This document shows positions 1 through 64,000 of a DNA stretch of 64,000 nt, piece by piece (position 1 is the first letter of the stretch; each line of letters opens with the position of its first letter). A program made the translations under genes and the position numbers. The notes beneath the pieces were generated by a model that saw nothing but the letters and a program-made list of their open reading frames with translations, made no database searches and was not told the origin of the DNA. This stretch comes from Chloroflexi bacterium 54-19 (GTDB lineage Bacteria; Chloroflexota; Chloroflexia; Chloroheliales; Chloroheliaceae): contig MKTJ01000036.1 of assembly GCA_001898225.1 (NCBI GenBank), positions 218,893-282,892 on the forward strand, given 5' to 3'.

Positions 1-384
1 CCGCCAGTAACCCGGCTAAAATTAAAAGGACGATAAAAGATGAATACAGGTGAAACAGTTTACTTCTAACCAAACCAAAACCTCCCAATGCCGCACAATG
101 CCACCTGGCACCCTGCGGGCCGTACGCGAGATAAATTCTTTTTTTCTTAAAGGTAAAACACGCCGTGATGTCTGGCCTTATTTAACACTAATTGGTCCTA
201 AATGTAAAGGTTTGTTTAGGTTGATGCAAAGCTTTCTTTAAATTCTTCCTTTAACAACCTGTTAACAACATCGCCCATTTCCGTAAATCTGCACACGTGG
301 GCATTAATCTGGAAATTATGGTATAAATATTTCATTGGCCTGAAATTGATTGGATTTGCCTATCGCGACTCGCCCCACAACTTG

Positions 385-413
385 TTAACAAGTTGTTAAA
401 TTAGGACTATAAT
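385..413 (+). promoter_or_regulatory. Sigma-70-type promoter for mgtC-like gene (-35 TTAACA 385-390, 17-bp spacer, -10 TATAAT 408-413)
   Basis: Consensus-like hexamers with 17-bp spacing, 37 bp before ATG 450. Confidence 0.65.
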
Positions 414-449
414 CAGGTTTAATTTGGCGTGAATTTAGGGACAAATGCT

Positions 450-959
450 ATGGACTTTCTAAACTTCTCCAGCCTTAACAATGAACTTAATATGGCCTTG
501 CGCCTGGTCGCGGCTTATGTATTGAGCGGTATAATCGGTTTCGAACGGGAAAAAGCCCACCGCCCCGCCGGGTTACGGACCCATATCCTGGTCGGGGTCG
601 GGGCTACCGCCTTCATGTTGATTTCTATCTACGGGTTCGATGGGATTGGAACTAACCGCGACCCTGCCCGCCTGGCGGCCCAGGTAGTGACCGGTATCGG
701 GTTCATCGGGGCCGGGGCTATCTGGCGCAGCCGGAATAGCGTGGGGGGCCTGACCACCGCCGCCAGCATCTGGATTACCGCCGCCGTCGGAATGATGGTC
801 GGTGCCGGGATGTATATTATGGGGGGTCTGGTCACTTTGATGGCCTGGTTTACTTTGCGCTGGCTTAAACCGGCCAATCACCGCCGGGTCGACTCCGGTA
901 AAAGCAACCGTTACGGCGAACCTTCCCTAATAGAGGATGATACCGACGATTTTAATTAG
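450..959 (+). CDS. MgtC/SapB family membrane protein
   Basis: MgtC-like translation (LRLVAAYVLSGIIGFEREKAHRPAGLRTHILVGVGATAFMLIS...GIGFIGAGAI). ORF opens at GTG 429; ATG 450 has AGGGA upstream. Confidence 0.9.
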   Translation: MDFLNFSSLNNELNMALRLVAAYVLSGIIGFEREKAHRPAGLRTHILVGVGATAFMLISIYGFDGIGTNRDPARLAAQVVTGIGFIGAGAIWRSRNSVGGLTTAASIWITAAVGMMVGAGMYIMGGLVTLMAWFTLRWLKPANHRRVDSGKSNRYGEPSLIEDDTDDFN

Positions 960-1037
960 AAGCCTTCGTGGTTTCTATAATTTACCAAAAATGGTATCCT
1001 GAAGACCTGATTCGAAGTATAAGGAGTCTAAAGAGCC

Positions 1038-1925
1038 ATGCCAGCACAAACCCCCAATGATTCACCTGAAACGGGAATATCCCCAAAAGACATGGCGTTT
1101 GTTACAAAGAACGCCACGTCCACCGAACCCTACCAACCCGGCCCCGATGCCACCCATCACGAGGGGGTACCGACAGGCATTTTAACCGGGTATCATTTTA
1201 CCAGCGAGAAATTTTACCCCGGCGTCGAACGCGATTACTGGGTCTATACGCCCAACCAATATGACCCGGCTAAACCGGCCTGTCTGATGGTCTTCCAGGA
1301 TGGTAAGTTGTACCTGGGACCGGACGTAAATCCCCTCGCTGTCTTTGATAACCTGATTCACCGGGGAGAAATGCCGGTGACTATCGGGGTCTTTGTCCAA
1401 CCGGGCGACAAGGGGCCGGGTCTGCCCATCTGGGGTGGGACCGACAACCGCAGTATCGAATACGACTCGCTGGGCGACACCTACGCCCGCTTCCTGCTCG
1501 AAGAACTTTTGCCGGACGTCGAAAAGAACGTTTCGATTACTTCTGACCCGGCGGGGCGGGCCATTTGCGGCATCAGTTCGGGCGGCATTTGCGCCTTTAC
1601 GGTTGCCTGGGAACGGCCCGACGCCTTTAGCAAGGTGGTTACTCACTGCGGCAGTTTCACGGATATTCGGGGCGGCCACAACTACCCCTCGCTTATTCGC
1701 CGCAACGCCGCTAAACCGTTACGGGTCTTCTTGCAGTCAGGCTCAAACGACCTGGACGTGGTCTTTGGCAACTGGCCGCTGGCTAACCAGGAAATGGCGT
1801 CGGCCCTGGCCTACCGGGGCTACGATTACCAGTACATCTTTGGGGAAGGTGGTCACTCGCTCAAACACGGCGGCTCGATTTTCCCCGATACCCTGCGCTG
1901 GCTCTGGCGGGATTATGAGAAGTAG
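1038..1925 (+). CDS. Esterase, enterochelin esterase-like alpha/beta hydrolase
   Basis: RDYWVYTPNQYDPAKPACLMVFQDG and GISSGGICAFTVAWERPDAFSKVVTHCGSF (esterase D/Fes-like nucleophile region). Confidence 0.85.
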   Translation: MPAQTPNDSPETGISPKDMAFVTKNATSTEPYQPGPDATHHEGVPTGILTGYHFTSEKFYPGVERDYWVYTPNQYDPAKPACLMVFQDGKLYLGPDVNPLAVFDNLIHRGEMPVTIGVFVQPGDKGPGLPIWGGTDNRSIEYDSLGDTYARFLLEELLPDVEKNVSITSDPAGRAICGISSGGICAFTVAWERPDAFSKVVTHCGSFTDIRGGHNYPSLIRRNAAKPLRVFLQSGSNDLDVVFGNWPLANQEMASALAYRGYDYQYIFGEGGHSLKHGGSIFPDTLRWLWRDYEK

Positions 1926-2083
1926 TCGGTGGTCAGCAGCCAGAAGTCAGTAAATTCTAAAATTTTGTGATCTGAATCAAAAGGGGACACTCGTAAAAGT
2001 GTCCCTCTTTATTTGTCTGAAAGCAGTTTATTAAGCCTTTGCGCGTAATCTCGCTGACTACTGGCTTCTGACCTCTGACTACT
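1921..2083. repeat. Intergenic element with about 30-bp terminal inverted repeats made of 7-bp units
   Basis: 1921-1950 AGTAGTCGGTGGTCAGCAGCCAGAAGTCAG vs reverse complement of 2054-2083 AGTAGTCAGAGGTCAGAAGCCAGTAGTCAG (26/30 identical). Confidence 0.8.
1984..2016. terminator. Hairpin terminator between convergent genes
   Basis: GGGACACT-cgtaaa-AGTGTCCC followed by TCTTTATTT. Confidence 0.75.
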
Positions 2084-2086
2084 ATT

Positions 2087-3418
2087 TTACGACCTCGGCT
2101 TGGTCTGGGTCCGGTAAACCAGGTTGCCGTCCTGGATCTGGTAGACCGCGAAGTCGCTCAGGGTTGTGTCGCCGTTCTGGTCAAAACTCCATTTACCGGT
2201 AACACCGTCAAAATCTTTGGTGGCGGCTACCGCACTCAGGATAGCGGCCCGGTCCTTGGCGTTGACCTTCTGAATAGCGGTCAGGGCTACGGTCATGGCC
2301 TCGTAAGCGTAGATGGTATAGTTGGAAGGCGCGCCATATTTGGCCTGGTAGCGTTTGAGGAAGTCCTGGCCTTTAGCCGGTAATTTGTCCACCGGCACCC
2401 CGCTGATAGAGCTAAAAGCCCCTTCCCCGGCGACCCCCGCTTCCTTGACAAAAGCCGGGTTGTTCAGACCGTCACCGCCCATAAACGGCGCGGTAATTCC
2501 CACTGCCCGCAGGTCGGCCAGCAACTTGCCCGGTTGCTGCTGGGCAATCCCGCCGAAGAAGATAAAGTCGGGGTTGAGGTCGCGAATCTGGCGGGCCAGG
2601 GCGCGATAGTCACTCTCCCGGCCATTTATCGAAGTCCGGCCCAGGACGGCCAGACCCCGCGCCCTCACCTCGTTACTGAAAGCGTCGGCCAGACCCTTAC
2701 CGTAAGATTGAGAGTCGTCAATGACATAAAACCGTTTAGCGTTGGCTGCGCTCACGGCGTAGCTGACGTCCGCCGGGCCTTGCAGGTCGTCGGTCACAAC
2801 CACCCGGAAGAAATTGCGAGGGCCGTTCGGGTAATAGACCGCCGGTTCGTTACCTTCGGTAACACCCGCCACGGCTTTGGTCAGGCCGGGGTAAGTCGCC
2901 GCCGGGCTAATCATTACCATATTGGCGGCGTTGAGAATCGGGATAGAAATTTTGGAAGCGCCACTGTTATAGGTTCCCAGGTAGACCATCGCGTCCGGGT
3001 CGGCCACGGCTTTATCGGCGTTAGCCTTTTCAACAGCCGGGTCCCACTGGCCGAGCGCCGCCGAGGCGTCGTCCAACTTCTGATAGTTGATCGTAAAATT
3101 GCCAATTTTGCCGGTGCCGTTGGTGAAATCATCCAGGGCCATCTGCATGGCGTTTTCGAGGGTGATAGTCTGGTCTTTGCTGCTGCCGGTCCGGGGCAAA
3201 CTCGAATAAATCGTGATGGTGCCGCTGGTCTGCGCGCCGGGGGCGGCCACGATAGCCGGTTGGGCGGCGTTTACCGCACCCTGAATCAATTGGTTCGGAC
3301 CGGGCGCTCCGGCCACGCTCCCGGCCAGCAACACTATGTTTGCCAGGACGGCCAGGGCCAGGACCGCCGCGATTTTCGAAATATTCTTCTGGGGTAACTT
3401 CACCGTAAAGTTCTTCAT
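2087..3418 (-). CDS. Branched-chain amino acid-type ABC transporter substrate-binding protein
   Basis: TITIYSSLPRTGSSKDQTITLENAMQMALDDFTNG... periplasmic-binding (Peripla_BP_6/LivJ-like) pattern. ORF extends to 3472; internal ATG at 3418 precedes the signal peptide. Confidence 0.85.
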   Translation of the reverse strand: MKNFTVKLPQKNISKIAAVLALAVLANIVLLAGSVAGAPGPNQLIQGAVNAAQPAIVAAPGAQTSGTITIYSSLPRTGSSKDQTITLENAMQMALDDFTNGTGKIGNFTINYQKLDDASAALGQWDPAVEKANADKAVADPDAMVYLGTYNSGASKISIPILNAANMVMISPAATYPGLTKAVAGVTEGNEPAVYYPNGPRNFFRVVVTDDLQGPADVSYAVSAANAKRFYVIDDSQSYGKGLADAFSNEVRARGLAVLGRTSINGRESDYRALARQIRDLNPDFIFFGGIAQQQPGKLLADLRAVGITAPFMGGDGLNNPAFVKEAGVAGEGAFSSISGVPVDKLPAKGQDFLKRYQAKYGAPSNYTIYAYEAMTVALTAIQKVNAKDRAAILSAVAATKDFDGVTGKWSFDQNGDTTLSDFAVYQIQDGNLVYRTQTKPRS

Positions 3419-3473
3419 AAGTTTCAGTTCCAGTTCCTCGCTGTTCTTCGGAAAGACGCGGTGAAAGGCCATT

Positions 3474-5081
3474 TTAGAATTCCCGCCGCCAGTTTACAAT
3501 CCCGGCCTCGGCCAGTAACAAAGCCAGGGGGAAGACCACCCAGGCCAGGAGTAGCGAAAGGCTCAGGCTGTCGTTACCTTCCTTGCTGCGCTGGTTGTAA
3601 TCGGCTACCGCCTGCCCTTTCAGGGTGTTGAGGTCGTTGGTTATAGCTCTATAAGCGGTGGTGCCATCCCCGGATCGGATATTTAGCCCGGCGGCCACGT
3701 TACCACCCGTCACCTGGGCCCGGAAATTGGTGTCACTCTGGAGCCACACTTTGTAATCGCGGATAAAATTGTTCAGCGAGTTGACCTGGGCCGTATCGGT
3801 CAGGCCCCGACAGACATCGGCCAGGGTGCCAACCGCTTTATAGGCATTCCGCCCCGCCTGCGAAGTCGGACAGGTCGGAAGCGAAGCCGGGGTCGTGACG
3901 GTGTTGCCGTTCGCGTCTTTGGTCGCCAGCAAAAGCTCCAGTTGGTCCTTAAAATCCTGCTCGTAAAGGGGATCCCCGGTAAAAGTGGTCCCCTGGATAC
4001 TCCCACCGATAACCCACTGGACCTGGTCGGCGGCGGCGTCGGTCGCGTGAAGCTGGGCGTCATTTAAAAGAGCGGTCCGGTTATAGCTGGATACGACCTG
4101 CTGCAAATTCTGGCTGCTATTGGCAAAAGTCACCCACAGGAAGGCCGAGTAAGCGATGATGATGACCAGGGCCAGGTTTACCAGGGGAATCAGGACGCGT
4201 TTAGTCCGCACGGTCAGCCAGATGTTGACCACCAGCAAAAAGACCACAAAGATGATAGTAGCGGCGGCGGCCAGGTAGACCTGCAGGTTTGCCGCGTTAT
4301 TGGCATCCTCGGCGGCTTCCTCAAGCTGGTTGATATGGACGCTTCGCAAAAAGTAGAGGCTTGAAATGACTGGCTGGTAATAATCGTTCTGGCCGTTGAG
4401 GAAAGCGGTGGTCGCCTGGTCAAGCTGGTTGTTGTCGGCCAGGCCGCGCGCGTAGGCCAGGGCATCGTGAAGCCGGGAGTTCCAGGTGCTGAGATAACCA
4501 AGAGCAGTCTGGGCATCCGGTTTGAAACCTGCCGGGTAAGAGGCCAGGGCCGTATAACCGTTTTGCAGGGCGTAATCGTACTGGGCGCGCTGCGACTCAA
4601 TCTGTTTCAGAATTGTCTGCTTGGCCTGGGCCACATCGGTGGTGTTGCTTACCGTGCCGGAAGCGCCAAGGGTCGGGGCTTTCTGGGCCAGGATGTAATC
4701 CGCCGTGTTAGAAACCTCACCGGACAACAATTGCGTCGCCTGGTTGGCCGCGTTGATACCGGGCACCGCTACCGAAGCAATCTGCTGGAACTTATCAATG
4801 CGAGAGCCGGTCAGTGTTATGGCCGCCAGGAAAGCCAGGGCTGCCAGAAATGCCAGTATCCAGCCGCCCAGGGTTAACTGGCCGCGCAGGGTATCGAGGC
4901 GAAATTCTGGCCGGAAACGGCTGCGCCGGGCTGGCCCAATCATCGAAGTAGGCGCCCGGTTCGGACTGGGCGCAGGTGGCCGGTTCTGGACTGGCGCCGG
5001 GGCAGGGGGTGCCGGGCGACCGCGATTAACAACGGACAAAGGAAAAGCCTCCTGGTTTTGTGGCTCGTAGCCAATCGCCAA
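3474..5081 (-). CDS. Membrane protein with two predicted extracytoplasmic helical sensor-like modules, no recognisable output domain
   Basis: Two TM-flanked helical regions (about 4 TM segments: LGGWILAFLAALAFLAAITL, VYLAAAATIIFVVFLLVVNIWL, LVNLALVIIIAYSAFLWVTF, SLLLAWVVFPLALLLAEAGIV). Ends 1 nt before the downstream SBP ORF. Confidence 0.6.
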   Translation of the reverse strand: MAIGYEPQNQEAFPLSVVNRGRPAPPAPAPVQNRPPAPSPNRAPTSMIGPARRSRFRPEFRLDTLRGQLTLGGWILAFLAALAFLAAITLTGSRIDKFQQIASVAVPGINAANQATQLLSGEVSNTADYILAQKAPTLGASGTVSNTTDVAQAKQTILKQIESQRAQYDYALQNGYTALASYPAGFKPDAQTALGYLSTWNSRLHDALAYARGLADNNQLDQATTAFLNGQNDYYQPVISSLYFLRSVHINQLEEAAEDANNAANLQVYLAAAATIIFVVFLLVVNIWLTVRTKRVLIPLVNLALVIIIAYSAFLWVTFANSSQNLQQVVSSYNRTALLNDAQLHATDAAADQVQWVIGGSIQGTTFTGDPLYEQDFKDQLELLLATKDANGNTVTTPASLPTCPTSQAGRNAYKAVGTLADVCRGLTDTAQVNSLNNFIRDYKVWLQSDTNFRAQVTGGNVAAGLNIRSGDGTTAYRAITNDLNTLKGQAVADYNQRSKEGNDSLSLSLLLAWVVFPLALLLAEAGIVNWRREF

Positions 5082-5363
5082 CTACATTCAATAGCAAGTT
5101 CCTACCCTGGTATTACGCAACCCGGGCAATAACAGTTTCGGTATCTTCGCTCTTTTTTCAAAACAGGCTCATTTTTGCTAACGAGTTTCTAACACATTAT
5201 ATGCTACAATACGCCAACTCAGTCAAAATTTATGGCTTTTGCTTTTAGCAAAGAGCGCCCTACCTTTCCCCACCGAAACCAGGAACCCATTTATTAAACG
5301 TGCAACGATTTTTAATATATTTTTAGATTAACTTTCCAGGTGTTATTAGAGAGGGTTTCTGAT

Positions 5364-6473
5364 ATGCAAGACCAATTTCAAGATTCTTCTTTTCATGATA
5401 AGACCGCGCCTTATAAATTAACAGCCGGGTCCGCTACTGCCGGGGTCGGCGGGTCGGCCACCAACCATTTTGATACTCCCGAGGAAGCCGCCGACTTCCT
5501 CGATGCCTACAGCCAGGCCGTTGTGCGGGTCGCGGAGACAGTCAGTCCCGCCGTCGTCAATATAACAGTTAATAAACCTCTGAGCGGTCGCCAGGCGCGT
5601 TATAACGGCTGGCGCGGCTACGGTCAGAACCCTTATGAGGTAAAAGGGGCCGGAAGCGGCTTCTTTATCGCCTCGGACGGTTATATCCTGACCAACCATC
5701 ACGTGGTCGGGGATGCCTCCAAAATTAAGATTACCACCTCCGATGGGGCCGATTACGACGCTCACCTGGTCGGGCAAGACCCTGAAACTGACCTGGCGGT
5801 TATCCGGGCCAGCACCGGTAACAACATGCCCCAGGTAACGCTCGGCAACAGCGACACCTTGCGGGTCGGCCAGATGGTTATCGCTATCGGCAACCCCAAC
5901 GGTCTTCAAAATACCGTCACAGCAGGTGTGGTCAGCGCGACCGGGCGGACTCTTAACAACCAGAGCGGGCGGTTAATTGAGAATATCATCCAGACCGACG
6001 CTGCCCTGAACCCCGGCAATAGCGGCGGTCCCCTGGTGGATAGCCACGGGCGGGTTATCGGGGTAAACACGGCTATTATCGCGATGTCGCAGGGTATCTG
6101 CTTCGCCATTCCGAGCAACACCGCCCGCTGGGTCGCTGGAATGTTGATGAAAGATGGCAAGGTTTCGCGCGGTTTTATCGGGATAAGCTGCCAACAACAG
6201 CCCATCCCGGCCCCGGTCATTCGCAGCCTGAACCTCAACCACAAAACCGGGGTTGGAGTCGTGGAAGTGACCGAGAACGGCCCTGCCGCCCGCGCCGGTC
6301 TCAAACCGGGCGACCTGATCCTCTCGCTCAACAACCAGCCGGTCGCCAGCATCTTCCAGTTGCAGCGCCACCTGACCAGCGAGGTCATCGGCAAGGATAT
6401 TCCGCTCACGGCCCTGCGCGGTAACAGCCGCCTCGACCTCTATATCAGGCCAACCCTCCAATCGGCCCGGTAA
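5364..6473 (+). CDS. HtrA/DegP-type trypsin-like serine protease with PDZ domain
   Basis: SGFFIASDGYILTNHHVV, GNPNGLQNTVTAGVVS, QTDAALNPGNSGGPLVD and a C-terminal PDZ (GVVEVTENGPAARAGLKPGDLILSLNNQPV). Confidence 0.95.
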   Translation: MQDQFQDSSFHDKTAPYKLTAGSATAGVGGSATNHFDTPEEAADFLDAYSQAVVRVAETVSPAVVNITVNKPLSGRQARYNGWRGYGQNPYEVKGAGSGFFIASDGYILTNHHVVGDASKIKITTSDGADYDAHLVGQDPETDLAVIRASTGNNMPQVTLGNSDTLRVGQMVIAIGNPNGLQNTVTAGVVSATGRTLNNQSGRLIENIIQTDAALNPGNSGGPLVDSHGRVIGVNTAIIAMSQGICFAIPSNTARWVAGMLMKDGKVSRGFIGISCQQQPIPAPVIRSLNLNHKTGVGVVEVTENGPAARAGLKPGDLILSLNNQPVASIFQLQRHLTSEVIGKDIPLTALRGNSRLDLYIRPTLQSAR

Positions 6474-6503
6474 AGTTGAGAAAATAAACTAAAGAAAAAT
6501 AAA

Positions 6504-6530
6504 AGAGGGGTCCGAACGGACCCCTCTTGT
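6504..6530. terminator. Bidirectional hairpin terminator between htrA-like and rpoN
   Basis: AGAGGGGTCCG-AA-CGGACCCCTCT, flanked by A-rich and T-rich tracts. Confidence 0.8.
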
Positions 6531-6560
6531 TATATTTGCCTGAAATCGAAAGTTTTTTAT

Positions 6561-8036
6561 TTATCTAAGGGTAGAGGGCAGGATTTTTAGCTGGGCCCGG
6601 TACTTGGCGACGGTCCGGCGGGCTACCCGGATACCGCGGTTTTCCAACCGCTCCACAATATCCTGGTCGGTCAGCGGTTTGACCCGGTTGCGGCCTTCCG
6701 TTTCGATGATCTCCTTAATAACGTCTTTGACGCTCAGCGAAGCCGTAAAGAAATCGCTGTAAGAAATTACCTTGCGGTTGGGTAACATTACGTACTTACC
6801 GGCGGTGGCCCGGCTGACGGTGCTTTCGTGGATACCGATATAGCTTGCCAGCATCGAGCGGGTCAACGGTTTCAGGCCGCGCACGCCGTCGCGCAAAAAC
6901 TCTTCCTGGGTCTCGACCAGGCACTTTGTAATCTTGAGCATGGTCTCGCGGCGCTGGTTGATGTTCGACATAAAGAACTTCGCCCGCGCCACGTACTGGC
7001 GGACGTGTTCGCGGTCGGCATCGCTGGTGTCGACACCGGCCCCACTCATCTCGCTGCTCAACTTCTGGTACATCGAGTTAACCTTGAGGTAGAACCGTTT
7101 CGACTCGACCACCTCGACCTCGTACTGGCCTTCGCGCTCCGAGATAATCACGTCCGGCACGACATACCCGGCCTTGGCCCCACCGCTTTTCATCTGGACC
7201 CCGTTAACATCGCTGGTCTGGCCTTCTGCCGGGAACGGGTTGAGATACTTCTTGATGAATTCGCGGGTGGCGTGGACATCATCGACGGAAATGCCCATCT
7301 GCTGGGCGATATAGCCGTATTTATGCTCACCGAGGGCCGTAAAGTGTTCCTCAATCATCTTCTGGACATTCGGGTCTTCGACGCCCTGCTCTTTGAGGAA
7401 GCGGACCTGGATAAGCAGGCATTCCTGGAAGTCACGAGCCCCTACGCCTGGGGGAGCCACGTTCTGCAATTCTTTCAGGACCGTCAGGACTTCTTCCTCG
7501 TCGGTCTGGAAGGTATCGGCGACAGCTTCGAGACTGGTCGAAAGATAACCACGTTCGTCCAGGCTACCCACCAAAAATTCGGCAATGGGCATCTGGTCTT
7601 CGTTCAGGACGGTCGAAAGGTCGACCAGGATACGCTCGGAAAGGGACATTTCCGCCGCAACAATCGTAATCGGGTCGAATTCTTCGTCCCCACCCCGGCC
7701 TCCACCGCTCGACCAACCTTCATCAGGAATGTAATAATCTTCATTCGAATCGGTATATTCGTCCGAGGTAGATTTGCGCTCCCCGCTCAGGCGGTTAGCG
7801 GCACCACTGCCGGGGTTCTCGGCCAGGCAGCGCTGGCAGACCCGCCCGTTATATGAACTGCCACAAGTTGGGCAGACCTGGCGTTCGTCCAGTTCGAGGG
7901 CCGGATTTGATTCTATTTCGCGGCGGATTTCTTCTTGAAGTTCCTGGCTACTAAGCGCCAGGATCTGGTTCAAAGCTATCAAACTGGGCGAGACTCTGAC
8001 CTGTTGCTCCTGCGATAATCCAATACTTAGGTCCAA
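6561..8036 (-). CDS. rpoN: RNA polymerase sigma-54 factor
   Basis: N-terminal region I-like (SLIALNQILALSSQELQEEIRREIESNPALE), HTH (MLASYIGIHESTVSRATAGKYVMLPNRKVISYSDFFTAS) and RpoN box (ARRTVAKYRAQL). CPTC...CQRC inserted after region I. Confidence 0.96.
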   Translation of the reverse strand: MDLSIGLSQEQQVRVSPSLIALNQILALSSQELQEEIRREIESNPALELDERQVCPTCGSSYNGRVCQRCLAENPGSGAANRLSGERKSTSDEYTDSNEDYYIPDEGWSSGGGRGGDEEFDPITIVAAEMSLSERILVDLSTVLNEDQMPIAEFLVGSLDERGYLSTSLEAVADTFQTDEEEVLTVLKELQNVAPPGVGARDFQECLLIQVRFLKEQGVEDPNVQKMIEEHFTALGEHKYGYIAQQMGISVDDVHATREFIKKYLNPFPAEGQTSDVNGVQMKSGGAKAGYVVPDVIISEREGQYEVEVVESKRFYLKVNSMYQKLSSEMSGAGVDTSDADREHVRQYVARAKFFMSNINQRRETMLKITKCLVETQEEFLRDGVRGLKPLTRSMLASYIGIHESTVSRATAGKYVMLPNRKVISYSDFFTASLSVKDVIKEIIETEGRNRVKPLTDQDIVERLENRGIRVARRTVAKYRAQLKILPSTLR

Positions 8037-8518
8037 TTACTCGCCTCCTCTTAAATTGTTAGTAACCATAGTTAAAGTGCTTGCTTTCTAGCCTACTATC
8101 TAATGGTTTTCTCAAAACTTCCTGATAAATAATTTTTTGGTTTTACCCTTACGGCTTTTTATTACCTGCCGCGTTCCCGGACGCTGGCAAAATCATTCCG
8201 GCAATCGCCCATGTTATAATGCCCCAGGTAAATAAATTACCGAAACCATATATACTATGATAGACGGTTTTCTAAAATTTAGTGTTTAATTTACGTTATA
8301 ATCTATAAGCAAGAACTGTGCCAGCCCTTTTTATAGCATAATCGGTGCCACGATACTAACTTCTGGCTAATCTTTTGTCTAACCGGCGCCAGGGGATTGC
8401 TAACAATTTAACGGGCAAATATGCTAAACTTTAGCCCGTTGTATACTGCCAAAATCTTTTAAATCCGGTAATTTTAACCCTTACTTCCGGCGCTTTACGC
8501 CGCTATTCTCAAACAATT

Positions 8519-10735
8519 ATGAAAAGCCTGGTTGCCTACCTGAATCAAAAATCGGCGAGTGAATTACGTTTTATCGCGGAAACCTGGCAGGCTAACCTGA
8601 CCGACCGTCTCTTTACCGGCAATACTTTCCAATTGGCCCAGGAGATGCAAAACGAGTTCCTGGAACGCCGCTACGTGGACAGTCTGACCCCTTTTCAGGC
8701 CGCCTGGCTAGCTTTCTTTCTCGAACTGCCCGACTATACCATTTCCTCCGACGAACTTGTCCGGCAGCAACCGGAAGCCGCCGACCGGGAGTTAATGGTT
8801 AAAACGCTCAAAGCCGCCGGGGTGCTCATGGAAGAAAAAAACCTGGTCACCGACAAAAGCCCATCGCCCCAGCCCGATCCTGCTCCACCCAAACCCCGGC
8901 CAGGCTGGGGAGAGATTTACGGCGGGCGTAACCGCGACAAACTGGCCGGGTCTTTGAAAACAATCCAGACCAGCCTGGTAGTACCCCGCGAACTGGCCCG
9001 GCCCCTGGCCCGCCTGCTGGCCGAGAAAAAAACCGACAGCGATCCGGGGAACGGTCAACCTACCCTCAAAAAGACCCAGTTACCCCTGAAAAACTTGCTC
9101 TACGCCCTTGAAATCGAAAGGTTGGAGCAATCCGCCGAGACCTGGAACCTGACCGGGCTTTTAGGTAACGCCACCCCGGCCCAACTAATCGCCGAACTGG
9201 TCCAGGCTCTCACCGACCAGGCTCAACAAGAGCGGGTGCTGGCAGACATGGGCGAGACCAGCCGGGAACTTTTCAAGCTGCTCAAAATGAAAGGGGGCCG
9301 AACTACCCTTGGAGACTTGCTGGGAGATTATGTCAGCCTGAAACGACTGGGGCGGAGTTTGCGCCCGCTGCTGGATGTGCAACTGGTCTGGGAAGCCTTC
9401 GAAGGTGGAGAAAACATGGTTTTTATCCCGGAGGAAATCCAGCAACCCCGGAAATCGGCCCCGGTAGCTCCTACCGAAGCCCTGCAAACGGTCAACCCGC
9501 CGGGACGGCCCACGCTTTTTCCGCCTTACGCGCTGGCCTGGGACATGTTGACCTTTCTAAACTACATTACGACCAATGACCTTAAACTGACCAACCAGGC
9601 CCTGATACCCAAGCGCGACCTGAAAAAAATTAGCTCTCAACTCTGGCCCCTTTCCCTATCAGGCGAGGACACCTCCGGGCCGGAATACCAGCGTCTCGAC
9701 TTCCTGGTGCGAATGTGTTTTGCCCTGTCGTTATACAGAACCGAATCCCAGACCTGGCGGCTGCAACCGGGCGCAGAGTTTGAAGCCTGGCTTGAACTCG
9801 ATTTTTCCCGACAAATGCGTAAAGTGGTTGACCACTGGCTCAACAGCCCCGGTTGGAGCGGACCGGTGGAATTTCCTTATTATTACCACAACATAAAAAC
9901 GCTTGGACAGGCCAACCGGACAATGGTGGAGTGGCTCAAAGAGTGCGAGCCGGGGGCCTGGTATTCCCTGGACGACCTTATCCAGAAGGTCCAGCGCGAA
10001 AACCCTTACTTCATCCTCCCGCGCCGCGACCTGTTGCAAATGATTGGCTTGAAACGGCTGACCGATTTGAGCAAACAATGGCTGCAAATCGAGGGCACCA
10101 TTATCCAGAAAACCTTTCAAACAGTCCTGGAATGGCTCGGTATCGTCCAGATTGGCCGTTCGGAAACGGGTAGGGCGGTAGCATTCAGCCTGACCGAGTT
10201 TGGGGCCGAGGTATGTGGTCGCACCAATCCAGGCTCTAGCGAATTGCCCCGGACACCCTATCCCTTGCTGGTCCAGCCCAATTTTGAGATTATGCTGTTT
10301 GCGCCGGAAGTAGAAACGCTCTGGACCCTGGAGAAATTTGCCGACCTGAAGAAGCTTGACCAGGTTAGCCTCTACACCCTGACAAAAGAATCGGTGCTGC
10401 GCGGCCTGGAAACGGGTCTGACCGTGGCCCAAATCCAGGAGTGGCTCCAAAAACGCAACCCTCAACCTCTCCCCCAGAACCTGGCGATTTCGTTGCAAGA
10501 CTGGAGTAAAGGGTTCAAACGGGTCCAAATTGCCGAGGTGACGCTCCTTGAGGTAGAAGACCCAGCGGTGCTGGACGAATTGATAAACTCGAAACAGTTC
10601 TCGGACAGTATCGAGCGGCGCATCTCACCGACCGCCGCCCTGGTGCGTCTGCCGGAAGTTAGCGAGAACCGTCGTAACAACCCGCTCAAGACCTACAAAA
10701 CGCGCCTGAAAAACGGCGGCTTCTTTGCTGACTAG
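8519..10735 (+). CDS. Helicase-associated (XPB/Ssl2 N-terminal-like) domain protein without helicase core
   Basis: C-terminal LLVQPNFEIMLFAPEVETLWTLEKFADLKKLDQVSLYTLTKESVLRGLETGLTVAQIQEWL resembles the helicase C3/XPB N-terminal family. No Walker motifs seen. Confidence 0.65.
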   Translation: MKSLVAYLNQKSASELRFIAETWQANLTDRLFTGNTFQLAQEMQNEFLERRYVDSLTPFQAAWLAFFLELPDYTISSDELVRQQPEAADRELMVKTLKAAGVLMEEKNLVTDKSPSPQPDPAPPKPRPGWGEIYGGRNRDKLAGSLKTIQTSLVVPRELARPLARLLAEKKTDSDPGNGQPTLKKTQLPLKNLLYALEIERLEQSAETWNLTGLLGNATPAQLIAELVQALTDQAQQERVLADMGETSRELFKLLKMKGGRTTLGDLLGDYVSLKRLGRSLRPLLDVQLVWEAFEGGENMVFIPEEIQQPRKSAPVAPTEALQTVNPPGRPTLFPPYALAWDMLTFLNYITTNDLKLTNQALIPKRDLKKISSQLWPLSLSGEDTSGPEYQRLDFLVRMCFALSLYRTESQTWRLQPGAEFEAWLELDFSRQMRKVVDHWLNSPGWSGPVEFPYYYHNIKTLGQANRTMVEWLKECEPGAWYSLDDLIQKVQRENPYFILPRRDLLQMIGLKRLTDLSKQWLQIEGTIIQKTFQTVLEWLGIVQIGRSETGRAVAFSLTEFGAEVCGRTNPGSSELPRTPYPLLVQPNFEIMLFAPEVETLWTLEKFADLKKLDQVSLYTLTKESVLRGLETGLTVAQIQEWLQKRNPQPLPQNLAISLQDWSKGFKRVQIAEVTLLEVEDPAVLDELINSKQFSDSIERRISPTAALVRLPEVSENRRNNPLKTYKTRLKNGGFFAD

Positions 10736-10776
10736 ACCTTTTTGCTAAAAAATCCTGACTAAGGGAGGTAGCAAAT

Positions 10777-11745
10777 ATGACCTGCTTTAACCGAAAAATT
10801 CCCGCCTTTCTATTGGCCGGGCTACTTTTCCTGGCGGCTTGTGGCGACCTTACCACCCCAACGGCTGTACCCGCCCCTACTCCTACGGGTAAAACCCTGC
10901 CAACTTCGGTGCCAACCTCTGTAACAACGGCTACGACGGTGGCAAAGTTTACCCCGGTAGCAACTATCGCAACAACTACCTCAACCCCTGAAAGCAACCT
11001 AGAAGCAGCGCCGGGGTGGGTGATTCCAACATCGGACGGGGCACGCTGGCAGTTACTCCAGCCCTATACATCTTCAAATGGAGCCTTAACAGGAATGCCA
11101 ATGGAAGCAAAGGGGAATAACGGCGCGCTCTGGATTAAATACCCAGCTTTCAAAAATGGGGCAGGGGGTGGTTGGCCCGATTGGCCGCTTGGAGATTACG
11201 AGATTAACTACCGGCCTTCAAACTCAAATAAAGACGAGTTACTTAAAATTTTTCCGGCCATTTCCGAACCTTCCAACCCACCCTGTCAAAGTTGCCAGCT
11301 TTACAATTATGTAAACATGGTTGCGACAGTTGCGGACAATCATTTTCTGGTGGAAGTCGGGATGAGAGAGACTAACGCCCAGAACGGCGGCAACATACAA
11401 CTCTGGTGGTTCGAGCCGGACACCCAGACCGTCAAATTAATCCTGACCGGACCAGAAATCGGGGGTGGGCGCTTCTCGGTGGAAACGCATAACACTAACT
11501 GGCTCTTTTTCAACCAGTGGCGCACCGCTCTTAACCCGGAACCTTTTTCCACTGACGATGCCCAGGCTTTCGTAATAAATCTATTAACAGGTGAAAAGAC
11601 CGAAGTTAAGCTAGGCGATGAAAATGTGGCGAACCAACCAACCTGGCAGCCTGATAACAAATTATATTTTGCGGTTAAGGACGCTAACGGGAAAAATAAT
11701 AGTCGGGTGCTAGACCCGCAGACAGGCGCGGTCAGCCCCGGCTAA
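10777..11745 (+). CDS. Hypothetical lipoprotein
   Basis: Lipobox (LLAGLLFLAACG) followed by a Thr/Pro-rich linker. AGGGAGG RBS upstream. Confidence 0.75.
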   Translation: MTCFNRKIPAFLLAGLLFLAACGDLTTPTAVPAPTPTGKTLPTSVPTSVTTATTVAKFTPVATIATTTSTPESNLEAAPGWVIPTSDGARWQLLQPYTSSNGALTGMPMEAKGNNGALWIKYPAFKNGAGGGWPDWPLGDYEINYRPSNSNKDELLKIFPAISEPSNPPCQSCQLYNYVNMVATVADNHFLVEVGMRETNAQNGGNIQLWWFEPDTQTVKLILTGPEIGGGRFSVETHNTNWLFFNQWRTALNPEPFSTDDAQAFVINLLTGEKTEVKLGDENVANQPTWQPDNKLYFAVKDANGKNNSRVLDPQTGAVSPG

Positions 11746-11764
11746 TTCGGGTTTGATTAGGAAT

Positions 11765-12376
11765 TTAACCCGGTAACTCGATTTGTGGGAAGTCATGGGC
11801 CCAAAACTCTTGTATAGCAGCTAGAACTCTTTGCTGTTCGGCAGGTTCAATACCCATTTCCTCGAAATTTTCCTTTTTCCAGTAGGGGAAATGCAAAAAG
11901 ACCGCCAGGGGATTTACCTTTATCTCCATGTGAAAATCCATAATCCCATGGGTAAACGTCCCGGCCATAATCATGAATTGCCACCAGGCGTTTTTATTAC
12001 GAAACCCGCCCCGGTCAGGAATATAACCTTCGAAACCGGGTCCGAAAAAAGCCCCGTTCAACCGGATACGACCCTCAATATGCCGGTTCAATTCTTCGAG
12101 TTCTTCCGCCGGAACCCATAGCTCCTCGTGCTGGCGTGCCCCGACCACCCGCCGCTCGTACCGGGAAATAAAATCGTCGCTAACCGAGAACTCGGTGACG
12201 TACCCGGCGAAAGGAGCGCTTTTGGCGTTCCAATCGCGGGCAATCTGGGCGGCGTATTCGTAATTCAAGACCGGGTAGAAAATTGGTTGCTCCGGTAACC
12301 GCGGCGGCCAGGCCCGCATCCCCGAATCGAAGACCAGTTGTAACTCTTTAAGCCCGGTAGGGCGAAAAAGAAGCAT
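11765..12376 (-). CDS. Conserved hypothetical protein, ADP-ribosylation/crystallin J1-like annotation family
   Basis: RPTGLKELQLVFDSGMRAWPPRLPEQPIFYPVLNYEYAAQIARDWN and ELWVPAEELEELNRHI, recalled family signature. Confidence 0.55.
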   Translation of the reverse strand: MLLFRPTGLKELQLVFDSGMRAWPPRLPEQPIFYPVLNYEYAAQIARDWNAKSAPFAGYVTEFSVSDDFISRYERRVVGARQHEELWVPAEELEELNRHIEGRIRLNGAFFGPGFEGYIPDRGGFRNKNAWWQFMIMAGTFTHGIMDFHMEIKVNPLAVFLHFPYWKKENFEEMGIEPAEQQRVLAAIQEFWAHDFPQIELPG

Positions 12377-12394
12377 AAGCTTAAAACTTTCTCT

Positions 12395-13546
12395 TTAAGC
12401 TTCCCTGGTTTCTATAAGGCGGTCAATCAGGGGCTGGGCGGTCGCTTCCGACGCCCACTGGGCGGCGTAGAGTTCTTCCAGCTTTGGCATAAGGGTAGCC
12501 GCTTCCTGCAAAAGCTCGACCCCGGTCAGGAAATCGTCCTGGTGAATATTTTCGGCTTCGAGGCGGTTATTCTTGCCCATGTTATGGTAATTATCGAGTG
12601 GGAACGCCAGCCCGGTGGCGGTATACCCCATCAGGATAGCCGTGCTGGCCTCGCACCGCCCACCACTCATAAGCTGGCGCTGGACCTTGACCGGCCCATC
12701 CTCGGAACGCTGCTGCAAATTCTTCCCGGCCTGTTTCAGGACAAACTCGGCTTGCTCGCTAAAGGTGAAAGCCCTATCCCCCACCCGCACGACCGGGCCT
12801 TCCCCCTGGAGGGCGCCCGGCAAGGTCCGCGAGGCTTCCAGCGAAACCACGAAAGTATCTTCCGGGAGCAGCTTTTGCTGGAAGACCATTTCGGCCCCGA
12901 CCAGCCCCACTTCCTCGGCCCTGGTAAAGACCCCGTAGACATTGGTTTCGGCACCATCCCGGACCAGTTTCCAGAGGGTGAGCATCGCGGCTACACATCC
13001 GACCAGGTCATCCAGCACCCGCGCGTGGATGAACCCATCCCTTAATTCGAAATCGGGCAAGTCCCAGATGCCAAAGTTTCCCGGTTGTAACTCCTGGCTG
13101 TCTTCCTCAATCTTTAGAAAAAGCCGGAAATCACGCGGGCTGCCCAGCCTGACCCCACCCACGACTGTAGCGGGTATTGGCCGGGAAAGGTCGTTGCTAA
13201 CAAAGACCCGCACCTCGAACGGCTCTTTGAAATAATCCGGCATCACCCCACCCAACAAGCGGCCTGACCAGTTGGCCTGTGGATATTCCGCAAAACTGCC
13301 CGCCGCTTCCAGTTCGAAGGCCGGGTGGTCGGTATGAGCCATCAGGGCCAGCGGGCGGCAGGGCGCGCCTTTCTGATAATGCGCGATGATATTGCCGTAG
13401 GGGTCCACCTCATATGGGATAGCGTAGCGGTCGAGAAAAGCCCGGATAGCCCGGCCTATCGCCTGCTCATGATAGGAGGTTGTCGGGATAGATACTATCT
13501 CACGTAAAGTATCGAGGTAAAACTGGGCATCAGGCGGAATATACAT
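12395..13546 (-). CDS. M20/M42-like zinc peptidase
   Basis: PLALMAHTDHPAFELE, HARVLDDLVGCVAAMLTLWKL and FTRAEEVGLVGAEMV metal-site motifs. Confidence 0.8.
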   Translation of the reverse strand: MYIPPDAQFYLDTLREIVSIPTTSYHEQAIGRAIRAFLDRYAIPYEVDPYGNIIAHYQKGAPCRPLALMAHTDHPAFELEAAGSFAEYPQANWSGRLLGGVMPDYFKEPFEVRVFVSNDLSRPIPATVVGGVRLGSPRDFRLFLKIEEDSQELQPGNFGIWDLPDFELRDGFIHARVLDDLVGCVAAMLTLWKLVRDGAETNVYGVFTRAEEVGLVGAEMVFQQKLLPEDTFVVSLEASRTLPGALQGEGPVVRVGDRAFTFSEQAEFVLKQAGKNLQQRSEDGPVKVQRQLMSGGRCEASTAILMGYTATGLAFPLDNYHNMGKNNRLEAENIHQDDFLTGVELLQEAATLMPKLEELYAAQWASEATAQPLIDRLIETREA

Positions 13547-14061
13547 GTGATTAACTTTCTATATTAGTGCTACTAAAACCGGCAGTTAAAGGAATTTTAG
13601 CATATAACCAAACAGCGTACTTTTTTACTTCCTTTGCATGTATAAAAACTTTAACTGTAAAACGGGGACACAACCAGCCCGGTATGTTAAAATGCTTCAA
13701 ACCTTTAGCTTTCCGCCAACACAAAGGGTCGGATTATAGAGCGCGGGCCCGCCCGTTCAGGTTAGTTAGCAGTTCAGTCCTGGATTTTACGGTAATTTTC
13801 ATTATAGACATTGTCGAACCCAACGGGACCAAAAGTCCTATCCTAAAAGGCTATTTTGAGAGCCATTTTCATAACGTATATTAAAGCCCAGCCTCTTTTC
13901 AGGGGCCGGTATATCATTGACTTGTTTTTCTTTCGCCTGGCGCCAATGTTCTTTAATCTGAACAATTAGTCGTTCAGTTGTTACCCCAATCATACAAGCT
14001 TTGCCCAAATTATTTTCTTTTCCGGGCTCTTATCTAAATTTTACTAACCAAGGAAGTAGTA

Positions 14062-16827
14062 ATGACCTTTTCGAAATCCTATACCGGTCAATATTTTAGT
14101 CAAACCAAATTCAATTTCTGGCTGGCGGTCCTGTTAGTAGCCGGGCTAACCCTGGCCGCCTTTAGCGCAGTTCCCACCCAGGCCGCCTTCCCCACGGTCG
14201 GGACTGGCTTTGACTCGCCATTTGGCATGAATGTTATGGGGGCATCGCGATATATGGCTAACGGTGGCGGCGATGACTACAGCCTGCCCTACCAGCAAGC
14301 AAAAGACATGGGCGTGGGCTGGACCCGCGAGGAAATCGGCTGGAACCGGGTCGAACCCAAACCCGGCCAGTGGAATTTTGGTTTCGCCGACAAAGCCGTC
14401 AACGCCGCCCTCTCCCGGAACATCCAGGTGCTGGGGTTGCTCGAATACAATGTTTCCCGTGATGGAGCCGGTAACGCCAGCATCTCCTATAGCATGCCGG
14501 ACCTGAACGCCTGGGCCAACTACGTCCGGCAGACCGTCTCACATTTCAAAGGGAAAGTTAACTACTGGCAAATCTGGAACGAGCCGCAAGACCCGCGCTA
14601 TTTCGCCAGCGCCGACCCCGGCCAGTACGCCCAATTGCTGGCGGTCAGTTATGATACTATCAAATCCATTGACCCGAATATAAAAGTGTTGTGCGCCGGT
14701 TTCGTCCCGGTCGGCAACGGCCTTGACTGGATGGACGCGATGATTGCCGCCGGGGGCCGCGATAAATTCGACATCCTGGCGATTCACCCTTACGTAAACG
14801 ACCCGACCCCTAATACCCCGAACGGCTCGATGAGCCCCGAGCGGGGCTACTGGTTGAGCGCCGGAATGAACCTGGCCCAGGGTCTGGCCGCTCGGCTCGG
14901 CAACCGCCCTATCTGGGCCACCGAGTTCGGCTTTAACCTGACCGACACCGACCCCGGTCGCTACAATCAAGTGACCGCCGACCAGCAAGCCAACTATATC
15001 GTGCGGACCTACGCCATGGGTCTTTCCACAAACGTCCAGAAGTTCTTTGTCTACCAGTTCCACGACGACACTTCCAACCCCCGCGACCAGTATGGCCTGG
15101 TTGGGACCGATTGGAAAAGTCACAAACCTTCTTACAATGCCTATGCGTCAATGGTAGCCCGCTTGACCGGGGCAACCCCGCTCGGCCAGGTCGACCCCTA
15201 CGAAGGGACAAACAGCTACGCAACCCTGTTTAACTTCGACAATGCCGGGGCGGGGACCAGTTGCCAGGCGACTCAGCCTAATAATGGCTACTGGAACTGC
15301 TATGCTTCCAGTTCGGCAAGCGTCACTATGAGCTATACCTCGGACCAGGCCCGGAGCGGCCAGGCGCTCAAGGTAGACTATAACCTGACCAATACCAGCC
15401 GGGACCGCTATGTCAGTCTGATTCCGCCCAGTTTCCCGGCCCTGAATTTCGCGCCAAAGAAAATCGGCTTCTGGGCCATGGGCGACGCCACCCAGACTGA
15501 AATGCACCTGCACGTCATTGACGCCAACAACGTGCGCTATGTCTATACCATCGGACGGATGGGTGCGCCGAGCCAGGGCTGGCAGCGTTATGAAGCTCAA
15601 CTCTCCACCCCGAACGTCCCGGCAGGCCCGGTAAGTCCGGCCATGCCGCTCAAAGGGATGGAATTGGTGCTGGACGGCTGGCCGAAAAGCACAACTTACA
15701 GCGGCACCGCCTATTTCGATGATTTCTACGCCGAGGATAGCCTGCCCCTGGAAATGTACCGCTTTGCCAAGAATGGCCAGAACGTGGACGTGGTCTGGGC
15801 CGATGGCGCGTCGGGTACGGTCAACATTCCGACCGCCAGCGGTTCGGCCAAAGTTTACAGCCGGGACGGCCAGCAAAGTACCGTCAACGCCCAGAACGGC
15901 ATGCTAAGCATCCAGGTAAGCGACGCCCCGACTTATATCGAACATCAGGCCCCGCCTAAAGCGGCCCCACCGGCACCAACCAATAATAATGGAAGTTGTG
16001 CAAGTTCAGGGGCTCCGAATTTACGGGCCAGTTTTCAGCCGACCTGGGATAAATTCGATTCGGCTATTACTTCTGGACTGACCAAACGAAGCTGGATGTG
16101 GGGTCCGACCAACTACCGTTACGTCCAGGAGCCCTACGACGAGGCGCCCGGCGGCTGCCGAACGGTCCTCTACTGGGATAAGAGCCGTATGGAAATCACC
16201 AACCCGAACGATAACCCAACGGATAAATATTATGTGACCAACGGCTTGCTCGCCCGCGAACTGGTCAGCGGCCAGATCCAGGTCGGCAACAACCATGTTG
16301 TTCCGGCCAGCCAGGGTCCGGCCCAGATTCCGGCGGCGGGGGACAGTGGCAACAACCCGAATACGCCAACTTATGCCGCCTTCGCTCGCGTTACAACCCT
16401 AAATAACGACAACGGCCAACCCGACCGGACCGGTCAGACAGTGATTGACACGATTGATCGCAATGGGAACACTTCTACCAATGGCTCGCTGGCAGGGTAT
16501 AACGTCCATCTGACCAATTATGTAGGCACCACCCAACATAACATCGCGGACGTATTCTGGTCATTTATGAACAGCCAGGGTCCCATCAAGATAAACGGTA
16601 GCTTTATCCAGGGTGACGCGGTAGACTGGATCTACAGTATCGGGTTGCCCTTGAGTAATCCGTACTGGGCCAGGGTCACGGTCGGTGGCGTGGAGAAAGA
16701 CGTGCTGATTCAGGTCTTCGAGCGGCGCGTCCTGACCTACACCCCTTCTAACCCGGATGGCTTCAAGGTTGAGATGGGCAATATCGGGGCGCACTACGCG
16801 ACCTGGCGGTACGGTTCCGCTAACTAA
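14062..16827 (+). CDS. Secreted glycoside hydrolase-like (GH5/GH39-type TIM barrel) with C-terminal domain of unknown function
   Basis: Signal peptide, then WTREEIGWNRVEPKPGQWNF, YWQIWNEPQDPRYF, PIWATEFGFNLTD. C-terminal module KRSWMWGPTNYRYVQEPYDEAPGGCRTVLYWDKSRMEI...RRVLTYTPSNPDGFKVEMGNIGAHYATWRY. Confidence 0.85.
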   Translation: MTFSKSYTGQYFSQTKFNFWLAVLLVAGLTLAAFSAVPTQAAFPTVGTGFDSPFGMNVMGASRYMANGGGDDYSLPYQQAKDMGVGWTREEIGWNRVEPKPGQWNFGFADKAVNAALSRNIQVLGLLEYNVSRDGAGNASISYSMPDLNAWANYVRQTVSHFKGKVNYWQIWNEPQDPRYFASADPGQYAQLLAVSYDTIKSIDPNIKVLCAGFVPVGNGLDWMDAMIAAGGRDKFDILAIHPYVNDPTPNTPNGSMSPERGYWLSAGMNLAQGLAARLGNRPIWATEFGFNLTDTDPGRYNQVTADQQANYIVRTYAMGLSTNVQKFFVYQFHDDTSNPRDQYGLVGTDWKSHKPSYNAYASMVARLTGATPLGQVDPYEGTNSYATLFNFDNAGAGTSCQATQPNNGYWNCYASSSASVTMSYTSDQARSGQALKVDYNLTNTSRDRYVSLIPPSFPALNFAPKKIGFWAMGDATQTEMHLHVIDANNVRYVYTIGRMGAPSQGWQRYEAQLSTPNVPAGPVSPAMPLKGMELVLDGWPKSTTYSGTAYFDDFYAEDSLPLEMYRFAKNGQNVDVVWADGASGTVNIPTASGSAKVYSRDGQQSTVNAQNGMLSIQVSDAPTYIEHQAPPKAAPPAPTNNNGSCASSGAPNLRASFQPTWDKFDSAITSGLTKRSWMWGPTNYRYVQEPYDEAPGGCRTVLYWDKSRMEITNPNDNPTDKYYVTNGLLARELVSGQIQVGNNHVVPASQGPAQIPAAGDSGNNPNTPTYAAFARVTTLNNDNGQPDRTGQTVIDTIDRNGNTSTNGSLAGYNVHLTNYVGTTQHNIADVFWSFMNSQGPIKINGSFIQGDAVDWIYSIGLPLSNPYWARVTVGGVEKDVLIQVFERRVLTYTPSNPDGFKVEMGNIGAHYATWRYGSAN

Positions 16828-16840
16828 TATTTTCTCGAAA

Positions 16841-16897
16841 CACTAAAAAACCTCTGGCTAAACGGTTAAAATCCTTTAGCCTGGAGGTTTTTTAGTG
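16841..16897. terminator. Long bidirectional terminator hairpin
   Basis: CACTAAAAAACCTCTGGCTAAA-N12-TTTAGCCTGGAGGTTTTTTAGTG, near-perfect about 22-bp inverted repeat. Confidence 0.85.
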
Positions 16898-17045
16898 TCG
16901 GGATAAAAGGTGTTTCAAATACCAGGCGCAACTAAACCCCTTGAAAGGGAAGATAGATTGAGTATCAATTTATCACCACTTTATTTTGGTTGTGCTGCCA
17001 GGTAGATAGCCGGAAAATGCACACCACCAAAACAGTTAAGAGGTA

Positions 17046-17966
17046 TTAGACTTTTACTAATTTATCTGAAGGTTGTTCCTTTGCCAGGACATATTTAGCC
17101 TGATAAGCCCTGAAACCCTCTTTTTTATAATGGGTTGTATACAAAAATAACAAACCCTTAAGCGGATTAGGAAAAAATTTACGAATAGTTTTGAAAAACG
17201 GTTGCGGGTGATCCCACTCCTCGGAAAGCCAATGCCCCGATACTTTCAATTTCGCACCCAATGCGCCACCACCCAGGGCATAGCCGCGAAAATGGTTTAG
17301 AACATTTTTTAGGCCATACCTGCGCCCGTAAGTATGGTAAATAATAGATTTTGGGGTTGTCCACATAACAACTCCTAACAGTTCGGCCCTTAAACCGAAG
17401 TCTACATCTTCGGCTGAAGGGAATTCCGAGCCAACCCCAAGGTTATTATCAAATGGCCCTACTAACTCGAAGCAAGAACGGCGAACAGCTAAATTAGCCC
17501 CGCCCCAATAAAAACCTTTAGGTCCTCTATAACCTGACTCAGCAGGTTTGTAAATACATTCAATAGTATAAGTTGCAGGGCAGGCTGAAATGTTAATACC
17601 TTTTACCTTTGGAGGTATTAAATTACCAGCCACTATTCCAACACCTGGCTCTTGCATAAAATGGTGGTTGATTATTTCCAGCCAATCTTCGGCAGCTTCA
17701 CAATCATCATCGGTAAATGCAAATATATCGCCACGTGCTAATTCCACGGCTTTATTTAAAGCGCGACTTCTGCCAAATTGGTCCATATGATAGGTATGAA
17801 TACGAGCATCCTTTTTCATGGCTTCTTTTATTGTATTTTGTAATCCCTCATCATTACCTTGCGTTACAATAATAAGTTCCCAATCCTGAAATTTCTGATT
17901 GATTATCGAATTTATTAAATATTGAATAGTGCTTCCTCTGATAGAACCAACACAAACTGAAATCAA
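17046..17966 (-). CDS. Family 2 glycosyltransferase
   Basis: ISVCVGSIRGSTIQYLINSIINQKFQDWELIIVTQGNDEG and DIFAFTDDDCEAAEDWLE (DXD). Confidence 0.9.
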   Translation of the reverse strand: MISVCVGSIRGSTIQYLINSIINQKFQDWELIIVTQGNDEGLQNTIKEAMKKDARIHTYHMDQFGRSRALNKAVELARGDIFAFTDDDCEAAEDWLEIINHHFMQEPGVGIVAGNLIPPKVKGINISACPATYTIECIYKPAESGYRGPKGFYWGGANLAVRRSCFELVGPFDNNLGVGSEFPSAEDVDFGLRAELLGVVMWTTPKSIIYHTYGRRYGLKNVLNHFRGYALGGGALGAKLKVSGHWLSEEWDHPQPFFKTIRKFFPNPLKGLLFLYTTHYKKEGFRAYQAKYVLAKEQPSDKLVKV

Positions 17967-18082
17967 AGTTTACCTCGCGTTTGTATCTCTAAAGGTTTAA
18001 CTCTCTTGCCCGAAGCGGTACAACTATTAATACCTTACTTAGGCTTTGTTCTCCTTAATAGTTATTTCAAAATCACACTCAA

Positions 18083-19165
18083 CTAAACCCTTGAAAGGGA
18101 AGATACATTGAGCATTTTTTTGAGTTTCTCCGCAAGAAGTTCGGGGGAAATATAAAAATTGGAGTTCTGACTGCTCTTAAACTCCGGTTCTCCGGCTAAA
18201 TCATCCCAGTCGTAACCCTGCACCCTACAAATTGCCTTGAAATCAGGGCTAATATAGCCCTCGCAATGCAGCTCTAGAACGGATAAAGGGGCATCCTGCC
18301 GGAAAATAATATTGGTGAGACCGGCCCCGTGAATACCTACAAGGTATCTCGTCTTGTTGAAAATCTTCATTTGCTCGGACACAGGTAATTTCGAAGTGTC
18401 CACGACCTTGAAACCATAGTCGCGGAGTACCGTCATAACCTCGTCGTTGTTCAGTATTCGCCTGGTGGCGGAAGTGCCCCTGGTCAGAAAGATTTTCTCG
18501 TTGAAGGCATGCTGGTCACCCGGTAAATCCAATCGTTGAAGTAAATAATCCGCGATAAACTTATGCCCCACTTTCTGGCAACAATAAATTATCTCGTCTG
18601 CCAGGACATAAGAATTATCCTGGATGATCCAATTCCTATTTTTGAATTCGCCGCTGTTAATAATCTCTTTGACGAAAGGTAATTCCATGGCGTATCTTCC
18701 CAGGACAATGGGGATAGAAGGGTCAATGTTCAGGGAGTCGATCAGGCTCAATTTTCCCAAAACATCAAAAAAAAAATGGTAATAATTCCATTCCCATAAA
18801 TATCTCAGGGAGATGACTTTGGGATATTTTACAATTTTCGGATATTGCTCTTTAGGAGCCTTAAAACCTTCAAGAGGAGAAGGTAGACCAAACCGCCAGG
18901 ATATCAGGGTAGAGGCCGCCCCGCGGGGTAAAGAATTCTCGATAATAACCCCTTTTTTGGTGATAATGTAACCCCATTTCGGCTCAATATAAGCCGGTTC
19001 CTTACATATTTTTACGAATTCAAAAAACCCTGGCTCATATTCGGCCTTCCGAGAAAAGACGGTTTCAATTTGAGGACGGGGTTTAGATTTTTTGATTAGC
19101 TCCCAGGTACCCTTGTAAATGACTTTTTTTGACTTATTTATTAACGCCGCCATTTCATTCTCCAA
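18083..19165 (-). CDS. Family 61-type (DUF563) glycosyltransferase
   Basis: PSIPIVLGRYAMELPFVKEIINS, KIFLTRGTSATRRILNNDEVMTVLRDYGFKVVDTSKLPVSEQMKIFNKTRYLVGIHGAGLTNIIFR. Confidence 0.88.
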   Translation of the reverse strand: MENEMAALINKSKKVIYKGTWELIKKSKPRPQIETVFSRKAEYEPGFFEFVKICKEPAYIEPKWGYIITKKGVIIENSLPRGAASTLISWRFGLPSPLEGFKAPKEQYPKIVKYPKVISLRYLWEWNYYHFFFDVLGKLSLIDSLNIDPSIPIVLGRYAMELPFVKEIINSGEFKNRNWIIQDNSYVLADEIIYCCQKVGHKFIADYLLQRLDLPGDQHAFNEKIFLTRGTSATRRILNNDEVMTVLRDYGFKVVDTSKLPVSEQMKIFNKTRYLVGIHGAGLTNIIFRQDAPLSVLELHCEGYISPDFKAICRVQGYDWDDLAGEPEFKSSQNSNFYISPELLAEKLKKMLNVSSLSRV

Positions 19166-19764
19166 TTACACACATTTAAAAAACTGTAAATTTTACTCAA
19201 CCAGAATGTTGAGGAATCACCCTTTAGAAAGGGACAACCCCAGAAAATTAATAAAAACTTCTAGATTTGATGGGAATTGAAACTGCCAGAAACCTGGGAA
19301 ACCCCTAAAAGCCTTATTTCAAATTGACATATAATCTTTTATTCAACCAGTCAAGCGAGCACGATCCAAAAGGGTTGTTAAAAGATTAAATAGAAGGTAT
19401 CAACCCCAATAAGATTATTTTCAAGATTAATTTTGCACAGTGAAAGAAACCTGTTTGCTATTTGATTGGCAATATGGGCCAGTCTTGTCTCAGGAAATTA
19501 AGTTAATACATGCTGCCTTAGACATGGATTAATCTAATTTTAACTTGAAATTATATTAGAGTCAATAGTAATTTTAAGAGATTCCTTATAATAACCGGAT
19601 AGAATTGAAGGGTTACGGTTTTAAATGGGGATATATTTATACTAACCTTAGCCCTTCTTGAAGAAACGGGGGAGATAACCAGAAACACCTCATATTCTAC
19701 CTTTGAACCATGGAAAACTTTTAATCATTTAAGTGATTTTGGAGAAAATAAAGAAGTAACAAAA

Positions 19765-19797
19765 AAGCTAAAGGTTACTCGCCATTTCCTTTAGCTT
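19765..19797 (-). terminator. Terminator downstream of tpiA
   Basis: AAGCTAAAGG-N13-CCTTTAGCTT; on the minus strand followed by a T tract. Confidence 0.75.
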
Positions 19798-19855
19798 CTC
19801 TTTTTATATAACGGTTAAATTAGTAATTAATTTTTACCCGGTTTTGGGGAAAATG

Positions 19856-20677
19856 TTATTTCTTTTTAGCGAGACATTCCTGCGTCCGAGCTACAATTTT
19901 AACAAAATCCCCGGCCTTTAGACTGGCCCCCCCGACCAAGGCCCCGTCAATATCGGACTGGGACATAAATTCGCTGATATTATCGGGGGTAACACTCCCG
20001 CCATACTGGATCCGCACCCGGTCGCCCACCGACTGGTCATAAAGGCGCGCCACGGTCTGGCGGATAAACTTGCAAACATCATTGGCGACTTCGCCCGAGG
20101 CGGCCCGTCCGGTCCCGATAGCCCAGAGCGGTTCGTAGGCGATAACAATGCCGCTGGCGTCGTAGGAGTTTACTTCCCGCAGGGCAATCTCAACCTGAAG
20201 ACCGATAATTTCTTCGGTCAGGCCCGCCTCGCGCTGAGCCAGGTTTTCACCAACCGCGATTATAGGGGTCAGGTCGTATTTGAGGGCAGCCTTAACCTTG
20301 AGGTTTATATCCTCGTTGGTTTCGTGGAAATAACCGCGCCGTTCGCTGTGCCCCAGTATAACGTAGTCACAAACTTCCCGGAGCATCAGGGGTGAAATCT
20401 CCCCGGTAAAGGCCCCGTTGTCCTTGAAATACATGTTCTGCGCGCCAAGCTTGACCTCGGTATCCTCGATCAGTTCCATGGCCGGGAATAGGGCAATAAA
20501 CGGCGGGCAAATCACCGTTTCCACTTCTTCGTAGGCGTTCAGGTCGTCCAGCATTTCGTCAATCAGGGCCAGCGACTCGTCCACGGTCTTATTCATCTTC
20601 CAGTTCCCGGCAATAAGTGGGATGCGCTGGACGGGGGGCGGGGGCGGAGCATTATTACCCCGGTTAATCTGCACCAT
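19856..20677 (-). CDS. tpiA: Triosephosphate isomerase
   Basis: IAGNWKMNKTVDES, VILGHSERRGYFHETNEDIN, IAYEPLWAIGTGRAAS, IQYGGSVTPDN. Confidence 0.97.
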   Translation of the reverse strand: MVQINRGNNAPPPPPVQRIPLIAGNWKMNKTVDESLALIDEMLDDLNAYEEVETVICPPFIALFPAMELIEDTEVKLGAQNMYFKDNGAFTGEISPLMLREVCDYVILGHSERRGYFHETNEDINLKVKAALKYDLTPIIAVGENLAQREAGLTEEIIGLQVEIALREVNSYDASGIVIAYEPLWAIGTGRAASGEVANDVCKFIRQTVARLYDQSVGDRVRIQYGGSVTPDNISEFMSQSDIDGALVGGASLKAGDFVKIVARTQECLAKKK

Positions 20678-20851
20678 TTCTAAAATCTCTCCTCATAATT
20701 TTTAGCTCTCTTGCGAGCTTCTTTAGCGTAACTTATAAAAAATTTCGCCTGATAAACTTCCCAGGGTAAAAAACTTATCACCAAAAAGTGAATTTCCGGG
20801 TTTATAGCGCCAAACAGGCAGCTTTTACGGGTTGCCATTTACCCGCCCAAC

Positions 20852-23110
20852 CTACTGCGCCGGGGCAGCAGTCGGTGTGCTAAAATTAAAGTTGACCGGG
20901 ACCAGTCCATCGGTCTTGACGGTTACGGTCGGCCCAGGCTGGTTATTGACCAGTATGGTAATCCATTTGCCGCCCCGCTCCTGCCAGCTAAAGTAGTAAG
21001 TCCGGCCCGGATTCAGCTTTATCACGAAACCGCCATCGGGGGCCGTATCAAACCCTTTGACCTCACCTTTCGCCGCGATACCCTCCTTGCGGCCCTGGCA
21101 ATCGGGGTCGTTATCGGGGGTGGAGGCTGTACACAGCTTGAAATCGGTCGAGAACTGGACCGGGCGACTGCCAAGCGGTTGGCCCTGGTTGTTGGTAATC
21201 TTGCCCGTCATGGTAATCTGGGCGTTCAACAAATCCCTGGCCTGGCTGTTGTAGTCCGACTTGGGATAATTGGTCGTGATGCTTATCAGCAGGGTTCGAG
21301 CTTCAGTCAGCTTGTTCAGGTCGGTTATGACCGTATCGCCCTGGCGGCCCTGTGAAATTAACTGGTTACTCAGGGTAAACATCGCTTTCGGGGCAATCGT
21401 AGCCAGGCTTTTGCCACTGGCGCTATCCTTGAAAAGCGGGTCGGCGGCCAGGTCGTTGTAGACCTTGATAGCACCTTCGAGGTCATTCTTGGCCTCGGCA
21501 TCGGTACCCCGTTTGAGCAGGATACTCCCGCCCGCATCCAATGCCAGGGGACGAGTGGCCGCGTCAAAGATATTATTCTGCAAACCTTCTTTGTAAATTT
21601 CCAGGGCGCGGTCGGGGTTGTTGGCCTGTTCGGTTTGCTGGCCCCACTTGTAGTAACTGCTCGAAATTTCGGTCTTGGCCGTATTAATCTCGTCCTGGCT
21701 AAAATACTGGGTGTTAAGACCATCCCGGAAAAGGGCAATCGCACTCGGATAGTCGGCCTTTTGCTCGGCAGTCTGGGCCTGAGAGAGATATATCTTACCC
21801 AGGCTGGCTTTTGGCCTGGCATCGTTGAACGAGTATTTCTGGTTTAAATCGAAAGCCTGTTTGAAACGGTTCTTGGCGTCGTCGAAACTGCTGCGGGCTT
21901 GCAGGTCGTTGCCATACTCGATATAGCTATTCAAAAGGGCCTTCGCGATAACATTCCCGCTATCCTTGGAGCCGTAGGTCTTGAGAGCACCTTCCAACCG
22001 GTTGACCGCTTCGTCGTACTTACCTGCTGTGATAAGCTGCGGGGCCAGTTTGCCAAAGTTATCAATAATTTCGGGCGTGACCGAATCAACCTTCTTGGGG
22101 TCATAGCTGGCGTACCGCGATTCAGCCTTTTCCAGGAGAGTTAAAGCCTGATCGTAGTCAAGGTTAGTCGTGGCCTGGCGGCTCCATTCCAGGTAATTCT
22201 GAGCCATCCGGCTTTCCAGTTCAGAGAGCGATTGCGGCGTGCCATCCAGGTATTTTAGAGAAATCTTCTGGTAAAGGGCGTCGAGGTCTTCAAACTTGTT
22301 CTGGTTTTTGAGGTCTTCGGCCTGGCGGTAGAGAATATTCCGTACGCCTGACTTGGCCTGGTTTGCCAGGGATTCCGAGGGTTGGGCGTTGATAGCCGAG
22401 TCGTACTTGGAAAGCATGTCATTATCCAGGCTGGCGCGCTGGTCGGCGGTAAACGTCGAATAAAGCCGGGCGTTATCGGTATCGAGCTTGTCGGCCCAGG
22501 CCAGGTAAGCCTTGGCGCGGGCATCGGGAACCTGGACTTCAAAGCCGTTCGGTTTGAGTTCCGGGCTGATAACCTGGGCGTACTGGTCGAGGGCTTTCTG
22601 ATAATCCCCCGCTGCGGTCAACTGGTTGCCGTACAAAAGATAGGATTCGGGCAACTCCTTGTGAAAATAAGTTGCTTCGTTGGTCAGGCGATATTCGGTG
22701 ATGGCCCGGTCGTAGTTCTGCTGCTGAAAAGCCTGGTTTGCCTGGCTGGCATGGGCGGTGTTGGAAAAGATAGGCGCGGCCCCGGCCAGGGCGGCCCCCG
22801 CCAGCAATAGCAACGCCACCGAAACCCAGCCCAACCCCAGGAAAGCCTTACCCCGGCGGGCGGCGATACCCAACCCGATCAGCACAGCTAACCCGGCAGC
22901 GATCCAGCCAAAATAACTAAAGGTGCTCAGCACCCCCGCTACATCGTCAGTCGCAATGACCGCCGAAACGGCCACGAAAAAACCGAGCACGAGCAACGCC
23001 ACCAGGAATACGGGGGCGTTGGAGGGTTTGCGACGGGCGGGCCGGATAGTCGAAGATGAACCTTTTGAGCCAGCAGAAGACGAGCCTTTCGGCGGTGAAA
23101 CAGTTGCCAT
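20852..23110 (-). CDS. Membrane-anchored TPR protein with C-terminal carboxypeptidase-regulatory-like domain
   Basis: Two N-terminal TM segments, repeated helical TPR-like pattern, C-terminal TMTGKITNNQGQPLGSRPVQFS...DGGFVIKLNPGRTYYFSW. Confidence 0.7.
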   Translation of the reverse strand: MATVSPPKGSSSAGSKGSSSTIRPARRKPSNAPVFLVALLVLGFFVAVSAVIATDDVAGVLSTFSYFGWIAAGLAVLIGLGIAARRGKAFLGLGWVSVALLLLAGAALAGAAPIFSNTAHASQANQAFQQQNYDRAITEYRLTNEATYFHKELPESYLLYGNQLTAAGDYQKALDQYAQVISPELKPNGFEVQVPDARAKAYLAWADKLDTDNARLYSTFTADQRASLDNDMLSKYDSAINAQPSESLANQAKSGVRNILYRQAEDLKNQNKFEDLDALYQKISLKYLDGTPQSLSELESRMAQNYLEWSRQATTNLDYDQALTLLEKAESRYASYDPKKVDSVTPEIIDNFGKLAPQLITAGKYDEAVNRLEGALKTYGSKDSGNVIAKALLNSYIEYGNDLQARSSFDDAKNRFKQAFDLNQKYSFNDARPKASLGKIYLSQAQTAEQKADYPSAIALFRDGLNTQYFSQDEINTAKTEISSSYYKWGQQTEQANNPDRALEIYKEGLQNNIFDAATRPLALDAGGSILLKRGTDAEAKNDLEGAIKVYNDLAADPLFKDSASGKSLATIAPKAMFTLSNQLISQGRQGDTVITDLNKLTEARTLLISITTNYPKSDYNSQARDLLNAQITMTGKITNNQGQPLGSRPVQFSTDFKLCTASTPDNDPDCQGRKEGIAAKGEVKGFDTAPDGGFVIKLNPGRTYYFSWQERGGKWITILVNNQPGPTVTVKTDGLVPVNFNFSTPTAAPAQ

Positions 23111-23155
23111 TAAACCAAAAATCCCTGGAATTAACTTGTATTACTCTTAAAACAA

Positions 23156-23198
23156 AAAATAGCGGAACCCCTTTCGCTCAAAGGGTTCGCGCTATTTT
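23156..23198 (-). terminator. Terminator downstream of FAD-oxidoreductase gene
   Basis: AAAATAGCG-GAACCC...GGGTTCGCGCTATTTT hairpin with A/T flanks. Confidence 0.5.
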
Positions 23199-23223
23199 AA
23201 CAAACCTGGCCCGATTGAACAAC

Positions 23224-24495
23224 CTAACCCTTGAGAATCAAACGGGCGGCTTTCTCGCCACTAATCATGGTGGCGTTGATACTGCTGGCCTCGGTGAATT
23301 CGGCGGCGAAAAATAGACCCGGTTGTCCGGAACGGTTGGCGGGTAGAGTCGGGTGAATACCGGGCGGCTGGGCGAATTGGCCATACGGAATCCGGTAGAG
23401 GGCCAGCGGTTTGTAACCTTCCAGGGCCGTTTCGGCGCGAGTATCACCTTTGAAAATACGCTTTAAATCAGCCAGCCCTTTTTGATAAAGAATTTCGTCA
23501 CTTTCATCAGGCACACCCAGGACGGTGCAGGAGAGCAGATGCTGACCGGAGGGGGCGTGTTCGGGTGAAATGTTACTAACCAGTACGAGATTATTGATAA
23601 AAGGGTCCGGGTTCGCATTGAGGACCAGTTTTTTGCCTGGATAAAGTGGAGCCGACCCGCGATAATAAAGATTGATGGTGCTGGTCCGGCCCTCGGGCAT
23701 GGGTAGCCCGGTCAGGCGGGCCGCTTCCGGTGCGGGGGTCGAAATGACCACGACATCCCCCGTTACCATCTCACCGTCTGCCAGTTTGGCCCCGGTATAA
23801 CGTCCCGCGTTATCCTTTACCAGTTCGCCCACTTTTGAATTGAGGCGGATTGCCTCCCGGTTGAACAGTTCGGCGGCAATTTGCTCCGGTATCCGGCTCA
23901 TCCCGGCGGCAGGGATAGTCGTCCGACCCTGGCTGAGCATCTTGAAGTCAAACTTAAAAGCTTTCGCGCTGGTCGTGAGACTATCGTCCAAATAAACCCC
24001 ACCAAAGAAAGGCCGCACAAAATTATTGATATATTTGTCGGAAAAACCCTTTTGCCTGAGAAATTGGGCGGTGGTGGTATCCGGCCCGGCAATAGTGGCG
24101 CCGATAGTCTGGCGGACCAGGTTGGCTGCCAGGAGTCCGGTCTTGATTTTATCGCCTAGGGTCACGACCGGGGCCAGGGCCGAAGGCACCGCCGTCAGGG
24201 GGTCGCGCAACGGGTCGCTCAGGGTAAAGCGCTGATCATCTTTAGCGATAATCGCTCCGGGGTCAAAGGTTTGTAAATCAAGTTGAGCAAAGTCCAACTG
24301 GCGTCTGGCGGCAGGGTAGGCTGTAAACAAGACCTGGAAGCCGCGTTCCAGGATAAACCCGTCCACTTTATCGGAGCGGACCCGGCCACCGACGCCATCG
24401 CTTGCTTCCAGAATTTCGACGGTATGTCCAGCTCGTTGAAGTATCCGCCCACACACCAGGCCACCTAACCCGGCCCCCACAATTACAATTTTCAA
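23224..24495 (-). CDS. NAD(P)/FAD-dependent oxidoreductase (amine oxidase/phytoene desaturase-like)
   Basis: KIVIVGAGLGGLVCGRILQRAGHTVEILEASDGVGGRVRSD Rossmann motif; C-terminal GLFFAAEFTEASSINATMISGEKAARLIL. Confidence 0.88.
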   Translation of the reverse strand: MKIVIVGAGLGGLVCGRILQRAGHTVEILEASDGVGGRVRSDKVDGFILERGFQVLFTAYPAARRQLDFAQLDLQTFDPGAIIAKDDQRFTLSDPLRDPLTAVPSALAPVVTLGDKIKTGLLAANLVRQTIGATIAGPDTTTAQFLRQKGFSDKYINNFVRPFFGGVYLDDSLTTSAKAFKFDFKMLSQGRTTIPAAGMSRIPEQIAAELFNREAIRLNSKVGELVKDNAGRYTGAKLADGEMVTGDVVVISTPAPEAARLTGLPMPEGRTSTINLYYRGSAPLYPGKKLVLNANPDPFINNLVLVSNISPEHAPSGQHLLSCTVLGVPDESDEILYQKGLADLKRIFKGDTRAETALEGYKPLALYRIPYGQFAQPPGIHPTLPANRSGQPGLFFAAEFTEASSINATMISGEKAARLILKG

Positions 24496-24887
24496 GTTTC
24501 CTTTTCCTGTTCTTAAATCTCTATTACTGATCAGTTGTACATTGAATCGAGATTCCTCGCCAAAATCGCACTCGGAGAGCGAAACAAATTAGCAAGCCTC
24601 CCCATCAAATCTAATAAGCAAGCTCTGGGCCAATTATACCTTTAGCAAACCTGGGAAGAATAAAATTTTGGGGGTAAGTGGTTTAAGGCTTTGTGATTTT
24701 TAACAACTTTTATTATTTTTATTGCAATATCAATAATATGTGATATTATAGCAATAAATATTAATATTAGTCATTCCGATATTGAAAATCTTAAGTCCCT
24801 GTTTGCCAGGTATCGGCTTTCTTTGGTTTTGCCCGAAATTCTGCTTCTCGAAAGCCGGACCGGTAGAGAAAAAGTGTGGTTAATGTG

Positions 24888-26168
24888 ATGGAGATTTCGA
24901 CAACTTCAACGGCACCAACCTCCCGAATCCCGGTTATCGCCCTTTTCACCGCCAACGCGATTTCGGCCATCGGCAACCGCATGACCCAACTTGCAATTCC
25001 CTGGTTTGTACTGGAAACCACCGGCAGCGCCGCCAAGACCGGCTTGGTGGCCTTCTTTGTCATCCTGCCAACCATTTTTGCCGCTTTTGTGGGCGGGCCG
25101 TTAATTGACAAACTGGGCTTCCGGCCATCCAGTATTGTGTCCGACCTTATCTGCACCGTAACTATTGGGGCGGTTCCACTGCTACATTCTTTCGGTCTGC
25201 TGGAATTCTGGGTGCTACTGGCCCTGGTCTTTACTTCCAGCCTGGTTGAGGTGCCAGGTGCCACTGCCCGGATAGCTATCCTGCCGGAACTGGCCGCGCG
25301 GGCCAACCTCTCTAACGAAAAGGCCGGTTCGTTTGAGCAGGCCACCGGGCAAGGGGCGGCCCTCGTGGGAGCGCCGCTGGCCGGGTTGCTGATAGCCTGG
25401 TTGGGAGCAAGCCAGGTCTTGTGGCTGGACGCGGCCACTTTTGCCATCTCGGCGGGGCTGGTGCTGCTTTTCGTGCCGAGAACCAAAACCCAGCCCGCCG
25501 AAAAGACTGAGGAAGAAAAACCCGGCCACTGGCTTGAGGGTGTGCTGGACGGTTTCAAGTTTATCTGGAACGACCGCCTGTTCCGTTACATTATGATCGT
25601 TGCCCTCTTTATCAATATGCTGGAAAGCGCCAAGTACAGCGTAATCATGCCTTACTATACCCAGACCTTTTTCGGGCAGGCGCTTGACCTAGGCCTGCTG
25701 GTCGCGGTAAGCGGGGGCGGGTCGGTAGCCGGGGCGCTTATCTTCGGGGCCTTCAGCGAAAGGCTGCCCAAGCGCATCTTTATTCTTTTAGGTCTGGTAA
25801 TTATGGGTCTGCAATACCTGGCCCTGGCCGCGGTGCCACCTTTCTGGGTGCTGCTGGTTGTTTTCGGCCTGACAGGACTGGCGGAGGGCCCGATTAACCC
25901 GATAATGATTGCGGTTGCCTTCAACCGGGCCCCACCCAGCAAAATGGGCCGGGTTTTTGGCACAATTACAGCCGGGACCCAATTGATAACCCCGTTCGGG
26001 GTACTGGCAGCGGGGTTTATCCTTGAGCAACTTGATCTCCGGTTGTTGCTCCTGGTGATGGGGATAATTTTTATGGTCATAACCTCCACTATGTTTCTAA
26101 ACCGCTATCTTCGCGAGCTTGATGCTATAAAAGGCGCTCCGCAAGCCTCGCCTGGCGCTGAAAATTAA
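24888..26168 (+). CDS. MFS transporter (copy 1 of tandem pair)
   Basis: Multiple TM segments; VIALFTANAISAIGNRMTQLAIPWFVLETTGSAAKTGLVAFFVILPTIFAAF. ORF also opens at 24876. Confidence 0.88.
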   Translation: MEISTTSTAPTSRIPVIALFTANAISAIGNRMTQLAIPWFVLETTGSAAKTGLVAFFVILPTIFAAFVGGPLIDKLGFRPSSIVSDLICTVTIGAVPLLHSFGLLEFWVLLALVFTSSLVEVPGATARIAILPELAARANLSNEKAGSFEQATGQGAALVGAPLAGLLIAWLGASQVLWLDAATFAISAGLVLLFVPRTKTQPAEKTEEEKPGHWLEGVLDGFKFIWNDRLFRYIMIVALFINMLESAKYSVIMPYYTQTFFGQALDLGLLVAVSGGGSVAGALIFGAFSERLPKRIFILLGLVIMGLQYLALAAVPPFWVLLVVFGLTGLAEGPINPIMIAVAFNRAPPSKMGRVFGTITAGTQLITPFGVLAAGFILEQLDLRLLLLVMGIIFMVITSTMFLNRYLRELDAIKGAPQASPGAEN

Positions 26169-26193
26169 TCCACCTGAAAAGGACCCTGGCCTG

Positions 26194-27474
26194 ATGGAAA
26201 ATTTAGTAGCCACCAAAAGCAAAGACGAAATTTTACAGCCACCCGCCCGTCTGCCGGTAATCGCCCTGTTTACGGCGAACGCGGTTTCCTCGGTTGGCAC
26301 CGTAATGACCCAACTTGCCCTGCCCTGGTTTGTCTTACAAACCACCGGGAGCGCCGCTAAAACGGGCCTGGTTTCCTTTTTTGTAATCATACCTACGATT
26401 TTTGCGGCTTTCATAGGCGGAACCCTGGTGGACCGGATGGGCTTCCGGCGGTCGAGCATTCTGGCCGATTGGGCTTGTACCCTCACGATAGCCCTGATAC
26501 CCCTTCTTTATGCCGCCGGGATGCTCGAATTCTGGGCTTTGCTGGTGCTGGTCTTTTTCACCAGCCTGTTCGATACCCCCGGCGTGACGGCCCGGACCGC
26601 CCTGCTGCCCGTTTTGGCCGTAAAAGCTAACATGACCTTTGAGCAGGCCAGCACCGGTTCGCAGGTAATCAACCGGGTTTCTCGTCTCATTGGCGCACCT
26701 CTGGCCGGGTTACTTATCGCTATTTTTGGAGCGACCCAGGTCCTGTGGATTGACGCTTCGACCTTTGCTTTCTCGGCCCTGCTCATTATGCTGACCGTTC
26801 CGGCGGTGCGTAATCAATCCAAAGAGAAAGAAGAAAAGGAAAAGACCTCTTTCTGGGAGGAATTGCGCGAGGGAATTACCTTCCTCTGGCATGATCGCCT
26901 GATGAGGATGGTTATTATGGTCGTGATGGTTACAAATATGCTGGACGGGGCTGTCTTCGGGGTGGTGTTGCCTTTTTACGCCAAGAATTTTCTCGGCGCA
27001 GCGCTCGACCTGGGGTTACTTCTGGCAGCCAACGGCGGAGGCGCGGTAATAGGCGCTTTAATCTTTGGGGCGTTCAGCCAGAAATTACCTCAACGCTACC
27101 TTTTCGTCTATGGTTTGATGTTTGCCAGCCTGGAATTTTTCTCCCTGGCCCTGATGCCTCCGTACTGGGTGCTGATAGTCTGTTTCCTGCTGGTGGGAAT
27201 AATGGTTGGACCTATCAACCCGATTATTGTCGCGGTTATGTACGCCCGCATCCCTGAAAAAAACCTGGGTAAAACAATCGGGGTGGTGGCCGGGGCGGTA
27301 AATGTCGTAACTCCTGTTGGGGTCCTTATAGCCGGGTTACTACTCGACCAGGTAAACATCCAGGTGCTGCTTGCTGTGACCGGGATACTCTATGTAGGAA
27401 CAACCTCGGTCCTGGCCTTTAGCCGCGCGGTACGCCAGATTGACCAAAAAGCCGTGACTGTTAAGGCGAACTAA
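26194..27474 (+). CDS. MFS transporter (copy 2 of tandem pair)
   Basis: VIALFTANAVSSVGTVMTQLALPWFVLQTTGSAAKTGLVSFFVIIPTIFAAFIGG; paralog of the preceding gene. Confidence 0.9.
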   Translation: MENLVATKSKDEILQPPARLPVIALFTANAVSSVGTVMTQLALPWFVLQTTGSAAKTGLVSFFVIIPTIFAAFIGGTLVDRMGFRRSSILADWACTLTIALIPLLYAAGMLEFWALLVLVFFTSLFDTPGVTARTALLPVLAVKANMTFEQASTGSQVINRVSRLIGAPLAGLLIAIFGATQVLWIDASTFAFSALLIMLTVPAVRNQSKEKEEKEKTSFWEELREGITFLWHDRLMRMVIMVVMVTNMLDGAVFGVVLPFYAKNFLGAALDLGLLLAANGGGAVIGALIFGAFSQKLPQRYLFVYGLMFASLEFFSLALMPPYWVLIVCFLLVGIMVGPINPIIVAVMYARIPEKNLGKTIGVVAGAVNVVTPVGVLIAGLLLDQVNIQVLLAVTGILYVGTTSVLAFSRAVRQIDQKAVTVKAN

Positions 27475-27498
27475 AAAGGACCGGAAGGATTATCGGGT

Positions 27499-27891
27499 TC
27501 AGTTAGCGGCAGGAGTACCAGCCCCGGTTTGCCCATCATAACGCTCCTGGGCATCAATCAGGGCGGTAAGGTTTTGACGGGACCAACTCAGGATGGCGGC
27601 TATCGGTTCTTGCATGGTTTGTCCCAGCGGGGTTAACTCGTATTCCACCCTGGGCGGCACTTCCGCGTAGACGGTCCGTTTTACCAGGCCGTTTCGTTCC
27701 AATTCCCGCAAGGTTTGCGTCAGCATCTTCTGAGATAGGCCAGTTATATGGCGTTGAAGGAACACAAAGCGGCGCGGTCCCCCTTTTAATAGATGCATCA
27801 CCAGGATAGACCACTTATTAGAAAGTAAATCCACCACCTGCCGGTATGGACATGTGGACCCCAAAATGGGGCTATTTGAAATAGTATCCAT
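27499..27891 (-). CDS. HxlR-family transcriptional regulator
   Basis: CPYRQVVDLLSNKWSILVMHLLKGGPRRFVFLQRHITGLSQKMLTQTLRELERNGLVKRTVYAEVPPRVEYELTPLG. Confidence 0.95.
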   Translation of the reverse strand: MDTISNSPILGSTCPYRQVVDLLSNKWSILVMHLLKGGPRRFVFLQRHITGLSQKMLTQTLRELERNGLVKRTVYAEVPPRVEYELTPLGQTMQEPIAAILSWSRQNLTALIDAQERYDGQTGAGTPAAN

Positions 27892-28093
27892 TAGTAACTT
27901 TCGGGTAGCAATACCACTTTAAAGTGCCATATTGTGTTTTGAATAAATCTTTTTTATCATAATTTCTATCATAGAAACCGCCAGAGATATTGTCAAACCC
28001 TCTCTTATCTTTTCGGGATAAGGGAGTGGATTTTAATTTGCCTGAATCAGGCGACAAAGTTCTATGAATAGATAAAAAGGAGCATTTTATATA

Positions 28094-28993
28094 ATGTACG
28101 CGCTTACCGGGGCCAGCGGACAGCTTGGCCGCCTGACAATTACAAATCTGCTTACTAAAATCCCTGCCAACCAGATAATTGCTACCACCCGCAGTCCTGA
28201 GAAACTGGCCGAATTCGCCGCCCAGGGGGTTATTGTGCGTCCCGCCGACCTGAACGACCCGGCCACGCTTGAGCCCGCTTTCGATGGTGTCACGCGGCTA
28301 CTCATTATCAGTACATCCGAATTTGGGAAACAGACGGTCCAGAACCGGGCCGCCATTGAGGCCGGTTTGAGGGCCGGAGCTTCGCACCTGTTTTACACGT
28401 CGGTCCCACAAGCCGATTCGGATTTATCCCACTGGCTGTTAAAAGAACACGCCGAAACCGAAAACCTGTTGAGAGATTCGGGGGTAGCCTGGACGGCCTT
28501 AAGAAATAACGCCTATACAAATTTGTTACCGGGAATTTTGAAGTCTTTAATTGACCGAAACAAACTATACGTCTTAGGTGGCGACTCCAGGCCCGGCTGG
28601 ATTAGCCGGGAGGATTGCGCCAGGGTCGCGGCGGCAGCTTTAATTGGCGGTAACCACCCGACCGGGCCACTTGAAGTTACCGGCCCGGAGGCACTCGGTC
28701 TTGCGGGGTTAACCGGGCGGCTGTCAGACCTACTGAGAGAAGAAATCACCGTCCAGGTGGTGAGCGGGGAGGAATTGGTAACTCGTTTGAAAGCCAAAAA
28801 CCTGCCGGAAGTGGCGGCCTACAGCCTGGTGAGAATAGTCGACTGGCTGGTCAACGGCAATTTCAGTGGGCCTACCGACGTGGTGGAGCGGATTGCCGGG
28901 GTTAAACCGGCCCCAGTTGACGAATTCCTTAAAGAGTTTGCCGGGTCAAAAGACACGGAAGCTTTTGTACCGGGGGCCGGTAAAGCCTCTTAA
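28094..28993 (+). CDS. NmrA/YtfG-like NAD(P)H-binding oxidoreductase
   Basis: MYALTGASGQLGRLTITNLLTKIPANQIIATTRSPEKLAEFAAQGVIVRPADLNDP; divergent from hxlR. Confidence 0.9.
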   Translation: MYALTGASGQLGRLTITNLLTKIPANQIIATTRSPEKLAEFAAQGVIVRPADLNDPATLEPAFDGVTRLLIISTSEFGKQTVQNRAAIEAGLRAGASHLFYTSVPQADSDLSHWLLKEHAETENLLRDSGVAWTALRNNAYTNLLPGILKSLIDRNKLYVLGGDSRPGWISREDCARVAAAALIGGNHPTGPLEVTGPEALGLAGLTGRLSDLLREEITVQVVSGEELVTRLKAKNLPEVAAYSLVRIVDWLVNGNFSGPTDVVERIAGVKPAPVDEFLKEFAGSKDTEAFVPGAGKAS

Positions 28994-29002
28994 TCAAAAA
29001 CT

Positions 29003-29034
29003 AAAAGGCCGCCTCGTGTGAAGCGGCCTCTTTT
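29003..29034. terminator. Bidirectional hairpin terminator
   Basis: AGGCCGC-ctcgtgtgaa-GCGGCCT with A tract upstream and T tract downstream, between convergent genes. Confidence 0.8.
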
Positions 29035-29046
29035 ATTTCGCAGGAG

Positions 29047-30153
29047 TTAATCCAGGATACCGGCGGGTAAACCGAGCGGCAACGGGGCCGGGCGGTCCAC
29101 CTGGCTGGTTAAGTGGATATGTTTCTCCTCTTTGGAGGCTTCCAGGATAGATACCATTGTATCCAACACGTGGAAAGCCAGGTCGCCACTGGCCCGGTGC
29201 TTCCGGCCCGACTGGATGGCATAGGCCATATCGGCCACACCCAGGCCGCGACTGTTAGCCGGGTAGTTGTGGCTTAACGGAATCTCGTACCAGGTGTCGG
29301 ACCCAGCCCGGCGCAGTTTCACCGGCCCGCCAAAAGTATTAGGGTCCGGGACCGCCAGGGTACCTTCGGTGCCGTAAATTTCAATCGGCGGCAGATTGTG
29401 TGACCAGACATCGAAACTGGTGTTCAGGTTCGCGACGATTCCGCCTTCAAAATCGAGCACCCCGGCCACGTGGGTAGGAGTGTTGACCTGGATTTTGGTG
29501 CCGAACTTGGGCTGGCTACCGATGGTCCGTTCGACCCGTACGGCCTGGGCCGAGCCTGTAACCCGGTTGATAGGTCCAAGCAGGTTGACCAGGGCTGTCA
29601 GGTAGTAGGGGCCCATATCAAAGAGCGGTCCCGCGCCTGGCTGGAAGAAGAATTCCGGGTCCGGGTGCCATCTTTCAGGACCGGCGCTCAGCATGAAGGC
29701 ATTGGCGGCCAGGGGCTGACCAATCCAACCATCATCAATTAGCTTGCGGCAGGTCTGGAGACCGGCACCCAGGAAGGTATCCGGGGCGCAACCAACTCGC
29801 AAACCTTTTTCCGCCGCCAACTTCAACATTTTTGCGGCATCGTCGCGGTTAACCGCCAGCGGCTTCTCGCTGTAGACCGATTTCCCGGCTTCCAGGGCGG
29901 CCAGGCTGACCTGGGCGTGGACGGCAGGAATGGTCAGGTTGATAACAATGTCTACAGCGGGGTCGGCCAGCAGTTCGTCAACTGAGCAGGCTTTGGGCAC
30001 GCCATACTGCTCGGCCCTGGCTTTGGCCCGAGCCATATCAATGTCGGCGATGGCGGCAATTTCGAGAATACTGAACTTCTGGGGCGATTCCAGGTAAATC
30101 CCACTGATGTTCCCGGCCCCAATTATCCCTATACGGGCTTTTTTCGTAGCCAT
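29047..30153 (-). CDS. Gfo/Idh/MocA family oxidoreductase
   Basis: ARIGIIGAGNISGIYLESPQKFSILEIAAIADID...SLAALEAGKSVYSEKPLAVNRDDAAKML. Confidence 0.93.
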   Translation of the reverse strand: MATKKARIGIIGAGNISGIYLESPQKFSILEIAAIADIDMARAKARAEQYGVPKACSVDELLADPAVDIVINLTIPAVHAQVSLAALEAGKSVYSEKPLAVNRDDAAKMLKLAAEKGLRVGCAPDTFLGAGLQTCRKLIDDGWIGQPLAANAFMLSAGPERWHPDPEFFFQPGAGPLFDMGPYYLTALVNLLGPINRVTGSAQAVRVERTIGSQPKFGTKIQVNTPTHVAGVLDFEGGIVANLNTSFDVWSHNLPPIEIYGTEGTLAVPDPNTFGGPVKLRRAGSDTWYEIPLSHNYPANSRGLGVADMAYAIQSGRKHRASGDLAFHVLDTMVSILEASKEEKHIHLTSQVDRPAPLPLGLPAGILD

Positions 30154-30202
30154 TATGAGTATCTCATTCCCTTTCTCTTAAACAATCTCAAATCCAACCG
30201 GA

Positions 30203-30862
30203 TTATTTACTGGCCCAGAGCATGCCGCGCCGCATAATTTCGCGGGCTTCCGGCACGTCGAAGTCTAACCGGACGTGGCCGAGCGAGGTATAAAAGACCC
30301 GGCCCTTGCCCCACTTGCGCTTCCAGGCTACGGGCATTACGGTGCCGTCAATCCAGTAGGCGTGGTCGCCGTTAAAAGTGGTCGTCGCCAGGACTTCGTT
30401 GGAAGGGTCAACGTGCATATAATATTGCTCCGAGTGCATGTTGAAGTCCTGCAACCCCTCCATAACCGGGTCGTCCGTACGGATGATGTTTACCCGGTAG
30501 TCAATGACGTTACCGGGGTGTGCGACCCACTGCCCGCCAACCATAAACTGGTACTCGGTATTGTTACGGAACGAGTCACCCATACAGCCGTGCCAGCCCG
30601 CGATTCCTGCCCCGTTCTTGACTGCTTCGAGCAAGCCTTTTTCCTGGGCGTTGGTTATTGTGCCCATGGTCCAGATAGGTACAATCAGGTCGTACTCGCC
30701 CATTTTAGCGGTATCGGTATAAATGTCGAGCGTATCGAAGATGTCCACCGAGAACCCGGCATCCTCCAACAGCGGGGCAAAAAGCTCGGTCTCTTTTTTA
30801 GGTTCGTGACCTTCCCAACCGCCCCAAACCATCAGGGCCTTTTTCTTTATCGAGGTATCCAA
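30203..30862 (-). CDS. ThuA domain-containing protein
   Basis: [83 protein letters not shown]. Confidence 0.92.
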
Positions 30863-30885
30863 AAAATTTCTCCTATTTTAGGACT

Positions 30886-32037
30886 TTAAGAAGCGAAGTC
30901 CACCCAGATGCTACCCTTTTGCGAACTTTCGACCACCTTGGTAATAAATTGTAAACCGCGTAAACCATCGTAGACGGTCGGATAACCGCCCTGTAATGGC
31001 TGACCGGCCTGGGCCCGGCGAATATCGGCGATAGCCAGTTTGTAGATATTGGCAAAAGCTTCCAGGAAACCTTCGGGGTGGCCCGGCGGTATCCGCGCCA
31101 TGGCGTTGGACTCCTCGCTCATGTAGGGCTGGTTAGTCCGCCAGATTTGGATGGGCTGGCCCGGCGTCTTGATAACGAGGTCGTTGGGGTCCATCTGCCG
31201 CCATTCAAGACCGGCTTTAGTGCCATAAATCCGAATTGAAAACCTGTTTTCTTCCCCGGCGGCAATCTGGGAGCAGGTCAGAATGCCTTTCGCGCCGTTT
31301 TCCATTCTTAGCAAAATGTTGGCGTCGTCATCGAGGGCGCGGTTAGGGACGAAAGCGGTCAGGTCGGCACAGAGCGACCCAATTTTCAGCCCCGTGATGT
31401 ATTCGAGCAGGTTTTCGCCGTGAGTCCCGATGTCACCGATGCTGCCACCCAGGCCCGACCGGGCCGGGTCGGTCCGCCACTGGGCCTGTTTGTTGCCCTC
31501 TTGCTCCTGGGCGGTCATCAACCAGTCCTGGATATATTCGACCAGCACCTTGCGGATTTCGCCAAGCGCGCCCGACTGCACCAGGTAGCGAGCCTGGCGA
31601 ACGGTCGGATAACCGGTATAATTGTGGGTCAGGGCGAAGACCAGTTTGCGCTCCTCGACCAGTTTTACCAGGGCCTGGGCTTCTTCCAGGGTCAACGTCA
31701 TCGGTTTGTCGCAAACAACCGGGATATTGTTTTCCAGGAAAGCTTTGACCACCGGAAAATGCATGTGATTGGGGGTCGCCACGATGGCAAAATCAATACC
31801 GTCCGGGCGGGCAGCCTCGGCGGCGGCCATTTCCTGGTAGCTGTCGTAAGAACGGTCCAAAAACCAGGCGGCGGCGGAAGCTCTGGCGCGGTCGGGGTCG
31901 GAAGAAAGCGCCCCGGCCACTACTGTCGCCTGGCCGTCCAGTTCGGAGGCAATCCGGTGGACCTTACCGATAAAGGCCCCGGCCCCACCGCCGACTATCC
32001 CGGCCCGCAATCTTCTAGAAAACGGTTCTTGCGTCAT
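30886..32037 (-). CDS. Gfo/Idh/MocA family oxidoreductase
   Basis: [24 protein letters not shown]...[22 protein letters not shown]...[16 protein letters not shown]. Confidence 0.93.
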
Positions 32038-32069
32038 AAAACCTCGTCTTCTTTGACTAAAATTTCTAA

Positions 32070-32816
32070 CTACAATTCCTGCAAAGCCTTGTAACTGTCC
32101 GTGATGTCGTCAAAAACGATGCGCGGGCGGTCCATTTCCACTACATAGTAGGCGGTGTTTGTGGTTTCGGCCTGGGCGTAAATTTCCTTCCAGGGCAAAA
32201 TCCCCTGCCCGACCGGCAAGTCCACCCGGTCTTCGGTCGCAGCCATGTCCTTCATATGAAGGAGGGGGAAGCGGCCCGGATACTGTTTCAAAAGACCGAG
32301 GGCATCGGCACCACCGGTAGTGGCCCAGTAGAGGTCGAGTTCGAGCTTGACCAGTTCCGGGTCAGTCTGGTTGATGAGGGTTTCGAAAAGAGAAGTGCCT
32401 TCTACCTTATCGAACTCGAAAGCGTGGTTGTGGTAGCCGAACTGCAAATTCTCGGCTTTGGCCTGTTCGCCCAACCGGTTCAGAGTCGCGGCAACTTCTT
32501 CCAGTTGGGCGCGGGTCTGGCGGCGGTCAGGGGCCAGGAATGGCACGATGGCGTACTCGCAGCCGAGGGCGTGCATGTCGGCAAAAGCCTGGGCGGGGTC
32601 TGACTCGAAAAGGGCGAACTGGACGTGGGCGCTTTTCGCTTTCAGGCCGTAGTTAGCCAGCCTCGTGTTGAGTTCGGAGGCGGTCAGCCCGTACAACCCG
32701 GCCAACTCGACGTTCCGGTAGCCAATCTCGGCTATCTTTTGAAGGGTGCCGTCCAGGTCTTGCCCGGCCTTTTCGCGGACGGTATACATTTGTAAAGAAA
32801 TTTTGTCGTTATCCAT
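32070..32816 (-). CDS. Sugar phosphate isomerase/epimerase (xylose isomerase-like TIM barrel)
   Basis: ISLQMYTVREKAGQDLDGTLQKIAEIGYRNVELAGLYG...FGYHNHAFEF...LLHMKDM. Confidence 0.92.
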   Translation of the reverse strand: MDNDKISLQMYTVREKAGQDLDGTLQKIAEIGYRNVELAGLYGLTASELNTRLANYGLKAKSAHVQFALFESDPAQAFADMHALGCEYAIVPFLAPDRRQTRAQLEEVAATLNRLGEQAKAENLQFGYHNHAFEFDKVEGTSLFETLINQTDPELVKLELDLYWATTGGADALGLLKQYPGRFPLLHMKDMAATEDRVDLPVGQGILPWKEIYAQAETTNTAYYVVEMDRPRIVFDDITDSYKALQEL

Positions 32817-32848
32817 TAGAAAATAGTCCTCTTCTTAAATCAGAAATC

Positions 32849-33032
32849 GTCGTTGAACGTTTGCCCGTAAAGGGCCCGTCAAACGTTGAACGTGTAAAAC
32901 CATTTTTAAATGGTCTGGTGCAAATTCAAAGTGTGGCGCAAGATAAAGGCGGCTTACTGCCCAGTTCGCTCCTGGCGGTAAGCCTGCCTGGTATCGAAAT
33001 TACGTTTTACGTTCAACGTTTAATGTTTTCGT
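32849..33032. repeat. Intergenic element bounded by inverted copies of an AAACGTTGAACG-type repeat, with internal hairpins
   Basis: Left end ...AAACGTTGAACGTGTAAAAC; right end reverse complement CGAAAACATTAAACGTTGAACGTAAAACGTA; internal GGCTTAC...GTAAGCC and CCATTTTTAAATGG. Confidence 0.7.
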
Positions 33033-34120
33033 TATACTAGCCCCAAAATCTTCCGGTTGGTCGCCTCGTCGGAAGCGCCACCCGCGAAATCGTCAAAGGC
33101 GTGGGTCGGCGGAGTGATGAGCATCTCTTTGATGAAGGCGGCTCCTTCACGAGCACCCTGCTCGGAGTCCTTCAAAACATCTTCCCATTCGAGGACCGCC
33201 CAGCCTTTGTAACCGTACTGGGTCAGCTTCGAGAAAATCTTTTTGAAATCAACCTGCCCATCACCCAGGCTGCGGAAGCGACCGGGCCGGTCCGCCCAGT
33301 CCTGGTAGCCCGCGTAGACCCCGGCGCGGGGCGAGGGGTTGAACTCGGCATCTTTGACGTGGAAGGCTTTGATGTAATCCTTGTAAACGTCGATGTAGCC
33401 AACATAGTCAAGTTGTTGCAGGACGAAATGGGAGGGGTCGTACAGGATGTTGACCCTGGGATGGTTGCCGGTGGCGGCCAGGAATCGCTCGAAAGTAATC
33501 CCGTCGTGCAAATCTTCGCCGGGGTGGATTTCAAAGGCGAGGTCTACACCGTACTCTTCCGCCGCGTTCAGGATGGGCTGCCAGCGCCGGGCGAGTTCCT
33601 TAAAGCCAAGTTCGACCAGGCCACCGGGCCGCTGGGGCCAGGGGTAGAAGGTGTGCCAGAGCAACGCGCCGGAAAAAGTCGGCATGACGGTCAGACCCAG
33701 GTTGTGAGACGCCTTTACAGCCAGAATCATCTGGTCAACGGCCCACTCGGTGCGCGCTTTGGGGTCGCCGTGGAGTTTGGCGGGGGCAAAGGCGTCAAAG
33801 AGAATATCGAAAGCCGGGTGGACCGCTACCAGTTGGCCGCGCAGGTGGGAGGCCAGTTCGGTAATCGCCAGGCCGTTGGTGCGGCCTTTGAGTTCGTCGC
33901 AGTAATCTTTTGACTCAGCAGCCTTTTCCAGGTCAATCAGGCTGGCCGCATCAACCGGAATCTGGACTCCGACAAAGCCAAGTGACTTGGCCCAGGCCGT
34001 TATATTTTCGAGGGTATCAAAGGGAGGTTCCGTTCCGGCATATTGGGCTAGAAACAACGCCGGTCCTTTTATTTGTGCCATCTTGCTCCTCTCCGTTGCA
34101 GGTGTTTCAGGACCAAACAC
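33032..34120 (-). CDS. Sugar phosphate isomerase/epimerase (xylose isomerase-like TIM barrel)
   Basis: LAFEIHPGEDLHDGITFERFLAATGNHPRVNILYDPSHFVLQQLDYVGYIDVYKDYIKAFHVKDAEF. First ATG may be further in (MAQIKGPALFLAQYAG). Confidence 0.9.
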   Translation of the reverse strand: MFGPETPATERSKMAQIKGPALFLAQYAGTEPPFDTLENITAWAKSLGFVGVQIPVDAASLIDLEKAAESKDYCDELKGRTNGLAITELASHLRGQLVAVHPAFDILFDAFAPAKLHGDPKARTEWAVDQMILAVKASHNLGLTVMPTFSGALLWHTFYPWPQRPGGLVELGFKELARRWQPILNAAEEYGVDLAFEIHPGEDLHDGITFERFLAATGNHPRVNILYDPSHFVLQQLDYVGYIDVYKDYIKAFHVKDAEFNPSPRAGVYAGYQDWADRPGRFRSLGDGQVDFKKIFSKLTQYGYKGWAVLEWEDVLKDSEQGAREGAAFIKEMLITPPTHAFDDFAGGASDEATNRKILGLV

Positions 34121-34232
34121 GGTCCTGGCTTTTAATCAATACCGTTCTATTTAAGCCCCGCGGTGCTATAATGTCTATAAATTATTTGCCCAAAAGTTGA
34201 CTTATCTGGCTATCATTTCAAAAGGGGCTTGA

Positions 34233-35042
34233 ATGGGAGAGAGAATTCAAGAAGTTTCAGTCCTGGGCGTTGGCTATTCGTTCCACACCAGGGGACATCA
34301 CACTATCCAGAGGGATGGCTTGAAAAATTATCTTATAAGGCTGCAAACCGAAGGTCAGGCCCAGCTTCTGGTCGACAACCAGCTCAAAACCCTGACGGCT
34401 GGGGACCTCATGATATACGCGCCGGGGCAACCCTACGAGCTTAAAGTCCTGCCTGTCACAAGGGACACACTAGCACAATCTGCCAGCGGCGATTACTATG
34501 TCTTTTGTGAGGGGCCCTGGATTGACGAATGGTGGAGGAAACAGCCGCGCAATTTCCCTTTTAGAATTACCCTCGATGAAGGTTTGCTATCTATCTGGCG
34601 TTTGTTGATTGCCGAAAAACGGCGGGTCTGGGACGAAATTGACGAGATTTCCGGCAACCACCTCCGCAGCCTGTGCCTGGCGCTCGACCGCCTGATTCTA
34701 ACCAGCAGCCAGGACTCCAGGGGCAACGCCGCGATTGCTTATAAGGTCAAGCATTTTATTGAGCAAAACGCCACGACCAATTTTTCCCTGGAAGAAGTAG
34801 CCGAGTACGCCGGGCTGAGTGTCTCGCGGATTGTCCATCTTTTCAAGGCAACTTTCGGCCAGACCATTATCGAATATGCCATTGATGTGCGGCTGGCGAT
34901 TGCCTCAGAGCGGATCAGGCTGACCAGTATGCCGCTCGAACAGGTCGCCGAGACGAGCGGGTTTCGCAACTACTGCTATTTCAGCCGGATTTTCCGGGCC
35001 CGGTACAAGGTTTCACCCCGCCAGTACCGTAACGCCGCTTAA
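34233..35042 (+). CDS. AraC-family transcriptional regulator
   Basis: Cupin-like N-terminus and C-terminal FSLEEVAEYAGLSVSRIVHLFKATFGQTIIEYAIDVRLAIASERIRLTSMPLEQVAETSGFRNYCYFSRIFRARYKVSPRQYR. Confidence 0.95.
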   Translation: MGERIQEVSVLGVGYSFHTRGHHTIQRDGLKNYLIRLQTEGQAQLLVDNQLKTLTAGDLMIYAPGQPYELKVLPVTRDTLAQSASGDYYVFCEGPWIDEWWRKQPRNFPFRITLDEGLLSIWRLLIAEKRRVWDEIDEISGNHLRSLCLALDRLILTSSQDSRGNAAIAYKVKHFIEQNATTNFSLEEVAEYAGLSVSRIVHLFKATFGQTIIEYAIDVRLAIASERIRLTSMPLEQVAETSGFRNYCYFSRIFRARYKVSPRQYRNAA

Positions 35043-36010
35043 CCAAGCAAGGCCCTAAACCGCTCCCGCAGAATAGCCTCGGCTTCCTCGCCAAGGCTGG
35101 CGACTACTTCGGCGGCAGGGCGGACCCGGTTGACCATTCCTACCGCTTCCCCGGCGTAAATATTGGCAACGTTATAATTTTTGGCGGTAACAGCCTGTTT
35201 TAACTCGGCCAGGGCCGCCTGGTCCTGCACCAGCGATTGTTCATGCCCATCCCAGCGGTCGGTAAAATCGTTGCGCAAGGCCCGGCCCGGCATGCTTTCC
35301 GGCCAGGGAAGGTTGTTCGCCCGGTCGTAAACCGAGGTCAGGATGGTATCGGTCTCCCTCGCAGCCAGGACGCGCTGGCGGGCCGCTTCGACGGCGTTGG
35401 TTTCGGGGCAGGCCAGAAAAGCCGTCCCCGACCAGATACCAGCGGCCCCCGCCGCCAGGACCGCCGCCACGCCGCGCCCGGAGGCTACCCCGCCGCTTGC
35501 CAGGACTGGCACCCGCACCGCTTCGAGGACCACCTGTAATAGCGGCAGGGTCGCAACCCTTTTGTTGGTATGGCCGCCCGCTTCGGTCCCCTGGGCTGCC
35601 ATAAGGTCCACCCCCGCCGCCTCGGCGGCCAGGGCGTCCTCGCGGCTGTGGACCTGGGTCGCCACCAGGATACCGGCTTCTTTCAAACGCCCAACATAAG
35701 GTGAAATATCCCCGGCGGAAATCGCTACCAGGAAAGGCCGGGCCGCCAGGGTCACTTCAAAAAGTTGGGGCTCGTTTTCGATAGCCCAACCCAACAGGCC
35801 AATCCCGAATTTTAGACCTGGCGCGTCCTGCCGGATAACCGCGACCTCACGCTCGATAAAGTCCGGGGTATTCCGCCCAACGCCGAGCATACCGAGGCCG
35901 CCCGCCTCGGAGACGGCTTTCGCCAGGCGGCCATGCGCGATATAAGCCATCGGGGCATTCAAGACCGGGTATTTCAAACCCCATTGTTCGGTCAGAATTG
36001 TTCGCAGCAC
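35039..36010 (-). CDS. Nitronate monooxygenase family protein
   Basis: YPVLNAPMAYIAHGRLAKAVSEAGGLGMLG, GVDLMAAQGTEAGGHTNKRVATLPLL, VPVLASGGVASGRGVAAVLAAGAAGIWSGTAFLA. Confidence 0.93.
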   Translation of the reverse strand: MLRTILTEQWGLKYPVLNAPMAYIAHGRLAKAVSEAGGLGMLGVGRNTPDFIEREVAVIRQDAPGLKFGIGLLGWAIENEPQLFEVTLAARPFLVAISAGDISPYVGRLKEAGILVATQVHSREDALAAEAAGVDLMAAQGTEAGGHTNKRVATLPLLQVVLEAVRVPVLASGGVASGRGVAAVLAAGAAGIWSGTAFLACPETNAVEAARQRVLAARETDTILTSVYDRANNLPWPESMPGRALRNDFTDRWDGHEQSLVQDQAALAELKQAVTAKNYNVANIYAGEAVGMVNRVRPAAEVVASLGEEAEAILRERFRALLG

Positions 36011-36146
36011 CCTTTCCCCTCCTTTTTAACTTTTTAGCCTTATGATTTTTCTTATCATTCTACAAAATCCTTTCTCCTGGCACATCCGTAGAGCGGCTTA
36101 AAAATTGGGTCTTTACAAAATTGTAAAATTGGATACAATATCCATC

Positions 36147-36860
36147 ATGGAGACAAAACAAGAGCTACAACAAGCAGAATTAAACGAATTAGTCCTGCCC
36201 GAATTGAAAAACTTCAAGACGACCCCGACCCTGGTCGCGGAGGCGCTCCGCAACGGCATCCTGAAGGGGGTCATCCGGTCGGGCCAGACCCTGCGCCAGG
36301 AAGAACTGGCCGCCACCTTTGGGGTGAGCCGGATTCCGGTGCGCGAGGCCTTTCGCCAGCTTGAGGCCGAAGGGTTGATAAAAATCTATCCCCACCGGGG
36401 CGCGGTCGTCAGCAGCCTGTCGGCTTTCGAGGTGCAGGAGCTTTTCGAAATCCGGGTGCCGCTCGAAACTACCGCTCTGCGCCTCGCGATACCCAACATG
36501 ACCGTCCTTGATTTGCAAAAAGCGGCCCGAATTCTCGACCTGGCCGACCGCGAGGAGGCCAGCGGTCGCTGGGGCGAATTGAACTGGGATTTTCACGCGT
36601 CCCTATATGCGCCCGCCGCCCGGCCTCGCCTGCTGGCGATGCTGGTCAACCTGGAACAAAACGTAGACCGCTATATGCGGCTGGTGCTGACCGGGCTGGA
36701 CTACCAGCAACATTCCCAGGCCGAACACCGCGAACTGCTGGCGGCCTGCCGGGACAAAGACATTGAAAAAGCCGTGGCCCTATTGACCGGGCATATCGAG
36801 GCCGCCGGGCAAAAACTGACTGCCTATTTGCGGCAATCCGAGGAACCGAAACCTGTTTAG
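36147..36860 (+). CDS. GntR-family (FadR/FCD-type) transcriptional regulator
   Basis: AEALRNGILKGVIRSGQTLRQEELAATFGVSRIPVREAFRQLEAEGLIKIYPHRGAVV; FCD-like C-terminus. Confidence 0.95.
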   Translation: METKQELQQAELNELVLPELKNFKTTPTLVAEALRNGILKGVIRSGQTLRQEELAATFGVSRIPVREAFRQLEAEGLIKIYPHRGAVVSSLSAFEVQELFEIRVPLETTALRLAIPNMTVLDLQKAARILDLADREEASGRWGELNWDFHASLYAPAARPRLLAMLVNLEQNVDRYMRLVLTGLDYQQHSQAEHRELLAACRDKDIEKAVALLTGHIEAAGQKLTAYLRQSEEPKPV

Positions 36861-36916
36861 ATTTATATATAGATTGGATTTTTAGCCCGGTAAGGGTAAA
36901 AGGAGCAGTTTGAACC

Positions 36917-38305
36917 ATGCTGACCGAAGAAGAAACCGCGCAAGACCCTGCAAAAGAAGAATTGTTTGAAGTCCACGACCCGGCTATCCTGGGCGCAGCC
37001 CGGACCCTGCTTGACAGTTGCAGCACGCCGGAGCAGATGCAGCAAGCCGTCCTCGATGCCGTCAAACGCAATGAGAAATGGCGCGGCCAGGAATGTATCA
37101 ACCTGCTGGCCCCGGAAGCACCGACCAGTCCGACCGTCCGCGCCCTGCTATCATCCGAGGTAGGCACACGCGCCGCCGAGGGACATATCGGCGCGGTCAA
37201 TCGCTGGTTCGCCGGAACAAAACACATTGACGAAATAGAGTCGCTTTGCGTCGAACTCCTTAAGAAGCTCTTTAAGGCCAACTACGCAGACCATCGTCTT
37301 TGCGCCAGCATGATTGGGAATATGGCCGTCTATACCGCCCTGACCGAACCGGGTGACGTAATCATGAGCCTGCCTCAACCGGTAGGAGGCCATTCCAGCA
37401 ACCGGCCCGACGGCCCGGCAGGGGTACGCGGCCTTAAAATCGTGGATATTCCCTTCGACCAGGACGAACTGGTGGTTGACCTCGAAACCTTCCGCAAGGT
37501 CGCCCCGCTGGTCCGGCCTAAGGTAGTGGCGCTGGGCGCTTCGATGACCCTCTTTCCTTTCCCGCTCAAGGAGATGAGCGAAATAGTGGCCGAGTGGGGC
37601 GGCAAACTCTTTTTTGATGGGGCGCACCAACTTGGCCTGGTGGCCGGGGGCCAGTTCCAGGACCCCCTGCGCGAAGGCGCTGCAGTCATGACAGGGTCGG
37701 CGGGCAAGACCTTTAGCGGACCCCAGAGCGGCGTGATGGTCTGGAACGACCCGGCCATTACCGAAGCGCTAACTACGGCGGTCTTCCCGGTGCTGGCTGC
37801 GACTCACCAGGTCAACCGGGTCGCGGCCCTGGCGGCTTCGGCGGCGGAACTGCTGGCTTACGGCCAGACTTACATGGCCCAAATCGTGACAAACGCCCGC
37901 GCCCTGGCCGCGGCCCTGGAAAAACGTGGTATACCGGTGCTGGCCGCGCATAAAGGCTATACCACCACTCACCAGGTTATTGCCAACGTGCGGCAGTTCG
38001 GCGGGGGCCTGGAAGTGGCCCATCACCTGGCGAAAGCCAACCTGATTACCAACAAAAACCTCATTCCCGGTGACTCCCCGGCGGACTGGGACAGGCCAGG
38101 CGGTTTGCGTATCGGCACCATCGAAATTACCCGGTTGGGTATGGGTCCGTCCGAGATGGAAACAATTGCCGGTTTCATGGCGCGTATCCTGGTAGAGAAA
38201 GAAGACCCGGCCCAGGTCGTGAAGGAAGTGGTCGAGTTCCGGGCGGCTTACCAGACCCTTTACTACTGTTTCGAAAACGGTCTGCCACCCAACCTCAAAG
38301 TCTGA
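36917..38305 (+). CDS. Divergent serine hydroxymethyltransferase-like PLP enzyme
   Basis: INLLAPEAPTSPTVRALLSS, GNMAVYTALTEPGDVIMS, FDGAHQLGLVAGGQFQDPLREGAAVMTGSAGKTFSGPQSGVMVWND (Schiff-base Lys region). Confidence 0.85.
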   Translation: MLTEEETAQDPAKEELFEVHDPAILGAARTLLDSCSTPEQMQQAVLDAVKRNEKWRGQECINLLAPEAPTSPTVRALLSSEVGTRAAEGHIGAVNRWFAGTKHIDEIESLCVELLKKLFKANYADHRLCASMIGNMAVYTALTEPGDVIMSLPQPVGGHSSNRPDGPAGVRGLKIVDIPFDQDELVVDLETFRKVAPLVRPKVVALGASMTLFPFPLKEMSEIVAEWGGKLFFDGAHQLGLVAGGQFQDPLREGAAVMTGSAGKTFSGPQSGVMVWNDPAITEALTTAVFPVLAATHQVNRVAALAASAAELLAYGQTYMAQIVTNARALAAALEKRGIPVLAAHKGYTTTHQVIANVRQFGGGLEVAHHLAKANLITNKNLIPGDSPADWDRPGGLRIGTIEITRLGMGPSEMETIAGFMARILVEKEDPAQVVKEVVEFRAAYQTLYYCFENGLPPNLKV

Positions 38306-38323
38306 AGACCGTCTCTTGCACAT

Positions 38324-38366
38324 AAAAAAGACCCAGGTTTCCAAGAAAGGAGCCTGGGTCTTTTTA
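38324..38366 (+). terminator. Rho-independent terminator
   Basis: AAAAAGACCCAGG-N15-CCTGGGTCTTTTT. Confidence 0.85.
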
Positions 38367-38375
38367 CTTAAAAAT

Positions 38376-40127
38376 TTACTTCAGGGCGACGGTAGCCCAG
38401 CTTTCAATCCCGGTCGGGTTGGCGTTGTACCCAATAACGTTGGTCCTGAGCGCTACCACGCCTTTGACGTAAGCCAGGGGTATAACCGGCAACTGGTCGT
38501 AGATGATGTCCTGGGCCTCTTTATAGGGTTCGCGCCGTTCTTTGAGGTCCGTATCGGCTAAACCCTGCTGGACTAACCCGTGTAGAATGGGGTTCTCGTA
38601 ACCACCCTCGCCACGCTGGCTCCCAAAAAATTCACCGAGAAATTCATCGGGATCACCATTCTGCCCCTGCCAGCCGAACATATAAAAACCGAGGTTGCCG
38701 TTCTGGCGGTCACGATAGAAGTCGGGCCAGGACTTACTATCCTGCACGTTGATAGTAACCCCGACTTTCGCCAGGTCGGCGGCGATAGCGTCGGCGGCTT
38801 TGCGGGGGTCGGGATAATAGGCGCGTGGGACCGGCAGCACCCACAAATCCAGGGTGAGCGGGTTGGTGGCGTTGTACCCGGCATTATCGAGCAACCGGCG
38901 AGCCCGGTCGGGGTCGTAGGGGTAGGGGTCGTGCGAATCTATCTGGCCCAGGGTAGCCGGGGGCAAAAAGACACTGGCCGGGGTTCCAAGACCAAAATAA
39001 GCCTTATCCATCAAATCGTTCAGGTCAATTGCCAGGGCAAAAGCCTGCCGGACCGAAGAATTACTGAAAGGTAACCTGGTCACATCCATGCCAAGAAAAG
39101 CCAGGTTGAGCGGCTTGCGGTCGAGCAATTGCAGGTCGGTAGCCGTAGAGGCGGCGGCCACTTCCTCCGGGCGAATCTTGTCGGTGGCGGCGATAGAACC
39201 CCGGCGCAGTTCTTCCAGGCCATCCTGGTTTTCCTTCAAAACCCTGGCGACAATCACCGGCGATTTAACGTAAGGCGTGTTGGGGTCATCTTCGGCATAA
39301 CGCTGGATAAAATAGTTCCGGTTTTCCTTCAGGGCGACATATTTGTTCGGCTCACGGGCCATACTATCAATTTTATAAAGCCCGCTGCCGATATTTCTTT
39401 CAAATTCGCCGGTATCATTGTTAAAGGCGCTGGGCGCGACAATGCCAAATTGGGGCATCGACAGGACCTGGTAAAAACTACCCATCGGCTGTTTTAACCT
39501 GATAATGACCTTGTTATTGGCGGTATCGGCTTCAACCCCGGCCAGGTTACCGGGGAAACCACCAAAGTAAGTGCCCCAGGTCTGAAAATCGCCTTTGTGA
39601 TAGAGGTTGCCGGGGTCGGACCAACGGTCAAAATTAAATTTGATGGCCTCGGCGTTCAAAGGCGTCCCATCGGAGAACTGCAAACCCTTGCCAATCCTGA
39701 TGGTGATGGTTAGGCCGTCTTCGCTTTCGACCGGGGGATATTTTTGGACCGCCGAGTTGTTATATTGCATATCGGACGGTTTGAACTCAAAAAGGGTTTC
39801 GTAGACCTGGCGGCTGATTTGGAGCGATGGACGGTCGACCAGGTTAGCGGGGTCAAATTTGCTGTTTATCAAACCGACCGGCTCCTGGGCCAGCCCGAAA
39901 CAGAAGACTTTAGTGCAGTCGTAGGGCAAACCGGTATTGCTCGGTGCCGCCGTCGGAGCTGCCGGGGGGTTGGCGGGATTGGAGGCCGGGGCGCTGGCCG
40001 AAGTCGGAGAAACCGTGCTCGTGCCGGGGTTATCGGAGCAGGCGGCCAGCAGCATACCTAAAAGGAGCGCCACCAGCCAGCCTGCCAGTTTTGGAAAGAT
40101 TTTTACCGGCGTCGGATTACTACTCAT
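38376..40127 (-). CDS. ABC transporter substrate-binding protein, peptide/family 5
   Basis: Lipobox LLGMLLAACSDN; INSKFDPANLVDRPSLQISRQVYETLFEF...LQFSDGTPLNAEAIKFNFDRW; VRQAFALAIDLNDLMDKAYFG. Confidence 0.92.
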   Translation of the reverse strand: MSSNPTPVKIFPKLAGWLVALLLGMLLAACSDNPGTSTVSPTSASAPASNPANPPAAPTAAPSNTGLPYDCTKVFCFGLAQEPVGLINSKFDPANLVDRPSLQISRQVYETLFEFKPSDMQYNNSAVQKYPPVESEDGLTITIRIGKGLQFSDGTPLNAEAIKFNFDRWSDPGNLYHKGDFQTWGTYFGGFPGNLAGVEADTANNKVIIRLKQPMGSFYQVLSMPQFGIVAPSAFNNDTGEFERNIGSGLYKIDSMAREPNKYVALKENRNYFIQRYAEDDPNTPYVKSPVIVARVLKENQDGLEELRRGSIAATDKIRPEEVAAASTATDLQLLDRKPLNLAFLGMDVTRLPFSNSSVRQAFALAIDLNDLMDKAYFGLGTPASVFLPPATLGQIDSHDPYPYDPDRARRLLDNAGYNATNPLTLDLWVLPVPRAYYPDPRKAADAIAADLAKVGVTINVQDSKSWPDFYRDRQNGNLGFYMFGWQGQNGDPDEFLGEFFGSQRGEGGYENPILHGLVQQGLADTDLKERREPYKEAQDIIYDQLPVIPLAYVKGVVALRTNVIGYNANPTGIESWATVALK

Positions 40128-40136
40128 TCCTGCCTG

Positions 40137-41252
40137 TTACTTAATCAAGCCTTGCGCGACTAAAAGCTCGGCGTTAAGGATACTTGCCCCTGCCGCGCCC
40201 CGGATGGTGTTGTGGCCGGTCAGGACGAACTTGTAGTCGAGGATAGGGCAACTCCGCAGGCGTCCCACCGTGGTCGCCATCGCGCCCTCACCCTCGCGGT
40301 CCAGGAACGGCTGGGGCCGGTCGGCTTCGGAGCGCAGGATAACCGGGCGAGCCGGGGCGCTGGGCAAACCCAACCGCTGCGGCTCGGCTTCCCACTCGGA
40401 CAGGGCGGCGGCTACTTCTTCCAGGCTGGCCCGGCGTCCAAGCTCAACCGAAACGGACTCGGTGTGGGCCTCGCGGACCGCCACGCGGGTACAGGTCGCG
40501 CTTATAACGAAATCGGAGTCGATAAAATTGCCGGTTTCCAGGCCACCCATGATTTTAAGGGGTTCGATTTCGACTTTGTCTTCCTCGCCACCGATGAAAG
40601 GGATAACATTATCGACGATGTCGAGCGAAGGGACACCGGGATAACCCGCACCACTGAGCGATTGCATACTGGTGACGAGCACTTTTTTGAGGCCAAAGGC
40701 GTCCTGCAAGGGTTTGAGTGCCAGCACCAGGTGGATAGTGGTGCAGTTAGGGTTGGTGACGATAAAGCCGCCCTTCTGGCTCCAACCCCGGTTTTTCTGC
40801 TGGAATTCGATGACGGCGGAGTGCTGGGGGTTGATTTCGGGCACCATTAGCGGGACATCGGCATCCATGCGGTGATTTTTGGAGTTTGAAAAGACCTTAT
40901 AACCGGCGGCGGCGTATTCTTCTTCGACCGGACCGGCCATTTCCGCCGGTAGTGAGGTAAAAATAACGTCGCAATCCCAATCCGGGCCCGGTTTGCCTTC
41001 GACCAGGGTTATATCGCGGGCGTAGGCCGGGACGTTAGCGGAAAGCCGCCAGTTAGCGGCCTGGGCGTATTTTTTGCCGAGAGAGCGTTCGCTCCCGCCG
41101 AGGGCAGTCACGGTGAACCAGGGGTGGCCTTCGAGCAATTGGACGAAACGTTGGCCGACCGCGCCGGTTGCGCCCAGCACTCCTACTTTGATAGGCCGGG
41201 ATGGCTTAAACCCGGCCTGGCCTGGTAAAGGGGAAAGCGGGTTCGAACTCAT
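40137..41252 (-). CDS. asd: Aspartate-semialdehyde dehydrogenase
   Basis: KVGVLGATGAVGQRFVQLLEGHPWFTVTALGGSERSLGKKY; FIVTNPNCTTIHLVLALKPLQDAFG; MQSLSGAGYPG; VRLHTE-like VAVREAHTESV. Confidence 0.93.
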   Translation of the reverse strand: MSSNPLSPLPGQAGFKPSRPIKVGVLGATGAVGQRFVQLLEGHPWFTVTALGGSERSLGKKYAQAANWRLSANVPAYARDITLVEGKPGPDWDCDVIFTSLPAEMAGPVEEEYAAAGYKVFSNSKNHRMDADVPLMVPEINPQHSAVIEFQQKNRGWSQKGGFIVTNPNCTTIHLVLALKPLQDAFGLKKVLVTSMQSLSGAGYPGVPSLDIVDNVIPFIGGEEDKVEIEPLKIMGGLETGNFIDSDFVISATCTRVAVREAHTESVSVELGRRASLEEVAAALSEWEAEPQRLGLPSAPARPVILRSEADRPQPFLDREGEGAMATTVGRLRSCPILDYKFVLTGHNTIRGAAGASILNAELLVAQGLIK

Positions 41253-41481
41253 GGGCTATCTCCTGAATGATAATAAGTTGTCTTTACTGTAAATAAATAA
41301 GAAATCGCGCCGGTAGATAGCCGCTTCGTTGGGGCCAATTCCCAAGCATTAGCCTATTATAACATTTCCAGGCAAATTGCTTCACAATCTTTACCAGTTT
41401 TTGGGCAATTTGCTTTAGAGGTTTTTAAGAGTTTTCAATTAGACCGGATTGCTTCTAAATTGGGCAGAGGGTATTATACGG

Positions 41482-41515
41482 GCGTTGAACGAAACAACCT
41501 TAAACGTAAAACGGG
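41482..41515 (+). repeat. Dispersed AAACG/GAACG repeat copy
   Basis: CGTTGAACGAAACAACCTTAAACGTAAAACGG; matches the copy at 60522-60576 apart from an internal insertion. Confidence 0.7.
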
Positions 41516-41534
41516 AAAGAAAAAGTACCACTGC

Positions 41535-41565
41535 CTGTCATTCCGAGCGCAGTCGAGGAATCTAG
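41535..41565 (+). repeat. REP-like sequence TGTCATTCCGAGCGCAGTCGAGGAATCT
   Basis: Intergenic; imperfect stem ATTCC...GGAAT; resembles a dispersed repeat known from several bacterial lineages. Confidence 0.6.
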
Positions 41566-41713
41566 CCCGGAGGGTTCCCTGGGGGCAGCGCCGTTGACGA
41601 ACAGGCCGGACAATGCCAAAAGCCGGATTAGGCTAAAAAGCGGGTTACAGGGATAGGCAGTTCGGGTATTCTTGTGGTAACAGCAATAGTTATTTAGTTA
41701 ATTATGTAAAGTA

Positions 41714-42910
41714 ATGGCGAAAAATAAAAACGAAATCAGGATTTTAATCACCGGGGGCGGCACGGGCGGGCATGTCAGCCCGGCCCTGGCGACCGTACAG
41801 GAAATAAAGACGCTGACCGGGAGCGCCGACTGGCAACCGGTCTTCCGGTATATCGGAAGTAAGACCGGGGTCGAAAAAAGGCTGGCCGAGGAAGCGGGGC
41901 TTGATTTTGTGGGGGTGGAAACGGGAAAGTTGCGCCGGGCCAGCAGCCTGCGAGGTCTGTTTACCTGGGCCAACTTCAAGGACGCCTTCCGGGTGCCAGT
42001 GGGCATCTTCCAATCGCTGTGGCAGGTTGCCCGGTTCAGACCGGACGTTATCTTTAGCACGGGCGGGTTCGTCTGTGTGCCGCCGGTCGTGGCCGGGTGG
42101 ACTTTACGGGTGCCGGTCCTGACCCACGAACAGACCGCCACGGTCGGGCTTGCCAACAAAATCGCCAGCCGTTTTGCTCGCCGTGTGGCCCTTTCTTTTG
42201 AAGGCTCTATCCCGGCCCTGCCAAAAGGCGTAAGAAAACGCGCCTTCGTGACCGGCAACCCGGTCCGGCCTCTTATCTTCCGGGGGGACCGGACCAGGGC
42301 TCTCACAAGGTTCGGCTTTAATTCGCTCGAACGCGACCTGCCAACTCTCTACGTGACGGGCGGAGCCCAGGGGGCGCGGGTAATCAACCAGGCGGTCGAG
42401 GCAGCTTTGCCCGAACTTTTACAAGTTTGCCGGATAATCCACCAATGCGGCCAGCAGCCCGCCGGGCAACCCCAGGACTTCGACACCCTCACGGCAGCCG
42501 CCGAAAAACTCCCGGCGGAATTGCGCGAACGCTACTTCCTGACCCGGTTCGTGGGCGAGGAAATAGGCGATATTTTCGCCCTGGCCGACCTGGTACTGAG
42601 CCGGGCCGGGGCCGGGACCATAACCGAGCTTTGCGCCCTCGGCAAACCGGCTATCTTCGTGCCGCTGGTGCCGACCGGGGGCGACGAGCAGACCCGCAAC
42701 GCCCGGCGGGTCGAGGAAGCGGGCGGTGCGACCATTATCAAACAGGGCGAGATAACCGGGCCGCGCCTGCTGGAAGAAGTGAAGAAGCTATTGGCCGACC
42801 GGGCGAAACTGGCCGAGATGGGGCGCAACACTTTATCCCTGGCCCGGCCCAACGCCGCGCATGACCTGGCCGAAGCTGTCATAAATCTGGGCCGGGGTAA
42901 GAATGGCTAA
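41714..42910 (+). CDS. murG: UDP-N-acetylglucosamine--N-acetylmuramyl-(pentapeptide) pyrophosphoryl-undecaprenol GlcNAc transferase
   Basis: ILITGGGTGGHVSPALATVQEI, VIFSTGGFVCVPPVVAGW, YVTGGAQGARVINQAV, LVLSRAGAGTITELCALGKPAIFVPLVPTGGDEQTRNA. Confidence 0.95.
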   Translation: MAKNKNEIRILITGGGTGGHVSPALATVQEIKTLTGSADWQPVFRYIGSKTGVEKRLAEEAGLDFVGVETGKLRRASSLRGLFTWANFKDAFRVPVGIFQSLWQVARFRPDVIFSTGGFVCVPPVVAGWTLRVPVLTHEQTATVGLANKIASRFARRVALSFEGSIPALPKGVRKRAFVTGNPVRPLIFRGDRTRALTRFGFNSLERDLPTLYVTGGAQGARVINQAVEAALPELLQVCRIIHQCGQQPAGQPQDFDTLTAAAEKLPAELRERYFLTRFVGEEIGDIFALADLVLSRAGAGTITELCALGKPAIFVPLVPTGGDEQTRNARRVEEAGGATIIKQGEITGPRLLEEVKKLLADRAKLAEMGRNTLSLARPNAAHDLAEAVINLGRGKNG

Positions 42911-43919
42911 CACAGTCGAGCCGGTCGGCGCGCCCGGCCCTGAACTTTCGCTGGTCGAAAAGACCAGCCAGGGCTACCGCGATTTCCGCAAGGGTTTAAT
43001 CCTTATCGGGCTGGCGACCTTTGTTTTCTCAACCACCGGGATTTTTATCGACAAGCTCTTTACCGATTACCGTCTTGATGCGGTCCAGATTAGCCTGAAC
43101 CGCTCGGCCCTGGTGTCGGCGGCCCTGGCCCTTTTTATCCTGGTGCGGGACCGGAGCCAGTTTCGGCTCAGCCGCCGGGAAATCCCCTTTTACATGGTTT
43201 ATGGCCTGATAGGTATCGGCTTTTTCAACCTCGTCTGGAACATCTCGGTTGAGGTTAACCGGGCGGCAGTGGCGACGGCTCTCATCTTCTGTTCGCCGGT
43301 CTTCGTGGCGATTGGAGCGCGTTTTCTCTTTGGCGATAAACTCAAGCCGGTCCAGTACGGCGCAATTTGTCTAAATTTAATCGGCTGCGGTCTGGTTGCC
43401 GGGATAACCGACCCGGCCCAGCTTTTGCAAAACCCGGCGGGACTACTCATAGGGCTGGGGAGTGGTATGTGCTATGCCGGGACGACCCTTTTCGGCAAGG
43501 TCGCTACCAACGCCCAGAAACGCAGTTCGGCCACGATTCTTTTTTACACTTTCTTTTTCGCCACCCTGGGGCTGTTTGTCTGGTCGCTCTTTAGCGAAGG
43601 CCCGGCCCGGATTGTCCCGCAGATGGACGGGTTCGGCTGGGTGCTGCTGGTAGGGCTTTCGCTCGGCCCGACCCTGGGCGGCTACGGCCTGAATATCGCC
43701 GGGCTGCGTTATTTACCGGCGGCGCTGGTCAGCATGTTAAATACGCTCGAACCACCTATCACCGCCTTACTGGCCTGGGTGCTGCTAAGCCAGGTGATGA
43801 GCGGGTTACAATGGCTGGGGACCGCCCTAATCGTGGGTGGGGTTATAATTATGCAGGCGGAAACGACCCGCCGAAAAAGGCGTGACTTGAGGATTGAAAC
43901 CCCGGTACCGGAAATCTAA
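42903..43919 (+). CDS. EamA/DMT-family transporter
   Basis: About 10 TM segments; two EamA-like repeats. Overlaps the murG 3' end by 8 nt. Confidence 0.9.
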   Translation: MANTVEPVGAPGPELSLVEKTSQGYRDFRKGLILIGLATFVFSTTGIFIDKLFTDYRLDAVQISLNRSALVSAALALFILVRDRSQFRLSRREIPFYMVYGLIGIGFFNLVWNISVEVNRAAVATALIFCSPVFVAIGARFLFGDKLKPVQYGAICLNLIGCGLVAGITDPAQLLQNPAGLLIGLGSGMCYAGTTLFGKVATNAQKRSSATILFYTFFFATLGLFVWSLFSEGPARIVPQMDGFGWVLLVGLSLGPTLGGYGLNIAGLRYLPAALVSMLNTLEPPITALLAWVLLSQVMSGLQWLGTALIVGGVIIMQAETTRRKRRDLRIETPVPEI

Positions 43920-43946
43920 GTGGTAAATATAAGAGGAAGTAAATTT

Positions 43947-45596
43947 ATGGAAACACCCGGCGAAAAAACCCCTCAATGGTGGCAAAACGGCATCATCTAC
44001 CAGGTATATCCCCGCAGTTTCAAAGACGGCAACGGGGACGGCATCGGCGACCTGAACGGCATTACCGAAAAGCTGGACTATTTTAGCGAAACACTTGGTG
44101 TGACGGCTATCTGGCTCTCGCCTTTTTACAGGTCGCCTATGGCCGATTTCGGCTATGACGTGGCCGACTATACCGACGTGGACCCGATGTTCGGCAACCT
44201 GGCCGACTTCGACCGGCTGGTAGAGGAAACCCACAAACGCGGCCTCAAAATAATTGTGGACTGGGTTCCCAACCATACTTCCAACCAGCACCCCTGGTTT
44301 TTGGAATCGAAAAGCTCGAAGGACAATCCCAAACGCGACTGGTATGTCTGGAAAGACCCCAAACCGGATGGCAGCCCGCCAAATAACTGGGTGAGCGGGT
44401 TCGGCGGGAGCGCCTGGGAGTTCGACCCGGCCACCGGGCAGTATTACGAGCATACCTTTTTAAAAGAGCAGCCCGACTTGAACTGGCGCAACCCGGCGGT
44501 GGTCGAGGCCATGTTCGGTACGGTCGAGTTCTGGCTAAAACGCGGGGTGGACGGCTTCCGCATTGACGTGGCCCAGTCTATCCTCAAAGACGCCGAGTTC
44601 CGCGACAATCCCCTGCGCACCGACAATGCGGTTGCAGGCCATAAACCGATGGGTGATTACGATACCCAGGTGCATCTCTACGATGGACCGCAGGAAGAAA
44701 CGCACGGTATTTACCGGCAATTGCGCCAGTTGATTGACCGCTACAGCGCCGAGCAACCCCGCATGATGGTGGGCGAAATCCATATTTTCGATGTGGTAAA
44801 GTGGGCTCAATTTTATGGGGAGAACCTCGACGAACTGCACATGCCGTTTAACTTCGGGCTGCTCAAGGCAAAATGGGAAGCCCAGGCCATCCGCGAAACG
44901 GTGGACAACCTGGAAGAAAATATACCCGAAGGAGCCTGGCCAAACTATGTCCTGGGCAACCATGACGAACCGCGCATAGCCTCCCGGATTGGCCCCGGCA
45001 TGGCCCGCCTCGCGATGCTGCTGCTCCTGACCCTGCGCGGCACACCCACGATGTACTACGGTGACGAACTGGGGATGCAAGATGTTAAAATCCCGGCAGA
45101 CAAAGTGCAAGACCCCTGGGAGCGTCTAACCCCCGGTATGGGCCTGGGCCGTGACCCCGAACGGACCCCGATGCAGTGGGACGCCTCGCCAAACGCCGGG
45201 TTTACCGGGCCGGAGGTCACGCCCTGGCTGCCGGTCAGCGACATTTACGAGCAGGAAAACGTGGCGGCGGAGTTAGCCGAGCCCGGCTCGATGCTGAACT
45301 TTACCCGCCGCCTGATTGAGCTACGCCAGAACAGCCCGGCCCTGCTCAGCGGGTCTTACCGGGCCGTAAACGGAGTACCGGTCGGTTGCTTTGTCTTTCT
45401 GCGGGAGTCCAGCAACGAACGCTTTCTAATCCTGCTTAATTTCTCGGATGAGACAGCTACAATTCAGTTACCGGACCTGGGCGAAGGTTTAGTGGTGCTT
45501 TCGACCGAGGAGGAAGGCCTGGCGGAAAAGGTAATCGCTCTGGACGAGGTCAGGCTGGGTCCAGCCGGGGGTCTGCTGGTAAAACTGGCTTATTAA
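43947..45596 (+). CDS. Alpha-glucosidase (GH13)
   Basis: WWQNGIIYQVYPRSFKDGNGDGIGDLNGI, GFRIDVAQSILKD, MMVGEIHIFD, VLGNHDEPRIASR, ERTPMQWDASPNAGFT. ATG 43947 preceded by GAGGAAG. Confidence 0.95.
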   Translation: METPGEKTPQWWQNGIIYQVYPRSFKDGNGDGIGDLNGITEKLDYFSETLGVTAIWLSPFYRSPMADFGYDVADYTDVDPMFGNLADFDRLVEETHKRGLKIIVDWVPNHTSNQHPWFLESKSSKDNPKRDWYVWKDPKPDGSPPNNWVSGFGGSAWEFDPATGQYYEHTFLKEQPDLNWRNPAVVEAMFGTVEFWLKRGVDGFRIDVAQSILKDAEFRDNPLRTDNAVAGHKPMGDYDTQVHLYDGPQEETHGIYRQLRQLIDRYSAEQPRMMVGEIHIFDVVKWAQFYGENLDELHMPFNFGLLKAKWEAQAIRETVDNLEENIPEGAWPNYVLGNHDEPRIASRIGPGMARLAMLLLLTLRGTPTMYYGDELGMQDVKIPADKVQDPWERLTPGMGLGRDPERTPMQWDASPNAGFTGPEVTPWLPVSDIYEQENVAAELAEPGSMLNFTRRLIELRQNSPALLSGSYRAVNGVPVGCFVFLRESSNERFLILLNFSDETATIQLPDLGEGLVVLSTEEEGLAEKVIALDEVRLGPAGGLLVKLAY

Positions 45597-45672
45597 CACC
45601 CGGCAAAAAATTGGAGGCCGGGAAATACAGCGTCGTACAACACACCTGTTTTAGAAGAAAGGAAAAACTACA

Positions 45673-46446
45673 ATGGCGGGACGGCTTGAGGGCAAAGTAG
45701 CCTTGATTACAGGGGCCGCCGGGGGCATTGGCCGGGCTTCGGCCCTCCTTTTTGCCCGTGAAGGCGCGAAGATTGTGGCGACCGACCGGGATTTAGCCGG
45801 GAGCGAAAAGACGGTCAGCCTGGTAAAAGAAGCGGGTGGAGAGGCGTTCGCTTTCCAGTTAGAAGTGACCGACGCGGCCCAGGTAGCGGCGGCTATCCAG
45901 GCCGCTTTCGACCGGTATGGCCGTCTGGATGTCCTTTTTAATAACGCCGGGACCGGCGAACGGGTCGTTTCGGTCATGGACCTGGCCGAAGACGAGTGGG
46001 ACCGGGTGATGGCCGTAAACGTGAAGGGGGTCTTTTTAGGCATCAAATACGGGGCGGCAGCCATGCTCAAGGCGGGGATCAAAGGCTCGATTATCAATAC
46101 GGCCAGCGTGGCCGGGCTGGTCGGTTTCGCGGGTCATGCCGTCTACTCGGCCTCTAAAGCGGGATGCCTCCATCTGACGAAAGTAGCAGCCCTGGAACTC
46201 TCCAAAAGCAACATCCGGGTCAATGCCATCGCCCCGGCTTTTACGGCAACCGCGATGGTGGACGAGTTAGCCGCCGCCAGCCACAACCCTGAAAGAGCCA
46301 TGCAAAAGCTGGCCCAGTCTATCCCGATGGGGCGGTTGGGTACGCCGGAAGAAATCGCCAACGCCGCCCTTTTCCTGGCAAGCGACGAATCTTCCTTTAT
46401 GACCGGCGCGGTGATGACGTTGGACGGAGGCCTGACCGCTCAATAA
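45673..46446 (+). CDS. SDR-family oxidoreductase
   Basis: GKVALITGAAGGIGRASALLFAREGAKIVATDRD, LFNNAGTGE, YSASKAGCLHLTK. Confidence 0.95.
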   Translation: MAGRLEGKVALITGAAGGIGRASALLFAREGAKIVATDRDLAGSEKTVSLVKEAGGEAFAFQLEVTDAAQVAAAIQAAFDRYGRLDVLFNNAGTGERVVSVMDLAEDEWDRVMAVNVKGVFLGIKYGAAAMLKAGIKGSIINTASVAGLVGFAGHAVYSASKAGCLHLTKVAALELSKSNIRVNAIAPAFTATAMVDELAAASHNPERAMQKLAQSIPMGRLGTPEEIANAALFLASDESSFMTGAVMTLDGGLTAQ

Positions 46447-46527
46447 ACCAGCGCTTAACATTTTTGTAAAGCGTAAATTTGTAAAAAGCGTGCTGAAAGC
46501 AACCCTTAACAAAGGTTTCATAAAAAG

Positions 46528-46543
46528 TGTGATCCATGTCACA
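46528..46543. promoter_or_regulatory. CRP/FNR-superfamily-type binding site TGTGATCCATGTCACA
   Basis: Perfect TGTGA-N6-TCACA palindrome in intergenic DNA. Confidence 0.55.
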
Positions 46544-46724
46544 TCCCCAATGTGACGACTCGCATAAGAGAATTTGAAAATCGGGAATAGAATAGGAATG
46601 TAAGCAACCGGTCAGTCCGAATAAAAACGAACAACGGTAAACGAAAGAATCATCGAGTAGGCAGCTTACAAGAAAACCTCTAACAAATCCCATTTTCTTC
46701 TCTTCTTAGAACTCCTCTAACCAA

Positions 46725-46762
46725 GCGGACACTGATGAGCAGCAGTGTCCGTTTTCATTTTT
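46725..46762 (+). terminator. Rho-independent terminator in a long intergenic region
   Basis: CGGACACTG-atgagcag-CAGTGTCCG followed by TTTTCATTTTT. Confidence 0.8.
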
Positions 46763-46964
46763 ATATTTCCCATACTTGCATTTTCTCCCCTTTTATTCTT
46801 TCTCAACCAAACCTTTCCCTTTAAAGTGCCGGAGTAAATTTCCCCTGTTCCTCTACTTGGTATAATACCCACCCGGTATGGTTTGATATGACAATGACTG
46901 TGGCAATGTACAATAGACCGGGGACAGCCGCAGGTGCGACCTACGGGCGTGTGCTGCGCACGGA

Positions 46965-47696
46965 ATGATAATAACAATAGGAAAAGGTGTAAATATAACC
47001 GCCAGCGAAATAAACAAAAAGGACAGCCCCATAACTACCCTGACGGTCTTTCATTTTGCAAAAAGAAACCGCTTCTGGGCTTTTGCGCAGATGGGCCGGG
47101 CCGGGCGAAAGCTAAAACAGGTGGACGGGTTACGTTTTTATAAAATGCTGGGGTCAGGCCGGGGCAAGGTTTTTTCGTTGCGGCCCGACTGGTCGCGATA
47201 CGCATTGCTGGGGGTATGGGACAGCGAGGAAGTTGCCCGCGAGTTTTTCGAAAATTCGGCTTTTATAAAAAATTATCGCCAGCAGGCCGAGCGGATAGCT
47301 ACCGTTAAATTACGGACCATCTCGGCACACGGACTCTGGGACGGCCAGAACCCGTTTTTGCCACCGGGCGAAAGCTACAAAGGAGGTCAGGTTGCCGTAC
47401 TGACGCGGGCCAGCATCCGGTTAAACCGGTTGGTAGCTTTCTGGCGGCAAGCGGCCACGGTCAACCGCCAATTCGAAAAGACCCCCGGCTACCATTCTTC
47501 AATCGGTATCGGGGAAGCGCCATTCGTGCGGCAGGCTACTTTTTCAATCTGGGAAAATCTTGAAGCGGTCAAAGAGTTCGCGTACGGAGCGAACGAACAC
47601 AGGCAGACCATCCAGCGGGTGCGAGAGGAAGGCTGGTACGGCGAGGAGCTTTTCGCCCGCTTTGCCGTGATTGAGCTAGACCAGCCTTTCCCCTGA
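46965..47696 (+). CDS. Spheroidene monooxygenase (CrtA)-like protein
   Basis: TVFHFAKRNRFWAFAQMGRAGRKLKQVDGLRFYKMLGSGRGKVFSLRPDWSRYALLGVWDSEEVAREFFENS; GYHSSIGIGEAPFVRQATFSIWEN. Confidence 0.8.
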   Translation: MIITIGKGVNITASEINKKDSPITTLTVFHFAKRNRFWAFAQMGRAGRKLKQVDGLRFYKMLGSGRGKVFSLRPDWSRYALLGVWDSEEVAREFFENSAFIKNYRQQAERIATVKLRTISAHGLWDGQNPFLPPGESYKGGQVAVLTRASIRLNRLVAFWRQAATVNRQFEKTPGYHSSIGIGEAPFVRQATFSIWENLEAVKEFAYGANEHRQTIQRVREEGWYGEELFARFAVIELDQPFP

Positions 47697-47705
47697 TTAC
47701 AACAT

Positions 47706-48230
47706 TTAGTCGGCCTCGTCGCCTTCGAGGTCGGAGTCGGTGCCTTCTACGCCGTAGCTGCCTTCCTCGTCCTCGTTTTCCTCGAAGTTAAAATCGGCAT
47801 CTTCCTCGTATTCGTTTTCGCCTATATCAACCCCCAGGGCCGACTGGACTTCGTCATCCGGGTTAGCGCCACCTTCAAAACCCTCGGCAGCGTCACCAAG
47901 GCTCAGATAGCCGCCACCGTCAATTTCGTTGCCGGTATCGGGGCCAATATCGGCATCCTCGCTGTCCTGGTCATAACCGACGCTAAAGCCGGGTTCGATG
48001 TGCATCCCGATGTCGTCAGCTACCCCGGTCGAACCCTGCAAGGTCGTGTCGTCTCCGCCAGGGCCGGACGAACCGGAATTTTCATCGTATTCGCCCCGGT
48101 GGTGGGCGAAGCTGTGGTCGAAACCGATTTTGCCGACATTGCCGTGCAAATCGGCGGAATCGACCCCGACATCGCCAAGCTGGCTATCGAGCTCATCATT
48201 TTCCTGGAAATCTTCTCTTTCCTGTGACAT
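47706..48230 (-). CDS. Hypothetical highly acidic Gly/Asp/Glu-rich protein
   Basis: Full ORF with AAAGGAGAAAGG upstream of ATG; low-complexity acidic composition, so coding call rests on RBS and promoter context. Confidence 0.65.
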   Translation of the reverse strand: MSQEREDFQENDELDSQLGDVGVDSADLHGNVGKIGFDHSFAHHRGEYDENSGSSGPGGDDTTLQGSTGVADDIGMHIEPGFSVGYDQDSEDADIGPDTGNEIDGGGYLSLGDAAEGFEGGANPDDEVQSALGVDIGENEYEEDADFNFEENEDEEGSYGVEGTDSDLEGDEAD

Positions 48231-48266
48231 TTTTAATCCTTTCTCCTTTGCCTTTACCGTAGAGTT

Positions 48267-48282
48267 TGCAACTTATGTGCCA
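48267..48282 (-). promoter_or_regulatory. Sigma-54 (-24/-12) promoter TGGCACATAAGTTGCA
   Basis: Exact TGGCAC-N5-TTGCW on the minus strand, about 37 nt upstream of the ATG at 48230. Confidence 0.65.
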
Positions 48283-48475
48283 CTGGCTGCCAGTGTCAAA
48301 ATGCTTTCCGGGCTTCCTTGTTGAACCCAGTATACACCCTAGATTAACTCTTTACTTTGTCAAAATCCGGGGAGCTTGAAACAAAGTAAAAACGCCCCCA
48401 GCCCGGCTAAACCAGGGGGGTTTAAAAACCCTGGTAAAAACCGGATTGAAGGCGTTTCTGGAAAAATCTTAAATC

Positions 48476-49243
48476 TTACCGCCGGTCCGAATAGTTCTGG
48501 TTAGGTTGGTTAGGAGGATAATTCGGGTTCGGGTAGCTCTGATTTTGATAATTCGGGTTCTGGCCCTGGTAGGTCTGTTGCGGATAGCCCTGGTTCTGGT
48601 AATTCGGGTTAGGATAGTTCTGGGCCGGGCGCAAGGGCTGGAGCTGGTCCTGATTCTGACCATGGATATTAGCCTTGGCAGGCGGGGTTTCCGGCGCTTT
48701 GGCTTCGGGTTTCTCCAACCAGACCGGCAAGGCGGCTACTATCAAAGGTATCCCGCCCACCAGGCCAAAAATCAGGGGCGAATAGGTGTCCAGAAATGTG
48801 ATACTGACGACCTGGCGGCTCGAAAGTTCCAGCAGGGCACCGACTAAAAGATGGACCCCGGCGACAATCAAGAAACGTTTATCGACCTGGAAAGCGGTCG
48901 CGATATAGCCGATGCCCAGCAGAACCAGCCAGACCCCCGACAGGTCGCCAAAGAGGTCAATGTGCGCGCCGTTGTCGAACTTGACCACGTAATAGGTAAA
49001 GAGCCAACCAGCCACCATCAGGCCAGCCCAGATGCCGAGGTTGAAGCCGAGACCCTTCACCATCGTGACGAGTTGGGCCGCTATTCCCAGGACGGTTATA
49101 CCGACCCACAGGAGGAGGGTAAAGTCGGCGCTGAGATTAAACCACTGGTTGATAACACCGCCCAGGAAAATCAATAAACCCCAACTACCCAGCAAAATAG
49201 TGACTTTCGGGACGCGCAGGTCCAATTCCGTACTGTTAAACAT
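48476..49243 (-). CDS. Membrane protein with Asn/Pro/Tyr/Gln-rich repetitive C-terminal tail
   Basis: Several TM segments, then NYPNPNYQNQGYPQQTYQGQNPNYQNQSYPNPNYPPNQPNQNY. Confidence 0.75.
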   Translation of the reverse strand: MFNSTELDLRVPKVTILLGSWGLLIFLGGVINQWFNLSADFTLLLWVGITVLGIAAQLVTMVKGLGFNLGIWAGLMVAGWLFTYYVVKFDNGAHIDLFGDLSGVWLVLLGIGYIATAFQVDKRFLIVAGVHLLVGALLELSSRQVVSITFLDTYSPLIFGLVGGIPLIVAALPVWLEKPEAKAPETPPAKANIHGQNQDQLQPLRPAQNYPNPNYQNQGYPQQTYQGQNPNYQNQSYPNPNYPPNQPNQNYSDRR

Positions 49244-49341
49244 TTCATTATCCTCGTGGCTACTAATTTTATCTTGTAAAACGATATTTCCCGGAGGCTC
49301 ACCAGAAGGGGGAAGGTGAACCGCCGGGAATGGGTTTGTAA

Positions 49342-51339
49342 TTAGGCCACGACGATTATTGTGGCGGTCATGTTTGGGTGAACTTCGCAGTGATAAGTTA
49401 CAGTGCCGGGTTTGTTAAAGACAAAGCTGAAACTCTGCCCGGTGTTGAGGATACCGCTATCCCACGAACTGTTGTCCGAAGTCGCGGTATGGGGCGCGCT
49501 GTCCCGGTTGGTCCAGGTCACCTTGGTCCCGGCCTTGATGGTAATCGGATTCCTGGAAAACTTGAACCCGGTAATATCCATCTTGATTTCCTGGCCCGGC
49601 CCACCCAGGGCGTCGCTGCCAGATGCGGCGGTCGTCGGTTTGGAAGCCGCTGCCGTGGTCTGTGACGTATTGGCGGCAGTCGTGCCGGAACTGGCTACCG
49701 GCGAGGTCAGTACCACCGGGGCCGGGGTATGGTCGTGACCGGTCCCACCCTCACCCACAGCCGTATCGCCGGGGAAGGTCAGCGGGATAGAGGCCATCAA
49801 CTGGGCGTGCTGGTAGCTGGTGACGACCCCACCGCTCCCCGGTATGGGCAGAATGATACCGTCGCCGTTCACGTCCACCCCGTTCAAAATCTGGTTGGAC
49901 AGGACCGAAATCTGCTGCACCAGCGGGGTCGCCGCCTTTATATCGTTGACTTTCAGGACGGCCAGCGATTGGTCGCGGACCCCCGTGACCCACCCGGTAG
50001 CATTATCGACCGTGATGGCGACGTGGCTGGCGTGCAGCTTGATAGCGGGGGTCGCACCTTCGGCCTGGGCGGCCAGGTTGGCATGGTCCTTGGAGCCTTC
50101 GAGATAGCCAAGTTGGTCCCCGTTTTTCAAGAGGCCGTAGCCGTCTCCGGGGTTAGTGACCTGGCCGTCCTTGTTGAGGTCGCCATAATCGGGGCCTTTG
50201 GAGCCTTCAATCAGGTTTATCAGGTGTTCGGCGTGCAGTTTCACGGTCGCCAGGTCGCCCGCCTTCAGGGCATCCACCATAAACTCGGTGTGACGGCGCA
50301 GGATGGTGGCCTGGTCGCGCAGACCGACTTCCAACCCGACCTTATTCGGGGCCGCCGGGAAACTGACCAGCAGGTGCCGGATATGGATTAGGGAGGGGCC
50401 GGGTAACTGCCCGGTGTAAATCACCATCGAGGAGGGGGCGTTAGGAGTAGGGTCAAGCTGTTCGTGCGTAATGATAAATTTGTCAAAGGTCGCCAGGAGA
50501 TTGCGCTGTTGGGGGTCGGAGAACTTCTGGTTGACGGCCCCATTCGCGCCGGGGATAAGCTGGCCCAGCCGCAGGAGACTGCCATCGGCGCTATTGACCA
50601 GCCAGGCAAAGTAGACGTAACCGCTCGGCAGGGGGGCCATCTTGTCAAAAGCGACCTGAAGCTGGTCGGTCTGCTGCAAGTCGTCCCGGAAATTCACGAC
50701 ACCCGGCGGTTGGGTCGCCGCCGTGGTAGTCGGCTGGGCCGCTGTTGTAGCCTGGGCCGCTGTCGTCGCGGCCTGGGTAGCCGGGGCGACGGTGGTCTGG
50801 GCGGGAGTCGTGGCAACCGCGACCACCTGGGTCGTGGAAGGAGCCGCCGCTGCCGTGGTATTCACAGGGACCGCGCCCGCCTGGGCCGGGGTAACCACCA
50901 GCTTGCCAATCATTCCCTGGCCGGGGCTACCGTGGAACTTGCAATAGTAAGTGATAGTGCCGGGAGTATCGAACTTCCGGGTATAGGTCTGGCCTTTATC
51001 AAGGACGGGCGACTCGAAAGAGTTGTCGTCAGCCACCACGTCGTGTTTGGCCGCGTCTTTGTTGGTCCAGATAACCGTCGAACCGGCGGGGATTGAAATC
51101 TCCAACGGGGCAAATTTAAAACTTGCCATGTCGATGTTAATCGTGACCGGGGCGGCTGCCGCAGCGGCGGTGGTCTGGGCAGCCTGGGCTGCTGCGGTCG
51201 TGCTGACAGGCTGCGCCGGGGCGGTGGTAGGGGTATCTCCACACGCCGCCAGGACAGCGGTCAGGAATATTATGGCCAGTAAGGGAAGGTTAATTTTCCC
51301 TATAACGGGCCTTTTTGGGTGTGTTTTAAAACGAAACAT
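49342..51339 (-). CDS. Lipoprotein with two cupredoxin (plastocyanin-like) domains flanking a central domain
   Basis: Lipobox LTAVLAACG; domain 1 PAGSTVIWTNKDAAKHDVVADDNSFESPVLDKGQTYTRKFDTPGTITYYCKFHGSPGQGMIGKLVV; domain 2 KAGTKVTWTNRDSAPHTATSDNSSWDSGILNTGQSFSFVFNKPGTVTYHCEVHPNMTATIIV. Confidence 0.9.
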   Translation of the reverse strand: MFRFKTHPKRPVIGKINLPLLAIIFLTAVLAACGDTPTTAPAQPVSTTAAAQAAQTTAAAAAAPVTINIDMASFKFAPLEISIPAGSTVIWTNKDAAKHDVVADDNSFESPVLDKGQTYTRKFDTPGTITYYCKFHGSPGQGMIGKLVVTPAQAGAVPVNTTAAAAPSTTQVVAVATTPAQTTVAPATQAATTAAQATTAAQPTTTAATQPPGVVNFRDDLQQTDQLQVAFDKMAPLPSGYVYFAWLVNSADGSLLRLGQLIPGANGAVNQKFSDPQQRNLLATFDKFIITHEQLDPTPNAPSSMVIYTGQLPGPSLIHIRHLLVSFPAAPNKVGLEVGLRDQATILRRHTEFMVDALKAGDLATVKLHAEHLINLIEGSKGPDYGDLNKDGQVTNPGDGYGLLKNGDQLGYLEGSKDHANLAAQAEGATPAIKLHASHVAITVDNATGWVTGVRDQSLAVLKVNDIKAATPLVQQISVLSNQILNGVDVNGDGIILPIPGSGGVVTSYQHAQLMASIPLTFPGDTAVGEGGTGHDHTPAPVVLTSPVASSGTTAANTSQTTAAASKPTTAASGSDALGGPGQEIKMDITGFKFSRNPITIKAGTKVTWTNRDSAPHTATSDNSSWDSGILNTGQSFSFVFNKPGTVTYHCEVHPNMTATIIVVA

Positions 51340-51361
51340 TGAGTTTCTCCTCGGACTACTT

Positions 51362-51519
51362 AACTGCTAATCGTCTGGCCTGTTAAAAACAAAAGAAAAG
51401 GTTTTGGGAAGCCGGGCGGCCTCGGATGAATCCTTTTAACCATGAAGTCGGGGGCGCTTGAAAAACTTTGTTGCAAAGAAGTAGCTAAACTTCTTCAAAA
51501 AACTGCTAATCGTCTGGTC
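51362..51519. repeat. 17-bp perfect direct repeat AACTGCTAATCGTCTGG (two copies, starts 139 bp apart)
   Basis: Copies at 51362-51378 and 51501-51517 upstream of the cupredoxin gene. Confidence 0.85.
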
Positions 51520-51610
51520 TTGAAACAACTGCCTACTTTCAGGCAAACCGAAGGGACCGGCTAACCGGAAGATTAGCCTCAAAATTGGAAACTTCTAATT
51601 ACAAACCGGG

Positions 51611-53056
51611 TTAATCTGGAAAGGCTGTATCCAGGAAGGTTTCGGCAAAGTTCAGGTAATGGTAAACATCGCTAAAGTTTGAGACGATGCCCAATGAAGC
51701 CCTTAAAGCCCCGGTTGTCTTTCCCTGGATAGCCTGTAGAAATTGCTCGTAGGTCTGGCGGTCCTTATTGGCGAAACATTTTGTCAGGGCTTCTTCCGGC
51801 ATCGCCAGGGCGATTTCACGCGCTCCCGGATTACAGTGGCACCCCGCCCGGAGTGAAATGCCCCGGTAGTTCGCCAGTTTCTCGACCTCGTTGCAATCGA
51901 GCATTTTGCCGTTGCTATCGAAAAAGTTAACCTGGACGGTCCCGCCCCGGCGATAGCGGTTGATGGGGCCATAGAGTTGGACCAGGGGACGACCGTTGCG
52001 GTGGCGCAAGGTGGTGAGCCGGTCAATCAGCCAGCCGGTCAGGCACATCACGCGGGTATGAATCAGGTCCAGGCCCACCGCCTCGATATGCCGCAACCCG
52101 AACTCAATCGCCGGGATATTAAGATAATTCACGGTTCCATCTTCGAAACCGGCAGGGCCGGGTGTCAGGTAATGGTTCTGGCCCGCCACTGTCGAAAAAG
52201 TGATGGTGCCGCCCGCGTACCAGGGCCGTTTTAGTTTCGCTACCGCCGACTTCCGGGCCAACAAACAGCCGGTCCCGGTCGGGTAGCCAAAGATTTTATA
52301 GAAAGAGACAGCGACAAAGTCGGGATGCCAGCGGCCCAGGTCGAGGCGGTTGGCCGGCACGAAGGCTGCCGCGTCTAAAAGTACGTCCCAACCCGCCTTT
52401 TGGGCTAGCTCAATCCATTCGAGGGGGTGCTGGACCCCTGAAAAGTTCGATTGAGCCGGGTAAGCCAGGAGATTATTCCTGCCGGGACGGCCCAGGTGCA
52501 ACCCCTTTTCCAGGTCGTGGCTGTAGACCCGGAGTTCGGGCGGGCAAAGCGGGATATAGCTAACCCTGGCCCCCCGCGCTTTTGCAAACTCGCGGATACC
52601 GTTTACCGAGTTATGGTTATCATAGGTCAAAAGATAGGTGTCGCCGGGCCTAAAAGGGTAGGACTCGCCCACCAGTTTGAGAGCGCCGGTCGCGTTGGGG
52701 GTGAAAATCACCATGTATTCGTCCGGCGAAGCGTTGAAATACTTGAGGACATAACTCCGGGCCTGCTCGACCAGGGCGGTCATCGCCAGCGAGGTCAGAT
52801 TTTTAGAGTGCGGATTACCAAAGACCCCGGACGCCAGCAGCGAAACGTGTTCTCGAAGCTGAGACTCGGCGTAAAGACTGCCGCCGGTATAATCGAGATA
52901 AACCTGGCCCTCCCGGTCCAGCCGGGCGTATTCGGTCGCTCGCAGGTCGTCCAGCTTAGAGGTGGCGGTATAGGCCGGGTACTGGCGTTGAAATTCATCA
53001 AAGGCGGCGGCTTTATCGCACATCCGGTATTTCGTATTCGGTTTTAATTCTTCCAT
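51611..53056 (-). CDS. Class V aminotransferase / molybdenum cofactor sulfurase-like PLP enzyme (no MOSC domain)
   Basis: YLDYTGGSLYAESQLREHVSLLASGVFGNPHSKNLTS, FTPNATGALKLVGESYPF, VSFYKIFGYPTGTGCLLAR, RAGCHCNPG. ORF opens at 53128; start more likely at MEELKPN (53056). Confidence 0.87.
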   Translation of the reverse strand: MEELKPNTKYRMCDKAAAFDEFQRQYPAYTATSKLDDLRATEYARLDREGQVYLDYTGGSLYAESQLREHVSLLASGVFGNPHSKNLTSLAMTALVEQARSYVLKYFNASPDEYMVIFTPNATGALKLVGESYPFRPGDTYLLTYDNHNSVNGIREFAKARGARVSYIPLCPPELRVYSHDLEKGLHLGRPGRNNLLAYPAQSNFSGVQHPLEWIELAQKAGWDVLLDAAAFVPANRLDLGRWHPDFVAVSFYKIFGYPTGTGCLLARKSAVAKLKRPWYAGGTITFSTVAGQNHYLTPGPAGFEDGTVNYLNIPAIEFGLRHIEAVGLDLIHTRVMCLTGWLIDRLTTLRHRNGRPLVQLYGPINRYRRGGTVQVNFFDSNGKMLDCNEVEKLANYRGISLRAGCHCNPGAREIALAMPEEALTKCFANKDRQTYEQFLQAIQGKTTGALRASLGIVSNFSDVYHYLNFAETFLDTAFPD

Positions 53057-53213
53057 TGCTGTCATTTTCAAACTACCAACTACAACGCGGGTTAACCACT
53101 GACCCGCACTCTTTTTACGTTGTGCCAACCCTGCACAAGTACCCTTTGCTTACACATTTAAGATACCGCCAACCGGGAGAGTTTCCATCAAGGAAAACCT
53201 GTATATATGAGGG

Positions 53214-53229
53214 TGTGACCTGGCTCACA
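53214..53229. promoter_or_regulatory. CRP/FNR-superfamily-type binding site TGTGACCTGGCTCACA
   Basis: Perfect TGTGA-N6-TCACA, 6 bp upstream of the predicted -35 of the LuxR-type gene. Confidence 0.6.
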
Positions 53230-53234
53230 CGGGG

Positions 53235-53263
53235 TTGTAATATATAAAGGGTGGCCTTATAAT
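53235..53263 (+). promoter_or_regulatory. Sigma-70-type promoter (-35 TTGTAA, 17-bp spacer, -10 TATAAT)
   Basis: Hexamers at 53235-53240 and 53258-53263, upstream of the ATG at 53338. Confidence 0.65.
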
Positions 53264-53337
53264 TTATTCAACTTCATAGGTTATCAAAAATTTTTCTAAA
53301 GAGTCGTGGCAAACCCGTTATAAGGTTGAGTAGTACC

Positions 53338-56300
53338 ATGAATTACCCTACCCTGGCCCGGCCTTTATTAAGCAAAGATTTAATTGGCCGCGAGACCATC
53401 CTTGAAACGCTGGACGACCTGCTAAAACAGGCAGCTTCAGGTCGCCCGCAACTGGTCTTGCTATCGGGTGAGGCCGGGCTTGGCAAGACCAGGTTGTGCC
53501 AGGGGCTAATCGAACAGAGCCGCGCCAGCCAGGGTCTCTTGCTGTTCGGCCAGGCCCTACCCCAGGACCAGACTTTGCCGTTCGGCCCTTTTCTCGATGC
53601 CTTCCGGCGTTACTATTCGAGCGTAAACCCGGAAACCCAAACCCCGCCGGGGCTATCCTTTCTCTTGCGGCTCATCCCGGAAATCGGGGCGCTCTTTCCC
53701 AACGTGACCCCGGTCCCGCTTGACCCTAGCGGCACCCTGGCGTTGCAACAATCCCGCCTTTTCCACTGCGTCCTGAGCGGGTTGCGCGAACTGGCCCGGT
53801 CGCGGAGTACCACCACGCCTTTGGTAATCATCCTGGAAGACCTCCATTGGGCCGACGAAACGAGCCTGGAACTGCTGGCTTACCTGGCCCGCCAGTTAGG
53901 TGTGAACGCCGGGCCGGTGGCGCCGCTGTCCGAGGAACCGATTCTCATCCTTGGCACCTACCGGAGCGAGGCCCTCGAAGAAAATACCCCTTTTGCAAAC
54001 TGGCTCATCCGTACCCAGAAACAGCGCCAGTTGCAGGAGTTACACCTCGCCCCGCTCGACCAGGCCGCCCATATCCGGCTGGTAAGCAACATCCTGGGCC
54101 AACCCATCCCGCCTGGCCAGGCGAACTTACTCTATAGCCGCGACGAGGGCAACCCCTTTTATACCGAAGAACTGCTGGGAGCCTTGCGGGCAGCCGGACA
54201 TCTCTCCCGTTCCGAAGAACGCTGGGTCTTAAAGGCGGATGAACAGGTCGATTTGCCTATGTCGCTCAAGGCATCCATCCTGGAAAGGGTCGCCACTTTG
54301 CCGGAAGAAGACCGCCAGGTTCTCACCTGCGCGGCGGTTATCGGGCGAGAATTTGATTTCGAACTGCTGGCAAAGGTCACCGGGTTAGCCGAAAAAGAGG
54401 TGCTGGCAATCCTGCGCCGGGCCATCAACCAGCAACTGCTCCGCGAAGGTCCGGTCAACCCAACGGCAAGGGCAGGGAGTCCCTATCGCGAGAGTTACCA
54501 TTTCCGGCATGCCCTGATGGGGGAGGCGATTTATAGCGACCTGCTGGCCCGCGAACGCCGCCACCTGCACCTGAAAATCGCCGCATCCCTCGAAAACGGT
54601 GAAAATCCCCCGGTCCGTATCCTGGCGGAGCATTTCGCCCTGGCCGGACAGCCCGAAAAAGCCCGCCCTTACGCCCTGCAAGAAGCCGAAAAAGCCCGGC
54701 AGGTGCTGGCCTACCGCGAGGAACGCCATTTCCTCGAAATCGGTCTGCCTTCCCTGGCCCTCAACAGTCCCGAACAACTCGGTACCTTGCACCGGCTGGG
54801 CCTGTTGAGCCTGGCCCTGGGAGATATTCCCGCGACTTTCAAATGGCTGACCAGGGCCAAAGAGGGTTACGAACAGGCCGGGCAGGAAAAACAGGCCGCC
54901 CTGGTGCTGATAAACCTCTCTTTTCTGTTCTGGTTCTACGACCCCGCCCGCCTGACCAGCCAGATGGCCCAGCTCGAAAAAGCTTCCCAGGTGAGCCTGA
55001 ACGGGCAGGACGAAAGCCTTGAAGCTCTTTCGGTCTTTTCGCATACGGCCTTTAGTCTCGCTTCGGGTGACATGAACAGCCAGGCCCAGGTCTGGGTAGG
55101 GCGCGCCTTCGAACTGGCCGCCAAAATTCCAGGCCCGGCGGCGGGTGGAGCTTTGCAATTTACCTTCCTGGCCCAGGGTCTTATCCAGGCGGACGGCCCG
55201 GCCAGCGAAACCGAAAACGGCCTGGCGGCTATCCAGCAGGTCGTGCGGCTGGCCTTACAATACAACCTGCCCGAACTGGTCATGCTCGGCTACGGCATCC
55301 TGATTACCGCCCTGGTCAACCTGGGGCAGTACGAACGGGCCGGAACCTTGAAAGAGGAAATCATCGCTTACCAGGACCGCACCAACTCGCCCCGCATGAC
55401 TAATCTGCTGGCCTGGCACGACTTTTTCAGCGGAAACTGGGAAAAAGCCGAGCAAGATTTGCGCGAGGAGTTAGAACATCACCCGGCCCCAACCGTGGAT
55501 GCCCTCTGCCAGGTGGCCCTGGCCCACATCCTGGTGGCCCGGTACGACCTCGAAGAAGTCCCGGCTATGCTAGAAACGGCCTGGGAAAAGGTCCGGTTCT
55601 TACAGATTGCCTACCGGGCCCCGGCCCTGTGGGGCTTCGCCCGCTATTACGAGGTCAGCCGCCAGCCCCACCAGGCCGCCGAGTATTACCAGAAGCTACT
55701 GGACGACTGGCAGACCACCGAGGAAAGGGGGCTGGCCCTGGTCTTTTTGCAGGACGCAATTGAATTTTATGTTTCGCAGGACGATTTGTGGAAAGCCGGG
55801 CGCTGGCTAAATGAGCTAACCCGGTTGGTGAGTATTACCGGGAACCCGGTCGGACATGCCGCCTTGCTTTCGGCGGAAGGGGCGCTGGCAACCGCCGAAG
55901 GGCGCACCCAGGATGCGCAAACGGCTTTCCACAGCGCCTACCGGAAATGGGCCGAGCTTAAGCGGCCATACTCTCAGGCCCGGACCGGACTGAGGTTGGC
56001 TCGCCTCCTTTTGAACCAGCCTCGCGCCGGCAAAGTTGACCGGAAAGAAGCGGGAGAACTGCTCGATGAGACCGAGGCTATCCTGCGGGGGTTAAAAGCG
56101 AAGCAACTCCTGGTAGAAATCGAAAAACTCAAACGTGAGACCCGGCTGGAAGGGCAAAGCAAGCGCCGGGCGACCCTGGCGGCGGCCCGCACCCCTTTTG
56201 AAGGTTTAACCCGGCGGGAAATCCAGGTGCTGGTCCAGGTCAGCGCCGGTCATTCCAACAAGGAAATCGCCCAGAACCTGAATATTACCGGGGCCACCGT

Positions 56301-56412
56301 TGAAACCCACCTGAACCATATCCTGAGCAAACTTGGTTGCGATAGCCGCACCCAGGCGGTTAGCTATGCCGTGGGAAAAGGCTGGCTAAAACCACCCTTC
56401 CGGGCCGATTAA
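53338..56412 (+). CDS. LuxR-family transcriptional regulator with N-terminal AAA ATPase domain (MalT/LAL-like)
   Basis: DLIGRETILETLDDLLKQAASGRPQLVLLSGEAGLGKTRL (Walker A); C-terminal LTRREIQVLVQVSAGHSNKEIAQNLNITGATVETHLNHILSKLG. Confidence 0.94.
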   Translation: MNYPTLARPLLSKDLIGRETILETLDDLLKQAASGRPQLVLLSGEAGLGKTRLCQGLIEQSRASQGLLLFGQALPQDQTLPFGPFLDAFRRYYSSVNPETQTPPGLSFLLRLIPEIGALFPNVTPVPLDPSGTLALQQSRLFHCVLSGLRELARSRSTTTPLVIILEDLHWADETSLELLAYLARQLGVNAGPVAPLSEEPILILGTYRSEALEENTPFANWLIRTQKQRQLQELHLAPLDQAAHIRLVSNILGQPIPPGQANLLYSRDEGNPFYTEELLGALRAAGHLSRSEERWVLKADEQVDLPMSLKASILERVATLPEEDRQVLTCAAVIGREFDFELLAKVTGLAEKEVLAILRRAINQQLLREGPVNPTARAGSPYRESYHFRHALMGEAIYSDLLARERRHLHLKIAASLENGENPPVRILAEHFALAGQPEKARPYALQEAEKARQVLAYREERHFLEIGLPSLALNSPEQLGTLHRLGLLSLALGDIPATFKWLTRAKEGYEQAGQEKQAALVLINLSFLFWFYDPARLTSQMAQLEKASQVSLNGQDESLEALSVFSHTAFSLASGDMNSQAQVWVGRAFELAAKIPGPAAGGALQFTFLAQGLIQADGPASETENGLAAIQQVVRLALQYNLPELVMLGYGILITALVNLGQYERAGTLKEEIIAYQDRTNSPRMTNLLAWHDFFSGNWEKAEQDLREELEHHPAPTVDALCQVALAHILVARYDLEEVPAMLETAWEKVRFLQIAYRAPALWGFARYYEVSRQPHQAAEYYQKLLDDWQTTEERGLALVFLQDAIEFYVSQDDLWKAGRWLNELTRLVSITGNPVGHAALLSAEGALATAEGRTQDAQTAFHSAYRKWAELKRPYSQARTGLRLARLLLNQPRAGKVDRKEAGELLDETEAILRGLKAKQLLVEIEKLKRETRLEGQSKRRATLAAARTPFEGLTRREIQVLVQVSAGHSNKEIAQNLNITGATVETHLNHILSKLGCDSRTQAVSYAVGKGWLKPPFRAD

Positions 56413-56519
56413 TTTTTATTTATTTCGCGTTTATCCCTAATAGCGGGAGTAAGCAGGGTCTAACCCCCATATCGGTATATTGGAACAAGTAAATAGGGTT
56501 TTAAAGAAGAGGTTAGAAA

Positions 56520-57365
56520 ATGATGCAGCCGGGCGATAAACGGATGTCAATCGTGATGAAGCTGATTTATCTTTTCGTAGTAGCCAACGCCTATGCCGGG
56601 GCCATTTCACTGATATTTTTCCCCGGCAGCACCGATAGTCTCTTTTTCTGGAAAATTACGCCTAATATCAACGCAGTGCTTTTTGGGGCGCTCTATCTGG
56701 TGGCCGGTTCGGTGGTGTTGCTGGCGGTCATCCGGGGCAGTTACGAACTGGCCCGCTACCTGACCCCCATGATTATCCCCTTCAGCACCCTGCTGCTCCT
56801 GGCAACCGCCTTGCACCAGGATAAATTTACGCCCGGTATCAAGCTTTACTATTGGTTGGCGGTCTATATCGTCGCGCCCCTGGCAACTATGTTTTTTTAC
56901 TGGCAGTTCGAACGGGCCGGGGCAAGCTGGCAGGTCAAAAGCAGCCAGGTTAAACCGCTGGCGCGCTGGTTCGCCATCATCCTGGGGGCGCTGCTGGCCC
57001 TCTATGTCCTGACCAGCTTTATTTTGCCTGATGTTATCGTGAATTTCTGGCCCTGGCTGTTGACGCCGCTCCTGGCCCAGGCCTTCGGGGCCTGGCTGGC
57101 GGCCCTGGCGGGAGGTCTGCTCTGGTTTAGCTGGGAGCGCGACTGGAAACGGCTGCAACCGCTGGCTTACCTGATGGCCCTGATTCCAGTTTCGACCCTG
57201 CTGGTAATCGCCTTCGACCAGGCTGACCTGAAGACGACCGGGATAAATTTGATTATCTTCGTGGCGGCCCTGGTCGTGCTGGGGTTATGCGGGGTCGTAA
57301 TAGCCGTCCTGCAATACGCCGGGAGGGAAGAAGTCAGCCCCCAGTATACCCACCAGCGAAATTAG
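56520..57365 (+). CDS. Hypothetical multi-pass membrane protein
   Basis: About 8 hydrophobic segments; no family recognised. Confidence 0.7.
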   Translation: MMQPGDKRMSIVMKLIYLFVVANAYAGAISLIFFPGSTDSLFFWKITPNINAVLFGALYLVAGSVVLLAVIRGSYELARYLTPMIIPFSTLLLLATALHQDKFTPGIKLYYWLAVYIVAPLATMFFYWQFERAGASWQVKSSQVKPLARWFAIILGALLALYVLTSFILPDVIVNFWPWLLTPLLAQAFGAWLAALAGGLLWFSWERDWKRLQPLAYLMALIPVSTLLVIAFDQADLKTTGINLIIFVAALVVLGLCGVVIAVLQYAGREEVSPQYTHQRN

Positions 57366-57392
57366 TCTGCTAAACGGGATAATCCGCCTCGC

Positions 57393-57434
57393 TTTGAAAG
57401 CGGCTCCATATTTAATTCTTCGGCCGCTTTCAAA
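57393..57434. terminator. Bidirectional terminator between convergent genes
   Basis: TTTGAAAGCGGC-N18-GCCGCTTTCAAA. Confidence 0.75.
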
Positions 57435-57470
57435 TTTTAAGAACGAGAATGAGACAGGCCAACAATGGTG

Positions 57471-57866
57471 CTATTCGCCGTGGGCGCGGTTCCAGATAGT
57501 GTTTATATTGGCCGAAAGTTGCATGGGGTCGAAAGGCTTGGCAATCACATCGAGCGCGCCCAACCGTTTGTATTCGGCCACTTCGTAAGGCTGCACTTTG
57601 GCCGTCATGAAAATAACCGGGGTGGTAGCGGTCTGGGGCAGTTCCCGTAGGGCCCCCAGGGTAGTCGGCCCATCCATACCGGGCATCATAACATCGAGCA
57701 AAATCAGGTCCGGCTCGAAACCGGGTGCTTTCGCCAGGGCTTCCTTCCCAGAATTGCACAGTTCAACCTGAAACTTTCCGATGGCTTCCAGGGCCAGGCG
57801 AGCTACCACTTGAATATCCGGTTCATCTTCTACAAATAACAATCGCTTTAAAGTTGGCACAGGCAT
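57471..57866 (-). CDS. Single-domain response regulator (receiver)
   Basis: LLFVEDEPDIQVVARLALEAIG, PDLILLDVMMPGMDGPTTL, PVIFMTAKVQ, GALDVIAKPFDPMQL. Confidence 0.95.
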   Translation of the reverse strand: MPVPTLKRLLFVEDEPDIQVVARLALEAIGKFQVELCNSGKEALAKAPGFEPDLILLDVMMPGMDGPTTLGALRELPQTATTPVIFMTAKVQPYEVAEYKRLGALDVIAKPFDPMQLSANINTIWNRAHGE

Positions 57867-58227
57867 CTATTATCCCCTCGATTTATCAGGAAAAGTTTAA
57901 AATTCCACTTCTCAATTTGCTGGCACGGTCAGGAATGGTTAACTCCTGCCGAACCTTTAGTAGCCTGGAGTCATTTTAACAAACATTCTGGCAATTTAAT
58001 ATGGTAGAATAGTATCATAAAGCAATGCAGTTTACGGTCTAGTTTCGCCCATGCACTTTGTCAGAATAACCCGGTTCGGGTTATATGAATACAATAAACC
58101 GCCTTTTTCTTAAAACCCGACTTTCGCTTCGAGCCAGGACAATCCGCCGAAATAGGGGTGCTAAACTACCTGAAAAGGAATATCCAAGCGAAAGTTTTAA
58201 AAAAGTAAAATCAAGGTCGAGTTTAAG

Positions 58228-60132
58228 ATGGATGTATCCGCCAAAAAGAATCTTTTTGCCGATGTGGACCCGACTAAACCAGCTACCAACCCGGCGACCG
58301 AAATAGCCGCCCTGAAAGAACGGGTTGCCGAACTTGAAGCCCTGCTTCGTGAAAAAAACGAAGCCAATTTATCACCTTTTCGCTTCGAAAAAGCTTCTTC
58401 AAAACCCAACCAGGAGGTCTGGCAGCGTGAAAGTGACGAACAGGTCCGGTTCGCCCTGGAAGCCGCCGGTATCGGCACCTGGGAATGGAACGTAATAAAA
58501 AATGAAGTCAAGTGGTCGGCTAATATGGCCGGAATTTTTGGCCTGACCAACGGCGCTACTCCCCAGACCTATGATGAATACCTGGACCTTATTCATCCCG
58601 GCGACCGCCAGGACTTTGTCCAGGCCGTTCGCCAGGCCATAAAAGATAAAGAGAATTTTGAAGTCCAATTCCGGGTTATCCGCGCCGGGGGCGCCTATCA
58701 CTGGAACATTGGCAAGGGTAAAATAATTACCGGGGATAACGGCCAACCGCTGCGCCTCCTGGGAGTAATTTACGACATAAACGATTTCAAACATACCACC
58801 GAAGCCCTCCGCTTCCTGGTGGATGCCTCCCACACCCTTACTTCTTCGCTCGACTACGAGACAAACCTGCAACAACTGGCTGCTTTAGCCGTCCCCAGGT
58901 TTGCCGACTGGTGCATGGTCTTCGTCCAGGAAACCGACGGAGAAATAAAACAGGTGGCGGTGCGCCATTCCGACCCGGCCCGCACCGCCTGGGCCCTGGA
59001 ATTTCAGAGCCATTATCCTTACAATACCCGGATTGGCCGCTCCCTTCTTAAGGAGATTATCCAGGTGGCCCAGACCGGCCAACCCCAGTATTTGCCCGAA
59101 ATGCCCGATGGATTGTTGAAGGGAGTCGCTATAGACCCGGTCCATCTCGAATGGATGCGCGAACTGGGACCGCGTTCAAAAATAGCGGTACCCCTTGTCG
59201 CCCGCAACCGGATTTTCGGGGTGATTTCTTTTATCACCAGCCACGAGTCGGGACGCAACTACACCCTGGCAGATTTCGAACTGGCCCAGGAATTGGCTCG
59301 CCAGGTCGGTCAGGCTATTGACAATTCCTGGCTCTACCGGCAGGCCCAGGAATCTATCGAAATCCAACGCCAGCTCGACAGGCTCAAAGACCAGTTTTTA
59401 TCTATCGCCAGTCACGAACTCCGCACCCCCCTGACAACCATCAAAGGATACTCGCAGATTCTTCAACGCGACTTGCTGCGTCTAAGAACCGGAAACCAAC
59501 CTGTTTTAGACCAATCTACTTCCAGGAGTGTGCGTATCCTCTCGAACCTGGTCGGCCAGGTCGGACGGATGGAAATTCTCATAAACGAAATGCTCGATAT
59601 TTCCCGGATTCAAAGCGGCCAATTTCATTTGAAGTTAACCGGAGGGATAATTCTTAATGAGGTCGTGCGGAGAATTGTCGAACAGCAGCAAGACGCCGAC
59701 CCCGACCGGCCTATTTTATTCCAGCCCAACACCTTTGAATTAGAAGGTATGTGGGATGAAAACCGCCTGGAACAGGTCATAAACAATCTTATCAGCAACG
59801 CCATCAAATATAGCGAACCGGGGAAACCGGTGGAAGTGGGGGTAGGCTACGCTACTATCACCAATGAGGCCGTAGTCTGGGTCCGCGACGAGGGCATCGG
59901 TATCAGCGCTGAACACCAGAATCAAATCTTTGACCGCTTTTATCGCGTCCGAACACCCATGAACGTCAGCGTGGATGGTCTTGGCCTGGGCCTGTATATC
60001 AGTTTCGAAACCATCAAGCAGCATGGCGGTCATATGTGGCTCGAAAGCGCTCCTGGCGAGGGCAGCACTTTTTATTTCTCATTACCTTTACCGGATGAAG
60101 CTCGCCCAGGTGGCACAGAGGTTGCTCCTTAA
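58228..60132 (+). CDS. PAS/GAF sensor histidine kinase
   Basis: PAS-like region, GAF-like region, HisKA FLSIASHELRTPLTTIKGYSQIL, HATPase N/G boxes (NNLISNAIKYS, VRDEGIGIS, GLGLGLYISFETIKQHGGHMWLES). Confidence 0.95.
   Translation: MDVSAKKNLFADVDPTKPATNPATEIAALKERVAELEALLREKNEANLSPFRFEKASSKPNQEVWQRESDEQVRFALEAAGIGTWEWNVIKNEVKWSANMAGIFGLTNGATPQTYDEYLDLIHPGDRQDFVQAVRQAIKDKENFEVQFRVIRAGGAYHWNIGKGKIITGDNGQPLRLLGVIYDINDFKHTTEALRFLVDASHTLTSSLDYETNLQQLAALAVPRFADWCMVFVQETDGEIKQVAVRHSDPARTAWALEFQSHYPYNTRIGRSLLKEIIQVAQTGQPQYLPEMPDGLLKGVAIDPVHLEWMRELGPRSKIAVPLVARNRIFGVISFITSHESGRNYTLADFELAQELARQVGQAIDNSWLYRQAQESIEIQRQLDRLKDQFLSIASHELRTPLTTIKGYSQILQRDLLRLRTGNQPVLDQSTSRSVRILSNLVGQVGRMEILINEMLDISRIQSGQFHLKLTGGIILNEVVRRIVEQQQDADPDRPILFQPNTFELEGMWDENRLEQVINNLISNAIKYSEPGKPVEVGVGYATITNEAVVWVRDEGIGISAEHQNQIFDRFYRVRTPMNVSVDGLGLGLYISFETIKQHGGHMWLESAPGEGSTFYFSLPLPDEARPGGTEVAP
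60111..60126 (+). promoter_or_regulatory. Sigma-54 (-24/-12) promoter TGGCACAGAGGTTGCT
   Basis: Exact TGGCAC-N5-TTGCW at the 3' end of the histidine-kinase ORF, 63 nt upstream of the ATG at 60189. Confidence 0.55.
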
Positions 60133-60188
60133 GCAATAAGGAAAGCTTTGAAAAAGGTTATTTAGAGCTTGAAAAGGAGAAACCAATA

Positions 60189-60515
60189 ATGGCAACAGCC
60201 GAAGAACATATGGCACAGCTTTTAAAGCAGCTAAAGAAAGACCCCGGCCTGGTCGAGGAATTGCCGGGCAAGGAAGGGCATATCGTCCATAGCGCCCTGG
60301 CGGGACAGTCAGTCTTTGAAATCGCCCAGGCCAACCGGATGAGCGAGGAAGCGGTCTGGGGCGTCTTGCGAAGCGCGGCCCGGAGCGCCAGCGGCCAGAA
60401 AATTACCCCGGTCGAAAGCGGCGGTTTCGGCAGCGATACCGACCCTGGCGTGAACGGCGGCTATGGGGATACCGGTTTTGGCAGCCTCGAAGTCGAACCG
60501 GAGCAAGGGGGATAA
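60189..60515 (+). CDS. Hypothetical small protein with Gly/Asp-rich C-terminal tail
   Basis: AAAAGGAG RBS before ATG; helical N-terminus with HTH-like SVFEIAQANRMSEEAVWGVLRSAAR. Confidence 0.75.
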   Translation: MATAEEHMAQLLKQLKKDPGLVEELPGKEGHIVHSALAGQSVFEIAQANRMSEEAVWGVLRSAARSASGQKITPVESGGFGSDTDPGVNGGYGDTGFGSLEVEPEQGG

Positions 60516-60521
60516 AACCCA

Positions 60522-60576
60522 CACGTTAAACGAAACAACGTTCACCCATAAAGGGCACGTAAAACGGAGAACGAAA
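60522..60576 (+). repeat. Dispersed AAACG/GAACG repeat copy
   Basis: CGTTAAACGAAACAACGTTCACCCATAAAGGGCACGTAAAACGGAGAACG. Confidence 0.7.
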
Positions 60577-60610
60577 AAAGCGGCCAAACCTATTCGGGTG
60601 GCCGCTTTTC
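60576..60610. terminator. Terminator hairpin between convergent genes
   Basis: AAAAGCGGCC-N14-GGCCGCTTTT with A/T flanks. Confidence 0.8.
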
Positions 60611-60644
60611 GATTATGATTAAAAGAGATATGTTACTCCTGAAA

Positions 60645-62117
60645 TCAGGACCGCCGACCGGATTCCTCGGCGGGAGCAATCTGGGCAGAATGGTTTTCGA
60701 CCGGGATAAAGCCAATCCGGTCCACCCGCAACCCATCCATTTCCTCTACCTTCAAACAGTAGTTGCCCAGCGTCACCGAGTCGCCTACCTGTGGCACCCG
60801 GCCCAGGTGACCCTGGATATAACCGCCCAGGGTATCGTACTCGTCGAGTTCCTCCTCGTCCACCTTCAGATCGAACCGGTCGATGGCGTCCTCCAGGAGG
60901 AAAAGACCACTTACCAGGGTTGTACCATCGGGGCGGGCTTCCACGTCATTTTTGACGCCTTCTTCGTTGGTATCGAACTCGTCGCGCACATCACCGATGA
61001 TTTCTTCCAAAATGTCTTCCAGCGTGACAATACCGGCGGTACCGCCGTACTCATCAATCAGGACAGCCATGTGGACCTGGCGCTGGCGCATAAGGGTTAG
61101 CAGGTCGGCCACGTGGACCGAGTCGGGTACGGTCAGGACCGGACGCATTACCTGGCTTAGCTTGAAGTTTTTGTGGGCTTCTTCGGTCAGATAGCCATTA
61201 TTCAAGAGGCCAAAGAGGTCTTTGACGTGGACCACCCCGATAATCTTATCCAGCGATTCGTGAAAGACCGGGAACCGGGTATAGCGTTCCTCCGCCGCCA
61301 TTTGTAACACTTCGACCAGGGTTGCGGTATCGGCAATCCCGACCACCTCGGTCCGGGGAAGCATCACCTGGCGGGCCGTCTTGTCACCAAAATCAAAGAC
61401 CCGGTGGAGCAACACTTCCTCGTTTTTATCGAGATAACCGGCCTCGCGGCTTTCCGTCACCAGGATTTCAAGCTCATCCACCGAGTGGACCTTGGCGTTT
61501 TCGCCTAGCACCTGCATACCAAGCAACCGCACCACCAGCGAACCCAGGCCGTTTATAACCCAGATAAAGGGGCGGAAGACCTGGCGGAAAAGTTCCAGGG
61601 GCGGAGCCACAAACAGCGCCACCGCTTCGGTCTTTTGCAGGGTGATGGTCTTGGGGACCAGTTCGCCCATGACGATATGGAATGTCGTAATAAGAATAAA
61701 CGAAACGATAATCCCAACAGTATGGGCCAGGGCGCCGTCCCGCCCCCCCGGCAGCACCAGGCCGACCGCCGGTAGCACATAATCCGTCACCGCCGGTTCG
61801 CCAACCCAGCCGAGAGCCAGGCTCGCCAGGGTAATCCCGACCTGGGTGGATGCGATTACGTTGTTAAGATGCAAGATAGAGCGCTGGACCGCCTTGGCGC
61901 TGCGGTTGCCTTCCGCTACCAGTTGTTCAACCCGCGAGCGGCGTACGCTCACCAGGGCAAATTCTGCCGACACAAAAAAACCGTTAAGGGCCACCAGCAC
62001 CAGCACCGAGATTAACCCAAACAACCCAAAACCTGATGAGGCGGTTTCGGTGGTTGTTTGGGTCTGAGCTAACACGGAGAACGTGGTGCCGAGGCCCAAA
62101 ATACTACCAATATCCAA
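60645..62117 (-). CDS. Hemolysin/CNNM-CBS (CorC-type) family membrane protein
   Basis: LNGFFVSAEFALVSVRRSRVEQLVAEGNRSAKAVQRSILHLNNVIASTQVGITLASLALGWVGEPA; CBS region RYTRFPVFHESLDKIIGVVHVKDLF; CorC-like C-terminus. Confidence 0.95.
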   Translation of the reverse strand: MDIGSILGLGTTFSVLAQTQTTTETASSGFGLFGLISVLVLVALNGFFVSAEFALVSVRRSRVEQLVAEGNRSAKAVQRSILHLNNVIASTQVGITLASLALGWVGEPAVTDYVLPAVGLVLPGGRDGALAHTVGIIVSFILITTFHIVMGELVPKTITLQKTEAVALFVAPPLELFRQVFRPFIWVINGLGSLVVRLLGMQVLGENAKVHSVDELEILVTESREAGYLDKNEEVLLHRVFDFGDKTARQVMLPRTEVVGIADTATLVEVLQMAAEERYTRFPVFHESLDKIIGVVHVKDLFGLLNNGYLTEEAHKNFKLSQVMRPVLTVPDSVHVADLLTLMRQRQVHMAVLIDEYGGTAGIVTLEDILEEIIGDVRDEFDTNEEGVKNDVEARPDGTTLVSGLFLLEDAIDRFDLKVDEEELDEYDTLGGYIQGHLGRVPQVGDSVTLGNYCLKVEEMDGLRVDRIGFIPVENHSAQIAPAEESGRRS

Positions 62118-62502
62118 AGTGTAAAAAACCTCCTGAATTACCTTCCCAAAACCCGGCGCATGCCGATGGCCGGTTTAAGCTCAATCATAGGGCAGCCATA
62201 CAAACATTAATCCTGCTTTAATTATAGCCTTATACAGTTCATACGCAAGTGCTACCCCAAAAGTTTAGCCCCTGGTCCCCTTCTGGCATAATCATTTTAC
62301 AATTTTCGAGCCAAGAATATAAATTCTGTGACGATTCTTGAATTTATATTCTAATAGGCCATTTGGCCCTTGCATAAGTTTATAGACTTTGTCATAATGG
62401 TCCAGGATGTTTATTCATTAGGAAACAAAATAACCTTGCTGGCCTGATTAGCGTAGGAAACGGGGTGTGTGTCACGCACCGCTAAATTATAAGTAAAATA
62501 CA

Positions 62503-63174
62503 ATGGATTTAATAAGCCAGGCATGGGATTACGGCCAGAGTCACTCGGACGAGTTCTGGCAAGCCACTATCGACCACCTACAGTTAAGTTTTGTCGCTCT
62601 AGCTATTGCTGCCGTCATTTGTATTCCCTTAGGGATTTTTACAAGCCGTTTTGGCGCGGTTTCCCGTGTAATTATTAACATAATTGGCGTTGCCCGCGTA
62701 ATTCCAAGTATCGCGGTCTTACTGGTGTTGCTGCCGGTCATGGGGGTAGGTTTCGCCCCGGCGGTGGTAGCGCTGAGCTTCCTGGCTTTTCCGCCCATTT
62801 TGATTAACACCGATACCGGGCTGCGCGGGGTTGATCCCGCAACTCTCGAAGCAGCCAGGGGAATGGGTATGAGCTGGTGGCAAAGTCTGGTCCGGGTGGA
62901 AATCCCCCTGGCCCTTCCGGTAATCATCGGGGGAGTGCGTACAGCCACCGTGGAAGTTATTGCCAGCGCGACCTTGGCCGCCTTCATCGGGGCCGGAGGT
63001 TATGGCAACTTTATCACCCAGGGCCTGGCCGGTAGCGATAACCGGGTGTTGTTGGTCGGCGCGGTACCGGTCGCTCTTCTGGCCGTTATTGCCGAGCTAA
63101 TCCTGGCCTACCTGCAACGCCTGACCAGCCCTAGAATTGACCGGCCCCGTAAATTGAAAGCCACTCAAGCCTAA
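62503..63174 (+). CDS. Glycine betaine/choline-type ABC transporter permease (OpuBB-like)
   Basis: HLQLSFVALAIAAVICIPLGIFTSRFG...GVARVIPSIAVLLVLLPVMGVGFAPAVVAL...ARGMGMSWWQSLVRVEIPLALPVIIGGVRTATVEVIASATLAAFIGAGGYGNFI. Confidence 0.95.
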   Translation: MDLISQAWDYGQSHSDEFWQATIDHLQLSFVALAIAAVICIPLGIFTSRFGAVSRVIINIIGVARVIPSIAVLLVLLPVMGVGFAPAVVALSFLAFPPILINTDTGLRGVDPATLEAARGMGMSWWQSLVRVEIPLALPVIIGGVRTATVEVIASATLAAFIGAGGYGNFITQGLAGSDNRVLLVGAVPVALLAVIAELILAYLQRLTSPRIDRPRKLKATQA

Positions 63175-63205
63175 TTTTTGTTCCATATTTTTCAAGGAGA
63201 GATTA

Positions 63206-64000
63206 ATGAAATTCAAACCTTATGTCGGGTTAGCCCTGATTTTAACCCTTCTAACGACCATTTTGCTGGCTGCGTGCGGTGATGCGACCAACACGGTGGC
63301 CCCTGTAGCGACGACCGCCGCGGCGGCTGCGACTACGGCCCCGGCCGCAACTACCGCTGCCGCCACGACTGCGGCTGCGACTACGGCCGCCGCTACCACC
63401 GCGGCTGGAACTACGGCTGCGGCCACCACCAGCGCGGCTACCACCGCGGCGGCCACAACTGCCGCCGGGACGACCGCCGCTGCGACCACCGCCGCCTCCG
63501 GTACTTCTTCGGCCCCGGCAGGCACAATCGTAGTCGGTTCGAAGAATTTTACCGAATCGATTCTTACTTCCGAAATGTACGCCCAGGCCCTTGAAGCCGC
63601 CGGCTTCAAAGTAGTCCGTAAATTCGACCTCGGTACCGTTGATATTGCCCAGGCCGCGCTGGTTAAAGGCGACATCAGCCTTTACCCTGAGTATACCGGG
63701 ACCGCTCTTTTGAACGTTTTGAAAGAGCAGAAGACCACCAACGACCCTGCCGCGGTTTACAAACAGGTGGCTACCGATTACCTTTCCAAGTTCAACCTGG
63801 TCGTGCTTGACCCGGCCCCGATGAACGATACCAACGGTATCGCCGTCACCAAAGCGGTTGCCGACAAGTACAACCTCAAGACCCTGAGCGACCTTTCGAA
63901 AGTGGCCGACCAGTTGCGCTTCGCCGCTATCCCCGATTTTATTGGGCCTCGCAGCGACACCGATGGTCTCGGTAGCCTTCAGAAGACCTATGGCGGATTC
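63206..64000 (+). CDS. Glycine betaine/choline-type ABC transporter substrate-binding lipoprotein (OpuBC/OsmF-like), truncated by window end
   Basis: Own translation from ATG 63206 (AAGGAG RBS): MKFKPYVGLALILTLLTTILLAACGDATN...GTIVVGSKNFTESILTSEMYAQALEAAGFKVVRKFDLGTVDIAQAALVKGDISLYPEYTGTALLN. No stop before 64000; absent from the supplied ORF track. Confidence 0.93.
   Translation, partial: MKFKPYVGLALILTLLTTILLAACGDATNTVAPVATTAAAAATTAPAATTAAATTAAATTAAATTAAGTTAAATTSAATTAAATTAAGTTAAATTAASGTSSAPAGTIVVGSKNFTESILTSEMYAQALEAAGFKVVRKFDLGTVDIAQAALVKGDISLYPEYTGTALLNVLKEQKTTNDPAAVYKQVATDYLSKFNLVVLDPAPMNDTNGIAVTKAVADKYNLKTLSDLSKVADQLRFAAIPDFIGPRSDTDGLGSLQKTYGGF
63305..63500 (+). repeat. Degenerate 15-bp-period coding repeat ([TTAAA]n lipoprotein linker)
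   Basis: Translates as repeated TTAAA/TTAAG/TTSAA units between the lipobox and the binding domain. Confidence 0.85.

Follow-up and report, generated by a model that had tools for sequence, protein, structure and literature searches.

Introduction

Sigma-54 promoters depend on rpoN, and their transcripts begin some 12 nt after the GC. Chlamydia has one sigma-54 and one NtrC-type activator, and the phage-shock system is a sigma-54 envelope stress response run by PspF, an activator that lacks a receiver domain and serves few operons. CsbD, YflT and GlsB/YeaQ are members of the sigma-B and sigma-S general stress regulons (Bacillus, E. coli), and to our knowledge general stress is normally the task of factors from the sigma-70 family and not of sigma-54. 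Sigma-54 itself is already known in some Chloroflexi (PMC3162934), and CtcC is the activator named for the Chlamydia sigma-54 regulon (PMC7482065).

The locus described here lies in a 64-kb stretch of DNA (the window, analysed over its whole length) from a 9.25-Mb draft genome of the order Chloroheliales (formerly 54-19; Chloroflexota), in the same family as Ca. Chlorohelix. It resembles the sigma-54/NtrC-type systems in its exact -24/-12 elements, its single rpoN with AID, CBD and DBD, its activator built of receiver, AAA+ and Fis-type HTH domains and the sigma-54 sites ahead of rpoN itself; its targets, however, belong to general stress and not to nitrogen use, motility or secretion, and k-mer and dyad searches found no enhancer site. 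The likeness to the CtcC regulon extends to a small gene set that includes membrane-linked genes, with one sigma-54 and one activator, but the present set belongs to Chloroflexota and contains stress genes, with no secretion effectors seen. As in the phage-shock system, sigma-54 would serve an envelope stress response, though here through an activator that does have a receiver domain and at many dispersed genes. The target families overlap with those of the sigma-B and sigma-S regulons (CsbD, YflT, Transgly_assoc), but the factor is sigma-54 with an ATP-dependent activator instead of a member of the sigma-70 family.

The window's genome (G000) was compared with two other species of the same genus (G001, G002), a further rpoN-bearing relative (G003) and a closed, rpoN-less genome of the same family (G004), taken as Ca. 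Chlorohelix. The described Ca. Chlorohelix allophototropha L227-S17 has chromosomes of 2.96 Mb and 2.45 Mb and a chromid of 375 kb (PMC10972752).

Table 1. Features of the window that bear on the sigma-54 promoters, with the evidence for each.
Feature	Position	Strand	Evidence
rpoN (sigma-54), sole copy in the genome	6561..8036	-	AID, core-binding and DNA-binding domains; orthologues in G001-G003, absent from G004
Exact sigma-54 site ahead of rpoN, at a distance of 271 nt	8308..8323	-	One mismatch in G001, exact in G002
One-mismatch sigma-54 site TGGCACCGATTATGCT, 27 nt before the exact one	8335..8350	-	Tandem pair in all three congeners
Acidic 174-aa protein gene	47706..48230	-	ORF; two congeners have orthologues of 72-78% identity
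Predicted 5' leader with ribosome-binding site AAAGGAGAAAGG	48231..48256	-	Sequence
Sigma-54 promoter TGGCACATAAGTTGCA of the acidic-protein gene	48267..48282	-	Exact match; 94-100% identical in two congeners
Hairpin resembling a terminator, for the upstream gene (48476-49243)	48395..48418	-	One found, 1.6 expected in shuffles
PAS-GAF histidine kinase gene, directly upstream of the 108-aa gene	58228..60132	+	Domains
Exact sigma-54 promoter TGGCACAGAGGTTGCT; overlaps the histidine-kinase gene at its 3' end	60111..60126	+	Same 16-mer ahead of the orthologue in both G001 and G002
108-aa protein gene behind TGGCACAGAGGTTGCT, no confident family	60189..60515	+	Orthologue promoters, profile searches

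Promoter and predicted leader of the acidic-protein gene

Read on the minus strand from 48282 to 48267, the sequence forms an exact -24/-12 sigma-54 element and fits TGGCACN5TTGCW (TGGCACNNNNNTTGCW), as the preliminary description of this DNA had reported. The ATG of the acidic-protein gene follows 36 nt downstream (about 37 nt had been given), and the ribosome-binding site that stands between them is also present in G002. From the usual distance between -12 and +1, transcription is predicted to start near 48256 and to give a leader of ~26 nt. A sigma-70 promoter was considered as an alternative for this gene and dropped, since a scan of 47600-48600 found none. The hairpin stands between the acidic gene and its upstream neighbour, although the evidence for it is weak in view of the number expected in shuffles (Table 1).

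At this promoter the element forms a conserved island, which is a strong footprint. The two congeners match the 16-mer at 15/16 to 16/16 positions, and their promoters (TGGCACATAAGTTGCA and TGGCACACAAGTTGCA) lie 32 nt ahead of the ATG. By contrast, the 50-100 nt preceding the element show 18-32% ungapped identity, the level of random sequence. The GG at -24, the GC at -12 and the 10 nt between them are kept in these relatives, so that the sigma-54 reading survives the test by which the preliminary description proposed to refute it, namely loss of this spacing in related genomes.

There are three exact matches in the window, not two as previously counted, the extra one being upstream of rpoN (Table 1); it seems to have been either overlooked or not taken as the site of an orphan gene. 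Dinucleotide shuffles of the 64 kb gave 0.08 matches on average and never three. Across whole genomes, exact matches alone are weak evidence, because G004, without rpoN, still has 14 of them (11 within genes and 3 outside); G000 has 18, vs 4 for the reversed pattern. The argument for the promoter therefore rests on conservation. Exact sites fall outside genes in 43/54 cases in three congeners vs 3/14 in G004 (Fisher p 9e-5), where the tally was made by inspection and only genes of ~100 aa or longer that reach well past the site were counted; an automatic tally that included short spurious ORFs gave lower intergenic numbers. A stricter pattern, TGGCACN6TGCWTTA, which adds to the element the TTA often seen after it, has 10, 12, 6 and 4 sites in G000 to G003 and 0 in G004, and its reversed form has 0, 0, 1, 0 and 0 in the five genomes. 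Since this pattern was chosen after the first sites had been seen, it is not an independent discovery, and G004 and the reversed form are its controls.

Genes behind the sites

An exact site precedes the orthologues of six genes in 3/3 congeners (the acidic protein, the 108-aa protein, an SDR, an RNase Z-like protein, an LEA-like KLDKKAAKLADQ-repeat protein and a 300-aa membrane protein) and of three more in 2/3 (a YggT-like protein, a 64-aa protein and one other). Combined, the genes behind sites include those for CsbD, YflT, GlsB/YeaQ-type membrane proteins, the LEA-like repeat protein, topoisomerase IB, PAP2, the SDR and rpoN; the RNase Z-like gene and rpoN are members that are not stress genes. 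Among the 30 strict-pattern loci examined, 7 precede a gene of the Transgly_assoc (GlsB/YeaQ) type, three of these seven proteins having been scanned and the remainder recognised by close similarity to them, and 5 precede csbD.

An independent test took the genes as the starting point. In rpoN-bearing genomes, a site with no more than one mismatch precedes 6/7 CsbD genes (7/7 at up to two mismatches) and 7/11 YflT genes, vs a background of 1.3% in random 330-nt stretches drawn from the window and 1/41 other window genes. The YflT exceptions are one group of three genes with 3-mismatch sites only and one gene without a site; G000 taken by itself gives 2/2 for CsbD (up to two mismatches) and 2/4 for YflT (up to one). 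The binomial p values (3e-11 for CsbD and 2e-11 for YflT) overstate the evidence because orthologues are not independent. A promoter common to several classic stress-protection genes is one mark of a general stress regulon, another being induction by stresses of different kinds. Since the promoter does stand ahead of such genes here, these bacteria appear to use sigma-54 for a general stress programme. The earlier suggestion that sites throughout the genome might concentrate before homologs of small orphan genes is supported: they do concentrate before a defined set, though one made up mostly of general-stress proteins and not of small orphans alone.

Several individual sites deserve mention. 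Despite having neither rpoN nor the activator, G004 carries an exact consensus at a distance of 69 nt ahead of a CsbD gene; this site may be a chance match or a relic of a lost system, and by the same token any single site can be either. On the minus strand of the window, a one-mismatch site (TGGCCCAGAGCTTGCT, 24617-24632) lies 121 nt before ORF 23224-24495, whose N-terminus resembles FAD-dependent oxidoreductases and which is a possible further member of the regulon. The KLDKKAAKLADQ-type repeat protein is 450 aa long and LEA-like in appearance; its promoter is conserved in three species, and searches of Pfam and NCBIfam gave no match. In G001, two copies of TGGCACGCAAGTTGCA lie ~200 nt apart at a contig end (L071) and a third on another contig (L039), in what looks like a local duplication; the gene behind the copies reads like a cysteine hydrolase.

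RpoN and its candidate activator

As previously stated, rpoN is encoded in the same window as the promoter. About a third of the sampled genomes of the phylum have sigma-54. The tandem sites ahead of rpoN in three congeners, with one site in G003, suggest that the gene is probably autoregulated.

G000 has one strong Sigma54_activat gene, encoding a 462-aa protein of receiver-AAA+-HTH (Fis-type) architecture with GAFTGA and the usual receiver residues. In G000-G003, rpoN and a strong gene of this kind occur once each, and both are missing from the closed genome G004. The protein resembles AtoC, NtrC and ZraR, yet it scores under every curated cut-off shown (427 bits vs 558.6 for NtrC, 456 vs 714 for AtoC), and it is therefore not an NtrC equivalog, a name reserved for scores above the curated cut-off. 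Other PF00158 matches in G000 (23-33 bits, where the true activator has 240) were rejected as sigma-54 activators, since they score far below it and the family also gives weak matches in genomes that lack sigma-54.

In G000-G003, a gene for a receiver-domain protein and then recA lie behind the activator gene, and in the three congeners recX comes after recA. The locus that carries the sole activator gene (L061, 5550-11034) includes all four of these genes, and the order activator-receiver-recA is common to four genomes of two genera. Searches for a common activator-binding motif upstream of the promoters, by k-mers and dyads, returned only AT-rich or CCGG-type background words. Footprints upstream of csbD, such as TTAATATTATGCCA and TTCTAGCTAAT, were considered as a shared enhancer site and set aside, being confined to csbD. 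Four further Chloroflexi MAGs and two loci from Caldiserica encode related activators; beside these we found only one sigma-54 site, with no convincing gene after it.

The acidic protein

The 174-aa protein has a pI of 4.05, 30.5% D/E, 1.7% K/R, 17% G, no C or W and a net charge of -50. It falls among the disordered proteins in the Uversky charge-hydropathy plot, and AlphaFold2, run on the window protein alone as a single sequence, gave a mean pLDDT of 49 with 0 residues >70, a score that a folded protein could also receive under these conditions. Searches of Pfam, NCBIfam and PDB found no relative, in keeping with the earlier impression of a protein of no recognised family, and neither did a search of the named-genome contigs. 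It turned up only in its own genus (3/61 relatives), with none elsewhere among 301 genomes of the phylum, and the family appears to be new. The convergent neighbour (46965-47696) adjoins the gene in both congeners too.

The orthologues share a conserved core, LDSQLGDVGVDSADLHGNVGKIGFDHS and the region ADDVGMHIEPGFSVGY, which suggests that the sequence and not composition alone is under selection. Hydrophilins are defined by >6% glycine and a mean hydropathy below -1. The acidic protein is like them in being glycine-rich (17-19% in three orthologues), hydrophilic and predicted to be disordered, but the hydropathy of the orthologues (-0.98, -0.75 and -0.80) misses the usual cut-off.

Discussion

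We propose, with a probability of about 0.72, that the element is a working sigma-54 promoter in a small regulon of rpoN and general-stress and envelope genes under one NtrC-type activator, and that the acidic protein is a disordered member of it. In such a regulon, RpoN-RNA polymerase would sit on the promoter as a closed complex; a stress signal would act through a kinase to phosphorylate the activator, and the phosphorylated NtrC-type protein would then remodel the sigma-54 polymerase and open the dispersed promoters. The tandem sites ahead of rpoN would boost its expression, and the output would be small proteins with a protective role. The PAS-GAF kinase encoded beside the 108-aa gene is a possible signal input, as a candidate only.

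The readings that compete with this one differ in how much of it they leave standing. If matches to so short a consensus were simply chance, none of it would hold, and the 14 exact matches in the rpoN-less G004, mostly intragenic, do give that view some footing; but it leaves unexplained a 16-mer conserved amid flanks at the random level, promoters that orthologues retain across species and strict-pattern sites that number 32 in four rpoN-bearing genomes vs 0 in G004. We reject a chance match at 48267-48282 on the conserved 16-mer and the strict-pattern counts and regard it as highly improbable, unless the conservation is owed to an overlapping element of another kind. Judged by its conservation, the element is a real, evolutionarily preserved sigma-54 promoter. 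It could also be real and belong to a cell-envelope or nutrient (e.g., nitrogen) programme, with CsbD, YflT and GlsB as side members. The set has many membrane or small envelope proteins (YggT-like, PAP2, GlsB, the 300-aa membrane protein), the activator is AtoC/NtrC/ZraR-like, though beneath all curated cut-offs shown, and Francke et al. (2011; PMC3162934) have proposed that sigma-54 controls the exterior of the bacterial cell. Such a programme is nonetheless unlikely, given that genes of the CsbD, YflT and GlsB/YeaQ type share the promoter with those for topoisomerase IB and the LEA-like protein and that no nitrogen-assimilation gene is among the targets examined.

The role of the acidic protein is a separate question. 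With its extreme charge and D/E content, it might, behind an equally real promoter, have a specific rather than a protective function, such as DNA mimicry or the sequestration of calcium or another metal. We find this doubtful: no fold is predicted and no solved structure is similar, while the conserved Gly/Asp-rich stretches would suit several roles. A soluble protectant, or an ion- or water-binding protein, is the probable function, being in line with the co-regulated genes. Taken together, the acidic protein is most likely a genus-specific, disordered output of a small sigma-54 general-stress and envelope-protection regulon with a single activator.

Each part of this system is of a known kind; the use of sigma-54 for hallmark general-stress proteins is unusual. 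A limited search of the open literature found nothing linking sigma-54 to CsbD, YflT or GlsB-type proteins in Chloroflexota, and the assignment of these general-stress genes to sigma-54 in this lineage appears to be new. A broader proposal, which we make tentatively and at somewhat less than even odds, is that throughout Chloroheliales except Ca. Chlorohelix, sigma-54 and the recA-adjacent NtrC-type activator are the master of general stress in place of sigma-B- or sigma-S-like factors, that Chlorohelix lost the system, and that the acidic protein is a lineage-specific disordered protectant.

Ca. Chlorohelix serves as a natural control because rpoN and the activator are both absent there, and with one sigma-54, one activator, a few dozen sites and this closely related natural loss, the question is directly testable. 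Little is known of stress regulation in Chloroflexota; if the proposed regulon is borne out, an ATP-dependent, activator-gated sigma factor would be in charge of a general stress programme in these bacteria.
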